From Psychromonas antarctica (GTDB taxonomy: Bacteria > Pseudomonadota > Gammaproteobacteria > Enterobacterales > Psychromonadaceae): a stretch of 55,599 nt of DNA. Below the pieces are notes generated by a model, which was not told the DNA's origin, ran no database searches, and saw only the letters and a program-made list of their open reading frames with translations. The stretch spans positions 1 to 55,599 of the forward strand of contig NZ_JAHNZV010000019.1 in NCBI RefSeq assembly GCF_022267535.1. Direction: 5' to 3'. The translations under genes and the position numbers were made by a program. Shown here piece by piece: positions 1 through 55,599 of the stretch. Within the stretch, counting starts at the first letter, position 1, and each line of letters opens with the position of its first letter.

Positions 1-47
1 TGCTCAAATGCAGTAATAACGCTACTAAGTTGCTCTGGATTTGACAT
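1..47 (-). CDS. N-terminal fragment of a gene downstream of hsdS (cut by window edge)
   Basis: An ATG at 47-45 opens a frame that runs off the window after 15 codons (MSNPEQLSSVITAFE). A good ribosome-binding site (AGGA) lies about 7 nt upstream. The gene follows hsdS on the same strand with a 59-bp gap, so it is probably the third gene of the restriction-modification operon. The visible residues are too few to name a family. It could be hsdR or an accessory gene often carried inside hsd operons. Confidence 0.5.
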   Translation of the reverse strand, partial: MSNPEQLSSVITAFE

Positions 48-106
48 AATTAAGTCCTGATGGATGAGTTACCCGTATTAAATCAGAACAAAAAATGGAA
101 GTTGAG

Positions 107-760
107 CTACGCTGCCGTAAGCTCACGTTGCTCGGGGAAATCCGCAGGTAGGTTTTCCTGTTGATAGTTAGCCAAGGCTAATAGATTGTCAAAGACCGGA
201 TCAAACTCCACAAACCAGCTTTTAAACAACGCCTGCGCCATTTGTTCAAGGGTTTGGTTGGTTTGGCGGTTGAGTTCGATTTTATCATCTATTGCTGCAC
301 CAATATTTGCTATTTCATCTTCAACTTTCACAGAAAATCGTGGGATATCCAAACTATTGATAACTTTTAGGCTTAAGGTTTTTTGTGTTGAACCACCAAC
401 CAAACTCTCTATTTGGTTTTTAACAAAAGAAGAGTTTATTGCTAAATATAAATATCTAGGATTAATTTTAGGAACAATTGCAGATGTGTTTTGCCCTAAA
501 CAAAAATTAGTATCTTCAACTAAAGCCGTTATGCCATAACTTCCAACCCTTGTTATTATTATATCGCCTTTTCTTGGACGATAACGCTTTGAGAATTCAT
601 CAAAAACCACTTCATCTACTTTAAAAGTTTTACCAAGGTTAATATTTCCATATTTAACATCCGTAACTCTTACCATTGACTTACCAGAGGTAGCGTATTG
701 TGGGGTTTTATGAAGCGAATCAATAACATCAGCAATATCACATAATTTATCACTCCCCAT
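107..760 (-). CDS. hsdS: Type I restriction-modification specificity subunit (HsdS), half-length
   Basis: DNA sequence-recognition subunit of a type I restriction-modification enzyme, which directs HsdM (and HsdR) to the target site. The 217 residues hold one target-recognition domain (about 1-145) followed by a conserved helical spacer (about 150-195) containing the motif KIELNRQTNQTLEQMAQALF and SWFVEFDPV. Usual HsdS proteins are about 400 residues with two recognition domains; this one stops after the first spacer at a TAG codon. It overlaps the 3' end of hsdM by 11 bp, so translation is probably coupled. Single-domain HsdS proteins can work as dimers recognising palindromic sites, but truncation of a formerly full-length gene cannot be excluded without relatives to compare. 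Confidence 0.85.
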   Translation of the reverse strand: MGSDKLCDIADVIDSLHKTPQYATSGKSMVRVTDVKYGNINLGKTFKVDEVVFDEFSKRYRPRKGDIIITRVGSYGITALVEDTNFCLGQNTSAIVPKINPRYLYLAINSSFVKNQIESLVGGSTQKTLSLKVINSLDIPRFSVKVEDEIANIGAAIDDKIELNRQTNQTLEQMAQALFKSWFVEFDPVFDNLLALANYQQENLPADFPEQRELTAA

Positions 761-2435
761 ACCCCAACGCCTCCAAATTTTTGCGAATCGCTTGGTCCAA
801 TACTTCGGCTTGGCTCATTTGGCTATACAGGGTTTGGCTTAACTCGCTCATCTTGGTTTCAAAAAGAATGCCATCATCTTCAATTTCTGCTGCACCAACA
901 TAACGACCGGGCGTTAATACATAATCGTTGGCTTTGATATCGGCGAGTGTAGCGGATTTGCAGTAGCCGGCGATGTCTTGGTAGGTGGAGGTTGTAGCTT
1001 CGTCTGCATTGTTCAGCTCCTCTGCATTACCACGCGGAGCGTGGGAACGAGGATGCGCGTTGTTTACAACATCTTCACCACGCCAAACATGATAGGTTGC
1101 GGTAATTTCTGCGATATCATCGTGGGTTAATTCTTTAAGCGTACGGTTAACCATCGAGCCCATTTCTCGGGCATCAATAAATAGGGTTTCACCTTGACGA
1201 TCGCGGCGCTTAAGCATGCCTTTTTCATGGCTATTTTCTCCGCCGCAGGCGCTCTTCTTGTCTTTACTGATAAACCATAAACACACGGGAATTTGTGTGG
1301 TGTAGAAAAGCTGTCCCGGCAAAGCGATCATACAATCAACTAAATCGTTCTCGATGATCTTCTGGCGAATATCGCCCTCGCCACTGGTATTAGAGGACAT
1401 TGAACCATTCGCCAACACAAAACCGGCGCTGCCATGTTCGCTAAGCTTGGAGATCATATGCATGATCCACGCGTAGTTGGCATTACCCGTTGGCGGTGTG
1501 GGATAGCCCGCCCAACGCGGATCATCAACTAATTCGTTATCTGCGCGCCATTGCTTTTGGTTGAAAGGCGGGTTCGCCATAATGTAATCAGCTTTTAAAT
1601 CAGGATGCTGATCTTTAAAGAAACTATCGCCAGCCACATCGCCTAAGTTACCGTTAATACCACGGATCGCTAGGTTCATTTTCGCTAGTTTATAGGTAGT
1701 ATTGGTATATTCCTGCCCATAAATAGAGATATTTTTCTGGCTACCGTGATGGCTGTTAATAAACTTCACCGATTGCACAAACATACCGCCGCTTCCGCAA
1801 CAGGGATCGTATATTTTCCCCTTGTACGGCTCAATCATATCGGCAATCAGGTTAACAATGGACTTTGGCGTGTAGAACTCGCCACCGCCTTTGCCCTCTG
1901 TCGCAGCAAACTTACCCAAGAAATATTCATACACACGCCCAACCAGATCTTCTTCGCTTTTCTCATCTTTCTTAGCGATAGTGTCAATATTATTGATGGT
2001 ATCGATTAATGCAGAAAGCTTACTGGTATCGAGCCCCAAACGAGAAAAATAGTTATCCGGCAATGCGCCTGCAAGAGACTTATTACTCTTTTCAACACTG
2101 TGCAGCGCACTGTCGATTTTAACTGCGACATCATCTTGCTTGGCATTGACTTGAATAAACGACCAACGTGCTTCTTCTGGTAGATAAAACACATTTTCCA
2201 TAGTGTAAAAGTCCACCATATCGATATATTCAACGCCATGCTCCGCTTCAATTTCAGCTTTGCGCACTTCAAATTTATCACTGATAAATTTCAAGAAGAT
2301 AAGACTTAATACAATGTGTTTATATTCAGAGGATTCAACACTGCCACGTAGCTTATTGGCGCTGTCCCATAATGCTTCTTCGAAACCAACCTGTGATTTT
2401 TTTGTTGTTGTTTTTTTAGCGGGTGATTTTGCCAT
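750..2435 (-). CDS. hsdM: Type I restriction-modification methyltransferase subunit (HsdM)
   Basis: N6-adenine DNA methyltransferase subunit; it methylates the site chosen by HsdS using S-adenosylmethionine. The 561-residue protein has the HsdM N-terminal helical domain (about 15-150), the SAM-binding motif DPCCGSGG near residue 215 and the catalytic NPPF motif near residue 290. Near residue 505 is the family motif YVLTPGRYVGA. Residues about 461-471 (PRSHAPRGNA) are encoded by a palindromic repeat that also occurs twice upstream of the gene, so the protein carries an in-frame repeat insertion just before the C-terminal domain. No hsdR is visible; it may lie beyond the left edge. Confidence 0.95.
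   Translation of the reverse strand: MAKSPAKKTTTKKSQVGFEEALWDSANKLRGSVESSEYKHIVLSLIFLKFISDKFEVRKAEIEAEHGVEYIDMVDFYTMENVFYLPEEARWSFIQVNAKQDDVAVKIDSALHSVEKSNKSLAGALPDNYFSRLGLDTSKLSALIDTINNIDTIAKKDEKSEEDLVGRVYEYFLGKFAATEGKGGGEFYTPKSIVNLIADMIEPYKGKIYDPCCGSGGMFVQSVKFINSHHGSQKNISIYGQEYTNTTYKLAKMNLAIRGINGNLGDVAGDSFFKDQHPDLKADYIMANPPFNQKQWRADNELVDDPRWAGYPTPPTGNANYAWIMHMISKLSEHGSAGFVLANGSMSSNTSGEGDIRQKIIENDLVDCMIALPGQLFYTTQIPVCLWFISKDKKSACGGENSHEKGMLKRRDRQGETLFIDAREMGSMVNRTLKELTHDDIAEITATYHVWRGEDVVNNAHPRSHAPRGNAEELNNADEATTSTYQDIAGYCKSATLADIKANDYVLTPGRYVGAAEIEDDGILFETKMSELSQTLYSQMSQAEVLDQAIRKNLEALGYGE
1024..1053. repeat. Dispersed palindromic repeat, copy inside hsdM
   Basis: A 30-bp sequence with a perfect 6-bp stem (CCACGC-GGA-GCGTGG), identical to the copies at 2575-2604 and 2658-2687. 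It lies within hsdM and is read in frame as PRSHAPRGNA. It is flanked by low-complexity, Asn/Ala/Glu-rich codons, as expected of a tolerated insertion in a linker. Confidence 0.85.
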
Positions 2436-2522
2436 TATTATTTACCTAAGCCATTGTGAAAAAGAGATTTTACGCTTTAATGATGTCAATGATACCGAAC
2501 TCTTCACAAGTGTTTCAGTTTT

Positions 2523-2688
2523 AAATCGACTGGTTTAGTAAATATTGCCCATTGTGTGTTAGCAATAACAATAGGCATTACCACGCGGAGCGTGGGAACG
2601 AGGAGAAATCGACTGGTTTAGTAAATATTGCCCATTATGTGTTAGCAATAACAATAGGCATTACCACGCGGAGCGTGGGAACGAGGAG
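2523..2688. repeat. Two tandem 83-bp repeats, each ending in the dispersed palindrome
   Basis: Two direct copies (2523-2605 and 2606-2688) differ at one base seen by eye. Each starts AAATCGACTGGTTTAG and ends in the palindrome CCACGCGGAGCGTGG followed by GAACGAGGAG. A further fragment (GGGAACGAGGAG) occurs at about 2701-2712. The 373-bp gap between hsdM and glmS (2436-2808) holds these repeats and no credible gene. It must also contain the hsdM promoter, which I could not place. Confidence 0.85.
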
Positions 2689-2808
2689 ATGCGCTGCGAG
2701 GGAACGAGGAGAGGAAGGAGAAAGGGATAAAAAATAGCGATAATATAAAAATATTACCGCCATTTAGTATGTTTTATTACGCTTCTACACTAGCGTTCAC
2801 TTTTGCCG

Positions 2809-4641
2809 TTATTCTACCGTAACCGCTTTTGCTAGGTTGCGTGGTTGATCCACATCGGTGCCCTTAATTAAGGCGATATGGTAAGCCAATAATTGCATTG
2901 GCACGGTGTAGAAGATTGGTGCAATTATTTCATCTACGTGCGGTAAGGTAATAATTTTCATACCGTCACAAGCCTCAAAACCGGCTGTTTCATCAGCAAA
3001 AACATAAAGCTGCCCATCACGTGCACGCACTTCTTCGATATTTGATTTAAGTTTTTCCAGTAAATCATTAGTGGGTGCAACAACGACGACGGGCATATCG
3101 GCATCAATCAAGGCTAATGGACCATGTTTTAATTCACCGGCGGCATAAGCTTCTGCATGAATATAAGAGATCTCTTTTACTTTCAGCGCGGCTTCCATTG
3201 CGATCGGGTAAAACTCCCCACGTCCTAAAAACAAGGTGTGATGTTTATCAGCGAAATCGGTAGCAAGTTCTTTAATGGGTTTATCAAAAGCCAAGGCTTT
3301 TTCAATTTGTGCTGGAAGTGAATGTAATGCTTGAACAATTTTCGCTTCTTTAGCACTGTCAATTACCCCTTTTTCTTTACCCAAGGCTGTTACCATCATT
3401 AACATCGCGGCCAATTGCGTAGTAAATGCTTTGGTTGATGCGACACCTATTTCAGTCCCCGCGCGTGTCATAAAGGCAAGGTCTGATTCACGTACCAATG
3501 ATGAGCCAGACACATTACAAATAGTCATTGCTGACATATACCCTTTTTGCTTCGCTAAACGCAGTGCTGCGAGTGTGTCAGCCGTTTCACCAGATTGTGA
3601 CAGGGTCAGTAATAAACTATTTGGACGCACTACAAAATCACGGTAACGGAACTCTGATGCAATCTCTACATCACAACTTACACCCGCCAAGGCTTCAAAC
3701 CAGTAACGCGCAGCCATACCGGAATTGTATGACGTACCACAAGCAATAATTTGCACATGTTCAACTTTACTTAAAATCTCTTTTGCACCATTACCAATGC
3801 CTTCAACCAGCACTCTGTCTTTGCTAATACGCCCTTCCATTACACTAATCAAAGCGGCTGGCTGTTCAAAAATTTCTTTTTGCATAAAATGACGATATTT
3901 ACCTTTATCACCGGCATCATGTTCAACTGTTGATTCAATCACTTCACGTTCAACCGGTGCACCCGCAGCGTCAAAGATATTGACATCACGACGAGTAATT
4001 TCAGCAACATCTCCCTCTTCAAGATACATAAAACGGCGGGTTACACTTAATAGTGCCAGTTGATCCGATGCGAGGAAGTTTTCACCAATGCCTAAACCAA
4101 TCACAATCGGGCTACCTGAACGAGCTACCACAATACGCTCAGGATCACGACGATCCAGCACAACCGTGCCGTAAGCACCTTCGAGTTGAAGTGCTGTTTT
4201 TTGCAGTGCTTCTACTAAGTTTGTTGAAGTACGACGTTCCCATTCAACTAAATGCGCAATAACTTCGGTATCGGTTTGTGATACAAACTGATAACCGCGT
4301 GCTTGCAGCATTGCCCGTAGCGCAACATGGTTTTCAATAATACCGTTATGAACAACAGAAATATCACCTGAAACATGCGGGTGAGCATTGACTTCAGAAG
4401 GTTCGCCGTGGGTGGCCCAGCGTGTATGCGCAATGCCCGTTCCGCCGATCACTTTCTGCTGAGCAACAGCTCCAGCTAATTCGTTAACCTTGCCTAAACG
4501 GCGCACACGTGTTAGCTTCTTATCACTGTCAACAACAGAAATACCCGCTGAATCATAACCACGATATTCTAAACGGCGTAACCCTTCGACTAAAATTTCA
4601 GCCACATCTCTTTGCGCAACAGCGCCAACGATTCCACACAT
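2809..4641 (-). CDS. glmS: Glutamine-fructose-6-phosphate aminotransferase (isomerizing)
   Basis: Makes glucosamine-6-phosphate from fructose-6-phosphate and glutamine, the first step toward UDP-GlcNAc for peptidoglycan and LPS; cytoplasmic. The 610 residues match the full family length. Cys2 after the initiator Met is the glutaminase nucleophile (MCGIVGAV). The N-terminal Ntn amidotransferase domain spans about 2-240, followed by two SIS sugar-isomerase domains (about 285-425 and 455-600), and the protein ends with the typical [13 protein letters not shown] tail. The start has an AGGAG site. It lies 27 bp downstream of a DeoR-type regulator on the same strand, so the two are probably co-transcribed. 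I see no glmS ribozyme or small-RNA target in this short gap. Confidence 0.98.
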
Positions 4642-4668
4642 AGCAACTCCTAAATAGTTAAATAAATA

Positions 4669-5439
4669 TTAATTTGAATAAGGGATCAGCATAACCTGAA
4701 CACCTTGATTAGTTATTTTCTCTGCGTCATGCGCAGATAATCTGTCATCACTTATCAGTACCGATATTTGCTGCCAAGGCAGTTCTAAATTAGGGATTCG
4801 TCGTCCAAATTTATCGGCATCCACCATCACGATCACCTCACGTGACACCTCGGCCATCACTCTGCTTAATCCTGTCAATTCATTAAAGGTTGTGGTACCA
4901 CGTTCCAAATCAATACCATCCGCACCGATAAACAGTTGATCAAAATCATAGGAACGTAACACTTGTTCGGCTACCAGCCCTTGAAAAGATTCCGAGTGCG
5001 GATCCCAAGTCCCCCCTGTCATTAATAAGGTCGGCTCATTCTCTAATTCATGGATAGCATTGGCCAATTGCAGTGAGTTGGTCATCACCAGTATGCCATT
5101 TTTATCATTCAACTCGCGAATAATGCCGGACGTAGTGCTGCCGCTATCGATAATGATGCGGTTATGATCGCGGATCAGTTGCGCGGCGGCTTTAGCAATA
5201 TTTTGCTTATTACGAGAGATATTGTCAGATGGTGTTTGTATTAACTCCTGAGGCACACAAATAGCTCCCCCATAACGACGCAGCAAGAGGCCATTTTTTT
5301 CCAATGCGGTTAAATCTTTGCGAATAGTGACTTCCGAGGTTTCAAAACGACTCGCCAGTTGATCAACACTCACTTCTCCCAACTCATTTAATAAGCTGAG
5401 TATAGTATGGCGACGTTGCTGGCTGTTTCGTTTTTGCAT
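4669..5439 (-). CDS. DeoR/GlpR-family transcriptional regulator, probably controlling glmS
   Basis: A 256-residue repressor-type regulator. It has an N-terminal DeoR winged helix-turn-helix (about 5-60, with SEVTIRKDLTALEKNGLLLRR) and a C-terminal sugar-phosphate-sensing domain (about 75-250). The sensor has the DSGSTTSGI, MTGG and GADGID segments typical of phosphosugar-binding regulators. It is directly upstream of glmS, an arrangement common in marine gammaproteobacteria. This suggests, by inference, that it senses an amino-sugar or hexose phosphate and adjusts GlcN-6-P synthesis. A perfect 14-bp palindrome just upstream of its start codon is a candidate autoregulatory operator. Confidence 0.9.
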   Translation of the reverse strand: MQKRNSQQRRHTILSLLNELGEVSVDQLASRFETSEVTIRKDLTALEKNGLLLRRYGGAICVPQELIQTPSDNISRNKQNIAKAAAQLIRDHNRIIIDSGSTTSGIIRELNDKNGILVMTNSLQLANAIHELENEPTLLMTGGTWDPHSESFQGLVAEQVLRSYDFDQLFIGADGIDLERGTTTFNELTGLSRVMAEVSREVIVMVDADKFGRRIPNLELPWQQISVLISDDRLSAHDAEKITNQGVQVMLIPYSN

Positions 5440-5454
5440 GAATGCTTCACTTAT

Positions 5455-5492
5455 GTTTCGATCGAAACCTAAGTGTAGGCAATGATCGAAAC
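5455..5492. promoter_or_regulatory. Candidate DeoR-family operator upstream of the regulator-glmS operon
   Basis: The perfect palindrome GTTTCGATCGAAAC (5455-5468) is followed by a second half-site GATCGAAAC at 5484-5492. The half-sites at 5460-5468 and 5484-5492 are direct repeats spaced 24 bp apart. The array begins 16 bp upstream of the regulator's start codon, where a repressor would block transcription. The assignment to this regulator is inference from position. Confidence 0.55.
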
Positions 5493-5621
5493 AAAAGCAA
5501 AACTTTTGTTGTTCTATTCAGCCTAATTTACGGATGAGGCGCATTTGTTTTAAAGCATAAATGCATAACGATAATGCGATAGCGTTTGTTGCGACTTGTG
5601 CTATTCAAGATTGCGATGGTA

Positions 5622-5646
5622 GCCAGCAGCGAGCAATAATGCTGGC
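5622..5646. other. Inverted repeat downstream of mltD
   Basis: GCCAGCA and TGCTGGC form a 7-bp stem with an 11-nt loop, 47 bp beyond the mltD stop. No T-run follows on either strand, so it is not a standard intrinsic terminator. It may be an RNA 3'-end structure or chance. Confidence 0.3.
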
Positions 5647-5692
5647 GACAGTGATCTCTGTTTATTATGTTAGCTCTATTTAGTTATAAAGC

Positions 5693-7300
5693 TTAGGTGC
5701 GTGACTTACGCACATCAATATATACTTTTAGTTTCTGCCCAGGTTGAATATATTTTTGTTTATGAAGTTGATTCCAACGTATCAAATCTGTCGCACTGAC
5801 ATTAAATTGTGATGCGATCTCGCCCAGAGAATCTCCGCGCCTTACTTTATAAATAACGCTGCGAACGACTTGTTTTTTGCGCTGCGTATTTACTGTTCTC
5901 CAAATTGTTAACTGTTGCCCTAAGCGCAGCGTCTGTTTGGTCGTCATGCGGTTCCATTTTGCAATATCTTTCGCTGTCACCTTATAACGGCGACTGATAT
6001 CCCAAAGCGTGTCACCTTCGACGATCGTATGTTGAATCTGACGTTTACTTTTTGCATCTTCCGCTTGAGAACGCTCAAAGCGCTGTGCTTGACTGTATAG
6101 CTCACCTTGCTGAGACTTACTAGCGATTGGAATTAAGAGCGGCTGACCAATTTTGATCAAGGAGCCATCAATATCATTGATCTGTTTTAACACATTGGTT
6201 GTGGTGCCATTTTTCTTAGCGATCACACTTAAACTGTCACCGGTTCGCACTTTGTAACGTGCCCAGCGAATACGTTGGTTTTTATCACTAGCACTTAATT
6301 TATGCGTAAACTGAGCCGCAATACGAGTCGGTACGAGTAACTTGTGCGGGCCCTCTGGTGAAGTGGCCCAGTGATTAAAAGCGGGATTTAGTAACTGAAT
6401 TTCAGCAACAGTTAATTCTGCTAATGTGGCCGCATAAGCAAGATCAAGTTGCGACCCCGTATCAACATAACTGAGCACTTGTTTATTGGCAATAAATGGA
6501 AGCTCAACACCATATTTTTCGTGGTTGCGTAAAATATCCACTAGAGCTAATAGTTTAGGCACATAGTCTTGTGTTTCTTTGGGCAGGGATAGATTCCAGT
6601 AATCAGTGGGTTTATTGTTCTTTATATTTTTTCGCTGCGCATTGCGCACTCGGCCTTCACCGGAGTTATAAGCGGCAAAAGCATGCAGCCAATCATCCCC
6701 TAAATATTTCTGCAATATTTCCATGTAGCGAAGCGCAGCATCAGTGGAAGCGTAAATATCACGCCGGCCGTCATACCACCAGTCTTGCTTTAGACCAAAT
6801 CGTTGTCCGGTTACGGGCATAAATTGCCACAATCCTGAAGCACTACTTTGTGAATAAGCGAAGGGGTCAAAGGTACTCTCGACGACAGGTAGTAACGCTA
6901 ATTCAAGCGGTAACTTTTTTGCCTCTATCTGCTCAATAATCAGATATAAAAATGGCTGTGCACGTTTTGAAACTTGTTTTAAATAATTAGGATGGCTTAA
7001 ATAGTATGCGCGTTGCTTAGCAATACGTGCATTTTCTGGCACTTCAAACTCGAAGCCTTCGGCTAGCTTTAACCATAGATTATCATAACCCACAAAAGGG
7101 GGGAGATCTTCAATCGTAACGCTCTCTTCGACCAAAATAGCCAGCCCCTCATCGCTCTCTTGAAGCTCTTCATCAGGCAGTATCTCATTTTCTGTTGGCT
7201 CGATAATCGACGCATTAACTTCTTCAACAACTTCAGTATTTGTTGTTGTTTGACAAGCACTTAACAATAACAATAACAATAACGATAAAAATAGTTTCAT
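5693..7300 (-). CDS. mltD: Membrane-bound lytic murein transglycosylase D
   Basis: Outer-membrane lipoprotein that cleaves peptidoglycan glycan strands to 1,6-anhydro-MurNAc ends. From the ATG at 7300 it has 535 residues: a lipoprotein signal with lipobox LSAC, an SLT lysozyme-like domain (about 115-250) with catalytic Glu in LPVVESTFDP, and three LysM peptidoglycan-binding modules in the C-terminal half (RTGDSLSVIAKK, EGDTLWDISRR, RRGDSLGEIASQ). An in-frame GTG at 7312 would add four residues (MALF). The ATG is preferred because it begins the signal peptide cleanly, although no strong Shine-Dalgarno is visible. The start codon directly follows a terminator-like hairpin. It lies downstream of gloB on the same strand. 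Confidence 0.95.
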   Translation of the reverse strand: MKLFLSLLLLLLLSACQTTTNTEVVEEVNASIIEPTENEILPDEELQESDEGLAILVEESVTIEDLPPFVGYDNLWLKLAEGFEFEVPENARIAKQRAYYLSHPNYLKQVSKRAQPFLYLIIEQIEAKKLPLELALLPVVESTFDPFAYSQSSASGLWQFMPVTGQRFGLKQDWWYDGRRDIYASTDAALRYMEILQKYLGDDWLHAFAAYNSGEGRVRNAQRKNIKNNKPTDYWNLSLPKETQDYVPKLLALVDILRNHEKYGVELPFIANKQVLSYVDTGSQLDLAYAATLAELTVAEIQLLNPAFNHWATSPEGPHKLLVPTRIAAQFTHKLSASDKNQRIRWARYKVRTGDSLSVIAKKNGTTTNVLKQINDIDGSLIKIGQPLLIPIASKSQQGELYSQAQRFERSQAEDAKSKRQIQHTIVEGDTLWDISRRYKVTAKDIAKWNRMTTKQTLRLGQQLTIWRTVNTQRKKQVVRSVIYKVRRGDSLGEIASQFNVSATDLIRWNQLHKQKYIQPGQKLKVYIDVRKSRT

Positions 7301-7331
7301 AAAAAGGGCCACTTACCAGTAAGTAAGTGGC
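7301..7331 (-). terminator. Terminator-like hairpin between gloB and mltD
   Basis: On the minus strand a perfect 9-bp stem (GCCACTTAC / GTAAGTGGC, loop of 6 nt, 7308-7331) is followed by CCTTTTT, which runs straight into the mltD ATG at 7300. It has the form of an intrinsic terminator for gloB, yet it also forms the whole 5' leader next to the mltD start. It could therefore act as an attenuator or translational lock. Confidence 0.75.
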
Positions 7332-7361
7332 GCATTCTAGCCTAAAAAACCATAACATTCA

Positions 7362-8132
7362 TTAGAAGAGATCTTTATACTGACGTAGCGCAGTAAAACA
7401 AGCTAATGGCGAACTTAATTGCATGGCTAACTGTTTTTGTAGCGCATTAACAAGAGACGAGTGGTGGCAACGTAAAAAAGGATTAATCATTTTTTCTAAG
7501 CCCATAGTTGTAGGGATAGTTGCTAAGCCTTGCTGGCGTTTTTTGCTAACCTGTTGGATATATTTTAATAGCGGTTCATTTTTAGGTTCAAGATGAAATG
7601 CAAAAATAAGGTTATTCTGTGTGTATTCATGTGCGCAATACACTTGCGTATCATCCGCTAATAACGCCAATCGAGACAATGCTTTAAACATCTGTTCAGG
7701 TGAACCTTCAAAAACACGACCACAGCCACCAGAGAAAAGCGTATCACCACAAAAAATTTCGGACTCATTGTAATAAGCCAGATGATCCAAGGTATGCCCG
7801 GGTAGTTCCATTACATTCAATGAATAACGTCCGTCAAAAAAGCTTAACACTTGCCCTTCGTTAACCAATACACTCTGCGCAAATAGCTTATTTTTGCTGT
7901 ACACAGCTATCTCCTGTGTTGCATGAGCTAATAATGGCTCAACGCCATTAACATGATCATAATGATGGTGGGTTAAGATTATCGCATCGAGTATTAGCTG
8001 TTGTGCAGATAATACCTGTAAAACCGGGTCTGCATCGCCCGGATCTACAACTATGCAATGGTTGCTTTGACTATCTTTAATAAGCCAAATATAGTTATCA
8101 GAAAATGACTTGATTGTTAAAATATGAACCAT
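7362..8132 (-). CDS. gloB: Hydroxyacylglutathione hydrolase (glyoxalase II)
   Basis: Metallo-beta-lactamase-fold thioesterase that hydrolyses S-lactoylglutathione to lactate and glutathione, completing methylglyoxal detoxification. The 256-residue length fits the family. The two-metal signature THHHYDH is near residue 55, a second metal-ligand His is in ELPGHTLDH and the bridging Asp is in FCGDTLF. The C-terminal region with the HEYTQNNLIFA motif is typical of glyoxalase II. It is divergent from yafS across 39 bp, and the mltD-gloB-yafS-rnhA-dnaQ order matches enterobacteria. Confidence 0.96.
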   Translation of the reverse strand: MVHILTIKSFSDNYIWLIKDSQSNHCIVVDPGDADPVLQVLSAQQLILDAIILTHHHYDHVNGVEPLLAHATQEIAVYSKNKLFAQSVLVNEGQVLSFFDGRYSLNVMELPGHTLDHLAYYNESEIFCGDTLFSGGCGRVFEGSPEQMFKALSRLALLADDTQVYCAHEYTQNNLIFAFHLEPKNEPLLKYIQQVSKKRQQGLATIPTTMGLEKMINPFLRCHHSSLVNALQKQLAMQLSSPLACFTALRQYKDLF

Positions 8133-8171
8133 AATTGATTTGCACCTATTTAATTTGGAGTTTGTCTAAAA

Positions 8172-8897
8172 ATGAAGACAGCAAAAACGACGCGTATTCT
8201 AACTCCAATTGAAGATTGGCAACAATTGCCTAATGGCAAAATACTGCATAAACAAACCCAACTAAGAGTCAACCAGCACCTCCCTCTGTGCTTCGGCTAT
8301 CACCTATTAAAGCTGGGGAAGCTAAGCTGCCAGCTAGATACTTCACACAGCAAAATTCGTCATCAGATCAACTGTGCAGGCAGTGGTAAAAAGATTGATT
8401 TGCTGGCTAATATTCAGCAATTGCCCTTACAAGACTCTTCCATAGACCTTTGCATTTTGGCCCATGAATTAGATTTTTCAAGCGATCCTCACCAACTATT
8501 ACGAGAAGTTGAGCGTGTTTTAACACTCGATGGTACTTTGATTATCAGCGGATACAACCCCATTAGTATTTTTGGATTACGATCTATCTTGAAATCCAAA
8601 GATTCAAAGACAGCACGCCTATTTTTGCTCAATAGAATACTCGACTGGTTACATTTATTGGGCTTTGAAATCCAACATAAACAACATTTTGATTTTATGT
8701 CTTGTGAATTTAATAGCTTATTTTCATCCTATGTTGAAAAGATAGGGCAACGTTATGCCCCTTATTTTTGCAGCGCTTATATTATTGTAGCTAAAAAACA
8801 CAGCTCGCCGATCACGCCAATCAAATCACCTTTTCAATTTAAAAAGCAACGACTAACAGGACAAGGCGTCGTCGCCCGACAGCATTATCCATCATAA
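8172..8897 (+). CDS. yafS: SAM-dependent methyltransferase, YafS-like
   Basis: A 241-residue class I methyltransferase of the UbiE/type 11 type; its substrate is unknown. Recognisable segments are the central [19 protein letters not shown] (strand 4 region), then [21 protein letters not shown], the standard post-motif of this family. The glycine-rich SAM loop is weak. Its place between gloB and rnhA matches E. coli yafS, which is the main basis for the name. The stop overlaps the convergent rnhA stop by 13 bp. Confidence 0.8.
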
Positions 8898-9346
8898 CCG
8901 GTATCCGCTTGGGTTGGCTTCGATTCTGCAGCTTGTCGCGCCAAGTCATCGCAGCGTTCATTTTCGGGATGCCCAGAGTGCCCTTTCACCCAATGCCAAG
9001 TGATTTTATGCTTTTCTTGCGCAGCATCCAATGCTTTCCATAAATCTACATTTTTAACGGGCGCTTTGGCCGCTGTCTTCCAACCGCGTTTCTTCCAATT
9101 ATGGATCCACTGCGTGATCCCTTGACGAACATATTGGCTATCGGTAGTCAGATCGATTTCACAGGTTTCCGTTAAGGTTTCTAACCCTTTGATACAAGCC
9201 AACATCTCCATTCGATTATTGGTTGTTCGCAAATACCCATCAGCTAATTCTCGACGATGGTTGTTATAGATTAGCACCGCGCCATAACCCCCAGGGCCTG
9301 GATTCCCAAGACAAGAGCCGTCTGTAAAAAGTTGGATTTTTTTCAT
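8885..9346 (-). CDS. rnhA: Ribonuclease HI
   Basis: Degrades the RNA strand of RNA-DNA hybrids, removing primers and R-loops. The 153 residues equal the normal length. All four catalytic carboxylates are seen: Asp in [11 protein letters not shown], Glu in NNRMEM, Asp in TTDSQYV and Asp in NERCDDLAR. The [12 protein letters not shown] loop is also present. It is divergent from dnaQ, a conserved arrangement, with the promoters of both genes expected in the 114-bp spacer. Confidence 0.98.
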
Positions 9347-9460
9347 TATGAGACCAAATTAATTAATTTTGTATTTATATGCCCATCTTACTTCGGATCT
9401 AGGCGCATGGGTTTAGGTTTGCTAAACTGAATTCTTCACGAACTATAAATAGAGATTAAG

Positions 9461-10183
9461 ATGAACACAAGCAAAGTAATTCGGCAAGTCGTATTAGATA
9501 CGGAAACCACCGGGATGAACAGAGATGGTGCGGTTTATCTCGGTCATCGGATTATTGAAATTGGCTGTGTTGAAATCATTAATAGACGATTAACTGGACG
9601 CCACTACCATGTTTATATCAACCCGGATCGAGAAGTTGATCCTGAAGCGGTCACGGTGCATGGTTTAACCGACCAATTTTTACAAGATAAACCCGCCTTT
9701 AGTGAGATAGCCGATGAATTTATAGAATTCATTAAAGGTGCAGATCTGGTTATCCATAATGCGCCCTTTGATGTCGGTTTTATGGATCAAGAGTTTCGTT
9801 TTTTAAATAAAAAGACACAAAATACTGAAGAAATATCCACAGTTACCGATACCTTAGTGATGGCGAAAAAGCTATTCCCAGGAAAACGTAATAATCTCGA
9901 TGTGCTATCTGATCGTTATGGCATTGATAACAAGCACCGCATACTGCATGGCGCATTACTCGATGCTGAGATATTAGCAGATGTTTATCTGTTAATGACT
10001 GGAGGACAAGCTAAACTCAATCTTTCTAGCTCAGAAAAGGGGGAAAACAGTATGGGACGACAACTTCGCCAATCACACTCGCCATTAACGATCATTCGCG
10101 CAACGAATGCAGAAAATGAAACGCATCAAAAGCGTCTCGATATTGTTGAAAAATCGGGGAGTTGCCTGTGGCGACAACAATGA
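9461..10183 (+). CDS. dnaQ: DNA polymerase III epsilon subunit (proofreading 3'-5' exonuclease)
   Basis: Proofreading exonuclease of the replicative polymerase core. The 240 residues carry the DEDDh motifs: LDTETTGMN (Exo I), HNAPFDVGFMD (Exo II) and HGALLDAEILADVYL (Exo III with catalytic His). A C-terminal tail (about 190-240) provides the segment that binds the alpha subunit in relatives. The start has an AGAGA site. A membrane-protein gene overlaps its 3' end by 16 bp, suggesting translational coupling. Confidence 0.97.
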   Translation: MNTSKVIRQVVLDTETTGMNRDGAVYLGHRIIEIGCVEIINRRLTGRHYHVYINPDREVDPEAVTVHGLTDQFLQDKPAFSEIADEFIEFIKGADLVIHNAPFDVGFMDQEFRFLNKKTQNTEEISTVTDTLVMAKKLFPGKRNNLDVLSDRYGIDNKHRILHGALLDAEILADVYLLMTGGQAKLNLSSSEKGENSMGRQLRQSHSPLTIIRATNAENETHQKRLDIVEKSGSCLWRQQ

Positions 10184-11397
10184 GGGAAATAATTTCGTGC
10201 TTTTTACTTTGTATTATTACATCGGCCTCTTTAGCGCATACTATTTATGCACAAAATGATATTCCTTTGTTAGATAACCGAGTTCGAATTGATCCCTACA
10301 CAGAGCAAGTCACTTTTATTCTCAATCACGCCAGTGGATCACAACTTGTGGTACTTGTCCGTCCTGACGGCAGCAAACTTTATGCAGAAAGACACCCCGA
10401 TACGGTCGGCTGGGTAAGCAGTAAAACAGCAGACATTATTACCATTGATAAACCGATGGCTGGCCCTTGGCAAGCGGTCGCGCAATTAGATGGTGATAAC
10501 CGCATTAAATTAATCAGCAATGTCGAATTAAAAACCGATAGATTGCCCTTAAAATTGTACTCACAAGAATATATCACCACCAATGCTTCGCTTTATTACG
10601 ATAATCAATTAATGACCGAACAAGCTTATTTGGACAATGCGAAATTATCAGTGCGATTAATAAAAGGAGCGGACAAGCAACTGACCCTATACCAAGACGA
10701 TGGCAAAGGTTATGACGCCCTACCATTCGATGGCAAATTAACCGCACATGTTTATATTGATCTCCCCCCTGGACGTTACTTACTCAATATTCGCACTAAG
10801 AATGATATTTTTATCCGTAATATTAATAAAGACGTGGTTGTTTTTCCTACCCCGATAAGCTATCAACTGCATACAATTGAAGATGGTAGCAAGGAAATGG
10901 TGTTTGAGTTTAAGATAGATAGCGATGAAATCATGCCAGACTCGGTAACTATTGATGGCGTGATTAAAGATAGCAATAATAAAGTCATTGAGCAGTTAAT
11001 CGCGCACAGCGCAGGCAATCTATCCATAGAGAATAAGTTCACTACTAATAAAACACTGGCTTATGGTGTGTTCTCCCTGTCTGGTAAAGCCTTTGCGACC
11101 ACACTGTCAGGAAGAGAGATTGAATTACAACTGCCCAAACAGCAATTTGAGTTACTGCCACTCTTTATTATGCATGAAGTGATAGCCAGTGAGCCTAAAA
11201 TTGAGACTATCGCCCTACCAATATGGAAAAAAATCTGGTTTATAGGCACAGTTAGCGCTATCTGTTTCTTTATTCTCTTAGCGATTATTTTGCTCGTTCG
11301 CCGTAAAAGGAAAAGAAACGGCGACTTATTGCTATCAGAATTAAAACTCGATGAACTATCCCCTACACCAATCGATATTAAAGAGGGTAATAAGTAG
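10168..11397 (+). CDS. TIGR03503-type periplasmic/membrane protein of unknown function
   Basis: I recognise this as the uncharacterised family found beside dnaQ in Vibrio, Shewanella and relatives. It is about 409 residues, with an N-terminal signal peptide (hydrophobic residues about 8-25), a long beta-rich extracytoplasmic region containing VLVRPDGSKLYA and one C-terminal transmembrane helix (about 355-377) followed by RRKRKRN. This gives N-out, C-in topology. The start is set at GTG 10168 because GGGGAG lies 6 nt upstream. TTG 10162 is too close to that site, and ATG 10180 overlaps the dnaQ stop but is 18 nt away. Function is unknown. Confidence 0.85.
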   Translation: MATTMREIISCFLLCIITSASLAHTIYAQNDIPLLDNRVRIDPYTEQVTFILNHASGSQLVVLVRPDGSKLYAERHPDTVGWVSSKTADIITIDKPMAGPWQAVAQLDGDNRIKLISNVELKTDRLPLKLYSQEYITTNASLYYDNQLMTEQAYLDNAKLSVRLIKGADKQLTLYQDDGKGYDALPFDGKLTAHVYIDLPPGRYLLNIRTKNDIFIRNINKDVVVFPTPISYQLHTIEDGSKEMVFEFKIDSDEIMPDSVTIDGVIKDSNNKVIEQLIAHSAGNLSIENKFTTNKTLAYGVFSLSGKAFATTLSGREIELQLPKQQFELLPLFIMHEVIASEPKIETIALPIWKKIWFIGTVSAICFFILLAIILLVRRKRKRNGDLLLSELKLDELSPTPIDIKEGNK

Positions 11398-11521
11398 GCA
11401 ATTACACAACGTATTTAAACGACTTAAAATTATAAAATCTTGCATTTCCAAGTTATTTGCATAGAAAGTAGGCATTTGTGAAAGTTAACGGCTAATATTG
11501 CTGTTTTTTTCTTTTTGCTTA

Positions 11522-11550
11522 TTGACTCAGCAAATGCAACTACGTATTAT
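11522..11550 (+). promoter_or_regulatory. Promoter of the tRNA-Asp array, stringent-type
   Basis: TTGACT (11522-11527), a 17-bp spacer, then TATTAT (11545-11550). The next bases are CGGCGCC, a GC-rich discriminator like those of stable-RNA promoters repressed by ppGpp and DksA. It lies about 45 bp before the first tRNA. Confidence 0.75.
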
Positions 11551-11598
11551 CGGCGCCTCAACAAACGCAGTGCAATGCACTACGGATTGATGCTAATT

Positions 11599-11675
11599 GG
11601 AGTGGTAGTTCAGTTGGTTAGAATACCGGCCTGTCACGCCGGGGGTCGCGGGTTCGAGTCCCGTCCACTCCGCCA
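11599..11675 (+). tRNA. tRNA-Asp (anticodon GTC), copy 1
   Basis: A 77-nt gene with encoded CCA. The acceptor GGAGTGG pairs with CCACTCC, the anticodon arm is CCGGCCTGTCACGCCGG with GTC, and the T loop is GGTTCGAGTCC. It is the first of five identical copies, probably transcribed as one precursor. Confidence 0.98.
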
Positions 11676-11739
11676 ATATCATACGCAAGTATGAATAGGC
11701 GTTAGTTAGCACAAATGTTGAATCTGATAATTATCACGT

Positions 11740-11816
11740 GGAGTGGTAGTTCAGTTGGTTAGAATACCGGCCTGTCACGCCGGGGGTCGCGGGTTCGAGT
11801 CCCGTCCACTCCGCCA
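11740..11816 (+). tRNA. tRNA-Asp (anticodon GTC), copy 2
   Basis: Identical 77-nt sequence to copy 1, including the encoded CCA; separated from it by 64 nt of unrelated spacer. Confidence 0.98.
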
Positions 11817-11890
11817 ACATTATTGTTAAACATTAATTTGTTTAGCTTTAACGAATAATTATCAAAAAGCTTGAACTGTAATACACTCGT

Positions 11891-11968
11891 GGAGTAGTAG
11901 CTCAGTTGGTTAGGCTTTGGCTTAACACAGTCGGCCTGTCACGCCGAGTTCGAATTTTTGCTCGAATA
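11891..11968 (+). pseudogene. Decayed tRNA-Asp copy
   Basis: It begins GGAGTAGTAG then CTCAGTTGGTTAG, like the 5' half of its neighbours. Extra sequence (GCTTTGGCTTAACACAGT) follows, then an intact anticodon stem-loop (CGGCCTGTCACGCCG), but the variable loop and part of the T stem are missing. After the T-loop-like GTTCGAA the 3' acceptor strand and CCA are lost. It is preceded by the same TGTAATACACTCGT leader as copy 3, so it arose by duplication inside the array and cannot fold into a tRNA. Confidence 0.8.
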
Positions 11969-12000
11969 AATAGTGATGATTGATACTGTAATACACTCGT

Positions 12001-12077
12001 GGAGTGGTAGTTCAGTTGGTTAGAATACCGGCCTGTCACGCCGGGGGTCGCGGGTTCGAGTCCCGTCCACTCCGCCA
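12001..12077 (+). tRNA. tRNA-Asp (anticodon GTC), copy 3
   Basis: Identical to copy 1. The preceding leader TGTAATACACTCGT also precedes the decayed copy, showing that the duplication unit included upstream spacer. Confidence 0.98.
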
Positions 12078-12148
12078 ACAGTATTTACGTATCAAGAAAA
12101 TTTATGTGTAACCAACACATAAAGTGAAGAAAGCTGTAGCACACTCGT

Positions 12149-12225
12149 GGAGTGGTAGTTCAGTTGGTTAGAATACCGGCCTGTCACGCCGGGGGTCGCG
12201 GGTTCGAGTCCCGTCCACTCCGCCA
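12149..12225 (+). tRNA. tRNA-Asp (anticodon GTC), copy 4
   Basis: Identical to copy 1, preceded by GTAGCACACTCGT, a variant of the same leader. Confidence 0.98.
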
Positions 12226-12304
12226 ACTTCATATTTATATGAATGAACGAGATGTACAACAGTCAATCTATAATGTGAGTTATAGAAAAATAAGAGATTT
12301 TCGC

Positions 12305-12381
12305 GGAGTGGTAGTTCAGTTGGTTAGAATACCGGCCTGTCACGCCGGGGGTCGCGGGTTCGAGTCCCGTCCACTCCGCCA
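12305..12381 (+). tRNA. tRNA-Asp (anticodon GTC), copy 5
   Basis: Identical to copy 1 including CCA. It is the last gene of the array. No clear intrinsic terminator follows it. Confidence 0.98.
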
Positions 12382-12681
12382 ATTTCCTTTATATATCAGC
12401 AGTTACTTCAGTAAAAAGCCTCCATTTATCAACAAAAATTTTTATACTACAATAATTTATTTGCATATATAAAAGAAATTATTATTGAATGACTATATCC
12501 CCTCTCTATGCTCTTAAATCAGTTACACAAGCTGTTCTTGGTTTTTTCTAGTATGATAGGTGAACTTACACTAATCTCTCTGGAGACGTGGGGAATGGCG
12601 CCATATTGAATTTTTATATGGGTAATAAAGTTAAAATAAAAGCACTAAATAGCACTTTTATTTTTATAAAAGATAATCTGC
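12382..12681. other. Intergenic region between the tRNA array and pilU
   Basis: AT-rich, with no credible gene. An AT-only inverted repeat (AAAATAAAAG / CTTTTATTTT, 12633-12664) lies just beyond the pilU stop. It is too weak to call a terminator with confidence. Confidence 0.4.
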
Positions 12682-13839
12682 TTAAGAAAAGGTTAAATCA
12701 TCAGAAAACGAATCTTCCATCGGCTCTAAACTTAACCCTCCATTTTTGCGCTCGTTTACTTCTGCTTGCTCCATAATACCACCATGATGCAATTTAAATT
12801 TAAGCGTAAGATTAGTTGGAGAATCCGAGTTTTTTATCGCTTCCTCTTCGCTAATCCGTCCTTCGACTGCCAAATCAAATAATGCACAATCAAAGGTCTG
12901 CATCCCTAATTGTTTAGATTTTTCCATCACGTCTTTGAGTAAACCAAACTCACCACGTTTGATCATGTCACGCACAGTTAGCGTACCCATCATCACTTCA
13001 ATGGCGGCGCAACGCTTACCATCAACCGTTGGAATCAAGCGTTGTGAAATAAACGATTTTAAGTTATTACCTAAATCACTCAGCAATTGCGGGCGGCGCT
13101 CTTCGGGAAAGAAGTTAATAATACGGTCTAATGCTTGGTTGGCATTATTTGCATGTAATGTTGAAATGGCTAAGTGTCCAGTTTCAGCAAATGCTAACGC
13201 ATGCTCCATGGTTTCTCTATCACGAATTTCACCAATCAAAATAACATCAGGAGCTTGACGGAGGGTGTTTTTTAACGCCGCATGAAAGCTGCGCGTATCA
13301 ACACCCACTTCACGTTGGTTAATAATACTTTTTTTATGTTTATGAACAAATTCAACGGGATCTTCAATAGTAATAATATGTCCTGATGCATTTTCATTAC
13401 GGTGATCAATTAACGCCGCAAGTGATGTCGATTTACCCGAACCCGTCGCACCAATAAAAAGCACTAAACCGCGCTTAGCCATAATCACATCTTTTAGTAT
13501 TTCCGGCAGCCTTAGCTCGGAAAATTTCGGTATTTCTATTTTTATATTTCGGGCAACAAGCGACACTTCATTACGCTGTTTAAAAATATTGACTCGGAAA
13601 CGTCCCACATTTGAAATAGAAATAGCCAGATTCATCTCCAGCTCCTGCTCGAATACTGTTTTTTGCTCGCTATCCATAATGGCATCAGCAATCAGCGCCA
13701 CTTCACCAGGCTGCAACAGGGTTTCGGAAAGTGGTTTCAAAACGCCTTGAAATTTAGCTGAAGGTGCAGCCCCGGTTGATAAATATAGATCAGAGCCATC
13801 TTTGCTCGACAAAATGTTGAGCATCTCTTCAAATTCCAT
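12682..13839 (-). CDS. pilU: Type IV pilus retraction ATPase PilU
   Basis: Hexameric AAA-type ATPase at the inner face of the type IV pilus machine, working with PilT in pilus retraction. The 385 residues contain Walker A (GATGSGKST, about 132-140), Walker B (APDVILIGEIRDRE) and His-box segments (TGHLAISTLHANN). PilU is preferred over PilT because of the MEFEEMLN start, the SDLYLSTGA segment and the acidic C-terminal extension (about 350-385). AGGAG precedes the ATG. pilT is not adjacent; in many relatives the two are neighbours, so pilT must lie elsewhere or be absent. Confidence 0.9.
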   Translation of the reverse strand: MEFEEMLNILSSKDGSDLYLSTGAAPSAKFQGVLKPLSETLLQPGEVALIADAIMDSEQKTVFEQELEMNLAISISNVGRFRVNIFKQRNEVSLVARNIKIEIPKFSELRLPEILKDVIMAKRGLVLFIGATGSGKSTSLAALIDHRNENASGHIITIEDPVEFVHKHKKSIINQREVGVDTRSFHAALKNTLRQAPDVILIGEIRDRETMEHALAFAETGHLAISTLHANNANQALDRIINFFPEERRPQLLSDLGNNLKSFISQRLIPTVDGKRCAAIEVMMGTLTVRDMIKRGEFGLLKDVMEKSKQLGMQTFDCALFDLAVEGRISEEEAIKNSDSPTNLTLKFKLHHGGIMEQAEVNERKNGGLSLEPMEDSFSDDLTFS

Positions 13840-14041
13840 TTTTTACTCCTAAATTAAACATCTACGCATTTTATTAACGGCGAGAGTCAGTGATAAATAA
13901 TGCCAAATCCAACAATTCTCTATTTATTTAATTAATGGAATGAGTCTAAGAATAGCATGGAATCGATTAGGTGATTTGCGCAAATAAATTGACGCAAGCC
14001 ACATTTATAAAATGGAGATTTGTATTTTTAGCTGGGGGGTC

Positions 14042-14066
14042 AGTGGTCAATCAAACATTGACCACT
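14042..14066. terminator. Hairpin downstream of glnS
   Basis: AGTGGTCAAT and ATTGACCACT form a perfect 10-bp stem with a 5-nt loop, 28 bp past the glnS stop. TTTT follows on the plus strand, but on the minus (glnS) strand the hairpin is followed by GACCCCCC. Its action as an intrinsic terminator for glnS is uncertain. Confidence 0.45.
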
Positions 14067-14094
14067 TTTAAAACACAAGACAAGATAGATCTGT

Positions 14095-15756
14095 TTACTC
14101 GCCCCAAGAATCACGCAATGCAACAGTACGGTTAAAAACCAAGTGTTGTGCAGTTGAGTCTTTGCTATCGGCACAAAAATAACCTTCTCGCTCAAATTGA
14201 TACGCTTTTTCAACCTGGTTATCTGCAAGGCTTATTTCTACAACACCTTGTTTTACGATAAGGGAGTCAGAATTCAACACCTCGTGAATATTCTCTACAG
14301 CAGCTGGATTTTCAACTAAAAATAAGCGTTCATAAATTCTAAATTCAGCCGGTTTATTGGTTTTTGCATCAACCCAATGAATAACACCCTTTACCTTACG
14401 ACCATCACTTGGATTTTTACCTAATGTTTCGGGGTCGTATGAGCAATGAATTTCGGTGATAGTACCCGCTTCATCTTTAATCACAGTTTCGGCTTTTATC
14501 ACATAGGCATTACGTAAACGAACCTCTTTACCAAGTACTAAACGTTTATATTTTTTATTAGCCTCTTCTCTGAAATCGGCTCTATCAATAAACAGTTCTG
14601 CTGAAAAAGGTACGCTTCTAGTGCCCATGCTTTCATCTTTAGGATGCGCAGGTGCGATTAGCTGTTCAGTTTTGGCATTTTCATAGTTAGTGATAATAAC
14701 TTTAACCGGGTCGATCACCGCCATCGCACGTGGCGCATTGCTTTCAAGGTTTTCACGCACACAAGCTTCAAGAGAAGCAAGTTCGACCGTGTTTTCTTGC
14801 TTGGTCACGCCAATACGTTTACAGAACTCACGTATTGCAGCTGCTGGATAACCACGACGACGCATACCTGAGATGGTCGGCATACGGGGATCATTCCACC
14901 CCGACACAAGATTATCATTCACCAGCGCATTTAACTTACGTTTAGAGGTTAATGTGTATTGTAAATTGAGACGTGAGAACTCGATTTGACGCGGTTTACA
15001 CGCAACACTAATGTTAGCCAGTACCCAATCGTAAAGCGGACGGTGATCTTCAAATTCAAGGGTACACAAACTATGGGTAATACCTTCAAGCGCATCAGAA
15101 ATACAATGCGTGAAGTCATACATAGGATAAATACACCACTTGTCGCCTGTCTGATGGTGGTGAGCAAAACGAATACGATAAATAACCGGATCGCGCATCT
15201 TCATATTCGCTGAAGCCATATCAATTTTTGCGCGTAACATCATAGAGCCTTCGGCAAACTCCCCCGCTCGCATGCGAGTGAATAGATCTAAACTTTCTTG
15301 GATTGGTCGGTTACGGAATGGGCTATCTTTACCGGGCGAGGTTAATGTGCCGCGGTATTCTCGTGTTTGCTCTGCATTAAGTTCACAAACGTAAGCTTTA
15401 TCCTGCTCAATTAACTCAATCGCATAAGCATAAAGCTGTTCAAAATAATCAGAAGAATAGTGAATATCACCCGCCCATTGAAAACCTAACCAGCGCACAT
15501 CTGCTTCAATGGCTGCAACGTAGTTTGCATCTTCTTTGACTGGATTGGTATCATCAAAACGCAAATTACAAAGTGCATTAGGGTAATCTTCAGCAATGCC
15601 AAAATTCAAACAGATAGATTTAGCATGACCGATATGCAAATAGCCATTTGGCTCGGGAGGAAAGCGTGTCTGTATCGTCTGATGTTTACCCGTCTGAAGA
15701 TCATTATCAATAATATTACGAATAAAATTGCTTGGGCCTGTTTCCACCTGAGTCAT
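14095..15756 (-). CDS. glnS: Glutaminyl-tRNA synthetase
   Basis: Class I aminoacyl-tRNA synthetase charging tRNA-Gln with glutamine. The 553 residues match the bacterial GlnRS length. The HIGH-type motif is in [15 protein letters not shown] (about 32-46), the KMSKS-equivalent is LTSKRKL (about 268), and the C-terminal anticodon-binding beta-barrels (about 340-545) include VIHWVDAK. Its presence means the organism charges Gln directly. It is monocistronic as far as can be seen. Confidence 0.98.
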
Positions 15757-15876
15757 TGCTTACCTCTGAATTATATAAATCTAAAAAATAGGAACAATCA
15801 TCGTATATTATCAGCAGAAGCTCAAGCTAAATAACATGAAAACAGCAAAGGGAGTGTGTTGTTCGAAGAGGATTTA

Positions 15877-15900
15877 TTGCAGCACGTCTTCGTGCTGCAA
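15877..15900. other. Perfect hairpin upstream of glnS
   Basis: TTGCAGCACG and CGTGCTGCAA form a 10-bp stem with a TCTT loop. No T-run follows on either strand. It lies in the 432-bp gap between glnS and ydbL (15757-16188), which otherwise holds the MITE-like element and no gene. Its role is unknown. Confidence 0.5.
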
Positions 15901-15984
15901 GTAAAGCTATAATATGGTTACTTATCAAGCAAAATAGCCCCCCCTATTACCGCAATCAATAGAAAAGCCTTATTTTGCTACTTA

Positions 15985-16178
15985 ACCTCAGTTCTGGATA
16001 ATGGAAGCGAAATTAGATTAAATATCAAAAAGTTAAAAAACATATTATACAGTGCTGTTAGTTTTGCGTAGTTCAAGGCGAATCATCGCAGCAATAACTG
16101 GTTATTGCTGCGATGATTTAACGCAGAAATACGCGTAAATAACGGTACTGTATCGTTTAGCTTATCCAGAATTGAGGT
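15985..16178. mobile_element. MITE-like palindromic element, complete copy
   Basis: A 194-bp non-coding element with terminal inverted repeats: ACCTCAGTTCTGGATAA at the left pairs with TTATCCAGAATTGAGGT at the right, one mismatch. Internally there is a perfect 18-bp inverted repeat (AATCATCGCAGCAATAAC at 16081-16098 and its complement at 16101-16118), flanked by imperfectly paired segments. TACTTA occurs directly on both sides (15979-15984 and 16179-16184), as a target duplication would. A second copy lies at 55422-55599. It ends 10 bp from the ydbL stop codon. Confidence 0.8.
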
Positions 16179-16188
16179 TACTTATACG

Positions 16189-16503
16189 TTATTTGACAAC
16201 CCACTGTCCCGCTGCATTTTGGATATATTGTCCAGCAGGGGTTTTTTGAATCGTTTTGGCACCCGCCAAAATAGAGACTTGCTCTAATGTCATACCATTT
16301 TTTTCCGCAATCTGCTTATATTGGACTAAGCGCTTGCTGTTAATATCTTTGACTAATTCAGCGACTGCTGGCGACGCTTCAACTACGCCTAACAAACCAT
16401 TAGTTTGTTCACCAACGACCCCTTGGTCTTTAGCATCCGATAAATCTAATGCAAAAGCAGAAAAACTGAGCATAAGGGTAAAGATTAAAAATATTTTTTT
16501 CAT
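16189..16503 (-). CDS. ydbL: YdbL-family (DUF1318) periplasmic protein
   Basis: A small exported protein of 104 residues with a clear signal peptide (MKKIFLIFTLMLSFSAFA). The conserved DUF1318 body includes AKDQGVVGEQTNGLLG, the VNSKR-like INSKRLVQY and the AGAKTIQKTPAGQYI segment. In E. coli ydbL is linked with ydbH and ynbE, which act in outer-membrane lipid homeostasis; YdbL is thought to modulate that pair. AGGAG precedes the start. It is the last gene of kdsD-ydbH-ynbE-ydbL. Confidence 0.9.
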   Translation of the reverse strand: MKKIFLIFTLMLSFSAFALDLSDAKDQGVVGEQTNGLLGVVEASPAVAELVKDINSKRLVQYKQIAEKNGMTLEQVSILAGAKTIQKTPAGQYIQNAAGQWVVK

Positions 16504-16529
16504 GTTGTCTCCTAGGTTTCCATTATGAA

Positions 16530-16718
16530 TTAAAAGAGGCCACTATCTTGATCAAAGAGGTCATCTAACTCTTTATCGATTTTCACTCTAATTTCATGAT
16601 CAATTTTAACATTTAAATTAATTGTAATAGGCTCATTGGGTACAGCAAGCTCTATTCGGGGTGTACATGCCGCGACCATAAAACATAACGCCAATAATAT
16701 ACTCATTTTATTAATCAC
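16530..16718 (-). CDS. ynbE: YnbE-family outer-membrane lipoprotein
   Basis: A 62-residue lipoprotein with signal and lipobox (MVAAC), followed by the short conserved YnbE body (TPRIELAVPNEPITINLNVKI). In E. coli YnbE forms a beta-stacked multimer that joins YdbH to the outer membrane for phospholipid transport. The start is GTG 16718, overlapping the ydbH TAG by one base, with AAGGAG 8 nt upstream. An internal ATG (16706) is farther from that site. Confidence 0.9.
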   Translation of the reverse strand: MINKMSILLALCFMVAACTPRIELAVPNEPITINLNVKIDHEIRVKIDKELDDLFDQDSGLF

Positions 16719-18742
16719 TAATACCTCTCCTTTATCTGCTCTAATAATTGTTCATCAAAGCGTAGACTTTTAAGTAATTTCAAAATATTTTCTTGATGTG
16801 AATAGTTAAAATTAATCGGATGGATCCCACTAATATTGGGACTTATTCCTTTTATTTTTATTTTTAAATTAGCGTCACCTTCTGGAGTATAACCGATATC
16901 TCCTTGCAAAGTATCAAACTGGAAATTAGAAAGTAGTTGTAATGTATAGGCAAGCGCTGGATTTCCTTTACCCATCGCTTCAATAACCGTATTCTCTGGT
17001 ACTTTAATATACCCACCAGGGGGGCGAGCAAAAACCACTCCGGCTTTAATACTAGCACCCTGATCACTAAGATAAAGAGGCAAAGCACCATCCATAATCG
17101 CACTACTTTGTATTTCAGGGTATGCACTATATCGAATCACTTCACTTAAACTGATCGCTGATATATTAATAACTGTTTGGCTCGGTGGTGTTAATTTCAA
17201 ATCATCGACGTCAATTCGTCCGTCTAATAATCGCGCTTTGAGATGATCAATCACTGGTTTAAAAGCATTAAGCCGACCATCAAACTGAAGTGCCTGAATA
17301 GGTATCCCTATAAATAAATTTTCTATTTTCAACTGTTGCTGATCTTGATTGATCGTTATTCGACCTTTTTCAAACCGATAGTCCAGTTCACTATTTCCCG
17401 TAATACCATCAAATAGCACATTATTATATTCACCTGCGAGCTTATCTATAATCAAAGTGCTTTTTAATTGACCGCTATTATTGCTTGAATCATATAACAC
17501 AGCCAATTGCAGATTAATATTACCAGCCTCTACCTGCAGAGGCTCCAGTATTGGTAGGTAAGACTGTAAGGAACTGACTAAGGTTTGTGCCGATAGAGGT
17601 GAACTCGGGATCGTCAATTTTATTATTTTACCTGCAGATACAATGGAGCCTGTTAGTATTTGCTCTAAAGAAGATAAACGCCAGTCAAGCGAAAACGCTA
17701 GAGGCCTCCCTTTCGCCGTCACAGTTAACAGAACCGCCGGCAGTTTTTGTGTATCTACGCGAATACGTTGTGCCTTACCTCGCAAAACCTTTGTTTGTAA
17801 CGCACTATTGCCAATATGCAACGTTAAGGGCAACGAACTTATTTCCATTGTTGCTAAGTTAATTATCGCAGGTTGAACTAATTTAAGTCTGACACTATTC
17901 GTTTTCCAATGTTGCTGTGCAGATATTTTATAAGTGATATTTTGTAAATCACCCGCCAACTGATTTAACTTTAGCTGATTTTTTAATAGATCAATCTCTC
18001 CCTCAGCGCTCATCTTACCTTGCTCTGTTAAGTCGCCTAAGACACCTTGCCAATTTATACTAAAAACACCTTTCCACCACGCATTTAAGTCGCTGGCATA
18101 ATGCAAAGAAAGATCCTCCGCAGTATTATTTTTCAATTCAATAGGCAGATCGATAAGATGTGCTATTTTTGCCAAAGAGAAGGCACTTTCTAGCATAAAT
18201 GATTTATCTGACAGCTTTATAGTAAGCTTGGCGTTAACCCCCTCACTTTTCAGTGTAAACATAAGTGCTTGCTGGGTTTTCTTTATTAATAAACTAGATA
18301 TAAATTTATTTTTAATAAAAGCAGAAGTCAGGGTAAGTGATTTTATAGTAATGGTGGTGTCTGGAAGACGAGGCGAAAAATCAAATAACGCATTAAATTG
18401 TGAGCCGATCTGTTTATTTTTTATAACTGAAGATAAGTTGTTTTCAACCGGATTTTCGAGTGTTTGCACTTTTCCGCAATTAAAATCCCAATTTATCGCT
18501 GCAATATCAACTTTAACCTGGTTTTCTTTTTTATTAACTTGAATATTGGTAATCTGGTTTTGTGGGCAATTTAGGTTGGGTTGCAGCAATTTGATATTGG
18601 AAGTTAAAACAGGAAGCCAAGCCAGTAAAGATTTGTCTGGCAATTGGGCTGCTGCAACAGTGACGCTGTTCAGCAGCATTAAACAGCTCGCTAAGATAAC
18701 CAGATAGCGGTTTAATTTGCCGAGTAGGTTTACTTTACCCAC
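16718..18742 (-). CDS. ydbH: YdbH-family AsmA-like inner-membrane/periplasmic protein
   Basis: A TamB/YhdP/YdbH-type protein proposed to bridge the envelope and carry phospholipids between membranes. The 674 residues start with a signal anchor (about 12-32) and continue as a long periplasmic beta-rich body. A conserved C-terminal region holds GDANLKIKIKGISPN and the FNYSHQENILKLLKSLR segment. It is shorter than the E. coli protein (879 residues), so the periplasmic groove may be shorter. The GTG start overlaps the kdsD 3' end by 13 bp and ynbE follows with a 1-bp overlap, indicating tight coupling. Confidence 0.88.
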   Translation of the reverse strand: MGKVNLLGKLNRYLVILASCLMLLNSVTVAAAQLPDKSLLAWLPVLTSNIKLLQPNLNCPQNQITNIQVNKKENQVKVDIAAINWDFNCGKVQTLENPVENNLSSVIKNKQIGSQFNALFDFSPRLPDTTITIKSLTLTSAFIKNKFISSLLIKKTQQALMFTLKSEGVNAKLTIKLSDKSFMLESAFSLAKIAHLIDLPIELKNNTAEDLSLHYASDLNAWWKGVFSINWQGVLGDLTEQGKMSAEGEIDLLKNQLKLNQLAGDLQNITYKISAQQHWKTNSVRLKLVQPAIINLATMEISSLPLTLHIGNSALQTKVLRGKAQRIRVDTQKLPAVLLTVTAKGRPLAFSLDWRLSSLEQILTGSIVSAGKIIKLTIPSSPLSAQTLVSSLQSYLPILEPLQVEAGNINLQLAVLYDSSNNSGQLKSTLIIDKLAGEYNNVLFDGITGNSELDYRFEKGRITINQDQQQLKIENLFIGIPIQALQFDGRLNAFKPVIDHLKARLLDGRIDVDDLKLTPPSQTVINISAISLSEVIRYSAYPEIQSSAIMDGALPLYLSDQGASIKAGVVFARPPGGYIKVPENTVIEAMGKGNPALAYTLQLLSNFQFDTLQGDIGYTPEGDANLKIKIKGISPNISGIHPINFNYSHQENILKLLKSLRFDEQLLEQIKERY

Positions 18743-19689
18743 TCAATAATGCCATCCAATTTTTTGCCATCTTCACTGACAATTAACCACTTAATATGTT
18801 TTTCACGCATAATCTCTTCTGCTTCCGCTAAGCGTGCATTAGGCGTAATAAAACAAGGAGATCCATTCATAAGTTCACTGGCAGAACAAGCATTAATACT
18901 TTTCCCAGAAATCAAAAATCGGCGTACGTCACCGTCGGTGATAACACCTTGAAGTTCGTCATTTTTCATCACCAAAGCTAGCCCAGTACGCGTTTCGGTC
19001 ATCACCATTAATGCATCCGTTAATGATGTCTCCAGCTGTACTAAGGGTAGATTATTACTGCGCATCTCATTTTTCACAAAAGTGAGTAAACGCTTACCTA
19101 AACTTCCGCCTGGATGGAAGCGCGCAAAATCCATCGGACTAAAGTTATTATCTCGGGTTAGCGTTGAAGCGAGCGCATCACCGATGACTAAGGCTAAAGT
19201 TGTCGACGTGGTCGGCGCTAAATTATTTGGGCAGGTTTCTTTTTCGACACTGGCATCTAAAACGACATCTGAGTGTTGTGCCAGCGTAGAGTTTCGTCCA
19301 CCGGTTATGGAGATTATTTTATTACCAAAGTGCTGAATTGATGGGATGATTTTTAAGAGTTCATCGGTTTCACCACTGTAAGAGATGAGCAGCAGCAGAT
19401 CATCTTTGGTGATCATGCCTAAATCGCCATGGAAAGCTTCGCCCGGATGCATAAAAAAAGAGGGCGTGCCGAGTGAAGCGAGTGATGCTGATATTTTTCT
19501 ACCTATGTGCCCCGATTTCCCCATTCCGCAGACAATCACCCGCCCAGTGCAGTTTTTCATTAACGCTAAGGCTTGCAGGTACTCATCACCAAGTTGTTTA
19601 CTGTGAGAAACGATAGCTGCACTTTGCACTTCAAACACCGTGCGTACTTCTTTGATTAATTGCTCAGAAGATAATGAAAACGGGGTCAT
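18730..19689 (-). CDS. kdsD: Arabinose-5-phosphate isomerase (KdsD/KpsF family)
   Basis: Converts ribulose-5-phosphate to arabinose-5-phosphate, the precursor of KDO for LPS. The 319 residues contain an N-terminal SIS domain (about 35-170; GMGKSGHIGRKISASL, HPGEAFHGDLGM, ISYSGETDEL) and two CBS domains (about 205-320). Usually kdsD sits with kdsC and the lpt genes; here it heads an operon with ydbH, ynbE and ydbL, tying KDO supply to outer-membrane lipid homeostasis. It could be one of two paralogues in the genome. AAGGA precedes the ATG. Confidence 0.9.
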   Translation of the reverse strand: MTPFSLSSEQLIKEVRTVFEVQSAAIVSHSKQLGDEYLQALALMKNCTGRVIVCGMGKSGHIGRKISASLASLGTPSFFMHPGEAFHGDLGMITKDDLLLLISYSGETDELLKIIPSIQHFGNKIISITGGRNSTLAQHSDVVLDASVEKETCPNNLAPTTSTTLALVIGDALASTLTRDNNFSPMDFARFHPGGSLGKRLLTFVKNEMRSNNLPLVQLETSLTDALMVMTETRTGLALVMKNDELQGVITDGDVRRFLISGKSINACSASELMNGSPCFITPNARLAEAEEIMREKHIKWLIVSEDGKKLDGIIEWVK

Positions 19690-19743
19690 AAAAGTTCCTT
19701 AAAACGAGAGGGAAAATTAGCTTTATAGAGGTAAAAAGAAAGG

Positions 19744-19820
19744 TGGTCGGTATGAAAGGATTTGAACCTTCGACCCCTGCTCCCCCAGAGCAGTGCGCTA
19801 CCAAGCTGCGCTACATACCG
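19744..19820 (-). tRNA. tRNA-Pro (anticodon GGG)
   Basis: 77 nt on the minus strand including encoded CCA. The acceptor CGGTATG pairs with CATACCG, the anticodon stem CTGCT/AGCAG holds loop CTGGGGG (anticodon GGG) and the T loop is GGTTCAAATCC. It is a single gene upstream of kdsD. Confidence 0.95.
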
Positions 19821-20041
19821 ATTATTGTGTCAGTCTAATAATTTATGACTGATATGCAACATAAAATTAATCAAAAACAGAAAAAATTTACTTTTTTGCT
19901 GTTTAATCGTTTAATACTTGTCCATTATGGATTGAGCATTCGTTTTTGGGCTCACTTTATAACCAACCTGTACCTTACGCCCCAGCCACCGTCAGAACAC
20001 ATTTTCATATTCTGCGTATTGCCCTTCTTTTTCCAATCAGT

Positions 20042-20070
20042 AAAAAAATACCCACTTAAGTGGGTATTTT
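20042..20070 (-). terminator. Intrinsic terminator of fabV
   Basis: A perfect palindrome with core TACCCACTTAAGTGGGTA (20049-20066), extended by AAAA/TTTT on each side and followed on the minus strand by TTTTTTTA. It lies about 20 bp past the fabV stop and could also stop plus-strand transcription. The preceding 19821-20041 stretch shows no gene. Confidence 0.88.
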
Positions 20071-20091
20071 ACAGAATACAACGGTCAGTGA

Positions 20092-21294
20092 TTAAACAAC
20101 AAGACAATCAAATTCAACTAAAGTATCAACATCGGCTTCGTAATCGATGCCTTCAATAGCAAATCCGAACAGTTGTAAAAACTCTTCTTTATATTCTTTG
20201 TAATCGGTTAACGCAAATAGGTTTTCAGTGGTAATTGTCGGCCACAGATCTTTACAAGCTTGTTGCACATCATCACGTAATTCCCAATCATCTAAACGTA
20301 GACGTCGCGCTTCATCAGTCGTCGCGACGCTGCCATCTTCTTTATATAACTGCGTGGTAAAGAGACGGTAAATCTGCGCCATACAGCTCTCATGAAGGCC
20401 TTTCTCTTTCATTATTTTAAATACCATAGAGATATACAGGGGCATAACAGGAATCGCAGCGCTGGCTTGTGTTACCACACTTTTTTGTACAGAAACATAA
20501 GCTTCACCATTGAGTGGGGCAAGTTGTGCTTGAATAGCCGTTGATGCACGATCCAGATCGATTTTTGCCTGACCTAATGCGCCATCCCAGTATATTGGCC
20601 AAGTTAACTCAGTGCCGATATAAGAGTAAGCAACGGTTTTAACACCTTGCGCTAATACGCCAGCTTCGCCTAACGCACTTAACCACAACTCCCAATCTTG
20701 TCCGCCCATTACCGTAACTGTATCGGCAACTTCATCTGCAGTTGCAGGCTCAACAGAGGCTTCAATAATACAATCTTTATTGGTATCAATTGCAGTAGAG
20801 ACATAAGTTTGCCCAATCGGTTTCAGGCTTGAGCGAATAACTTCACCCGTATCAGGCAGTTTACGAACAGGCGCAGCGACAGAGTAGATAATCGCATCAA
20901 TTTGACCAAGATCTTCTTTAATTAACTCAATGACTTTGGCTTTAGTTTCATGTGAAAAAGCATCTGCATTGATGCTTTTTGCGTATAAACCATCTGCCTT
21001 TACTTGTTTCTCAAATGCAGCGCTGTTGTACCAACCTGCAGATCCAGGTTTACGATCTGTCGCTGGTTTTTCAAAAAACACGCCAATCGTTGCCGCATCG
21101 GATCCGTATGCCGCAGCGATACGCGAAGACATACCGTAACCTGCAGAAGAGCCAATCACTAATACACGTTTGGGGCCATTTTTTATTTTGCCCTGTTTTT
21201 TAGTATATTCAATTTGTGCTTGAATGTTCTTTTCACAGCCCACTGGATGAGTGGTTGTACAAATAAAGCCACGAGTTTTTGGTTTAATTATCAT
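20092..21294 (-). CDS. fabV: Enoyl-ACP/trans-2-enoyl-CoA reductase FabV
   Basis: NADH-dependent reductase catalysing the last step of each fatty-acid elongation cycle; FabV enzymes are relatively insensitive to triclosan. The 400 residues from the ATG at 21294 begin [20 protein letters not shown], the usual FabV start. Ten extra in-frame residues upstream (from 21324) lack family support. The NADH-binding loop is [21 protein letters not shown], and the catalytic Tyr-(8)-Lys motif [10 protein letters not shown] identifies FabV rather than FabI. A strong terminator follows. Confidence 0.96.
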
Positions 21295-21404
21295 AATGTA
21301 AGCTCTTTTTTTGATTAATTTCAAATCAGTTAGTCGAATATATTTTGCTATTGGGCCGTAATATACACTGTTTTTCTAGCTGCTCAAAATGAGGTGAGGG
21401 CGAG

Positions 21405-22610
21405 TTAACGTTTATGCAGCAGTTTTGGCAACTCACCAGTTAACCCCATCGCCTGCTTGATAAACTGTTTTTTAAGCGGATTGACTTTATCTGTAAATAA
21501 TAAAGCGAGATCACGAACTCCTTTTTGCAACGGATTAGCACCTTGGAATAACTGCTTTAACAACTCCATCGAGGCGATCATCTGCATTGCTTCGGTTTTT
21601 CTCCAGCGTTCAAAAAAACGCAAATTCGTATATAAACCAATGTCTTTATCTGCTTGTATATTTTCTAAGATGGTTTGGCTTAAGCTAAGCGCATCAAGTA
21701 AACCAAGGTTGACCCCCTGCCCTGCGAGTGGATGAATCGTATGTGCGGCATCACCGATTAAAGCGATACGATGTTTCGCAAAATCTCGCGCATAACGCAT
21801 TTTCAAAGGAAAACTGTGACGTTCACTGTGCAATTCACAGTGACCTAGACGGTTATCAAAGGTGCGCGTTAATTGCCTCTCAAATTCAAGTTTAGATAGT
21901 TTTTTTAACTGCTCGGCTTTGTCTGGGGAGACAGACCAAACAATTGAGCTGAGATTTTTTTCAAACAGGGGTAAAAAGGCTAATGGGCCATCTGGGGTAA
22001 ATATTTGTCTGGCACAATTATCATGGGCCAGTTCAGTTGTAACAGTCGCAACTACAGCGTGATGGTTGTAATCCCACTGTGTTAAAGGAATATCAACCTG
22101 ATTGCGTAGCGCTGAATTGGCACCGTCCGCACCGACCACCAGCTTAGAGGTTAGCATTTTAGTACTTTTTAAAGTAATCCAGGCTTCGCCTTCGCCAACC
22201 GCGATTTGGCTTAATTGATCAGGGGCATAGAAAGTCACGTTGTGTTGCTTCTGAACCGCTTGTAATAATACAGCTTGGATCTGCACATTTTCGATAATAT
22301 ATCCCAGCTCAGTGCAGTCAACCTGCTGTGCACTAAAATTGATTTTCCCAAAACTGTCCTTTTCCCAAACCTGCATACTGCTATAAGGGGTAATGCGATC
22401 ACTATCAAGATGTTGCCAAATATTTAAACGTTCAAAAATAGCGCGACTTGCATAACTTATTGCGCTCATTCGACTGGCGGGCTTGTGTGTCAGTTCAGCG
22501 GGATCGCTGTTTTCAATCAACGCAATGGATAATGGACTATCAGCCAAACTGGCGGCTAATGTTAAACCGACCATTCCCCCGCCAATAATAGTTAAATCAT
22601 ATGATTGCAT
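21405..22610 (-). CDS. ubiI: 2-octaprenylphenol 5-hydroxylase (UbiI/VisC)
   Basis: FAD-dependent aromatic hydroxylase of ubiquinone biosynthesis, acting at C5 of the ring. The 401 residues contain the N-terminal dinucleotide-binding fold (IIGGGMVGLTLAASL), the middle motif VVGADGANSALR and the second FAD motif RIALIGDAAHTIHPLAGQG. Position after ubiH in ygfB-pepP-ubiH-ubiI supports UbiI; sequence alone separates UbiH, UbiI and UbiF paralogues less surely. Confidence 0.92.
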   Translation of the reverse strand: MQSYDLTIIGGGMVGLTLAASLADSPLSIALIENSDPAELTHKPASRMSAISYASRAIFERLNIWQHLDSDRITPYSSMQVWEKDSFGKINFSAQQVDCTELGYIIENVQIQAVLLQAVQKQHNVTFYAPDQLSQIAVGEGEAWITLKSTKMLTSKLVVGADGANSALRNQVDIPLTQWDYNHHAVVATVTTELAHDNCARQIFTPDGPLAFLPLFEKNLSSIVWSVSPDKAEQLKKLSKLEFERQLTRTFDNRLGHCELHSERHSFPLKMRYARDFAKHRIALIGDAAHTIHPLAGQGVNLGLLDALSLSQTILENIQADKDIGLYTNLRFFERWRKTEAMQMIASMELLKQLFQGANPLQKGVRDLALLFTDKVNPLKKQFIKQAMGLTGELPKLLHKR

Positions 22611-22671
22611 TATCTTCTAATATCCTCTTTAAATAGGCGTGCTAAATATTTTTACAAAATAACAGTTGCCG

Positions 22672-23886
22672 TTAAGGAAACAGATTAAATTGCCCTTTGG
22701 CTTGCTTAACAATAGGCACAGATAAACTCGGCAGGTGGCGCATCGCTTGTAAAGCGACATTTCGCCCGACCACCACAGGCCAACTTGTATTACTAAAAAC
22801 CCGTACGATTGAGTCGGTTAAATTAAGACTATTATGGTGATCAGAGCGGCGGGCTAACCAATATTCATTGAGCAGTTTAAAATCACCAATTTCCTGTTTA
22901 TCTTCGACTTGGCTAATTAACATAGCCAACACATAAAGATCGCGCAACCCCAAATTAAAACCTTGCCCCATGACCGGATGTAAAGCGTGTGCGGCATTAC
23001 CCAAGCAGAGCCCACGATGGGTAACTGGTTTATCGGTTTTCATCAGGCTTAAGGGGTAAACTTCACGTTTACCTACTTCATTAAAAATGCCGGCACGATA
23101 ACCAAAGGCTTGCTGCAATGCGGCTAAAAATTTTCCTTCATCAAGCGCGGCTAAACGGCCTGCATCCTTATTGTCGACAGACCATACCAAGGAATAACGA
23201 TTATCGCTTAACGGCAGCAGGGCAATGGGACCAAATTGAGTAAAGCGTTCAAAGGCTTTATTGTGATGTGCTTGAGCGCAGCGCACATTGGCGATAATTG
23301 CGCTGCAGCCATAATCAGATAATTGTGATGGAATAGCTAATAATTCACGTGTGACACTTTTTATACCGTCCGCGCCAACGCATAATCGCGCCGTTAAAGT
23401 TTGTCCATCTGCTAACTGGCAAACAACTTGCTCCGCTTGTTTCTCTATCGCGGTTAACTCACAGTTGTATAGCCGCGTCAGTTGCTTGTATTGTGATAAG
23501 CGCTTATTCAGGACTAAGCCGATATCCTGCAGCGCAATGACGACACCAAACGCTTGTGGTTTATTATCCACGAAAAGAGGGCTACGCGGTAATTCTAGCG
23601 CCCCCCAATGGCCACGATCAGAGATATGGATATCATCAATTGCTTGTGCCTTGTCTTGTAATACACTCCACAACCCCAATTCATCCAATAGTGCACAACT
23701 GCCCGCGTTTAATGCAATACAGCGCGCATCAAAACCAGGATGAATACCTTTTTTTAATCCTTCGGGATTATCATCAAGCAACGCAAGCTTTAAACTCGGA
23801 GATAAAGCTAACAGAGCATAAGCGAGTAGGCTACCGGACATACCTGCTCCGATAATAATCAGATCAAAATCTGTCTGTTTAGGCAT
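22672..23886 (-). CDS. ubiH: 2-octaprenyl-6-methoxyphenol 4-hydroxylase UbiH
   Basis: FAD mono-oxygenase of ubiquinone biosynthesis, hydroxylating C1 of the ring (older numbering C4). The 404 residues show the FAD fold IIGAGMSGSLLAYAL, then LCVGADGIKSVTREL and the GLCLGNAAHALHPVMGQGFN motif. It follows pepP by 18 bp and is paralogous to the downstream ubiI; the order matches E. coli. Confidence 0.94.
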   Translation of the reverse strand: MPKQTDFDLIIIGAGMSGSLLAYALLALSPSLKLALLDDNPEGLKKGIHPGFDARCIALNAGSCALLDELGLWSVLQDKAQAIDDIHISDRGHWGALELPRSPLFVDNKPQAFGVVIALQDIGLVLNKRLSQYKQLTRLYNCELTAIEKQAEQVVCQLADGQTLTARLCVGADGIKSVTRELLAIPSQLSDYGCSAIIANVRCAQAHHNKAFERFTQFGPIALLPLSDNRYSLVWSVDNKDAGRLAALDEGKFLAALQQAFGYRAGIFNEVGKREVYPLSLMKTDKPVTHRGLCLGNAAHALHPVMGQGFNLGLRDLYVLAMLISQVEDKQEIGDFKLLNEYWLARRSDHHNSLNLTDSIVRVFSNTSWPVVVGRNVALQAMRHLPSLSVPIVKQAKGQFNLFP

Positions 23887-23904
23887 GATTTTTTGTATTT
23901 CCCA

Positions 23905-25209
23905 TTAACGACTTGATCTCATTAACGCTTCGATCTCGTTAATGCTTTTAGGTACATCAGCACTCAAGACTTCAGCACCAAATTCAGTCACTAACACATC
24001 ATCTTCAATACGGATCCCTATCTTTTTCCAACGATCCTCTACATTGGCTGAAGCACTGATATACAAACCAGGCTCAATGGTCACCACCATACCAGCTTGT
24101 AATAACCGCGGATGTTCAGGTGTGCCACTATCCCCCACATCATGTACATCTAATCCCAGATAATGGCCAATTCCGTGCATATAGAAATCTTTGTAGGCTT
24201 CATCTTTTATCAACTGCTCACGCTCCCCCTGCAAAATACCTAATTCAAGCAATCCATCCACCAGCTGCTTAATCGCATTTTTATTAATATCGATTAATGC
24301 CACGCCCGGTTTGACCTGACTGATCGCACTGATTTGAGTGTCCAATACGAGTTGATATAACTTTGCTTGTGCTGCGGAGAAAACACCATTGACAGGGAAA
24401 GTACGGGAAATATCACCCGCGTATCCTTGATATTCAGCACCCGCATCAATCAGCACCAAATCACCATCGCGTAATTTTCCTCTATTTTCCGTGTAATGGA
24501 GAATACAGCCATTTTCGCCACCTGCCACAATAGAGTTATAAGCTGTATGACGGGCGCCCTGTTGAGCAAATTCATGCTCCAATTCCGCTTGTAATTGGTA
24601 TTCCCACATGCCCGCATGACATTCTTGCATCGCGCGAATATGCCCGGCGGCTGAAATTTCAGCGGCTTCGGATAATAATACAATTTCCTCTTCTGATTTA
24701 ATTAAACGCATCTCATGCAATATGGATAAATTATCGATATATCGGCTTGGCGTTGTTTGACCTTTGCGTCTACCTGCGCGTAACTCATTAATAACATTTG
24801 AGAGCATTTTATCCAGAGCGGGATCTTGGAAGATAGGAAAATAAAGCGTGCTTAAGCCGTCGAGTAATTGCGGCAAGTGTTTTTGTAATTCTTCAATCTG
24901 ATAAGCCGCATCGAAGCCGAGTTCACTCACAGCAGCGCTCTGCCCTAATCGATAACCGTGCCAAATTTCCGCACTTTTATCTTTTTTACGATTAAATAAC
25001 AGCGCTTGTTGATTACCCTTTTTATTGATTAGCAGTAAACAAGCATCGGGTTCATTAAATCCCGTTAAGTAGTAAAAATCGCTGTTTTGTCGAAAAGGAT
25101 ACTCCGTATCATTGCTACGGATTTTTTCTGAGCCAGCAGGGAAAACAGCTAAACTATTATCATCCATCTGCGCCAAAAATTGCGCGCGACGAGATTGAAA
25201 TACACTCAT
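23905..25209 (-). CDS. pepP: Xaa-Pro aminopeptidase P
   Basis: Mn-dependent peptidase releasing an N-terminal residue that precedes proline. The 434 residues include an N-terminal domain (about 1-170) and a pita-bread catalytic domain. Metal ligands are visible: Asp in LIDAGAEYQGYAGDISRTF, His in HGIGHYLGLDVHDVG, Glu in TIEPGLY and Glu in GIRIEDDVLV. It lies 22 bp downstream of ygfB and 18 bp upstream of ubiH, inside one operon. Confidence 0.97.
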   Translation of the reverse strand: MSVFQSRRAQFLAQMDDNSLAVFPAGSEKIRSNDTEYPFRQNSDFYYLTGFNEPDACLLLINKKGNQQALLFNRKKDKSAEIWHGYRLGQSAAVSELGFDAAYQIEELQKHLPQLLDGLSTLYFPIFQDPALDKMLSNVINELRAGRRKGQTTPSRYIDNLSILHEMRLIKSEEEIVLLSEAAEISAAGHIRAMQECHAGMWEYQLQAELEHEFAQQGARHTAYNSIVAGGENGCILHYTENRGKLRDGDLVLIDAGAEYQGYAGDISRTFPVNGVFSAAQAKLYQLVLDTQISAISQVKPGVALIDINKNAIKQLVDGLLELGILQGEREQLIKDEAYKDFYMHGIGHYLGLDVHDVGDSGTPEHPRLLQAGMVVTIEPGLYISASANVEDRWKKIGIRIEDDVLVTEFGAEVLSADVPKSINEIEALMRSSR

Positions 25210-25231
25210 AAAACCTCTTTTTGTTATTAAC

Positions 25232-25801
25232 TTAATGAATTGTTTTTGAAATAGTCATTGGCGGTTTGCGAGAAAAAGTATTAAAGCAGATCATGGCTCC
25301 GGCACGTAAATACTCAACGATTTCGACAAACGCAATTTCAGACTCTTCATCTTCTTGTTCAAAATCAAGTGATACTTGCGAGATATCACGAATATCACGT
25401 ATTAATTCTTGAATTTCATCAGGGGCTTGGTTCAATGCCTGCTGCACCATACCAAATCCGACTAGAAACCCTTGTGTCCATTGTGCCATTGCTTCTGCAC
25501 GCTCATCAAGTGGGACATTATCATCTGGCAGTAGTAGCTGAAACCCCAAACCATCATCGGTAAATTGATGAACGACTTGCCTATAAATAGAATCAATCAA
25601 TTTTTTTGCATTAATAGGTAACCCCATACCATCATTTACCACATTATTAAAATGTGACTGCCAACTTTGTGAATCAAGCTCAATGCCTCCACAAACAAAC
25701 CCTGATAATATGCCGTGTGTTTCCGATGCATTGGTATATAACTCAGCAGCTTCAAGTGTCTGCGTGATTTTTGTGAAACTTGGTAATGGCTCTTTACTCA
25801 T
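25232..25801 (-). CDS. ygfB: YgfB/UPF0149 family protein
   Basis: A 189-residue soluble alpha-helical protein of the UPF0149 family. Typical segments are HGILSGFVCGGIELDSQSW and the central FQLLLPDDNVPLDERAEAMAQW with GFLVGFGMVQ. The molecular role is not settled; in Pseudomonas YgfB influences gene regulation and beta-lactam tolerance. It is first in the operon with pepP-ubiH-ubiI and divergent from zapA, a conserved arrangement. Confidence 0.93.
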   Translation of the reverse strand: MSKEPLPSFTKITQTLEAAELYTNASETHGILSGFVCGGIELDSQSWQSHFNNVVNDGMGLPINAKKLIDSIYRQVVHQFTDDGLGFQLLLPDDNVPLDERAEAMAQWTQGFLVGFGMVQQALNQAPDEIQELIRDIRDISQVSLDFEQEDEESEIAFVEIVEYLRAGAMICFNTFSRKPPMTISKTIH

Positions 25802-26025
25802 TTGTATAACTCTTTTTATTAGCGGTTAATTGACTATCCCCAGCGAGTTGAAAAAGAGACTTCAATTCACTAAACGATAAAACATTCTAGCATCCTGTAG
25901 ATAGTGCTACCAGTAAGTACTTGAAAGTTGATAGCGAGATAGCTATAGTCCTTAATTGATTTTTATTTTTGAGCGCGCTAACCTTTAAGCTAGCGATTAT
26001 TCCACTCTTACTACGTAGGTTAATG

Positions 26026-26328
26026 ATGGCAAATGTTGAGATCTCAATTTTAGGACAACCTTATAAAATTGCCTGCCCAGAGGGTGAGGAACTGACGCTA
26101 CAAAATACAGTTGAACAATTTAATGAGAAATTAAAAAAAATTAAAACCTCCAGCCGAGCTTTACGTAATGAGCAGCTTATTGTAATGGCTGCATTAAATT
26201 TCTGCCACGAGCTTAATGCAGAAAAAGCTAAAAACACAAAACAGACAGAGCAGCTCAGTAAACGGATCCACATTCTGCAGGAATCAATTGAGGCTGTTTT
26301 ACAAACTGATGAGAAAAAAACGCCATAA
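26026..26328 (+). CDS. zapA: Cell division protein ZapA
   Basis: FtsZ-ring-associated protein that bundles FtsZ filaments at midcell. From the ATG at 26026 it has 100 residues: an N-terminal beta-alpha head (ISILGQPYKIACPEGEE) and a C-terminal coiled coil (about 65-98). The open frame extends upstream to 25969, but family alignment and the AGG at 26017-26019 favour 26026; the adjacent ATG 26023 is also possible. 6S RNA follows, as in E. coli. Confidence 0.95.
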   Translation: MANVEISILGQPYKIACPEGEELTLQNTVEQFNEKLKKIKTSSRALRNEQLIVMAALNFCHELNAEKAKNTKQTEQLSKRIHILQESIEAVLQTDEKKTP

Positions 26329-26423
26329 TCAACTCTTGTCTTTATTTATGAAACGATTAATCACAGAATATAAAAAAATAAATCAATAGTAAAACAAGAT
26401 AAAAAATTCACTGAAAAACCGCT

Positions 26424-26451
26424 TTGCAAATTCAAAAAACTGGGTTAAAGT
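26424..26451 (+). promoter_or_regulatory. Promoter of 6S RNA
   Basis: TTGCAA (26424-26429), a 16-bp spacer, then TAAAGT (26446-26451), placing the start near 26458, the expected 5' end of 6S RNA. Confidence 0.55.
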
Positions 26452-26457
26452 ATTTTT

Positions 26458-26638
26458 AACCCTCGGATATCCGCTCATCTTGACTACGTCCCTGAGCCGA
26501 TAAGCTTTATCCTGGTAACTTGGCTTGAATGCTATTGTGCAAGCTCGGCTCGTATCGAGAAGCCTACGGCAAACACTAAGAAACCGACTTTGACCTTCGG
26601 GTTCAAGGTCTACAGTCAATAGCGATATCCTTGGGTTA
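26458..26638 (+). ncRNA. ssrS: 6S RNA
   Basis: A global regulator that mimics an open promoter and binds sigma-70 RNA polymerase. Sequence blocks shared with E. coli 6S RNA are seen in order: CCCTGAGCCGATA in the 5' arm, then GCTCGG..CGAGAAGCCT around the apical region and GGGTTCAAGG in the 3' arm. The 5' end (CCCTCGGATATCCGCT) pairs with the 3' end (AGCGATATCCTTGGG) to form the closing stem. It lies between zapA and fthC, the classical location. Its 3' third is repeated downstream. Confidence 0.93.
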
Positions 26639-26658
26639 CTTTTTCAAACATAAAATAT

Positions 26659-27032
26659 GAAACCGGCATCTATCAACCTTCGGGTTACTAACTCACCGCC
26701 AATAACACTATCTTGAGTTACTTCTTCAAACACAAAATATGAAACCGGCATCTATCGACCTTCGGGTTACTAACTCATCACCAATAACACTATCTTGGGT
26801 TACTTCTTCAAACACAAAATATGAAACCGGCATCTATCGACCTTCGGTTACCAACTCATCACCAATAACAATATCTTGGGTTACTTCTTCAAAAAAAAAG
26901 AAACCGGCATCTATCAACCTTCGGGTTACTAACTCACCGCCAATAACAATATCTTGGGTTACTTCTTCAAAAAAAAAGAAACTGACATCTAAAGACCTTC
27001 GTGTTTCTCATCCACAATCAATAGCAATATAA
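26659..27032 (+). repeat. Five tandem diverged copies of the 3' module of 6S RNA
   Basis: Units begin GAAACCG or GAAACTG at 26659, 26741, 26823, 26900 and 26978. Spacings are 82, 82, 77 and 78 bp, and the last unit is degraded. The 6S gene holds the founding unit at 26580-26658: GAAACCG, then ACCTTCGGGTT, CAATA, ATATCcTTGGGTTACTT and TTCAAACA. Each full unit keeps a hairpin with a TTCG tetraloop and the ATC-TTGGGTTACTT segment that in 6S closes the molecule. No open frame is maintained, since the unit lengths are not multiples of three. It fills the gap between 6S RNA and fthC. Confidence 0.88.
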
Positions 27033-27103
27033 AATTTTCCTCTCTCTTATAAAAACAGTGGTATTATTTAGTGACTATTTTTAACGAGTTGCTAAAGAAC
27101 CTT

Positions 27104-27721
27104 ATGAAAGATTCAACTGAGAAGCACACAAAGGACCCACTTCGTTCGCAAATACGCAGTCAAGTTCGCTCAGTCAGGCGTAATTTATCAGGCTTGCAGC
27201 AAAAGCAAGACGCCGCCAAATTAGTACAACGATTGATTAAACACCCTAAAATATTAGCAGCACAAAAGATAGCACTCTCACTCGCTCATGATGGGGAGAT
27301 AGACACCTTTGAATTTATCCATTGGTGCTGGGCAAATAAAAAGCAAGTTTATCTGCCCGTCGTACACCCCTTCAGCCAAGGACATTTGTTGTTTTTACAA
27401 TACACAATAGATTCTGAAATGGTGCTAAATAGATATGGCATTTATGAGCCGAAGTTAGAGCAACTTCATAGCAGCCCAATTAAAGCATTAGACTTAATTT
27501 TTACTCCCCTTGTTGCTTTTGATCAACAGGGAAACCGTATCGGCATGGGGGGTGGCTATTACGATCGTATGCTGGCACCTTGGTATAAAGAGAAAACGGG
27601 TCCCTACCCAATCGGTTTAGCACATGATTGCCAACTGGTGAATAACCTCCCAATTGAAGAGTGGGATGTACCACTGCCTGAAATAATAACCCCTAACCAC
27701 CATTACCAATGGGTATTTTAG
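27104..27721 (+). CDS. fthC: 5-formyltetrahydrofolate cyclo-ligase
   Basis: ATP-dependent enzyme converting 5-formyl-THF to 5,10-methenyl-THF, recycling folate. It has 205 residues from the ATG at 27104. The ATP/substrate loop GMGGGYYDR is near residue 150, preceded by DLIFTPLVAFDQQGNRIG. An in-frame GTG at 27071 would add 11 residues; neither start has a strong Shine-Dalgarno. In E. coli the homologue (ygfA/fau) is co-transcribed with 6S RNA; here 6S-derived repeats intervene and would be part of that transcript. Confidence 0.92.
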   Translation: MKDSTEKHTKDPLRSQIRSQVRSVRRNLSGLQQKQDAAKLVQRLIKHPKILAAQKIALSLAHDGEIDTFEFIHWCWANKKQVYLPVVHPFSQGHLLFLQYTIDSEMVLNRYGIYEPKLEQLHSSPIKALDLIFTPLVAFDQQGNRIGMGGGYYDRMLAPWYKEKTGPYPIGLAHDCQLVNNLPIEEWDVPLPEIITPNHHYQWVF

Positions 27722-27823
27722 CCAATAAAAATTAGTAAATATCTCATGGATAACTGCTTTTAACAGGTTATAATCTCCACACTTTTTCGCACCCGATGCT
27801 TTAGCAAATAGGAGAGACAGACG

Positions 27824-28480
27824 ATGACACAAGATGAGATGAAAAAAGCCGCGGCTTACGCAGCCTTACAATATGTAGAGAAAGATTCAATTGTAGGCGT
27901 GGGTACAGGCTCGACTGTAAATCACTTTATTGATGCACTAGCGACAATGAAAAATGAGATTAAAGGTGCAGTGTCCAGCTCAGATGCTTCAACGGCCAAA
28001 TTAAAAAGCTATGGCATCGATGTGTTTGATCTTAATGAAGTCTCGACACTAAGCATTTATGTTGATGGAGCCGACGAGATCAATCCCTATAAGCATATGA
28101 TAAAAGGTGGCGGCGCAGCACTTACCCGCGAAAAAATCGTTTCCGCTGTAGCAAATAAATTTATCTGTATTATCGACAACAGCAAAAATGTTGACATTTT
28201 AGGGGACTTCCCATTACCTGTGGAAGTGATTCCCATGGCACGCAGTTATGTGGCCCGTGAACTGGTTAAATTGGGTGGTGATCCAGTTTACCGCCAAGGT
28301 GTTATTACTGATAATGGCAATGTTCTTCTGGATGTACATAATTTAAAAATTGCCGAGCCACTTAAACTTGAAGCCCAAATTAATGCCATTGTCGGCGTGG
28401 TTACTAACGGCCTGTTTGCAAACCGAGCTGCTGATATTGTTTTAATCGGTTCGCAAGATGGCGTGAAAACAATTAAATAA
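27824..28480 (+). CDS. rpiA: Ribose-5-phosphate isomerase A
   Basis: Interconverts ribose-5-phosphate and ribulose-5-phosphate in the pentose phosphate pathway. The 218 residues carry the family motifs [22 protein letters not shown] (catalytic Asp region), [11 protein letters not shown] (catalytic Glu and Lys) and the C-terminal [21 protein letters not shown] box at 27769-27774 is a candidate promoter element. rpiA beside serA is conserved in gammaproteobacteria. Confidence 0.97.
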
Positions 28481-28667
28481 TACGTTTATCGTGGCAGATT
28501 AACAAAGTTATTCATTAAATCATTAGAATGTAAAAAATTAATTGATGTTTTCATGTCTGATTGCAGCGACAAATATTCACATCTATTGCAGTTTTTGCTA
28601 TTTTAAGATCACAAAAATTTACAATTATTTATCCATTTACCTTATTTATTAAGCCCAAGGAAATAGA

Positions 28668-29897
28668 ATGACTAAGTGTTCACTCAGTAAAGATAAAATC
28701 AAGATTCTTCTGCTAGAAGGATTACACCAAAGTGCAGTAGCGACTTTCACTGAAGCGGGTTACAACAATATTGAAAACATTAAAACTTCGTTAAACGACG
28801 AAGAGTTAATGGAGAAAATCAAAGATGCTCATTTTATCGGTATCCGCTCACGCACCAATCTAACTGCGAAAGTGTTAGCAGCCGCAGATAAACTTATCGG
28901 TATTGGTTGCTTCTGTATTGGTACAAACCAAGTTGATCTACAGGCGGCACAGAAAAAAGGAATAGTCGTCTTTAATGCACCTTTTTCCAATACACGTAGT
29001 GTCGCAGAGCTGGTACTAGGTCAAGCACTCCTACTCTTACGTGGCGTACCAGAGAGAAATGCCAAAGCACATCGTGGTGAGTGGGATAAATCAGCAACCG
29101 CTTCATATGAGGCGCGTGGTAAAAAATTAGGCATTATCGGTTACGGTCATATTGGTACACAGTTTGGTATTCTTGCTGAGAACTTGGGCTTTAACGTTTC
29201 GTATTACGATATCGAAAATAAGTTAAGCTTAGGTAATGCAACACAGGTTGCACCACTGGAGCAACTGCTTGCTCAATCTGATGTGATTAGTTTGCATGTA
29301 CCCGAGCTAGATTCAACCAAAAATATGATCGCTGCAAGAGAATTTGCTCAAATGAAAGATGGTGCTATTTTCATGAATGCAGCACGTGGGACTGTCGTTG
29401 ATATTCCAGCTTTATGTGATGCTCTTACCAGCAAAAAGCTTTCAGGTGCAGCAATTGATGTCTACCCTACGGAGCCAAAATCAAATAAAGAAGAGTTTGA
29501 ATCACCACTTCGCCAATTTGATAACGTGATTCTAACGCCGCATGTTGGTGGCAGTACACAGGAAGCGCAAGAGAATATCGGCTATGAAGTAGCAGGTAAA
29601 TTAGTGAAATACTCTGATAATGGTTCAACACTCTCCTCTATGAATTTCCCAGAAGTTTCTTTGCCCTTACACCATGGCGCAAGTCGTTTATTACATATTC
29701 ATCAAAATCAGCCGGGGATTTTAACCAAAATCAACTTGGCATTTGCTGAAAACAATATAAATATTGCCGCACAATATCTACAAACTAATGCAAATATCGG
29801 TTATGTTGTGATTGATGTAAACAGTGAAGATGCAGATATGGCGTTAACGAAGCTTAAAGAGATTAGCGGCACAATCCGTGCTCGTCTACTTAACTAA
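28668..29897 (+). CDS. serA: D-3-phosphoglycerate dehydrogenase
   Basis: First enzyme of serine biosynthesis, oxidising 3-phosphoglycerate with NAD. The 409 residues have a split substrate domain, the NAD-binding loop LGIIGYGHIGTQFG (about 160), catalytic Arg in SRTNLTAK-type context and Glu/His in VDIPALCD and ILTPHVGGST. A C-terminal ACT domain (about 335-409, with HQNQPGILTKINLAFAENN) provides serine feedback inhibition. A strong terminator follows. Confidence 0.98.
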   Translation: MTKCSLSKDKIKILLLEGLHQSAVATFTEAGYNNIENIKTSLNDEELMEKIKDAHFIGIRSRTNLTAKVLAAADKLIGIGCFCIGTNQVDLQAAQKKGIVVFNAPFSNTRSVAELVLGQALLLLRGVPERNAKAHRGEWDKSATASYEARGKKLGIIGYGHIGTQFGILAENLGFNVSYYDIENKLSLGNATQVAPLEQLLAQSDVISLHVPELDSTKNMIAAREFAQMKDGAIFMNAARGTVVDIPALCDALTSKKLSGAAIDVYPTEPKSNKEEFESPLRQFDNVILTPHVGGSTQEAQENIGYEVAGKLVKYSDNGSTLSSMNFPEVSLPLHHGASRLLHIHQNQPGILTKINLAFAENNINIAAQYLQTNANIGYVVIDVNSEDADMALTKLKEISGTIRARLLN

Positions 29898-29908
29898 CCT
29901 TAATAGCG

Positions 29909-29942
29909 AAAAGCCCGAACAGATTTATTGTTTGGGCTTTTT
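29909..29942 (+). terminator. Intrinsic terminator of serA
   Basis: AAAAGCCCGAACA pairs with TGTTTGGGCTTTT (one G-U pair) around a short loop and is followed by Ts. It is 12 bp past the serA stop, and its A-rich upstream side could also serve the convergent GGDEF gene. Confidence 0.9.
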
Positions 29943-29957
29943 ATTAGATGCGCATAG

Positions 29958-30692
29958 CTATTCACTGCTTAGCACACAATTACCACCGGTTTTTTTCGCT
30001 TTGTGAAGCGCTAGATCGGTAGATTTAATTAGTCCTTCCAGTGATTTTTTCGGATCTGCCTGAGCGACTCCCAAACTGACACTCAGCTCGACGCCCCCTT
30101 TTAAGAGACGATAGATATCTCCTCGCAACCGCTCAGCTAAAACGCTGATAGCCTGCAGCTCGCTCACAGGGCAAAGTATTAAAAATTCAGTCCCACCCCA
30201 ACGCGCACAAAAATCTGTTTTACGCGTATTATTGAGCAGTATTTCAGCGATATTGATAATAATTCGGTCGCCTTCTTGATTTCCCAGCTGTGTATTGATT
30301 ACTTTAAAATCATCAATATCAAGCATCATCAAGCAAAAAGGCGCTTTATAACGAATAAAACGTTCCCATTCGATTGATAATTTAGATTCTAACGCGCGAC
30401 GATTATATAACTTAGTCAACGCGTCTGTTGAAATACGTTGTGCAGCAGAATTAGCAAGCGACATCCCCTCTCGCCAACGACGTATAACAAAATACAGCAA
30501 GCTCAGCAGGGCAGTAAAGACTAACGGGATTGCCTGTTCAAGATGGTAATGTGGATGGTTACGAACAAATAGATTCAGCTGTTCAAGGAGATCTCGTTCT
30601 CTTAAAAAGATCCAAAAAAAGGCATTTAATAATAAGATTAACACGATATCGAACACTAATTTTTTTTTACGTTGGCGTTTAGGTCTGTCCAT
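29958..30692 (-). CDS. Membrane GGDEF-domain protein with degenerate active site (GGTEF)
   Basis: About 244 residues from the ATG at 30692, chosen because GAG lies 7 nt upstream; a TTG at 30734 would add 14 residues. Two transmembrane helices (about 14-30 and 47-66) flank a short periplasmic loop, followed by a cytoplasmic GGDEF domain (about 85-244). The metal-binding DIDDFK is intact, but the signature reads GGTEF instead of GG(D/E)EF, and NTQLGNQEGD replaces the usual ND..GH..GD. The inhibitory-site motif RxxD (RKTD) is intact five residues before GG. Diguanylate cyclase activity is therefore doubtful; a c-di-GMP-binding role is inferred. Confidence 0.88.
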   Translation of the reverse strand: MDRPKRQRKKKLVFDIVLILLLNAFFWIFLRERDLLEQLNLFVRNHPHYHLEQAIPLVFTALLSLLYFVIRRWREGMSLANSAAQRISTDALTKLYNRRALESKLSIEWERFIRYKAPFCLMMLDIDDFKVINTQLGNQEGDRIIINIAEILLNNTRKTDFCARWGGTEFLILCPVSELQAISVLAERLRGDIYRLLKGGVELSVSLGVAQADPKKSLEGLIKSTDLALHKAKKTGGNCVLSSE

Positions 30693-30798
30693 TATTATCT
30701 CGATCATCAATACTAAAGCGGCATTTATACGCAAACGACTTCAGATACATGTTGAAGTGATTTGCTTATATATCAATAAGAGTAGCTCATTATTTGGA

Positions 30799-31737
30799 TT
30801 AAAAAGTCAAATCATCTTCGAGTAAAAAACACCATGCTAGCAAACGGCTGACCTTTTGTCCCTGTGACATGTTAATTACTTTTATCCGCTTAACCCCTAT
30901 CTCGGTTAATAATTTTTTTAGCACGGGGATATTTTCAGCTTTAGAAACAAGACTCGTGAACCAGCAAACTTGCTGCCCATAATCTTGACTTTCTAACACC
31001 ATCCTTTTTAAAAAAGCGATTTCCCCCCCCGCACAGCACAACTCATTCTCTTGTCCGCCAAAATTAAGTGTGGGATTGGCGATTATTTTCCCTTTGCCTA
31101 GATTGTTCACTTTGCGCGCATTGCCTGCAGCTGCTTGCTCCATTGATGCATGGAAAGGAGGATTACACAGTGTTAAGGCAAATTTATCTTGTTTTTTTAT
31201 TACTCCAGCAAAAATAGCGTTCGTATTTTTTTGTAATACTAATTTAATAAAAGGCGTTAAATGACGATTTGATTTCACAATCAACTGCGCCGTCTTAATC
31301 GACACGGGATCGATGTCCGTTGCCACAAAAGACCAAGCGTAACATTGGCTGCCAATAATAGGATAAATACAGTTGGCGCCTGTGCCAATATCAAGTACTT
31401 TTACTTTTTTTCCTGTTGGTACAATACCGTTAGCACTTTGTGCTAATAAATCGGCTAAGTAATGAATATAATCAGCACGCCCAGGAATAGGTGGGCACAA
31501 ATAGCCTGCTGGTATTTGCCAAAAAGAGATATTATAGAAGCACTTTAATAATGCTTGATTAAGTGCTAATACGGCAGCTGGGTTAGCAAAGTCAATTGTT
31601 AGCTGACCACTGGGATTGTTAATCACAAAGGGGGCTAATTGCGCAGATGCCGCGCATAGCTGTTTAAAATCATAGCGACCAGAATGTAAATTTCTTGGGT
31701 GCAATAAGTTTGCTTTCACTGTATTGTTATTTTTCAT
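30799..31737 (-). CDS. rlmF: 23S rRNA adenine-1618 N6-methyltransferase
   Basis: Methylates A1618 of 23S rRNA. The 312 residues start at the ATG 31737, with AGGA 6 nt upstream; ten upstream residues in the open frame are not needed. The RlmF family start (LHPRNLHSGRYDF), the SAM motif VLDIGTGANCIYP and the catalytic NPPF in LTLCNPPFHAS are visible, as is GGEIAFLKRM. It follows the DUF3108 gene by about 30 bp on the same strand. Confidence 0.94.
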   Translation of the reverse strand: MKNNNTVKANLLHPRNLHSGRYDFKQLCAASAQLAPFVINNPSGQLTIDFANPAAVLALNQALLKCFYNISFWQIPAGYLCPPIPGRADYIHYLADLLAQSANGIVPTGKKVKVLDIGTGANCIYPIIGSQCYAWSFVATDIDPVSIKTAQLIVKSNRHLTPFIKLVLQKNTNAIFAGVIKKQDKFALTLCNPPFHASMEQAAAGNARKVNNLGKGKIIANPTLNFGGQENELCCAGGEIAFLKRMVLESQDYGQQVCWFTSLVSKAENIPVLKKLLTEIGVKRIKVINMSQGQKVSRLLAWCFLLEDDLTF

Positions 31738-31767
31738 TTTTATCCTAACAACGTGAGTGCTTAACAC

Positions 31768-32508
31768 TCATAAATTGATCATTGATCGTGCACTAATTAC
31801 ACCACTAAGATCTAAGAGCTTGCGTTTATACTGGAACTTCACTATCTGAAAATTAATTTCAGGTGCAAACCAGACAATAAGCTGACGGTCATCTTTACCT
31901 GTTTGTTCTATTCGGTAAGTATGAAGTTGCCCAAATTTTGTCTGAATAACGTCTTTGCCCATTACTTTAAAAAAATAATGGGCAACGGAATCCTCGGTTT
32001 GCATATAAAACTCAAAATCGGTTCTTCCCGACTTTAACCCCTCTGACATTTGTAATCCAAGCACATTAAAATCGATTATTGGCTGTTCTTTATTGACAAA
32101 TTCCTGATCTTCGCCATCACCTCTGATACGTGTCTGATGTCCCCCGTCAAAAAATTCAGCCTGCAGACTTCCGCCTGAAAAACCGATGCTCTTACGCACA
32201 AACTTTTTGCTCAGAAACGACTGGGAAGTCTCATCCCAATAAATATCGGTCAATTGATTCCCACCAAAATGATAAAAAAGAAAGGCGAGATCCGCTCGTG
32301 TATTGACAGTGATCCTATCGGCTTTTTGATAATGTAATTCTCTGATAACTTTACCAACCGCTATGTTCTTATAGGCGATATCATAGACATAGCGCTGCAC
32401 ACTCGGTACGAAATCCAGCGGCGGCTTGGCCAATAGAGAAGCAGGGGTTACGACTAAAAAGAACAAAGCCAGTGATAAAAATCGAACTACTTGCCAGAAT
32501 TTAAACAT
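31768..32508 (-). CDS. DUF3108-family exported protein
   Basis: A 246-residue exported protein of unknown function. It has a signal peptide (hydrophobic about 8-28, ending ASLLA) and a beta-rich body with YVYDIAYKNIAVGKVIREL and the motif TYRIEQTGKDDRQLIVWFAPE, which marks DUF3108. The ATG at 32508 overlaps the stop of the upstream SufE-like gene by 8 bp. An upstream extension to 32541 would lie inside that gene and delay the signal peptide. Relatives are often lipoprotein- or envelope-associated, but no activity is known. Confidence 0.85.
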   Translation of the reverse strand: MFKFWQVVRFLSLALFFLVVTPASLLAKPPLDFVPSVQRYVYDIAYKNIAVGKVIRELHYQKADRITVNTRADLAFLFYHFGGNQLTDIYWDETSQSFLSKKFVRKSIGFSGGSLQAEFFDGGHQTRIRGDGEDQEFVNKEQPIIDFNVLGLQMSEGLKSGRTDFEFYMQTEDSVAHYFFKVMGKDVIQTKFGQLHTYRIEQTGKDDRQLIVWFAPEINFQIVKFQYKRKLLDLSGVISARSMINL

Positions 32509-32902
32509 TTTTGATTTTATTAACAATGGCGTGTAAACCATTTACACGCGAAGGACTGAGATGGTTAAATAAACCTAGTTGAACAAAAATAGAATTGATA
32601 TCAATCGCTCTAATTTGTAGTGTGTTTTTCCCTTGGAAAATAATAAGTATAATCATCATTAGCCCTTTTACTACACGGCTATCACTGTCCATTTGCAAAT
32701 GATAAATATCTCCCTCTTTGTGCAGAACCAACCAAGCATCGCTTTCACAGCCATTAACCAGATTACACTCGATTTTGTCATTTTGCGTCAGTGCCGGTAA
32801 TTTTTTACCCAACTGAATAATTAGGCGATACTGTTTATCCCAACTTTTACTTTCCTGGAAATCACTCAATAACTGCTCTATGTCTATCAATGACTCACTC
32901 AC
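32501..32902 (-). CDS. SufE/CsdE-family sulfur acceptor protein
   Basis: A 133-residue protein that accepts sulfane sulfur from a cysteine desulfurase onto a conserved cysteine, here in NLVNGCESDAW (about residue 51). The fold segments QLLSDFQESKSWDKQYRLIIQLGKK-like and GLMMIILIIFQGK match SufE. No desulfurase gene (sufS or csdA) is adjacent, so CsdE versus SufE cannot be decided. It starts at GTG 32902, one base after the mrcB stop, with AGGA 7 nt upstream inside mrcB. Confidence 0.88.
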   Translation of the reverse strand: MSESLIDIEQLLSDFQESKSWDKQYRLIIQLGKKLPALTQNDKIECNLVNGCESDAWLVLHKEGDIYHLQMDSDSRVVKGLMMIILIIFQGKNTLQIRAIDINSIFVQLGLFNHLSPSRVNGLHAIVNKIKNV

Positions 32903-32903
32903 T

Positions 32904-35045
32904 TTATTTTCCTATTTTCTGTTTCATGTAATAGGAGAAGAGCACTAACGCCCCACTACTCCCTGTTAACGCTGCGCTTGTATTATTATCCTTGCCCACC
33001 CAAGTCGTCACCACTTCGTCACGATCAAAGCCGACAAACCAGCTATCGTTTAAATTATTAGTGGTGCCCGTTTTGCCTGCAAAAGACTGCCCTGGATTGC
33101 GCCAGCGTAAACTTCTGGCGGTCCCCTCACTGGTTACTTTATGTAAGGTATTGGTTAACTCTTTCACCGCTTGGGGTGAAAATACTTGCTCAGATCTATC
33201 CCCTCTTTGATATAAAAGTTCACCCTCATTGGACATAATAGAACGAATTAAAGTGAGTGGCTGATACCCCCCATTCATCGTGATCGGCTGATACATTTGC
33301 GCAACCTGTAAAGGTGAAAGAGAGATACTACCCAATACCAGCGATGGGTAAGCTTTTATTTTTTCTTGTATCCCCATTTTGTGTAGACTGCTAATAACAT
33401 TATTAAGCCCTACCTGCATCCCTAAATTGACTGTGGGTACATTCAGCGAATGGATTAATGCCTCTTCTAAGGTCACTTGCCCACGAAATTTTCTATCATA
33501 ATTCTTAGGCTGCCAGCGTTGACCGGTGCCATTTTTAAGAATAATAGCTTTATCATTTAGGTGGTAATCTAGACCATATCCAGCATCTAATGCGGTCAAG
33601 TAGACAGCCGGTTTAACCAATGAACCAATCGGACGATTAGCATCTAAAGCACGGTTAAAACCACTAAACTTAACTTCTCGCCCAGAAACAACGGCACGCA
33701 CTTCAGCATACTGCCTATCACTGATAACCATAGCCGCTTGTAAGTCGTCCTGCTTATCTTTGCTTACCTGAGCGACCCCTTTTTGCACGGCAAACTCAGC
33801 ATGTTTTTGTGCGAGAGGCGCAATTGAAGTAAAAATATGTAAGCCGTTACTATTACGTACCGAACGAGGTACTTGCGCTGCCAACTCGCGATATAACAAA
33901 CTCATGAAAGCGGGGTTAGCACGTTCATTTAATGCCCGTTTTTTACTTAAGTTGAGTGAGTCTGCGACCGCATATTTATAATCGGCCGTACTGATAAGAT
34001 TGTTTTCAACCATCTTGCGCAACACTAAATCGCGACGAGATAATGCACGTTCAGGATTCCTGCGGGGATTGTAATAAGAAGGGCCTTTAATTATCGCCAC
34101 CAGCAAGGCAATCTGCTCAATACGCAATTCATTAATCGGCCGCGCAAAATAATAATCACTAGCAAGCCCGATGCCGTAAATAGCTGAATCACCATTTTGT
34201 GCCAGATAAACTTCATTAAGGTAAGCTTCTAACAATACATCTTTACTGTATTTATAATCCATTAAAACAGCAATATAGGCTTCTTGAAATTTTCGCCATA
34301 AACTACGATCAGGGGTCAGGAAGAGATTTTTAGCCAGCTGCTGAGTTAAGGTACTCCCGCCTTGCACTCTTCTACCGACTTGAAAATTAACAATAAAAGC
34401 GCGCAAAATAGCCAAAGGAGAGATCCCTTGGTGGTGATAATAATTCTTATCTTCCATCACCAGTAAAGTATTAACAAATAGATTGGGGATCTTCTCAAAA
34501 GGGACAAATACGCGATCTTCTATTTTATCTGAATCAAGCCGTGCTAAAAGTAAAGGATCGAGGCGAATAGAGTCTCTATTTTGTCGCCTTTCATCTGTTA
34601 TTGAAGCTATTTTGCCCTGTGAAAAATCAACCCTGATTTTTAATGCACTTTCAGGCCGGTCTGGAAAATCAAACGCGCGACGATAAATAATAACCTGCTG
34701 CTGATTAACCGAAAATTGACCGCTACTTTGCACCGACTCAACAGGGCGGTAATTTAATAATTTCAACTCACCAACTAATTGTGCTTGTGATAGTTCCCCC
34801 CTTTGCAACAGTAGCGGTCGCCCATAGACTTGAGCGGGCAATGCCCATGTGGGGCCATCTAATTTACGTTCTATTTTCTGATCAAAATAGATGCCAGCAA
34901 TAAATAGAAAAGCACAAAAAGCCACGCTTCCTTTCCATAACAAGGACCATAAAAAACTTAAAAAACGCTGCTTCAGCGTTTTTATTTTTAAATTTTTATT
35001 GCTGTTTTTTTTGTTTGCAACAACATCAGAACTTTTTTTAGACAT
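32904..35045 (-). CDS. mrcB: Penicillin-binding protein 1B (bifunctional peptidoglycan synthase)
   Basis: Class A PBP that polymerises and cross-links peptidoglycan. It has 713 residues from the ATG at 35045 (SD GGGAAG); the open frame upstream to 35168 is not conserved-looking. Order: a short cytoplasmic tail, a transmembrane helix (about 34-55), a UB2H-type region (about 60-130), glycosyltransferase with EDKNYYHHQGISP and GGSTLTQQLAKNLFL, and transpeptidase with SLVK, SLN and KTGTT boxes. It is shorter than E. coli PBP1B mainly at the ends. The upstream neighbour hrpB is the same as in E. coli. Confidence 0.95.
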   Translation of the reverse strand: MSKKSSDVVANKKNSNKNLKIKTLKQRFLSFLWSLLWKGSVAFCAFLFIAGIYFDQKIERKLDGPTWALPAQVYGRPLLLQRGELSQAQLVGELKLLNYRPVESVQSSGQFSVNQQQVIIYRRAFDFPDRPESALKIRVDFSQGKIASITDERRQNRDSIRLDPLLLARLDSDKIEDRVFVPFEKIPNLFVNTLLVMEDKNYYHHQGISPLAILRAFIVNFQVGRRVQGGSTLTQQLAKNLFLTPDRSLWRKFQEAYIAVLMDYKYSKDVLLEAYLNEVYLAQNGDSAIYGIGLASDYYFARPINELRIEQIALLVAIIKGPSYYNPRRNPERALSRRDLVLRKMVENNLISTADYKYAVADSLNLSKKRALNERANPAFMSLLYRELAAQVPRSVRNSNGLHIFTSIAPLAQKHAEFAVQKGVAQVSKDKQDDLQAAMVISDRQYAEVRAVVSGREVKFSGFNRALDANRPIGSLVKPAVYLTALDAGYGLDYHLNDKAIILKNGTGQRWQPKNYDRKFRGQVTLEEALIHSLNVPTVNLGMQVGLNNVISSLHKMGIQEKIKAYPSLVLGSISLSPLQVAQMYQPITMNGGYQPLTLIRSIMSNEGELLYQRGDRSEQVFSPQAVKELTNTLHKVTSEGTARSLRWRNPGQSFAGKTGTTNNLNDSWFVGFDRDEVVTTWVGKDNNTSAALTGSSGALVLFSYYMKQKIGK

Positions 35046-35223
35046 CAACTTCCCAACTGTTTTAATTTTGCTATTTTGTCGTGCCTTACAGCTATCACCT
35101 TGAAGGTAATTAGCTCGCCAACAATAAATCGAATAATATGGGCTGATTGTAACAAGCATATTGCACAATTTGCCAATCCACAGAATATTCTTTACATAAA
35201 AAATACTACATTCAACGGATTTA

Positions 35224-37728
35224 TTACTTCCTTTTAATAGAGCGCCCTGGCGACTCTAGTAATGGCGTATCCGGCCAACGATGCTTTGGATATCGCCCAC
35301 GCATCTCTTTGGCGACCTCAAAATAAGAGGTGCGCCAGAAGTTAGCTAAATCACTGGTCGTTTGAATGGGCCGCCGGGCAGGTGAAAGCAGTTCAAAGCG
35401 TATCGGAATTTTATTATCAGCCAACCGCGGGGAATCTAATTGGCCAAACATCTCCTGCAAAACAATCGCCACCGTGGGTCCCTGATCTTGATCATAACGA
35501 ATGGTAATTGATTTCCCGCTCGGTGCTAGATAAAACTCTGGAGCCTGACATTCTAATATCTGCTTTTCCTGCCAAGTTAACGTGGCCATCAATAAATCAA
35601 TAATATTGAGTTTTCTGAGCTGTTTTATGGTTTTTGTATTGCTAATATAAGGCAGTAACCAGTTATCTAATTCATTAATAAGGTAGGTTTCACTTATCTG
35701 CGGAAAATCATCTAACACAGACCCTAACCATTTAGCTCTCGCCAGCCATGACGCACATCTGCTCGTCCAATTAATAAAGGTCAACCCCTCTTGCTTAATG
35801 ATATCTGCGGCGCATTTGCTAAACTCCTTTTGCGGGATAGCGCTTAGTAACTGCTCTTCTAGCACTAAAGCACGGTAGGTTAATTTCTGCCTACCCATTA
35901 CTTTTTCTTTTTGATTATCCAACGCGTAATAACTGTTCGTCTCTAACTGCCCTGCCAATATAGTTTTAATCTGATCTATTGAAATGGCCGCGCAGCTGTA
36001 AATATTGCCATCTCTATTTTTCCCGTCGCAATCCGAGACAACCAGCCAAGACTGCCCCTGAACAGAATCCATTTCTCTGAGTGTGACTCCTCGCCCATTG
36101 GCCAGTAAATATCGGTTACTTTGGGCGCCGCGTATTTTGGCCAATCGATCTGGGTAGGCCCTAAGCAATAAACATCCGACGTTATCTTGTAATTCAGATA
36201 AACTGAGAGGCTCGCTTAATGTGGTCAAGCCAAGCGTTGTTGCAAAAGATTTTGCTAAAGTGACCACTTGCTCTAATGCACCTAGATTGACTCGCTGATT
36301 GCTGTGTGCTGATTTTCTATCGAGTAAATAATCGTTAAACACAATAACGCGCTCGACAATATCAGAGCTATCAGCATTGCGAAGAATATCGCGCTCACTG
36401 AGCAATGCCGCCAAGATACACGATATTCTCCGGTGCAGTAGCGACTTACAATTGACCAACATACTCGCAAGTCTCGGCTCTACGCCTAATTTTAATGCCT
36501 TATTACCCTGCTCCGTGATGTTGTTATTGGCATCCAGCAGACCTAATGCGAAATTAAGCTGAGAAGCCGTCTGAAAGTGATGTTTAGGTGGTGGGGTTAA
36601 CCAGTTAGCCTCTTCGAATGTGGTTATCCCCCAAGCAGCCAACTCCAAAACTAAACTGCTTAGATCGGTGCTGGTTATCTCTTCGGCTTGGAAATCATTG
36701 AGTCCATTGTGTTTAGCTTCGCTCCATAAACGAATACAACGGCCACGCTGTAAACGCCCTGCTCGCCCCGTTCTCTGAGTAGCCGACGCTTTGCAGATGG
36801 AAACAGTTTCCAATCTCGACAAGCCACTTTTAACATCGAAATTTAAATGTTTTTCTAAACCACAATCGATAACCGTAGCGATCCCTTCGATGGTTAAACT
36901 TGTTTCCGCAATATTGGTGGAAAAAATCACCCTGCGTTTACTGTCTGTTTTTTTACTTAATACCAACTCTTGCTGTGCTAGTGGTAAAGCACCATATAGC
37001 GGCAGCAGAGTCAAACTTGAGCCATATTGAAGTTGCGCTAAGCGCATACACCTTCTGATCTCGCCCTGCCCAGGTAGAAAGAGCAGTATATCTCCTGTAC
37101 TGCTCTCGCTTAATGCCATATTTAGCGCACTTATCACTTGCTGATCTAAATAAGCAGCGGGCTTACTTATATACCCAATTTCAACCGAAAAAGTTCGTCC
37201 TGGACACTTTAATACGGGGGCATTGTGAAGATAATTGGCGATTAGCTCTGTATCGATAGTCGCCGACATGACCAGTAACTTTAGATCTTCTCGATAAGCC
37301 TCTTGCACTTCCAGTGTCAGCATTAATGCCAAATCAGCATGAATTGATCGTTCATGAAACTCATCAAAAATGATGAGTCCAATACCCCGTAATTCCGGAT
37401 CATTTTGCAAACGACGGGTTAAAACGCCTTCAGTAACGATTTCTAACCGCGTTTCCTTGGAAATTTGGCGATCATTACGAATTTGATAACCAATACGTTG
37501 ACCCACTTTTTCACCAAGCAACTTAGCCAGATAAAAAGCGATAGATTTAGCGGCAACACGCCTTGGCTCGAGTAAAAGGATCTTCTTACCCTTTAAAAAA
37601 GGTGCATCGAGAAGGCTCAATGGTACTGCAGTTGATTTACCAGCCCCCGGCTCCGCTTGTAGCACTAATGCAGCGGATTGACTGAGTATTTGCTGAATCT
37701 GGGGAATAAAATCATCGATGGGTAACAC
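35224..37728 (-). CDS. hrpB: ATP-dependent helicase HrpB
   Basis: DEAH/DExH-box RNA helicase of the HrpB family. The 834 residues contain Walker A (EPGAGKST, about 25), the DEFH box in LIIFDEFHERS, motif III SAT, the C-terminal helicase motif RRVIFSTNIAETSLTI and QRTGRAGR, and the HrpB-specific C-terminal domain ending near RYPKHRWPDTPL. The physiological role in gammaproteobacteria is unclear. It is co-directional with mrcB, separated by 178 bp. Confidence 0.96.
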   Translation of the reverse strand: MLPIDDFIPQIQQILSQSAALVLQAEPGAGKSTAVPLSLLDAPFLKGKKILLLEPRRVAAKSIAFYLAKLLGEKVGQRIGYQIRNDRQISKETRLEIVTEGVLTRRLQNDPELRGIGLIIFDEFHERSIHADLALMLTLEVQEAYREDLKLLVMSATIDTELIANYLHNAPVLKCPGRTFSVEIGYISKPAAYLDQQVISALNMALSESSTGDILLFLPGQGEIRRCMRLAQLQYGSSLTLLPLYGALPLAQQELVLSKKTDSKRRVIFSTNIAETSLTIEGIATVIDCGLEKHLNFDVKSGLSRLETVSICKASATQRTGRAGRLQRGRCIRLWSEAKHNGLNDFQAEEITSTDLSSLVLELAAWGITTFEEANWLTPPPKHHFQTASQLNFALGLLDANNNITEQGNKALKLGVEPRLASMLVNCKSLLHRRISCILAALLSERDILRNADSSDIVERVIVFNDYLLDRKSAHSNQRVNLGALEQVVTLAKSFATTLGLTTLSEPLSLSELQDNVGCLLLRAYPDRLAKIRGAQSNRYLLANGRGVTLREMDSVQGQSWLVVSDCDGKNRDGNIYSCAAISIDQIKTILAGQLETNSYYALDNQKEKVMGRQKLTYRALVLEEQLLSAIPQKEFSKCAADIIKQEGLTFINWTSRCASWLARAKWLGSVLDDFPQISETYLINELDNWLLPYISNTKTIKQLRKLNIIDLLMATLTWQEKQILECQAPEFYLAPSGKSITIRYDQDQGPTVAIVLQEMFGQLDSPRLADNKIPIRFELLSPARRPIQTTSDLANFWRTSYFEVAKEMRGRYPKHRWPDTPLLESPGRSIKRK

Positions 37729-38105
37729 GTATAAAATCGCCTAAGTAGGATTGCGGATGGTGAATCTAGCATACTATACCGATGTTACTTCAAGGCGCAA
37801 AATATGAGGTAGCACGTTTTAATAACCTAACCCAAATTTCCCTGCCATGTAGCAAGATTGCTATCACTGCATTGTTTTACTTATAGCTAATTAAGGTTCG
37901 TTGTTATTATTGTTAAAAAATGACGATAATATCATAAATTAAAAAATCCAATTTGACTGTTCCGCATTTCCTTGCTATAGATAGCCGCCGAAAATAAGCC
38001 GACCTCCTTAAGCTTGGTTTATACGAAGGTTTAACATCATTTTGTCACTGTATTGATGCAAGAAAATTCGCGCAGTCAATCATGCATCAATTAAAGGAAA
38101 GTTCT
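37729..38105. other. Intergenic region between hrpB and dksA
   Basis: A 377-bp divergent spacer with no gene. It contains the dksA promoter, described separately, and a long leader of roughly 115 nt before the dksA start. Confidence 0.6.
37953..37981 (+). promoter_or_regulatory. Sigma-70 promoter of dksA
   Basis: TTGACT (37953-37958), a 17-bp spacer, then TATAGA (37976-37981). The discriminator TAGCCGCCG is GC-rich. The position, about 125 bp before the dksA start, suits a leader-containing transcript. Confidence 0.7.
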
Positions 38106-38555
38106 ATGCAAGCCAACAAAACTAAAAAAACATTGGGTATTTTAGCCATTGCTGGAGTGGAGCCGTATCAAGAAAGCAACGGCGATGAGTATATGGATCA
38201 AGCACAGCGTGAACATTTTACGCAAATCCTTGGGGCATGGCGTACACAGTTACGTGAAGAAGTTGACCGTACAGTTGATCATATGAAAGATGAAGCAGCT
38301 AATTTCCCAGATCCGATTGACAGAGCAACACAAGAAGAGGAGTTTAGCTTAGAGTTACGCGCCCGTGATCGTGAACGCCGCTTAATTAAAAAAATAACTA
38401 AGACATTAAAGAAAATAGAAGAGGACGATTTTGGCTTCTGTGAATCTTGTGGTGTCGAAATTGGTATTCGCCGTTTAGAGGCGCGCCCAACGGCTGATCT
38501 CTGTATTGATTGTAAAACATTAGCTGAGATTAAAGAAAAACAGATTATTGGTTAA
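38106..38555 (+). CDS. dksA: RNA polymerase-binding transcription factor DksA
   Basis: Binds the RNA polymerase secondary channel and works with ppGpp to repress stable-RNA promoters and activate amino-acid promoters. It has 149 residues. The start at ATG 38106 is supported by AAGGAAAG and the family N-terminus; an upstream ATG at 38082 precedes this site. The coiled coil with the conserved tip ([11 protein letters not shown]) and the four-Cys zinc finger (CESCGVEIG and CIDC) are intact. A terminator follows. Confidence 0.98.
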
Positions 38556-38576
38556 TCTATCTTTTTCTTGAAAATG

Positions 38577-38603
38577 ACGGTTAGCCTAGCGCTAACCGTT
38601 TTT
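38577..38603 (+). terminator. Intrinsic terminator of dksA
   Basis: ACGGTTAGC pairs with GCTAACCGT around a 5-nt loop and is followed by TTTTT. It ends only 20 bp before the gluQ start, so any read-through would supply gluQ. Confidence 0.9.
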
Positions 38604-38622
38604 GTTTAGGGAGTTTTAAACA

Positions 38623-39522
38623 TTGTCTTCTGCACGCTTGCCAATACCAGCTTATCGCGGTCGCTTCGCACCGTCGCCTTCAGGACAGCTGCATTTTGGT
38701 TCATTAATAGCGGCTTTAGGCAGTTATCTGCAAGCGAAATCCTCACAAGGATTTTGGCAAGTCCGTATCGATGATATTGACCCACCCCGAGAAGTCTCGG
38801 GCGCCGCACAAGATATCCTACAAACCCTAAAAGCGTATGGCCTTAAATGGGATGGAGAAGTTAGCTATCAAAGCCAAAGAAACGCAGCTTATGAAAATAC
38901 ACTAGCATGGCTCGACGCACAGGGGCTAACTTATGCCTGCGCCTGCACTCGCAAAATAATTAAGCAACGCGGTGGTGTTTCCTTGAACTGTTGTCACGAT
39001 AAACAACTTCATTTAGCAGGGAATGCGCTGCGCATTAATTTACAGAAAAAAGCCAAAGTGGTTGACCATTTTTCAGATCGACTTCAAGGAACTGTTTTTT
39101 TAAATAACCTTGAAGCCAAAGATGACTTTATTATCAAACGCAAAGACGGTTTATACGCCTATAATCTGGCGGTGGTCGTTGATGATATTGAACAGGGAAT
39201 AACCGAAGTGGTACGTGGAGCCGATCTATTAGACACGACTGGCAAACAAATTTCACTGTATCAATTATTAAACATCCAACCGCCACACTATGTTCATCTG
39301 CCTGTTGCGGTTACCTCTCCCGGGCAGAAGTTATCCAAACAAAACCATGCGTTAGCAATTGATAAAGACAATCCAATTCCAACATTAATCAAAGCGTTGG
39401 ATTTTCTCGGTCATAAAATTAATAACGATGTTGACACTCGCAGTTGCGCTACTATTTTACAATGGGCAACTAAAAACTGGTCTTTAGATAAGATCCCGAG
39501 ACAACGCGAAATTCAGATTTGA
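38623..39522 (+). CDS. gluQ: Glutamyl-Q tRNA(Asp) synthetase
   Basis: Truncated GluRS paralogue that attaches glutamate to queuosine in the anticodon of tRNA-Asp. The 299 residues show the HIGH equivalent in APSPSGQLHFGSL and the KMSKS equivalent KLSKQNHA, and lack the anticodon-binding domain. Cysteines in YACACTRKI and NCCHDK fit the zinc site. It starts at TTG 38623 with AGGGAG about 10 nt upstream and no better codon nearby. Its substrate tRNA-Asp is encoded five times in this same window. Confidence 0.94.
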   Translation: MSSARLPIPAYRGRFAPSPSGQLHFGSLIAALGSYLQAKSSQGFWQVRIDDIDPPREVSGAAQDILQTLKAYGLKWDGEVSYQSQRNAAYENTLAWLDAQGLTYACACTRKIIKQRGGVSLNCCHDKQLHLAGNALRINLQKKAKVVDHFSDRLQGTVFLNNLEAKDDFIIKRKDGLYAYNLAVVVDDIEQGITEVVRGADLLDTTGKQISLYQLLNIQPPHYVHLPVAVTSPGQKLSKQNHALAIDKDNPIPTLIKALDFLGHKINNDVDTRSCATILQWATKNWSLDKIPRQREIQI

Positions 39523-39614
39523 AAATTAATTTGTTTTTAACGAGTCATGCACCTAAAATAAGCGCTTGAATTTTTCAAGCTTGATTACCAGCACCAACCA
39601 CAGAGGATAGGGTT

Positions 39615-41027
39615 ATTAAACGATTAAAAAAATTCGTTGAAAAAGTGTTTACTAAGCGAAACAAAAAAGCACCAGCAGCGACATTGGATATTTATAAAAT
39701 ACCACGTGATCAGCACCCTATCTCTCGTAAAGATATTGATGAAAATGCCTTAAAGGTACTGTATCGCTTACATAACGCAGGATTTAGAGCGTTACTCGTA
39801 GGCGGTGCTGTTCGCGATTTGTTACTGGGTATTAAACCTAAAGATTTTGATATCACCACCAATGCGACTCCTGAAGAGGTTAAAGCACTGTTTCGTAATT
39901 GCCGTTTAATTGGTCGTCGCTTTCGCTTAGCGCATATTTTATTTGGGCGGGAAGTGATCGAAGTGGCCACATTCCGAGGCCATCACGATGACAACGCCGA
40001 GCAAGACATACAAAAAGTAAAACAATCGCAACAAGGTATGTTGCTGCGTGACAATGTTTATGGCTCATTGGAAGAAGATGCTGAACGCCGCGATTTCACG
40101 GTTAATGCGCTCTATTATGATATTGCTGATTTCTCTATTTATGATTTTTGTGGTGGAATGAAAGATCTCGCCGAACGAAAATTAACCTTAATCGGTGAAC
40201 CTGATGTGCGTTATCGCGAAGATCCGGTGCGTATGATTCGTGCCATTCGTTTTTCCGCTAAGTTAAATCTTTTCATTAGTGAACGATGTGCAGAGCCGAT
40301 TCGTCGCCTTGCCCCGCTCTTGCAAGATATTCCTGCCGCCCGCCATTTTGATGAGGTGAATAAGTTACTCCTTTCAGGGCAAGGCCTAGCAACTTACCGT
40401 TTGTTAAAAGAGTATAAACTACTGCAAGTGTTATTCCCCATCCTATCTAAAGATGGAGAAGACGATAAAGCCAATGCAATTATTGAACAGTCTCTGCGTG
40501 ATACAGATAGCCGTATTGCAGAGGGTAAACGGGTTACGCCAGCTTATATCTACGCGATTATGTTGTGGTATCCTCTTGAACAGCGTGCGCAAGAGATGAG
40601 TTTTGAAAGTGGCATGGAATATCATGATGCTTTTCTACTGGCAATGAATGAAGTACTGAATATTCAAGTGAAGACAATTGCCATTCCGAAACGTTTTACC
40701 GCGTCGATTCGCGATATCTGGATATTACAGCTCCGCTTACCGCGTTTTGGTGGAAAACGAGCGCAGCGTGTTCACCAACATATAAAATTCCGCGCTGCCT
40801 TTGATTTTTTATCGTTACGCGCCAAGGTTGAACAAAGCCAAGAACTTGCCGACTTAACGGATTGGTGGCAAGAGTACCAAAAACATAATCAATTACCACA
40901 GCATAACCACAGTTACAAAACCACCAATAAAGCTGCCGAACATAAACCTGATAATGCTGTTGCATATAAGAAACATAAATCATCGCGACCTAAACGTAAA
41001 ACAAAAGAGCTTAAAAAAGATGATTAG
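39615..41027 (+). CDS. pcnB: Poly(A) polymerase I, apparent AUU start
   Basis: Adds poly(A) tails to RNAs to promote decay. Motifs are the nucleotidyltransferase LLVGGAVRDLLLGIKPKDFDI, RRFRLAHILFGREVIEVATFRG, RRDFTVNALYYD and a basic C-terminal tail. The first standard start is GTG 39645, which has no Shine-Dalgarno. In the same frame, ATT at 39615 is preceded by GAGGA at 39603-39607 with ideal 7-nt spacing. It would add ten residues (IKRLKKFVEK), similar in character to the E. coli N-terminus. E. coli pcnB is known to start at AUU, so 470 residues from 39615 is my preferred reading. Confidence 0.93.
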   Translation: MKRLKKFVEKVFTKRNKKAPAATLDIYKIPRDQHPISRKDIDENALKVLYRLHNAGFRALLVGGAVRDLLLGIKPKDFDITTNATPEEVKALFRNCRLIGRRFRLAHILFGREVIEVATFRGHHDDNAEQDIQKVKQSQQGMLLRDNVYGSLEEDAERRDFTVNALYYDIADFSIYDFCGGMKDLAERKLTLIGEPDVRYREDPVRMIRAIRFSAKLNLFISERCAEPIRRLAPLLQDIPAARHFDEVNKLLLSGQGLATYRLLKEYKLLQVLFPILSKDGEDDKANAIIEQSLRDTDSRIAEGKRVTPAYIYAIMLWYPLEQRAQEMSFESGMEYHDAFLLAMNEVLNIQVKTIAIPKRFTASIRDIWILQLRLPRFGGKRAQRVHQHIKFRAAFDFLSLRAKVEQSQELADLTDWWQEYQKHNQLPQHNHSYKTTNKAAEHKPDNAVAYKKHKSSRPKRKTKELKKDD

Positions 41028-41502
41028 CTATATTGGGATTGGCAGTAATCAAGCGGATCCAGCTCAACAAGCCACCATGGCCATAGAGGCGCTTAAAAGA
41101 CTGCCTAACACCCAGCTAACAAAGTGCGCATCTTTGTACGCCAGCACACCGATGGGGCCTCAGGATCAACCCGATTATGTGAATACAGTGGTAGAGTTGG
41201 ATACACAACTATCGGCACTCGCACTATTAGATGAGCTACAAAAAATAGAGTTCAACCAAGGGCGAGTACGCAAAGCGACCCGCTGGGGTCCGCGCACATT
41301 AGATCTTGATATTATCTTGTACGGCAATCAGAAAATTAATAATACACGCTTAACTATCCCCCATTATGGAATGAAAGTACGGGAATTTGTACTTTATCCT
41401 CTATTTGAGATCGCTGAAAATCTTGTGCTGCCTGATGGGACCGTACTATCGCAATTAACTGCACAATGTGATAGAAATGGCTTGATCATTATCAGTGAAT
41501 GA
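41020..41502 (+). CDS. folK: 6-hydroxymethyl-dihydropterin pyrophosphokinase
   Basis: Transfers pyrophosphate from ATP to 6-hydroxymethyl-dihydropterin in folate synthesis. It has 160 residues from ATG 41020, overlapping the pcnB stop by 8 bp; the frame upstream to 40954 lies inside pcnB and is not family-like. The N-terminal ISYIGIGSNQ and the ATP/metal motif RWGPRTLDLDIILYG are diagnostic. It is followed by panB with 48 bp between. Confidence 0.96.
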   Translation: MISYIGIGSNQADPAQQATMAIEALKRLPNTQLTKCASLYASTPMGPQDQPDYVNTVVELDTQLSALALLDELQKIEFNQGRVRKATRWGPRTLDLDIILYGNQKINNTRLTIPHYGMKVREFVLYPLFEIAENLVLPDGTVLSQLTAQCDRNGLIIISE

Positions 41503-41550
41503 TTCAAAGCAATCATTACAAGCATCTATCTTTTTGATTTAGGAGTATTC

Positions 41551-42345
41551 ATGACTAAAATTAGCGTTTCTCGCTTGGCTAAAATGAAACAAGAGAATGA
41601 AAAAATAACCTGTATTACTGCATACGATGCAAGTTTCGCGGCTATTTTTGACCAAGCAGGAATCCAAGTTTTATTAATTGGTGACTCTCTGGGCATGGTC
41701 TTGCAAGGGCATGACTCGACACTCCCGGTAACCGTTGACGATATCCAGTACCACACTCAATCAGTAGCTCGCTCGGCAAGCAATGCGCTTATCATTTCGG
41801 ATCTGCCTTTTATGAGTTACGCGACTCCTCAGCAAAGCTACCAAAATGCAGCCATTTTAATGCGTGCTGGTGCTAATATGGTCAAATTAGAAGGCGGTGC
41901 TTGGCTAGCTGAATCAGTTAAAGGACTCGTTGAACGTGGTATTCCCGTTTGTGGTCATCTGGGTTTAACTCCCCAATCGGTTAATGTATTTGGTGGTTAT
42001 AAAGTACAAGGACGGGAAGATGATCAAGCCGATCTGCTTATTAGAGATGCCTTAATGTTAGAGAAATCGGGGATCCAGTTATTGGTGCTCGAATGTGTAC
42101 CCGTACCACTCGCCGCGCGTGTCAGCAAAGCACTGCAAATTCCTGTGATTGGTATTGGCGCCGGCAGTGAAACAGATGGGCAAATTTTAGTCATGCATGA
42201 TGCCTTTGGTATCTCCGCTGGTTTCTGCCCTAAATTCTCTAAAAATTTCTTAATCGAGACGGGCGATATTCGTAGCGCAGTGGCACTTTATAAAGAACAA
42301 GTGGAAAACGGTTCATTTCCATCGTCCGAACACAGCTTTTACTAA
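41551..42345 (+). CDS. panB: 3-methyl-2-oxobutanoate hydroxymethyltransferase
   Basis: First committed step of pantothenate synthesis: adds a hydroxymethyl group from methylene-THF to ketoisovalerate. The 264 residues contain [16 protein letters not shown], the metal-ligand segments GDSLGMV and [14 protein letters not shown] and the C-terminal [22 protein letters not shown] precedes the ATG. It is the first gene of panB-panC-panD. Confidence 0.98.
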
Positions 42346-42362
42346 CAGGTAAGAAGAACAAA

Positions 42363-43217
42363 ATGTACATTATTAACGATCCTGAGTTATTACGAGCAAA
42401 GATCAGCGAATTAAAACAACAAAAATCAGCGATAGCATTTGTCCCCACCATGGGCAATTTGCATAAAGGACACTTGCAGCTTGTGGATCAAGCAAAGAAA
42501 AAAGCGCAGACTGTAGTGGTCAGTATTTTTGTCAATCCAATGCAATTTAATAATAGCGAAGACTTGCAAAATTACCCTAAAACAGTCGCAGCTGATACGC
42601 AATTACTCGAACAGCAAGGGGTTGATATTGTATTTATCCCTAGTGCTGACGTCATTTATCCAAATGGCTTGGAAAAACAGAGTTATGTAGAAGTACCGGG
42701 GTTATCCGATAGCTTGGAAGGTGCACTGCGTCCTGGCCACTTTCGTGGTATGAGTACCATAGTGAATAAGCTTTTTAATTTAGTTCAGCCAGATTATGCT
42801 TGCTTTGGCGAAAAAGATTTTCAACAGTTGCTAATAGTAAAGCAGATGGTTGCTGACTTAGCGATTCCCGTTGAGATTATTTCAGTGCCAACAGTACGTG
42901 AAAAAAGTGGTTTAGCAATGAGTTCACGTAACGGCAAGCTTACCCTAGCAGAAAAAGAAAAAGCCCCTTTTTTAGCTCAGCTGATGAACAAAATAGCGAC
43001 AGCACTAGACAATCAACAAACGGATTATGCAATATTAACTGAACAGGCAAGCCGCGAACTTGATAGTCACGGTTTTAGGACTGATGCGATTAATATCGTT
43101 GATAGCAGTACATTACAAAATGTCAGTAGCAATACAAAACAAGTAGTTATTTTAATGGCCGCTTTTTTAGGTGGCACACGTTTAATTGATAATAAAACAG
43201 TAAATTTGCGCCATTAA
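42363..43217 (+). CDS. panC: Pantothenate synthetase
   Basis: ATP-dependent condensation of pantoate and beta-alanine. The 284 residues have the ATP-binding [11 protein letters not shown] (HIGH-like, about 28-38), [10 protein letters not shown], the pantoate-binding FGEKDFQQL and the SSRNGKL motif. It lies 17 bp after panB. Confidence 0.98.
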
Positions 43218-43276
43218 GTATTTTACTTTATAGTCGCAACTTGCTCGGCTCATCACTAGAAAATAAAGGTTTTTGT

Positions 43277-43657
43277 ATGCAAAAAACAATGCTTACCAGC
43301 AAACTTCACCAAGCTCGCGTGACACATGCTGAATTAAATTATGAAGGTTCATGCTCTATTGATCAAAATTTTTTAGAGCAAGCCGGTATTCTGGAATACG
43401 AAAAAATTGAGATTTACAATATCAACAATGGCGTGCGGTTTTCAACCTATGCGATTGTAGGTGAACGCGGTTCAAAAATCATTTCCGTTAATGGCGCCGC
43501 CGCTCGCATGGCCGCCGTGGGTGATAGCGTTATTATCTGTACCTACGCAAGCTTAAATGCCTCAGAAATAGAAAATCACAAGCCACGTTTAGTGTATTTA
43601 GATGCGCAAAATAATATTGTGCGCACCAGCAAAGACGTGCCAGTACAGGTTGCTTAA
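43277..43657 (+). CDS. panD: Aspartate 1-decarboxylase (pyruvoyl enzyme precursor)
   Basis: Makes beta-alanine from aspartate. It has 126 residues from ATG 43277, with AAAGG 7 nt upstream; an upstream GTG- or ATG-type extension to 43241 is unlikely. The self-cleavage site Gly-Ser is in YEGSCSID (about 24-25), and the pyruvoyl group forms from that Ser. NGAAARM is the usual C-terminal motif. E. coli enzyme maturation needs PanZ; whether that applies here cannot be seen. A terminator follows. Confidence 0.97.
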
Positions 43658-43680
43658 TCGCCACCGAGTGAAAAAACAAA

Positions 43681-43718
43681 AAATCCGCTAACAGTCATGC
43701 TGTAGCGGATTTTTTTTT
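43681..43718 (+). terminator. Intrinsic terminator of the pan operon
   Basis: AAATCCGCTAACAG pairs with CTGTAGCGGATTT (one bulge) and is followed by eight Ts. Confidence 0.93.
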
Positions 43719-43754
43719 GCTTGTAATACTAAGCCCATTAATTAAATGTTCTAT

Positions 43755-44420
43755 TTATGGCCTCAGGCTCGACGTTAACCGAAGCGAGCTTTGTCCACTT
43801 GCCCAATATTTCCGCTCAAAGGGGGTAATCGCCGTTGCACTTTGAAACTCAGTGAGTTCACAAGTTTGTCCTGCAAGCGCTAAGGCGCGCGCAAATTCAT
43901 GAATATAGGTGAACCAGTTGCTACGTAGTTCAAGCTCTCCGCCAAGCTGTATAATAGCCGGAAATACGGCACTTCCATGCCAACGCCGTTGCAGGTGAGC
44001 AGCTTTCGGCCAAGGGTTAGGATAAAGCAGATAATGGTGTGCTAGCGTCCAATTCGCATCCACGGCCAGACGCCAAAAATCATTCAGATTAACCTGCAAT
44101 AAGCGGTAATTATCAGCAACAGATTGTGGATGTTTCGCTAAACGATCCGCTGACTTATCCAAACCAAGTACAATCGCCTCTGGATGCTTTTTAGCAAGAT
44201 GATAGGTACTCTCTCCCACACCACAACAGGAATCAAAAATAATTGGCTTGTCTTGCTGCTCAACCCACTTTTCACAGGCTTTAAAGGCATCTAACGTATG
44301 TTGTTGGTATGGCTTACGAAAAGGATGCTTTAAATGTTTCAAGACCACTTCATCCAACTGCTTATGTAAACCATCTTGGTTAGAACTGATAACTCTTGAG
44401 TTACCTGCTAATTCATTCAT
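43755..44420 (-). CDS. TrmB-like SAM-dependent methyltransferase
   Basis: About 221 residues from the ATG 44420, which overlaps the stop of the upstream permease as ATGA and has GGGGA 8 nt before it. The SAM loop is FDSCCGVGESTYHLA and the PNPWPK motif (YPNPWPKAAHL) is that of tRNA m7G46 methyltransferases. It differs from standard TrmB in the N-terminal region. It may be a paralogue of unknown substrate; true TrmB is probably encoded elsewhere, but that cannot be checked here. Co-transcription with the ABC exporter genes is likely. Confidence 0.8.
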   Translation of the reverse strand: MNELAGNSRVISSNQDGLHKQLDEVVLKHLKHPFRKPYQQHTLDAFKACEKWVEQQDKPIIFDSCCGVGESTYHLAKKHPEAIVLGLDKSADRLAKHPQSVADNYRLLQVNLNDFWRLAVDANWTLAHHYLLYPNPWPKAAHLQRRWHGSAVFPAIIQLGGELELRSNWFTYIHEFARALALAGQTCELTEFQSATAITPFERKYWASGQSSLRLTSSLRP

Positions 44421-45190
44421 GTGCGGATCCCCACGCCTTTTCTCAGTAGTAGCAAAACGAGACCATAAAGCAGCACAATAAAGAGACCAATAACAGTAAA
44501 AGACCAAACTAATGACACATCAGCAATCCCTAAAAACCCATAACGGAAGGCATTGATCATATAGAATACGGGATTAAAATGTGAGACGCCTTGCCAAAAG
44601 TCAGGCAATAGGCTAATCGAATAAAAAACCCCACCAAGGTAAGTTAACGGCGTTAATACAAAGGTTGGAATAATACTAATATCGTCAAACGTACGCGCAA
44701 AAATAGCATTTAATAAACCGCCGATGGAAAATAAAATAGCAGTACAGATAACGCTTAGTACCAACACAAATAGGTTAAATATCTGTAAATCAACAAAAAA
44801 AAGCGATACACAGGTGACCATAAAACCCACCATTAATCCACGTACGACACCGCCGCCAACATAACCCCAAATAATAATGTAGTTGGGCACCGGCGCGACC
44901 AGTAACTCTTCAACATTACGTTGAAATTTAGCGCTAAAAAACGAGGAGGCAACATTAGAATAAGAGTTAGTTATCACCGACATCATAATTAGACCGGGCA
45001 CAATAAATGACATATAGCTGAAACCACTCATTTCACCGATACGCGAACCAATTAAATTACCAAAGATAACAAAATACAGACTCATTGTTATCACTGGTGG
45101 AACGAGTGTTTGTATCCAAATACGTAAGAAACGACTAATCTCTTTAATCCAGATACTTTTTAACGCTATCAGGTATGCACTATTTATCAT
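44417..45190 (-). CDS. yadH: ABC-2 type transporter permease (YadH-like)
   Basis: A 257-residue inner-membrane permease with six predicted helices and the ABC-2 family signature near YLGGVFYSISLLPDFWQG. It pairs with the upstream ATPase, whose stop it overlaps by 11 bp. Substrate is unknown. The yadG-yadH pair next to hpt and the pan genes is also seen in E. coli. Confidence 0.9.
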   Translation of the reverse strand: MINSAYLIALKSIWIKEISRFLRIWIQTLVPPVITMSLYFVIFGNLIGSRIGEMSGFSYMSFIVPGLIMMSVITNSYSNVASSFFSAKFQRNVEELLVAPVPNYIIIWGYVGGGVVRGLMVGFMVTCVSLFFVDLQIFNLFVLVLSVICTAILFSIGGLLNAIFARTFDDISIIPTFVLTPLTYLGGVFYSISLLPDFWQGVSHFNPVFYMINAFRYGFLGIADVSLVWSFTVIGLFIVLLYGLVLLLLRKGVGIRT

Positions 45191-46103
45191 GTATATTGCC
45201 TTTTTCTACGAGTTCAATAAAGAGTTCTTCTAAACGATTGGCTTTATTTCGTAAACTATTAACCCGAATAGCTTGTGCGCTTAATTCTGCAAAAACAGTA
45301 TTCAATGACTGTCGTTTGTTTACCTCAACTTCCAAGGTACGTTCATCCAGCTGAGTAATTTTAAAACGATCACTGCTAGGTAACTGCGCAGGCGGATCAA
45401 TATCGAGAATGAAAATTTCACTATCAAGTCGTGCTAATAACTTTTTCATGCTGGTGTTTTCAACCAAATTACCTTTATCAATGATGCCAATATTACGACA
45501 TAACATTTCTGCTTCTTCAAGGTAATGGGTCGTTAAAATAATGGTCACCCCCTGTGCATTGAGCTTTTGCAGAAATTTCCACATAGAACGACGCATTTCA
45601 ATATCGACACCCGCAGTAGGCTCATCGAGTATCAACAGCCTAGGTTCATGCATTAGCGCACGCGCAATCATTAAACGACGTTTCATCCCACCCGATAATT
45701 CCCGAGAAGGTTCCGCTCTTTTATCCCAAAGGTCGAGCTGTTTAAGGTACTTTTCGGCGCGTATAAAAGCCTCTTTTCTTTTAACACCATAATAGCCAGC
45801 TTGATTGACGAGTATCTGCAGCGGTGCTTCAAATTGATTGAAGTTAAACTCCTGCGGCACCAAACCGATTTGACTTTTTGCTAACTCAAGTTGTGTATCC
45901 AAGTCATAACCAAATACGCTGACTTGCCCTGCACTTTTATTCACTAGGGATGAAATAATACCAATGGTCGTCGATTTCCCGGCGCCATTAGGCCCCAGTA
46001 AGGCATAGAAATCGCCCTCTTGTACTTGTAAAGAGATCCCTTTTAACGCTTCAACACCACCTTTATAAACCTTCCTGATATTATGTAGATCAATTGCATA
46101 CAT
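45180..46103 (-). CDS. yadG: ABC transporter ATP-binding protein (YadG-like)
   Basis: A 307-residue ATPase of an ABC-2 exporter. Walker A is GPNGAGKST (about 38-46), the Q loop is VPQEFNF, the signature is SRELSGGMKRRL, Walker B is LLILDEPTAGVD and the switch His is in TTHYLEEAE. The start is set at ATG 46103, matching the E. coli length (308); the frame is open upstream to 46229 but that segment overlaps hpt. Substrate is not known. Confidence 0.94.
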   Translation of the reverse strand: MYAIDLHNIRKVYKGGVEALKGISLQVQEGDFYALLGPNGAGKSTTIGIISSLVNKSAGQVSVFGYDLDTQLELAKSQIGLVPQEFNFNQFEAPLQILVNQAGYYGVKRKEAFIRAEKYLKQLDLWDKRAEPSRELSGGMKRRLMIARALMHEPRLLILDEPTAGVDIEMRRSMWKFLQKLNAQGVTIILTTHYLEEAEMLCRNIGIIDKGNLVENTSMKKLLARLDSEIFILDIDPPAQLPSSDRFKITQLDERTLEVEVNKRQSLNTVFAELSAQAIRVNSLRNKANRLEELFIELVEKGNIHDK

Positions 46104-46119
46104 ATTGCTTTTAGCCTTA

Positions 46120-46644
46120 TTAATCAAAATTAACGATGCCGACATAAGGGAGATTACGGTAAAGTTGCGCGTAATCCATGCCATAACCGACAACAAACTT
46201 ATCTTCAATAGAAAAACCTTGCCAATCAATCACAACCTCAGCCTGACGCCGCGCGGGTTTATTAAGTAAGGTGCAGATAGCCAAGGATTTGGGATCGCGC
46301 AACAGCAACATCTTTTTAATTTTATTCAACGTGTTGCCCGTATCGACAATATCTTCAACAATCAGCACATCCTTACCATGGATCTCTTCATCAAGCTCTT
46401 TCAATATTTTTACTTCTCCGCCATCAGTCCCTTTACCATAGCTGGAGGTAGCCATAAAATCTAAAATAACGGGAACAGTCAATAAACGTGATAAATCAGC
46501 TAAAAAAATAGCAGATCCACGTAGTAAGCCGATCAGGATCACTGCCTCACTGTTCTTATAATGTTCATTAATCTCTATAGCGATCGCCTGAACACGCTGT
46601 GCAATCTCTTCCTGAGAGATCATCATTGTGAGTGTATGACTCAT
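46120..46644 (-). CDS. hpt: Hypoxanthine phosphoribosyltransferase
   Basis: Purine salvage enzyme making IMP (or GMP) from base and PRPP. The 174 residues include the PRPP-binding loop VLIVEDIVDTGNT (about 99-111) and IEDKFVVGYGMDYAQLYRNLP near the C-terminus, both typical of Hpt. AGGAG lies 6 nt before the ATG. yadG follows after 16 bp on the same strand. Confidence 0.97.
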   Translation of the reverse strand: MSHTLTMMISQEEIAQRVQAIAIEINEHYKNSEAVILIGLLRGSAIFLADLSRLLTVPVILDFMATSSYGKGTDGGEVKILKELDEEIHGKDVLIVEDIVDTGNTLNKIKKMLLLRDPKSLAICTLLNKPARRQAEVVIDWQGFSIEDKFVVGYGMDYAQLYRNLPYVGIVNFD

Positions 46645-46880
46645 GGAAACTCCTGATAGTTAAAGAACCGACAATTGTACCATTAAATGAATATAGCGAA
46701 ACAATCAATATACAGCGGCGGATATAATTGTGCATAAAAAACGAAAACAGATTATATTTACATTAATTTACTATAAAGGATAAAGGGATAAGCTATAACT
46801 ATTAGTAGGTGTTTATTACTAATCTCTCGTAATGATTAGAATACAAGAGAGCATGATTACAAATAAATAAGGAGGACAGT

Positions 46881-47180
46881 ATGATCTTCTCACGCGGGCA
46901 AGTTCTACTCTGTAAAAATGGGACCTGGCGAAAAATAACTGGTATTAATAGCTGGAAAAATGAAGTTTACTATACAACGAACGCAGCAAAAGAGGCTAGC
47001 GTGCACACAACCAAAAATATGAGTATGCAATTTTGGTGTACCTATCATGACGTACACAAAGTCGATTCAGTGCATACAGCAGTGCTTTACAGTCAATTAC
47101 CTAAACTGACAGAAAATGCACATAACAAAGGATTACACTTTGCAGAAAAGCAGATGATCTTAGCATTGGCTAAACATTAA
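46881..47180 (+). CDS. Small protein of unknown function with a near-consensus ribosome-binding site
   Basis: 99 residues with no family I recognise. It is soluble, with no signal peptide or membrane segment. It is rich in Trp, Tyr and His in its first 60 residues (NGTWRKITGINSWKNEVYY, MQFWCTYHDVHKVD) and ends in a helical stretch (FAEKQMILALAKH). AAGGAGGA lies 5 nt before the ATG, a strong start. The 236-bp region before it shows no other gene. It converges on the sigma-54 activator gene. The first 50 residues could be a small beta-barrel, but that is a guess. Confidence 0.75.
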   Translation: MIFSRGQVLLCKNGTWRKITGINSWKNEVYYTTNAAKEASVHTTKNMSMQFWCTYHDVHKVDSVHTAVLYSQLPKLTENAHNKGLHFAEKQMILALAKH

Positions 47181-47242
47181 CTGGCAAAATAAATAATCAT
47201 CAGGGGGAGGATCACGGAGAGCCATAAGCTAAAGTGAAAATT

Positions 47243-48586
47243 CTAAAACGCTATTTGATAACGCTTCATTTTACGAAATAGCGTTGTTTTATGTATACCT
47301 AATGCCTTTGCAGTGGCAAGTTTGCTGTGATTGTTTTTTAATGCCGCAATAATCAATTGTTTTTCAATCTCCTCTCGACTACTGTCTAAGCGAACTTGCT
47401 CATTACTTTCGCGCACTTCAGATGATGAACTTTCGGCCACAACAAAAGGAAAGCAGCTTAGTTGAATGTAACTGTTTTTAGACAAAAGACAGGCACGCTC
47501 TATACTGTTTTCCAATTCACGAATATTGCCCGGCCAGCTATAGGATTGGAGGTATTGTAGTGCTTCCGAACTGATCCCCTTTATGGCTTTTTTATGTAAC
47601 AAATTAAAACGTTCGATAAAGTGTTTGACTAAAAAGGGGATGTCGTCAACCCGTTTAGCAAGAGGCGGAAGGACTATTTTAATGACGTTTAAACGATAAT
47701 AAAGATCTTCTCTAAATGTTCCTTGCGACACCAAATCTGATAAATTTTTATTGGTCGCAGTAATTATTCTCGCATCGGTTTTTTGCGGTTTATTGCTCCC
47801 CACAGGCTCAAATTCGCGCTCTTGTAACACTCGCAGTAAGCGCACTTGCAATGCTGGCGAGATATCACCAATTTCATCTAAAAACAGCGTGCCACGGGCA
47901 GCCCTAGCAAAATAGCCGAGTTTATTCTCAATTGCCCCAGTAAAAGCGCCTTTTACATGGCCAAATAAGGCAGATTCTAATAAATTCTCAGGTAATGCAG
48001 CACAATTTAGCGCAATAAAGGGCTGTTTGTTACGCTCACTTAACTGATGTAATGCTTTAGCAGTGACCTCTTTGCCCGTCCCCGTTTCACCTGTGATAAG
48101 CACCGTTGCAGAGGTTTCAGCAACCGCTTCAACCATGGCAATCACACTTTGCATCGATTGACTGCGACTAATTAAAGATCCAGATTTTGTTTGTTTAGAA
48201 AGCTGCTTTTTTAACACTTCAATTTCAGTGACATCGCGAAACGTTTCAGCCCCGCCGATAATATTACCTTGTTGGTCTTTGAGTACGGCAGTCGACAGGG
48301 TTACTGATATTTTTTTACCTTTACTATTTATAAAATAACATCCCTTATCGATAATAGGCTTGCCTGTTTTCAAGGTTTCCCGTAATGCACAATGTTCACC
48401 ACAAAGACTCGAGCGAAACACTTCCGAGCAGTAACGCCCGAGTGCATCACTGCGATCAATCCCGGTGATTTGCTCGGCTGCACGATTAAAGGAACTGATT
48501 TTCCAATCATCATTAATAGTAAAAACACCATCAGAGATGCTTTCCAAAATAGTACTATTATCAAATAATTGCTTATTTTCACTCAT
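47243..48586 (-). CDS. PAS-domain sigma-54-dependent transcriptional activator
   Basis: A 447-residue enhancer-binding protein. The N-terminal PAS domain (about 10-125) carries a cysteine cluster C53, C62, C66 and C83 (YCSEVFRSSLCGEHCALRE). An AAA+ domain (about 145-375) follows with Walker A GETGTGKE, the sigma-54 contact loop GAFTGA and Walker B LFLDEIGD. A Fis-type helix-turn-helix ends it (KLATAKALGIHKTTLFRKMKR). The Cys pattern suggests metal, Fe-S or redox sensing by inference. No obvious target gene with a -24/-12 promoter was found beside it. Confidence 0.92.
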   Translation of the reverse strand: MSENKQLFDNSTILESISDGVFTINDDWKISSFNRAAEQITGIDRSDALGRYCSEVFRSSLCGEHCALRETLKTGKPIIDKGCYFINSKGKKISVTLSTAVLKDQQGNIIGGAETFRDVTEIEVLKKQLSKQTKSGSLISRSQSMQSVIAMVEAVAETSATVLITGETGTGKEVTAKALHQLSERNKQPFIALNCAALPENLLESALFGHVKGAFTGAIENKLGYFARAARGTLFLDEIGDISPALQVRLLRVLQEREFEPVGSNKPQKTDARIITATNKNLSDLVSQGTFREDLYYRLNVIKIVLPPLAKRVDDIPFLVKHFIERFNLLHKKAIKGISSEALQYLQSYSWPGNIRELENSIERACLLSKNSYIQLSCFPFVVAESSSSEVRESNEQVRLDSSREEIEKQLIIAALKNNHSKLATAKALGIHKTTLFRKMKRYQIAF

Positions 48587-48880
48587 TACAGGCTCATCAT
48601 TAAGGACAGTGTATTCAAAATGCTTATTCCGCCTCTATCTTACTATTATTTTACAATAGATCCATTGTAGTAAATCAGGCGGCTTAATAGGCCATAATTA
48701 TATCATTATAAAAAGTGTTGATGTGCGACGACAGAGATTAAATTAAAGGGGGATTACCATCTTAAAAAAGAATCGGATGTTTTCTGATAAATAAAAAATC
48801 ATACATTTTAGAATTTCATAACAATAAGATAGACCCTGATTCCTATTACTTTCAAGATCTATCTTAATTTATTTGACTGT

Positions 48881-49333
48881 TTATTCAGTGGCTGCTGCTT
48901 TTGTCATTTTGCTCAGCGCATTTTCTATTTTCACAATAGCCCCTTCACACCCCGTTATATTATGTTTTTTTTCTAGGTATCGAGGGTCATTATAAGATAT
49001 CCACACATGGTCATTAGCATCTTCCCAAATTAATGCTTTTTGAGGTAGATCGATAGCAACACTTTGCTCACAAGCCATCAGAGGACTTCCCACTTTTGGA
49101 TTACCAAAGATGATAAGTTCTGTGTTTCGTATTTTAATACCCACCTTGGCAGCGCTTTCGGAATGTTTAATTCGAGCGAATATAGTCATTCCTTTTTTAT
49201 TCAATATATCGACCATCCGATCGGTGGTTTCTTTTACTGTAAAGGCACTTTGGATATCAACCACTCCCTCAGCTGCTACAGTTGGGATTGCAATCAACAA
49301 AATCGACCATACTACGATAATTGCTTTTTTCAT
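48881..49333 (-). CDS. DUF302-family exported protein
   Basis: A 150-residue periplasmic protein with a signal peptide (MKKAIIVVWSILLIAIPTVAA) and a DUF302 domain (about 30-148). Features are AFTVKETTDRMVDILNKKGMTIFARIKHSESA, then ELIIFGNPKVGSPLMACEQSVAIDLPQKALIWED. The function of DUF302 is unknown; it is often in redox or stress neighbourhoods. AGGAG precedes the ATG. The 294-bp region between it and the sigma-54 gene has no gene, but a near-palindrome ACAATAGATCCATTGT lies at 48653-48668. Confidence 0.92.
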   Translation of the reverse strand: MKKAIIVVWSILLIAIPTVAAEGVVDIQSAFTVKETTDRMVDILNKKGMTIFARIKHSESAAKVGIKIRNTELIIFGNPKVGSPLMACEQSVAIDLPQKALIWEDANDHVWISYNDPRYLEKKHNITGCEGAIVKIENALSKMTKAAATE

Positions 49334-49425
49334 TTTACTCTCCTGTATTCGCTCAACCCCTGTCCTTTAGCGGTATTGATACTTAATTCAATCTCTTGTT
49401 AGATTAGATTTTTACTAGCTTAGCT

Positions 49426-49536
49426 TTATAAAATAGCCAGCACTTTGGCCGTGAAGGCATCAATAATAATGGACAGATCATCATGCGGGTGAACTAATGC
49501 TATTCCACCCATTGGATTCCCTTTAAGGTCTAGCAC
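49426..49536 (-). pseudogene. Possible gene remnant downstream of ferritin
   Basis: A frame just past the ferritin stop reads VLDLKGNPMGGIALVHPHDD then LSIIIDAFTAKVLAIL before TAA. It looks like the C-terminus of a real protein (balanced composition, no low complexity) but has no ribosome-binding site or long frame. A short GTG-started peptide of 36 residues is the alternative. I do not recognise the family. Confidence 0.3.
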
Positions 49537-49551
49537 CTGACAACGATCTAC

Positions 49552-50079
49552 TTAAGCTGGATTATCTTTTATTATGCTTTGAGAGGTCGATTTTGCCATT
49601 GCAGACAAATCTTTGTCGACAAAAAATAGGGCATGGCCATCGTGACCAACCAAATTAATTTTATCTAAAACACTTTTAAATAGCGTTTCCTCTTCGTGTT
49701 GTTCTGCTACATACCACTGAAGGAAGTTAAAGGTTGAATAGTCTTGAGTGCTAAAGGCTTGATGAGCTAATGCGTTAATATGCTCAGTAATTTCACATTC
49801 ATGTTGGTAGGTCTTTTCAAAGACATCAGCTAAAGATGCAAATTCATATGGTGGTGCCTCAATTGTTCCTAAAATAGGTAACGCACCAGTTTCACTGACG
49901 TAGGTAAATAAACGCGTCATATGATCCATTTCTTCCATCGCATGTTTACGCATGAACTCAGCGGCACCTTCAAATCCTTGCTCTGCACACCAAGCACTCA
50001 TTTGTAAATAAAGGTTTGAAGAATAAAACTCCAAATTAATTTGTTGATTTAACTGTTTTATCATTGCAGATTTTAGCAT
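49552..50079 (-). CDS. ftnA: Bacterial non-heme ferritin
   Basis: Iron-storage protein forming 24-subunit cages and oxidising Fe(II). The 175 residues form four helices with ferroxidase ligands visible: LEFYSSNLYLQMS (Glu17-type), the Glu and His in AMEEMDHM and Glu in EQHEEET. The length fits FtnA (165) with a short C-terminal extension. AAGGGGA precedes the ATG. A Fur- or redox-responsive promoter is likely, but no box was clear. Confidence 0.95.
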   Translation of the reverse strand: MLKSAMIKQLNQQINLEFYSSNLYLQMSAWCAEQGFEGAAEFMRKHAMEEMDHMTRLFTYVSETGALPILGTIEAPPYEFASLADVFEKTYQHECEITEHINALAHQAFSTQDYSTFNFLQWYVAEQHEEETLFKSVLDKINLVGHDGHALFFVDKDLSAMAKSTSQSIIKDNPA

Positions 50080-50322
50080 TAGAATCCCCTTGTAATATCA
50101 AGTCCCACAATTCTATATTCATTTAAACTTGCTAAAATGGTTGTTAACTTCGTTATTGATTTTACAATTAGAACAATTATTTTCTGCAATCAATACCTTG
50201 TCCCCAACCATTTTTTATACGCCTAAATAGAGCATTTAATTAATGGAGTTGGTGTGATTTTGCTATTCAATAAACATTCAATAATACATAAGAAACCACA
50301 TTACAGTGAATGTGGAAACGGA

Positions 50323-50511
50323 TCAAATAAACCACCCCCACATATTTCCCTGCTCACAACATTGTAGATAAGTGGCCCATTTTCGAAATTTTAGATGGCG
50401 CAAAATAGAAACAAAGTGATCTGTTGCTTCATCTGTTACGTAACATACAAACATATGCGCTTTATTCAAACCGCCACCATCGTAAAAAGCATAGTCTGAT
50501 ATTGGACAAGA
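50323..50511 (-). pseudogene. Possible coding remnant in the 664-bp gap upstream of ferritin
   Basis: A 62-codon stretch reads ISDYAFYDGGGLNKAHMFVC, then YVTDEATDHFVSILRHLKF and RKWATYLQ before TGA. Its amino-acid composition looks protein-like, but it has no start codon of its own. Upstream (to about 50590) other frames remain open, as a frameshifted gene would. The rest of the gap (50080-50322 and 50590-50743) shows only promoter-type AT-rich DNA. Family unknown; it could also be chance. Confidence 0.35.
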
Positions 50512-50743
50512 TCATAGAAGAACTCAGTACGAAGTGCTCCGGCAATTTTTCTAGCCTGAAGTACGCCATAAGAGCGCAATCGTCATAAAATCGCTTGATA
50601 ATTGGAACAAAAAAAATGAATGAAGACGATTCATAGCGAGCTATTTAGCGCATTAACAGCAAAATTTTAAGCGTTATGCCCACAACAAAACGCAGTCAAA
50701 ATTATCACATAGTCGTATTTAGATGATCATAGGATTACATACA

Positions 50744-51823
50744 ATGCTTAAATTGGCCTGGTATTATAAACTCATAACGTTAGCAGCTTTGCTTACTGTA
50801 ACTGCAATGTTTCTACCCGCCTGCTCCAGCAGTTATACCGAAAAGGGGGGTTCTCGGCCTAAGCATCATGAGGATAATGGCTTCCGTAATCTCTACATCG
50901 ACAAAAAAGATAGTAGTTTTTTTGGCTTCCAAAAGATGCGCTATTTTGGTGAAGATAAGTGGGCGGAATATGACGGTCAGGGCCACTTAGTTGAAACCAC
51001 AGAAGCCGATATTCAGCAGCTAAATAAGCCATCAGATTCCCCTCAGTTTACATGGATAGGCCATTCAACGGTACTGGTGCAATACCAAGGTATCAATATT
51101 CTGACAGATCCAATTTTCGGACAACGTGCGTCCCCCATTGCCTTTGCTGGCCCTAAGCGCGTCACCCAACCAGCCATTTCTCTTACTCAACTACCCAAGA
51201 TAGATTTTGTGCTGATATCCCACAACCACTATGATCATCTGGATAAATATACGGTGCAAAAGATAGGCAATACCGCAACCTGGTTAGTGCCACTCGGATA
51301 CAAAGGCTGGTTTAAAAATCTCGGTGTCACAAATGTCGAAGAATTTGATTGGTGGGATGAGAAAAAAATAAGCGCAGCACACGTCACGGCAACACCATCA
51401 CAGCACTGGACGGCAAGAGGACTGAACGATAGATATCAGCAGTTATGGGCTGCATGGTCAGTGCAGATCGGTGACTTCAAATTCTGGTTCGCCGGTGATA
51501 CAGGTTATAACGATAAACAGTTTAAAGAGATTGGTGAAAGATTAGGGCCATTTGATTTAGCTATCATTCCAATTGGCGGCTACGCACCACGATGGTTTAT
51601 GAAGGATATGCATATTAATCCTGCAGAAGCACTAAAAATACACCATGACGTACAAGCAAAACTTTCCCTTGGAGTACATTGGGGTACCTTTCCTCTTACC
51701 GCAGAACCTATTGATGAACCAGTTGAAAAATTGCAGGAGGCCACTGCTTCGCTGTACGAAAGCGCATTTATCACAACCCCCTTGGGAAAGACGTTGTCAT
51801 TTGAATTGAGTGGCAAAAAATAG
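50744..51823 (+). CDS. NAPE-PLD-like metallo-beta-lactamase-fold lipoprotein
   Basis: 359 residues from ATG 50744 (AGGA 9 nt upstream; an ATG at 50723 precedes that site). The signal has lipobox LPAC, so an outer- or inner-membrane lipoprotein is expected. The metallo-hydrolase domain has WIGHSTVLVQYQGINILTDP, zinc ligands HNHYDH, His in TPSQHW, Asp in FAGDTGYND and the C-terminal GVHWGTF. This pattern is that of the N-acylphosphatidylethanolamine phospholipase D/UlaG-like family. A phospholipid-directed role is possible but unproved. Confidence 0.88.
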   Translation: MLKLAWYYKLITLAALLTVTAMFLPACSSSYTEKGGSRPKHHEDNGFRNLYIDKKDSSFFGFQKMRYFGEDKWAEYDGQGHLVETTEADIQQLNKPSDSPQFTWIGHSTVLVQYQGINILTDPIFGQRASPIAFAGPKRVTQPAISLTQLPKIDFVLISHNHYDHLDKYTVQKIGNTATWLVPLGYKGWFKNLGVTNVEEFDWWDEKKISAAHVTATPSQHWTARGLNDRYQQLWAAWSVQIGDFKFWFAGDTGYNDKQFKEIGERLGPFDLAIIPIGGYAPRWFMKDMHINPAEALKIHHDVQAKLSLGVHWGTFPLTAEPIDEPVEKLQEATASLYESAFITTPLGKTLSFELSGKK

Positions 51824-52230
51824 GCATGGCAAAAGAGTACAGGAAATTAGGTGAGCAATAATATACCACCATCACCTCGTTGTGGCGTAAAAAGGGGTAA
51901 TATCCCAGTAGGATGGTGTCGGGAAAGCAGCGGCTTATCAATAGGTGTAATGCCCTTGATACCCATGCATGTTAAAAATTCAGCCATTTTAGTGGCATTT
52001 AAACTTTTCAGACAAGACCAGAAAAAAATCACAGCATAATCTTGCGTCGGTATTTCCCCCTCAGTCACCACCGAGTCATTAGACTTGACCCAATCCACTT
52101 CAAAAAGCAAGAATAAGCATGGCAATAAATGATGCGATTCTTGGCTGAAGATTGATGGTCTAATGGTTCTAAACCCAAACATTCTAACAACGAAGATCAG
52201 CGTTTATCGCATTGCTACTGGATTTTAGCC
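51824..52230. other. Gap with no confident gene, possible repeat or remnant
   Basis: Both strands have short open frames (51851-52039 plus; 51847-52182 minus). Neither has a ribosome-binding site, and the minus one covers sequence of unnatural composition. The plus frame reads LPLIPMHVKNSAILVAFKLF, which resembles translations of dispersed non-coding repeats in related genomes. This is from memory and unverified. Confidence 0.35.
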
Positions 52231-52231
52231 C

Positions 52232-52254
52232 GAAAAAAAGCGCTACGTAGCGCT
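52232..52254 (-). terminator. Intrinsic terminator of the VOC gene
   Basis: The perfect 16-bp palindrome AGCGCTACGTAGCGCT (52239-52254) is followed by TTTTTTC on the minus strand, about 42 bp past the VOC gene stop. Confidence 0.85.
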
Positions 52255-52296
52255 AATACGGGTTATTTCAGGTATCCAGTTGAACAGTTAGTCTGT

Positions 52297-52692
52297 TTAA
52301 TGACCTAAGCAGATAAACTCAACGCGAATACCACTTGGCTCATAGCACATCATATGCTTAGCTGGGCCTTGCTGTAATAGCTCAGGTTCAAACTCAATTT
52401 CCATATTATAAGTTTTTAATTGTGAGTAAATTAAATGTAAGGTTTCTTCATTCTCAACCTGAAAAGCAATGTGGTGTAATCCAACATTTCTTTTTCTATC
52501 AAACTCAACGTCTTCTTCTTTAGTTTCCCACAGAGTTATCATTATTTTCCCGTCACTCACAAAAATTGCGGGATAATCGTTATTTCGTTTAACTTCTTTC
52601 CAACCGAGTACAGTTGTAAAAAATTTAGCACTTTCCTCAAGTTTTGAAACGCTTAATCCAATATGATGTGAGCCTTGAGTTAGAGATATCAT
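52297..52692 (-). CDS. VOC-superfamily (glyoxalase/dioxygenase fold) protein
   Basis: 131 residues with the two beta-alpha-beta-beta-beta modules of the vicinal-oxygen-chelate fold. The first is HHIGLSVSKLEESAKFFTTVLGWKEV and the second is VGLHHIAFQVENEETLHLIYSQL. A C-terminal Glu lies in PSGIRVEFICLG. The pattern suggests a metal-binding lyase or resistance-type protein, but the substrate is unknown. GGATAA precedes the ATG. It lies downstream of, and co-directional with, an FMN reductase gene. Confidence 0.88.
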   Translation of the reverse strand: MISLTQGSHHIGLSVSKLEESAKFFTTVLGWKEVKRNNDYPAIFVSDGKIMITLWETKEEDVEFDRKRNVGLHHIAFQVENEETLHLIYSQLKTYNMEIEFEPELLQQGPAKHMMCYEPSGIRVEFICLGH

Positions 52693-52832
52693 GATTATTA
52701 TCCTTTAAATAGATACCTGATTAGCGACTAAAATTAATTGCTTATCATTTATAAAGTACGAGCGAATAAACCCGTCGTCTCGGTCGATAGGTATTAACCC
52801 GAGTAAAGCCGCTGTAATACAGGCTCAAACCA

Positions 52833-53354
52833 TTACAGTTGAGCAATGCTACTTAATATATTGTCTACCAACTCTTTATTGGTTAAACGGCCATTCTCCA
52901 CATCAAAATTATCATAAAAGCTGGGTACTGAAATGGCGCCTTTTAGATCTGCGCCAAAATAAGGTGCAGACCCTTTTGCTGCGGCGAGTACAGTCGCAGC
53001 TCCACCAGGCCCCGGTGACGTTGCCAACATAATGACCGGTTTATTTTGGAATACTTTCGTATTTATGCGAGAGGTCCAATCAAAAAGGTTTTTGTATGCT
53101 GCAGAATAAGAGCCATTATGCTCAGCAAAAGAGATAACGATAACATCCGCTTCTCCTAGCTTTTGATAAAAAGCTTTTGCGAGTTCAGGGTGGCCTAGCT
53201 CTTTTTCACGATCTTCACTAAAAAGAGGCATTTCATAATCATTAAGATCGATAAGCTCGACCAGCGCGCCCTCAATTTGTTTTGCAGCATAGTTCGCCAA
53301 CTGCTTATTAATAGAATTCTTACTGCTTGTTGCAGCAAATGCGAGTACTTTCAT
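52833..53354 (-). CDS. NADPH-dependent FMN reductase family protein
   Basis: 173 residues with a flavodoxin-like fold (FMN_red). Visible are the N-terminal phosphate loop FAATSSKNSINKQLANYA, the middle FAEHNGSYSAAYKNLFDWTSR and the LATSPGPGGAATVLAAAKG loop. It probably reduces FMN, quinones or azo compounds with NAD(P)H. The start is ATG 53354, with AGGA 7 nt upstream; ATG 53360 is too close to that site. It is divergent from a LysR-type regulator, which may control it. Confidence 0.9.
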   Translation of the reverse strand: MKVLAFAATSSKNSINKQLANYAAKQIEGALVELIDLNDYEMPLFSEDREKELGHPELAKAFYQKLGEADVIVISFAEHNGSYSAAYKNLFDWTSRINTKVFQNKPVIMLATSPGPGGAATVLAAAKGSAPYFGADLKGAISVPSFYDNFDVENGRLTNKELVDNILSSIAQL

Positions 53355-53492
53355 AATCATTTCCTATCTTTTAAATTAGTAGATGGATACACTTTAAATT
53401 ATTCTCATTTGTTTATTAATCACCTAATTGAGGATTGATTGTTTCCAAACAACTCGCAATCATAGAGAAAATTTGATTTAAAAGAGGTCACA

Positions 53493-54395
53493 ATGGCGAT
53501 TAAAAACAAATTGTTTGATGGTATGGTCATTTTTGTTCATATTGTAAAGTCGGGTAGTTTTACACTAGCGGCAGATATTAGCGGGCATTCAACCTCTTAC
53601 ATTAGTAAAGAGATAAATAAATTAGAAGCTCGATTAGGTATTCGTCTGTTACATAGAACCACTCGGTCGCTCAGCTTAACGCAAGAAGGTGAACTGTATT
53701 TTCAATTATGCCAACAAATAATCGAAGACGCAGAGCAAGCAGAAAATGCAATTATCGGCAATCAAGGGGAACCTCAAGGGCGAATTAAAATAAGCTGCCC
53801 TATCTCTTATGGTCTGTCTAATCTCAGCCCGATACTCAGTCAATTTACTGAAAAGCACCCAAAAATCCAACTAGAGTTAGATCTTAATGATAGAAAAGTA
53901 GATCTCATCTCAGATGGATTTGATGTCGTAATTAGAGCCACTGAGCACTTAGAAGACTCCAGCTTAATCAGCCGGAGAATTACTCAATCCGAAGCATTAG
54001 TCTTAGCATCACCGAGTTACCTAGCCAAACATGGCGCCCCACAGCACCCTAGTGAGTTAGCTCAACATAAAATAATCAATTATAGTAATTTAAAACAACC
54101 TAATATCTGGCTATTTAATGACCATAATGGAAACGCCATTCAGGTGCATGTTGAAAGCCACGTACTTACCAATAGTTCTACATTAGAGATTGCTTTAGGT
54201 GTTGCCGGGCAAGGTATATTTCGAGTCCCACGCTTTGCATTAAAAGATGAACTTAAAACCGGGGCATTAGTCGAACTTTTCTCTGATTGGCCTAAGACTT
54301 CAATCGGCATTTATATGGTATACCCGAGTAGAAAGCATATGTCGGCAAAGGTACGCAGTTTTATCGACTTTGTAGTAGAAGAATTGGGAGATTAA
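53493..54395 (+). CDS. LysR-family transcriptional regulator
   Basis: 300 residues: an N-terminal LysR helix-turn-helix (about 5-65; SFTLAADISGHSTSYISKEINKLEARLGIRLLHRTTRS) and a periplasmic-binding-protein-like sensor domain (about 93-295). AGAGG precedes the ATG. The divergent position 132 bp from the FMN reductase gene suggests local control, with both promoters in the spacer. The effector cannot be read from sequence. Confidence 0.95.
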   Translation: MAIKNKLFDGMVIFVHIVKSGSFTLAADISGHSTSYISKEINKLEARLGIRLLHRTTRSLSLTQEGELYFQLCQQIIEDAEQAENAIIGNQGEPQGRIKISCPISYGLSNLSPILSQFTEKHPKIQLELDLNDRKVDLISDGFDVVIRATEHLEDSSLISRRITQSEALVLASPSYLAKHGAPQHPSELAQHKIINYSNLKQPNIWLFNDHNGNAIQVHVESHVLTNSSTLEIALGVAGQGIFRVPRFALKDELKTGALVELFSDWPKTSIGIYMVYPSRKHMSAKVRSFIDFVVEELGD

Positions 54396-54419
54396 AAAAG
54401 AGAGTAGAACACTCTCTTT
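54394..54419 (-). terminator. Terminator between lysR and the peroxidase gene
   Basis: AAAGAGAGT pairs with ACTCTCTTT around a 5-nt loop (54397-54419). On the minus strand it is followed by TTTTTTAA, ending the peroxidase transcript. It starts only 2 bp past the lysR stop and can also serve that gene. Confidence 0.85.
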
Positions 54420-54437
54420 AAAATAGATATTGCTTAG

Positions 54438-55337
54438 TTAAAGTTCTATTGCTTGTAACATTTCACTCGAGGGGGCAAAAAAATACGCGCCAGTAACGGC
54501 TTTTGTAAAACGAAGCATACTGTCCACCTTGCCATCATTATGGCCATACATACTTTCCAACATCACTTTAATATTATGTAAGGTATTGCAGTAGGCAAGA
54601 AAAAATAATCCGTGATCACCAGATACTGTACCGTAAGGCAAACTATGCCGTACAATTTTCAACCCTTTCCCTTCTTCTTTAATATCAACACGGCCCACGT
54701 GTGAAGTTGCAGGTACATTTTCAAGTTCAATAGAATCAGGTTTGGTACGACCAATCACTTTTTCTTGTGCCGATAAAGAAAGTTTATTCCACGCAGGAAG
54801 ATCATGGACGAAGCGCTGTGCCATCACATAACTGCCTCCAGCAAAAACACCCTCGGGAATAATAGCCACCAGCTCCCTTGCCACCCCTTCTGGATTTTCA
54901 GTACCGTCAATAAAATCAGTCATATCGCGAGCGTCCATAAAACGATAGCTATAAGTTTCATCAATAACGTCAACATAATCAGATATTTCTGCCATTAGTT
55001 TACGCAACAAATAAAAATGTAAATCATGGCGATTTGAATGACAATGAATAAATAGATCAACATCACTGGCAGGCGCAATGGTATTTCCTTCTCCCAGTTC
55101 AATAAACTCAGATAATTCATCAGGCATCGGCTGGTTGGTTTTAGCCCAAAGCCTTTTACTAAAAGCAATGGACGAAGTGAGGCCAGCACCTGATTGGCTA
55201 TGATTAAGTTCGGCTACGAGTCCCGGGATGGTTTTTAATTGTTGGATCACTTTTTGAGGTTCAGATTTTATTTTAAGTTGAGTAAAAAGCGCAAAAGGTC
55301 CAGCTTCTGGAACGATAGCAGATTGATATGATGACAT
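54438..55337 (-). CDS. Dyp-type heme peroxidase (YfeX-like)
   Basis: Heme peroxidase of the Dyp family; 299 residues as in E. coli YfeX. The start is ATG 55337 (GGAG 8 nt upstream; an ATG at 55358 precedes that site). The signature FIDGTENPEG with catalytic Asp, the proximal heme His in ATSHVGRVD and the distal Arg in IVRHSLPYG are present. There is no signal peptide, so it is cytoplasmic. Possible roles are heme or porphyrinogen oxidation; no encapsulin gene is adjacent. Confidence 0.94.
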   Translation of the reverse strand: MSSYQSAIVPEAGPFALFTQLKIKSEPQKVIQQLKTIPGLVAELNHSQSGAGLTSSIAFSKRLWAKTNQPMPDELSEFIELGEGNTIAPASDVDLFIHCHSNRHDLHFYLLRKLMAEISDYVDVIDETYSYRFMDARDMTDFIDGTENPEGVARELVAIIPEGVFAGGSYVMAQRFVHDLPAWNKLSLSAQEKVIGRTKPDSIELENVPATSHVGRVDIKEEGKGLKIVRHSLPYGTVSGDHGLFFLAYCNTLHNIKVMLESMYGHNDGKVDSMLRFTKAVTGAYFFAPSSEMLQAIEL

Positions 55338-55421
55338 AATACTTTCTCCAATTTTCATTTAAATATCTTAACCTCAAATTATTTATTGTCATTGATTGTT
55401 ATCATGAAATAAGTTTACTTA

Positions 55422-55599
55422 ACCTCAACTCGGGATAATGGAAACGCAATTGACATAAATATCAATTAGTTAAAATTTTACAATATACAGTATCGTTAGT
55501 TTTGCGTAGTTCAAGGCGAATCATTGTAGCAATAACTGGTTATTGGTAGATTATTTAACGCTGAAATCCGCGTAAATAACGGTATTGTATCGTTTTGCT
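55422..55599. mobile_element. MITE-like palindromic element, second copy (truncated by window end)
   Basis: 178 bp aligning to 15985-16162 with no net gap. Segments such as GTTAGTTTTGCGTAGTTCAA and CGCGTAAATAACGGTA are unchanged, but its left terminal repeat (ACCTCAACTCGGGATAA) and internal hairpin arms have diverged. TACTTA again precedes it (55416-55421). The right end is outside the window. By eye the two copies are roughly four-fifths identical. Confidence 0.8.

Follow-up and report, generated by a model that had tools for sequence, protein, structure and literature searches.

Tandem copies of the 6S RNA 3′ end behind ssrS in Psychromonas antarctica and other gammaproteobacteria: possible serial transcript-end modules

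The 6S RNA locus of P. antarctica

The stretch of DNA analysed in this study (the window) comprises 55,599 nt of contig NZ_JAHNZV010000019.1 from Psychromonas antarctica, and all coordinates in this section and the next refer to it (Table 1). It contains the gene (ssrS) for 6S RNA, which restrains RNA polymerase; this gene is preceded by zapA and followed, after five tandem copies of its own 3′ part, by an intact fthC (ygfA). The five copies and their starting points had been proposed in an earlier note, made from the letters of this DNA, and both are borne out by the analysis. Tandem Repeats Finder delimits an array at 26617-27030 with a period of 82, 5.1 copies and 89% matches, and the unit start motif GAAAC[CT]G occurs at 26580 (within 6S), 26659, 26741, 26823, 26900 and 26978, successive starts being 79, 82, 82, 77 and 78 nt apart. 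Copies 1-4 share 90-95% identity with one another versus 73-74% with the founding stretch of 6S. Copy 5 is 62-65% identical to all other units and its closing strand is gone, so that the array consists of four full copies and one decayed copy. The derivation of the units from the 6S 3′ part, and the greater likeness of the copies to one another than to their founder (copies 1-4), are thus as the note had read them. Since the duplicated stretch takes in trailer DNA, the event was a tandem duplication of the gene end plus its trailer.

Table 1. Features of the ssrS region in the P. antarctica window.
Feature	Position	Strand	Evidence or value
zapA, upstream neighbour of 6S	25969..26328	+	Pfam ZapA, E 3.4e-22
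6S RNA gene (ssrS)	26456..26640	+	RF00013, 77.4 bits (gathering 46.4), family positions 1-187 of 187
Founding unit: 6S 3′ arm and 18 nt of trailer	26580..26658	+	starts GAAACCG; 73-74% identity to copies 1-4
Trailer made of copies: C-rich, G-poor, candidate Rho-type termination region	26641..27035	+	C/G 2.27
Copy 1, 82 nt, closing strand mutated (TTGAGTTAC)	26659..26740	+	duplex with 6S 5′ strand -6.2 kcal/mol
Copy 2, 82 nt	26741..26822	+	duplex with 6S 5′ strand -12.1 kcal/mol
Copy 3, 77 nt	26823..26899	+	duplex with 6S 5′ strand -13.1 kcal/mol
Copy 4, 78 nt	26900..26977	+	duplex with 6S 5′ strand -13.1 kcal/mol
Copy 5, decayed and without closing strand; end approximate	26978..27035	+	62-65% identity; duplex with 6S 5′ strand -3.3 kcal/mol
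fthC (ygfA), next gene downstream in the ssrS unit; provisional start codon	27071..27721	+	Pfam 5-FTHF_cyc-lig, E 1.1e-47

The covariance model of the 6S family recognises ssrS itself and none of the copies behind it: the window has no second RF00013 match at the gathering score, and five other array loci have no additional match up to E 1. Extra complete 6S genes are thus ruled out. The Bacillus cereus group, according to the accessible part of PMC7726162, also has a tandem duplication at the 6S locus, but whole 6S genes are duplicated there, whereas in P. antarctica the duplication concerns the 3′ end only and yields no copy scoring as 6S.

That the repeats might be a dispersed element is ruled out as well, since a match search of the whole P. 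antarctica genome finds the array at one place only, beside 6S; the array thereby withstands, in this genome, the dispersal check that the note had named as a possible refutation. This single occurrence also argues against the units being attachment-site scars, left by an integrating element that used the ssrS 3′ end. Such an origin has a general precedent, because integrases commonly use the 3′ ends of stable-RNA genes. However, unit and spacer have been copied together with a near-constant period, and neither an integrase nor an element remnant is found among six tested neighbours, all of them household genes (on the upstream side an M24 aminopeptidase, UPF0149 and ZapA, on the downstream side FthC, RpiA and a 2-hydroxyacid dehydrogenase). 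We consider this explanation very improbable. The P. antarctica assembly is a 300-contig draft, and assembly could have affected the precise number of copies; the same kind of array is also present in relatives assembled as a single contig (G005, G145, G105 and G165).

A 97-aa open frame (26739-27032, + strand) runs from the last bases of copy 1 through the remaining array and is the only + strand frame of at least 60 aa there. A coding role was rejected: Pfam gives just a below-cut-off match to an unrelated domain, and copy 1 is out of frame with copy 2 because the two start 82 nt apart. Elsewhere in the window, positions 2523-2689 hold a direct duplication of 83 bp (two copies, 98% matches).

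Pairing, folding and composition of the array

Each complete unit had been described as keeping a TTCG-loop hairpin and the strand that closes 6S. The hairpin proved to be degenerate, its predicted energy weakening from -9.8 kcal/mol in 6S to between -2.4 and -2.8 kcal/mol in copies 1-4 and to -0.4 kcal/mol in copy 5. The closing strand fared better, though in part of the array only. The genuine one is predicted to form a duplex of -22.0 kcal/mol with the 6S 5′ strand, and the shuffle means for the copies lie between -3.4 and -4.7 kcal/mol; against this background copies 2-4 still pair, copy 1 is near chance (its duplex energy is equalled by 10% of shuffles) and copy 5 has lost the strand.

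Could the copies act as spare closing strands? A distal copy would then close a read-through RNA and give rise to longer 6S isoforms, or compete with the genuine 3′ strand and so modulate folding. The earlier note had entertained such alternative 3′ strands, and copies 2-4 could indeed pair in this way, but copies 1 and 5 are hardly able to. Moreover, the fold of the whole P. antarctica transcript uses the genuine closing strand with a probability of 0.97 and the copies with 0.00, so alternative strands are not favoured in this species. Likewise, G148 prefers its genuine strand (0.97). A distal copy is preferred at the other four of the six array loci folded as full transcripts: G001 (at 779, P 0.97), G072 (at 523, P 1.00), G145 (at 549, P 0.99) and G117, where copies at 585 and 790 share the pairing (P 0.70 and 0.30). 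Equilibrium folding of RNAs of 580-850 nt tells little on co-transcriptional folding. A role as spare strands appears unlikely to us.

The trailer made of copies stands out by its composition: its C/G ratio is the highest in the window, and none of 1106 tiles of 395 nt taken from both strands reaches it. There is no intrinsic terminator on the + strand of the array, and the + strand of the window contains no tandem intrinsic terminators, that is, at least two hairpins with T-runs in series. Internal sigma-70 promoters were rejected, as two promoter-like sites were found versus 2.1 expected, both on the minus strand. Also on the minus strand, a terminator-like hairpin lies over the very start of 6S (26442-26462; one found, 0.6 expected). 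On its composition (C/G 2.27), the array is a predicted Rho-type termination region. Comparable ratios are found in arrays across Psychromonas (1.84-2.74) and in genus g10 (2.00-3.74). Array-free Psychromonas spacers (the 12 measurable to fthC, 67-150 nt long) show ratios of 1.38-4.67 too, and therefore the array does not create the excess of C over G.

Arrays of 6S ends in other genomes

The survey covered 216 6S loci, 151 of them in a first alignment scan and 65 further ones. In the alignment scan the downstream region was searched with the 3′ segment of the same locus, and a match counted only if it exceeded all of 100 shuffles as well as a set minimum; shuffled downstream regions gave no false positives (0/151). 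At the same site in relatives, arrays turned out to be present in other Psychromonas (6/23 loci: G000, G001, G005, G016, G021 and G023), in genus g10, which we take to be probably Moritella (6/7), and in Shewanella (14/91), and there was none among 30 other loci, one of which belongs to genus g16. The further 65 loci, taken from the 6S matches listed, gave two arrays, both in genus g16 of family f16 (2/6 there and 2/7 for g16 overall), and the remaining 59 non-f16 loci, which include one Shewanella, three loci from other genera of family f10 and eight of family f18, have none. Other families contribute 1 to 11 loci each to this further set. The Shewanella sample consists of 91 of the 116 genomes with a 6S match, plus the one in the further set. 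Downstream stretches vary in length, and a few of them (G016, G023 and G104) stop at a contig edge.

Extra 10-nt copies of the closing strand are found at 23/91 Shewanella, 2/7 g10 and 3/23 Psychromonas loci and at 0/30 of the others; in Shewanella 40 copies are seen versus 1.18 expected. The alignment scan thus overlooks diverged Shewanella arrays (14/91 vs 23/91 by closing-strand copies). At G149 the single copy lies 650 nt away and may be due to chance. A scan of named contigs, overlapping the main set, included 95 loci (80 named among those listed), 94 of them testable, and found 11 with arrays: four in Psychromonas, six in Shewanella and L158, which on reading is an array of the Shewanella type. 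Array-bearing Shewanella include S. fidelis, S. pneumatophori, S. nanhaiensis, S. atlantica, S. abyssi and S. kaireitica. Altogether, 6S-end arrays recur in four genera. A second, weak 6S match (49.1 bits) was noted at G129:C502:1485-1665, in a genome of 1060 contigs with 5% contamination.

Within Psychromonas, a zapA + 6S tree places five of the six array-bearing species in one clade of seven, in which G022 and G015 are array-free, and P. hadalis (G016, with an array) apart, with weak support. Close relatives differ: P. aquimarina has an array and its close sister P. ossibalaenae has none, and the same holds for the sisters G023 (array) and G015 (none). Spacers also differ among species. The Psychromonas arrays may have one origin followed by losses, or several origins.

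Such differences between close sisters are what would be seen if the arrays arose by neutral tandem duplication, through slippage or unequal exchange at the end of a highly transcribed gene, the copies being homogenised, later lost and without function. Several features of the P. antarctica array agree with this: copies 1-4 are nearly alike and copy 5 is decaying, and a short CAAACA stretch, common to 6S and its trailer near the unit junctions, could seed slippage. Furthermore, retention is uniform along the units of Psychromonas, g10 and f16 (from an over-gapped alignment with no shuffle control), and thus no part of the unit looks selected. For the P. antarctica array taken alone, neutral duplication is a serious rival. 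Yet the arrays occupy the same site in four genera and are found at 0/30 other loci and 0/59 non-f16 loci. Taking all arrays together, and in view of the Shewanella units described below, neutral duplication is in our opinion possible rather than probable.

Shewanella units combine a closing strand with a terminator

Within 800 nt after 6S, the 91 Shewanella loci have no intrinsic terminator in 45 cases, one in 24 and two to seven in 22, so tandem terminators are present at 22/91 loci. A terminator-like hairpin lies within 120 nt behind 37/40 of the extra closing-strand copies, for a shuffled rate of 0.005; behind the genuine 6S end a terminator is found within the same distance at 42/91 loci. 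The three copies that lack one are in G149, G062 and G127. Because the detection rule demands pairing, decayed terminators are missed, as in G062, and the word intact applies only to those found.

Retention was also measured from the other side, in 10-nt blocks of each genome's own 6S upstream of 48 secondary terminators from 22 Shewanella genomes. The block with the closing strand is retained at 0.95 vs 0.62 in shuffles and the next block, with the tail, at 0.95 vs 0.63; the inner closing strand reaches 0.73 (shuffles 0.58-0.62) and the hairpin blocks 0.60-0.67 (shuffles 0.60-0.62). From both anchorings, on secondary terminators and on extra closing-strand copies, it therefore follows that the Shewanella unit consists of the closing strand, an AU-rich tail and an intrinsic terminator. 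Terminator stems vary within one array (G145 and G117); in G145, for instance, CCATCA/TGATGG and GGGCTATC/GATAGCCC are both found. The preservation of a terminator behind 37/40 copies, with different stems in the same array, and the concentration of retention on closing strand, tail and terminator speak against functionless duplication.

The 6S 5′ strand is of three kinds among Shewanella loci with at least two terminators, and the closing hexamer of a genome's own type is present in 39/48 secondary units, while the permuted values averaged 19.7 and peaked at 36, with 0/5000 reaching 39. In these permutations labels were shuffled among genomes. Given that the species are related, concerted changes may be behind the matching as few as two or three times. 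G155 departs from the pattern, its closing strands having drifted in all four secondary units. This matching favours spare closing strands, but it fits selection for pairing and homogenisation with 6S alike. Indeed, retention of the unpaired tail equals that of the closing strand (0.95 at offsets 0 and 3), so the strand matching could be homogenisation, a point in favour of neutral duplication; this equality points to homogenisation or else to a processing site.

A bolder reading would treat the cassettes as spare 6S 3′ ends, each with a coevolving closing strand of its own type and its own termination signal, giving a family of longer isoforms whose share is set by termination efficiency (temperature, pressure, Rho). 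We regard it as improbable. If it were true, a polymerase reading past one end would still make a closable 6S, and cold-sea bacteria would possess an added regulatory layer. In one Shewanella group (G139, G145 and G112; the units of L158 are those of G139) every unit has, next to its direct closing-strand copy, 14-16 nt that are perfectly complementary to the genome's own 6S at about positions 162-178. Under the same reading, this antisense to the 6S 3′ arm could let the read-through RNA open 6S.

Alternatively, processing of the units could yield small RNAs that have functions in their own right. A precedent is provided by the RrA/B/F RNAs, located between dual terminators in three of the E. 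coli rRNA operons (PMC8144298); the 6S complement in each unit of G139, G145, G112 and L158 points the same way. Across 20 distinct units (from G117, G090, G155, G135, G130, G127, G139, G145 and G112), which were chosen by a looser form of the motif, an inverted repeat of 5 bp, CCGAC..GTCGG, never varies. It is the sole conserved hairpin, and because covariation is absent from these 20 units, its structure is putative. Nor does any Rfam family other than 6S match the array stretches of the window and of five further loci. Small RNAs of this kind seem unlikely to us. Alternative closing strands, small RNAs and attachment-site scars all rank below serial terminators and neutral duplication.

Repeated 3′ ends behind other stable RNAs

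Are repeated ends peculiar to 6S RNA? Five of 37 P. antarctica tRNA genes tested (30 loci) have partial 3′ copies downstream, in two clusters, tRNA-Leu and tRNA-Gly. Behind tRNA-Leu (L347, contig C289, minus strand) there are four degenerate copies of the tRNA 3′ end with spacings of 166, 167 and 174 nt; copies 1-3 are each followed by a hairpin-T terminator and copy 4 is decayed, so this array is built like those behind 6S in Shewanella. The tRNA-Gly cluster (L342, contig C238, minus strand) has three partial 3′ copies between and behind complete tRNA-Gly genes. A group of five tandem tRNA genes with identical scores and unequal spacing was also noted at 11599-12378 of the window; the anticodon reads tRNA-Asp. 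As a control, tmRNA showed no 3′ repeats behind it in any of 27 array-bearing genomes (0/27), which shows that not every stable RNA is affected.

The closest known system is E. coli tyrT/tyrV, with its 178-bp repeats, the rttR/rtT RNA and tpr. Like the P. antarctica array, it consists of tandem trailer copies that start with the 3′ end of a stable RNA; as a sequence yardstick, the final 19 nt of tyrV reappear 178 nt further on. Transcription undergoes Rho-dependent termination within the tyrT repeats. Downstream tandem repeats containing the stable-RNA 3′ end, as at tyrT, are thus present in P. antarctica. The systems differ in that the stable RNA is a tRNA in one and 6S in the other, and the annotated Tpr protein has no counterpart in P. 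antarctica, where no protamine-like protein is encoded in the repeats. The rtT RNA family (RF00391) has no match in the window at the gathering score or in five array loci up to E 1.

Another comparison is offered by the dual terminators T1-T2 of E. coli rRNA operons, which, in the accessible part of PMC8144298, place more than one terminator behind a stable RNA with read-through RNA between them and so resemble the Shewanella arrays. The same part of that source describes no repeat of the rRNA 3′ end, and the P. antarctica array differs further in having no intrinsic terminator on its own strand. Titles and abstract openings of the literature matches listed (subscription papers lying outside this search) contained no report of repeated 6S 3′ ends. 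The earlier note knew of no described 6S variant like that of P. antarctica. The locus is not a one-off: the same kind of array recurs in Shewanella, in the probable Moritella and in a fourth genus, as well as behind tRNA-Leu and tRNA-Gly and at E. coli tyrT.

Discussion

What could the arrays be for? We favour, by a modest lead over even chances, an explanation in which they are tandem amplifications of a stable-RNA transcript-end module and work as a string of terminators behind 6S. The duplicated module would comprise the last part of 6S, with the 3′ closing strand, and the trailer in which transcription ends. In Shewanella, each unit would typically bring its own intrinsic terminator directly behind the copy of the closing strand. 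The addition per unit in Psychromonas and the probable Moritella would be about 80 nt of weakly structured, C-rich and G-poor RNA of the type that Rho uses. With more copies, fewer transcripts would reach fthC and more would end soon after 6S, to be trimmed afterwards to the mature end. On this account, ends of stable-RNA transcription units are recurrently duplicated, and the duplicates may be retained because they end transcripts.

The strength of this account differs between lineages. In Shewanella it is well supported by the coupling of closing strands with terminators. In Psychromonas its basis is the composition of the array, together with the E. coli analogy. From these observations we infer that the units terminate transcription, that Rho probably does so in Psychromonas and that copy number may be selected for termination. 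Against a function stands the fact that 17/23 Psychromonas loci are array-free by the alignment scan.

The ending of 6S transcripts is little understood, and so is the reason for which so many gammaproteobacteria join 6S to fthC. Sister species with and without a natural array, which adds one to six ends, offer a comparative test. The similar arrays behind tRNA genes suggest that stable-RNA transcript ends are amplified by a general process, of which E. coli tyrT would be an instance. In E. coli, as in P. antarctica, 6S is followed by fthC (ygfA) with a termination region, in P. antarctica a candidate one, between them, and termination of E. coli ssrS is reportedly Rho-dependent, in work attributed to Chae in 2011. 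Repeated 6S ends are present in P. antarctica, unlike the 30 other and eight f18 loci, among which E. coli was not identified. The significance of the ssrS-ygfA pairing was called not known in 2010, in the accessible part of PMC2848244.

The Shewanella loci allow the relation with fthC to be followed. fthC lies within the fetched stretch behind 6S (mostly 1.1-1.5 kb) at 48/91 loci, and at these the terminator before it is absent in 41, single in three and multiple (two or more) in four. By comparison, at least one terminator is present at 35 of the 43 loci without fthC in the fetched stretch (none at eight, one at 17, two or more at 18). In Shewanella, terminator arrays thus mostly accompany the absence of a close 6S-fthC pairing.
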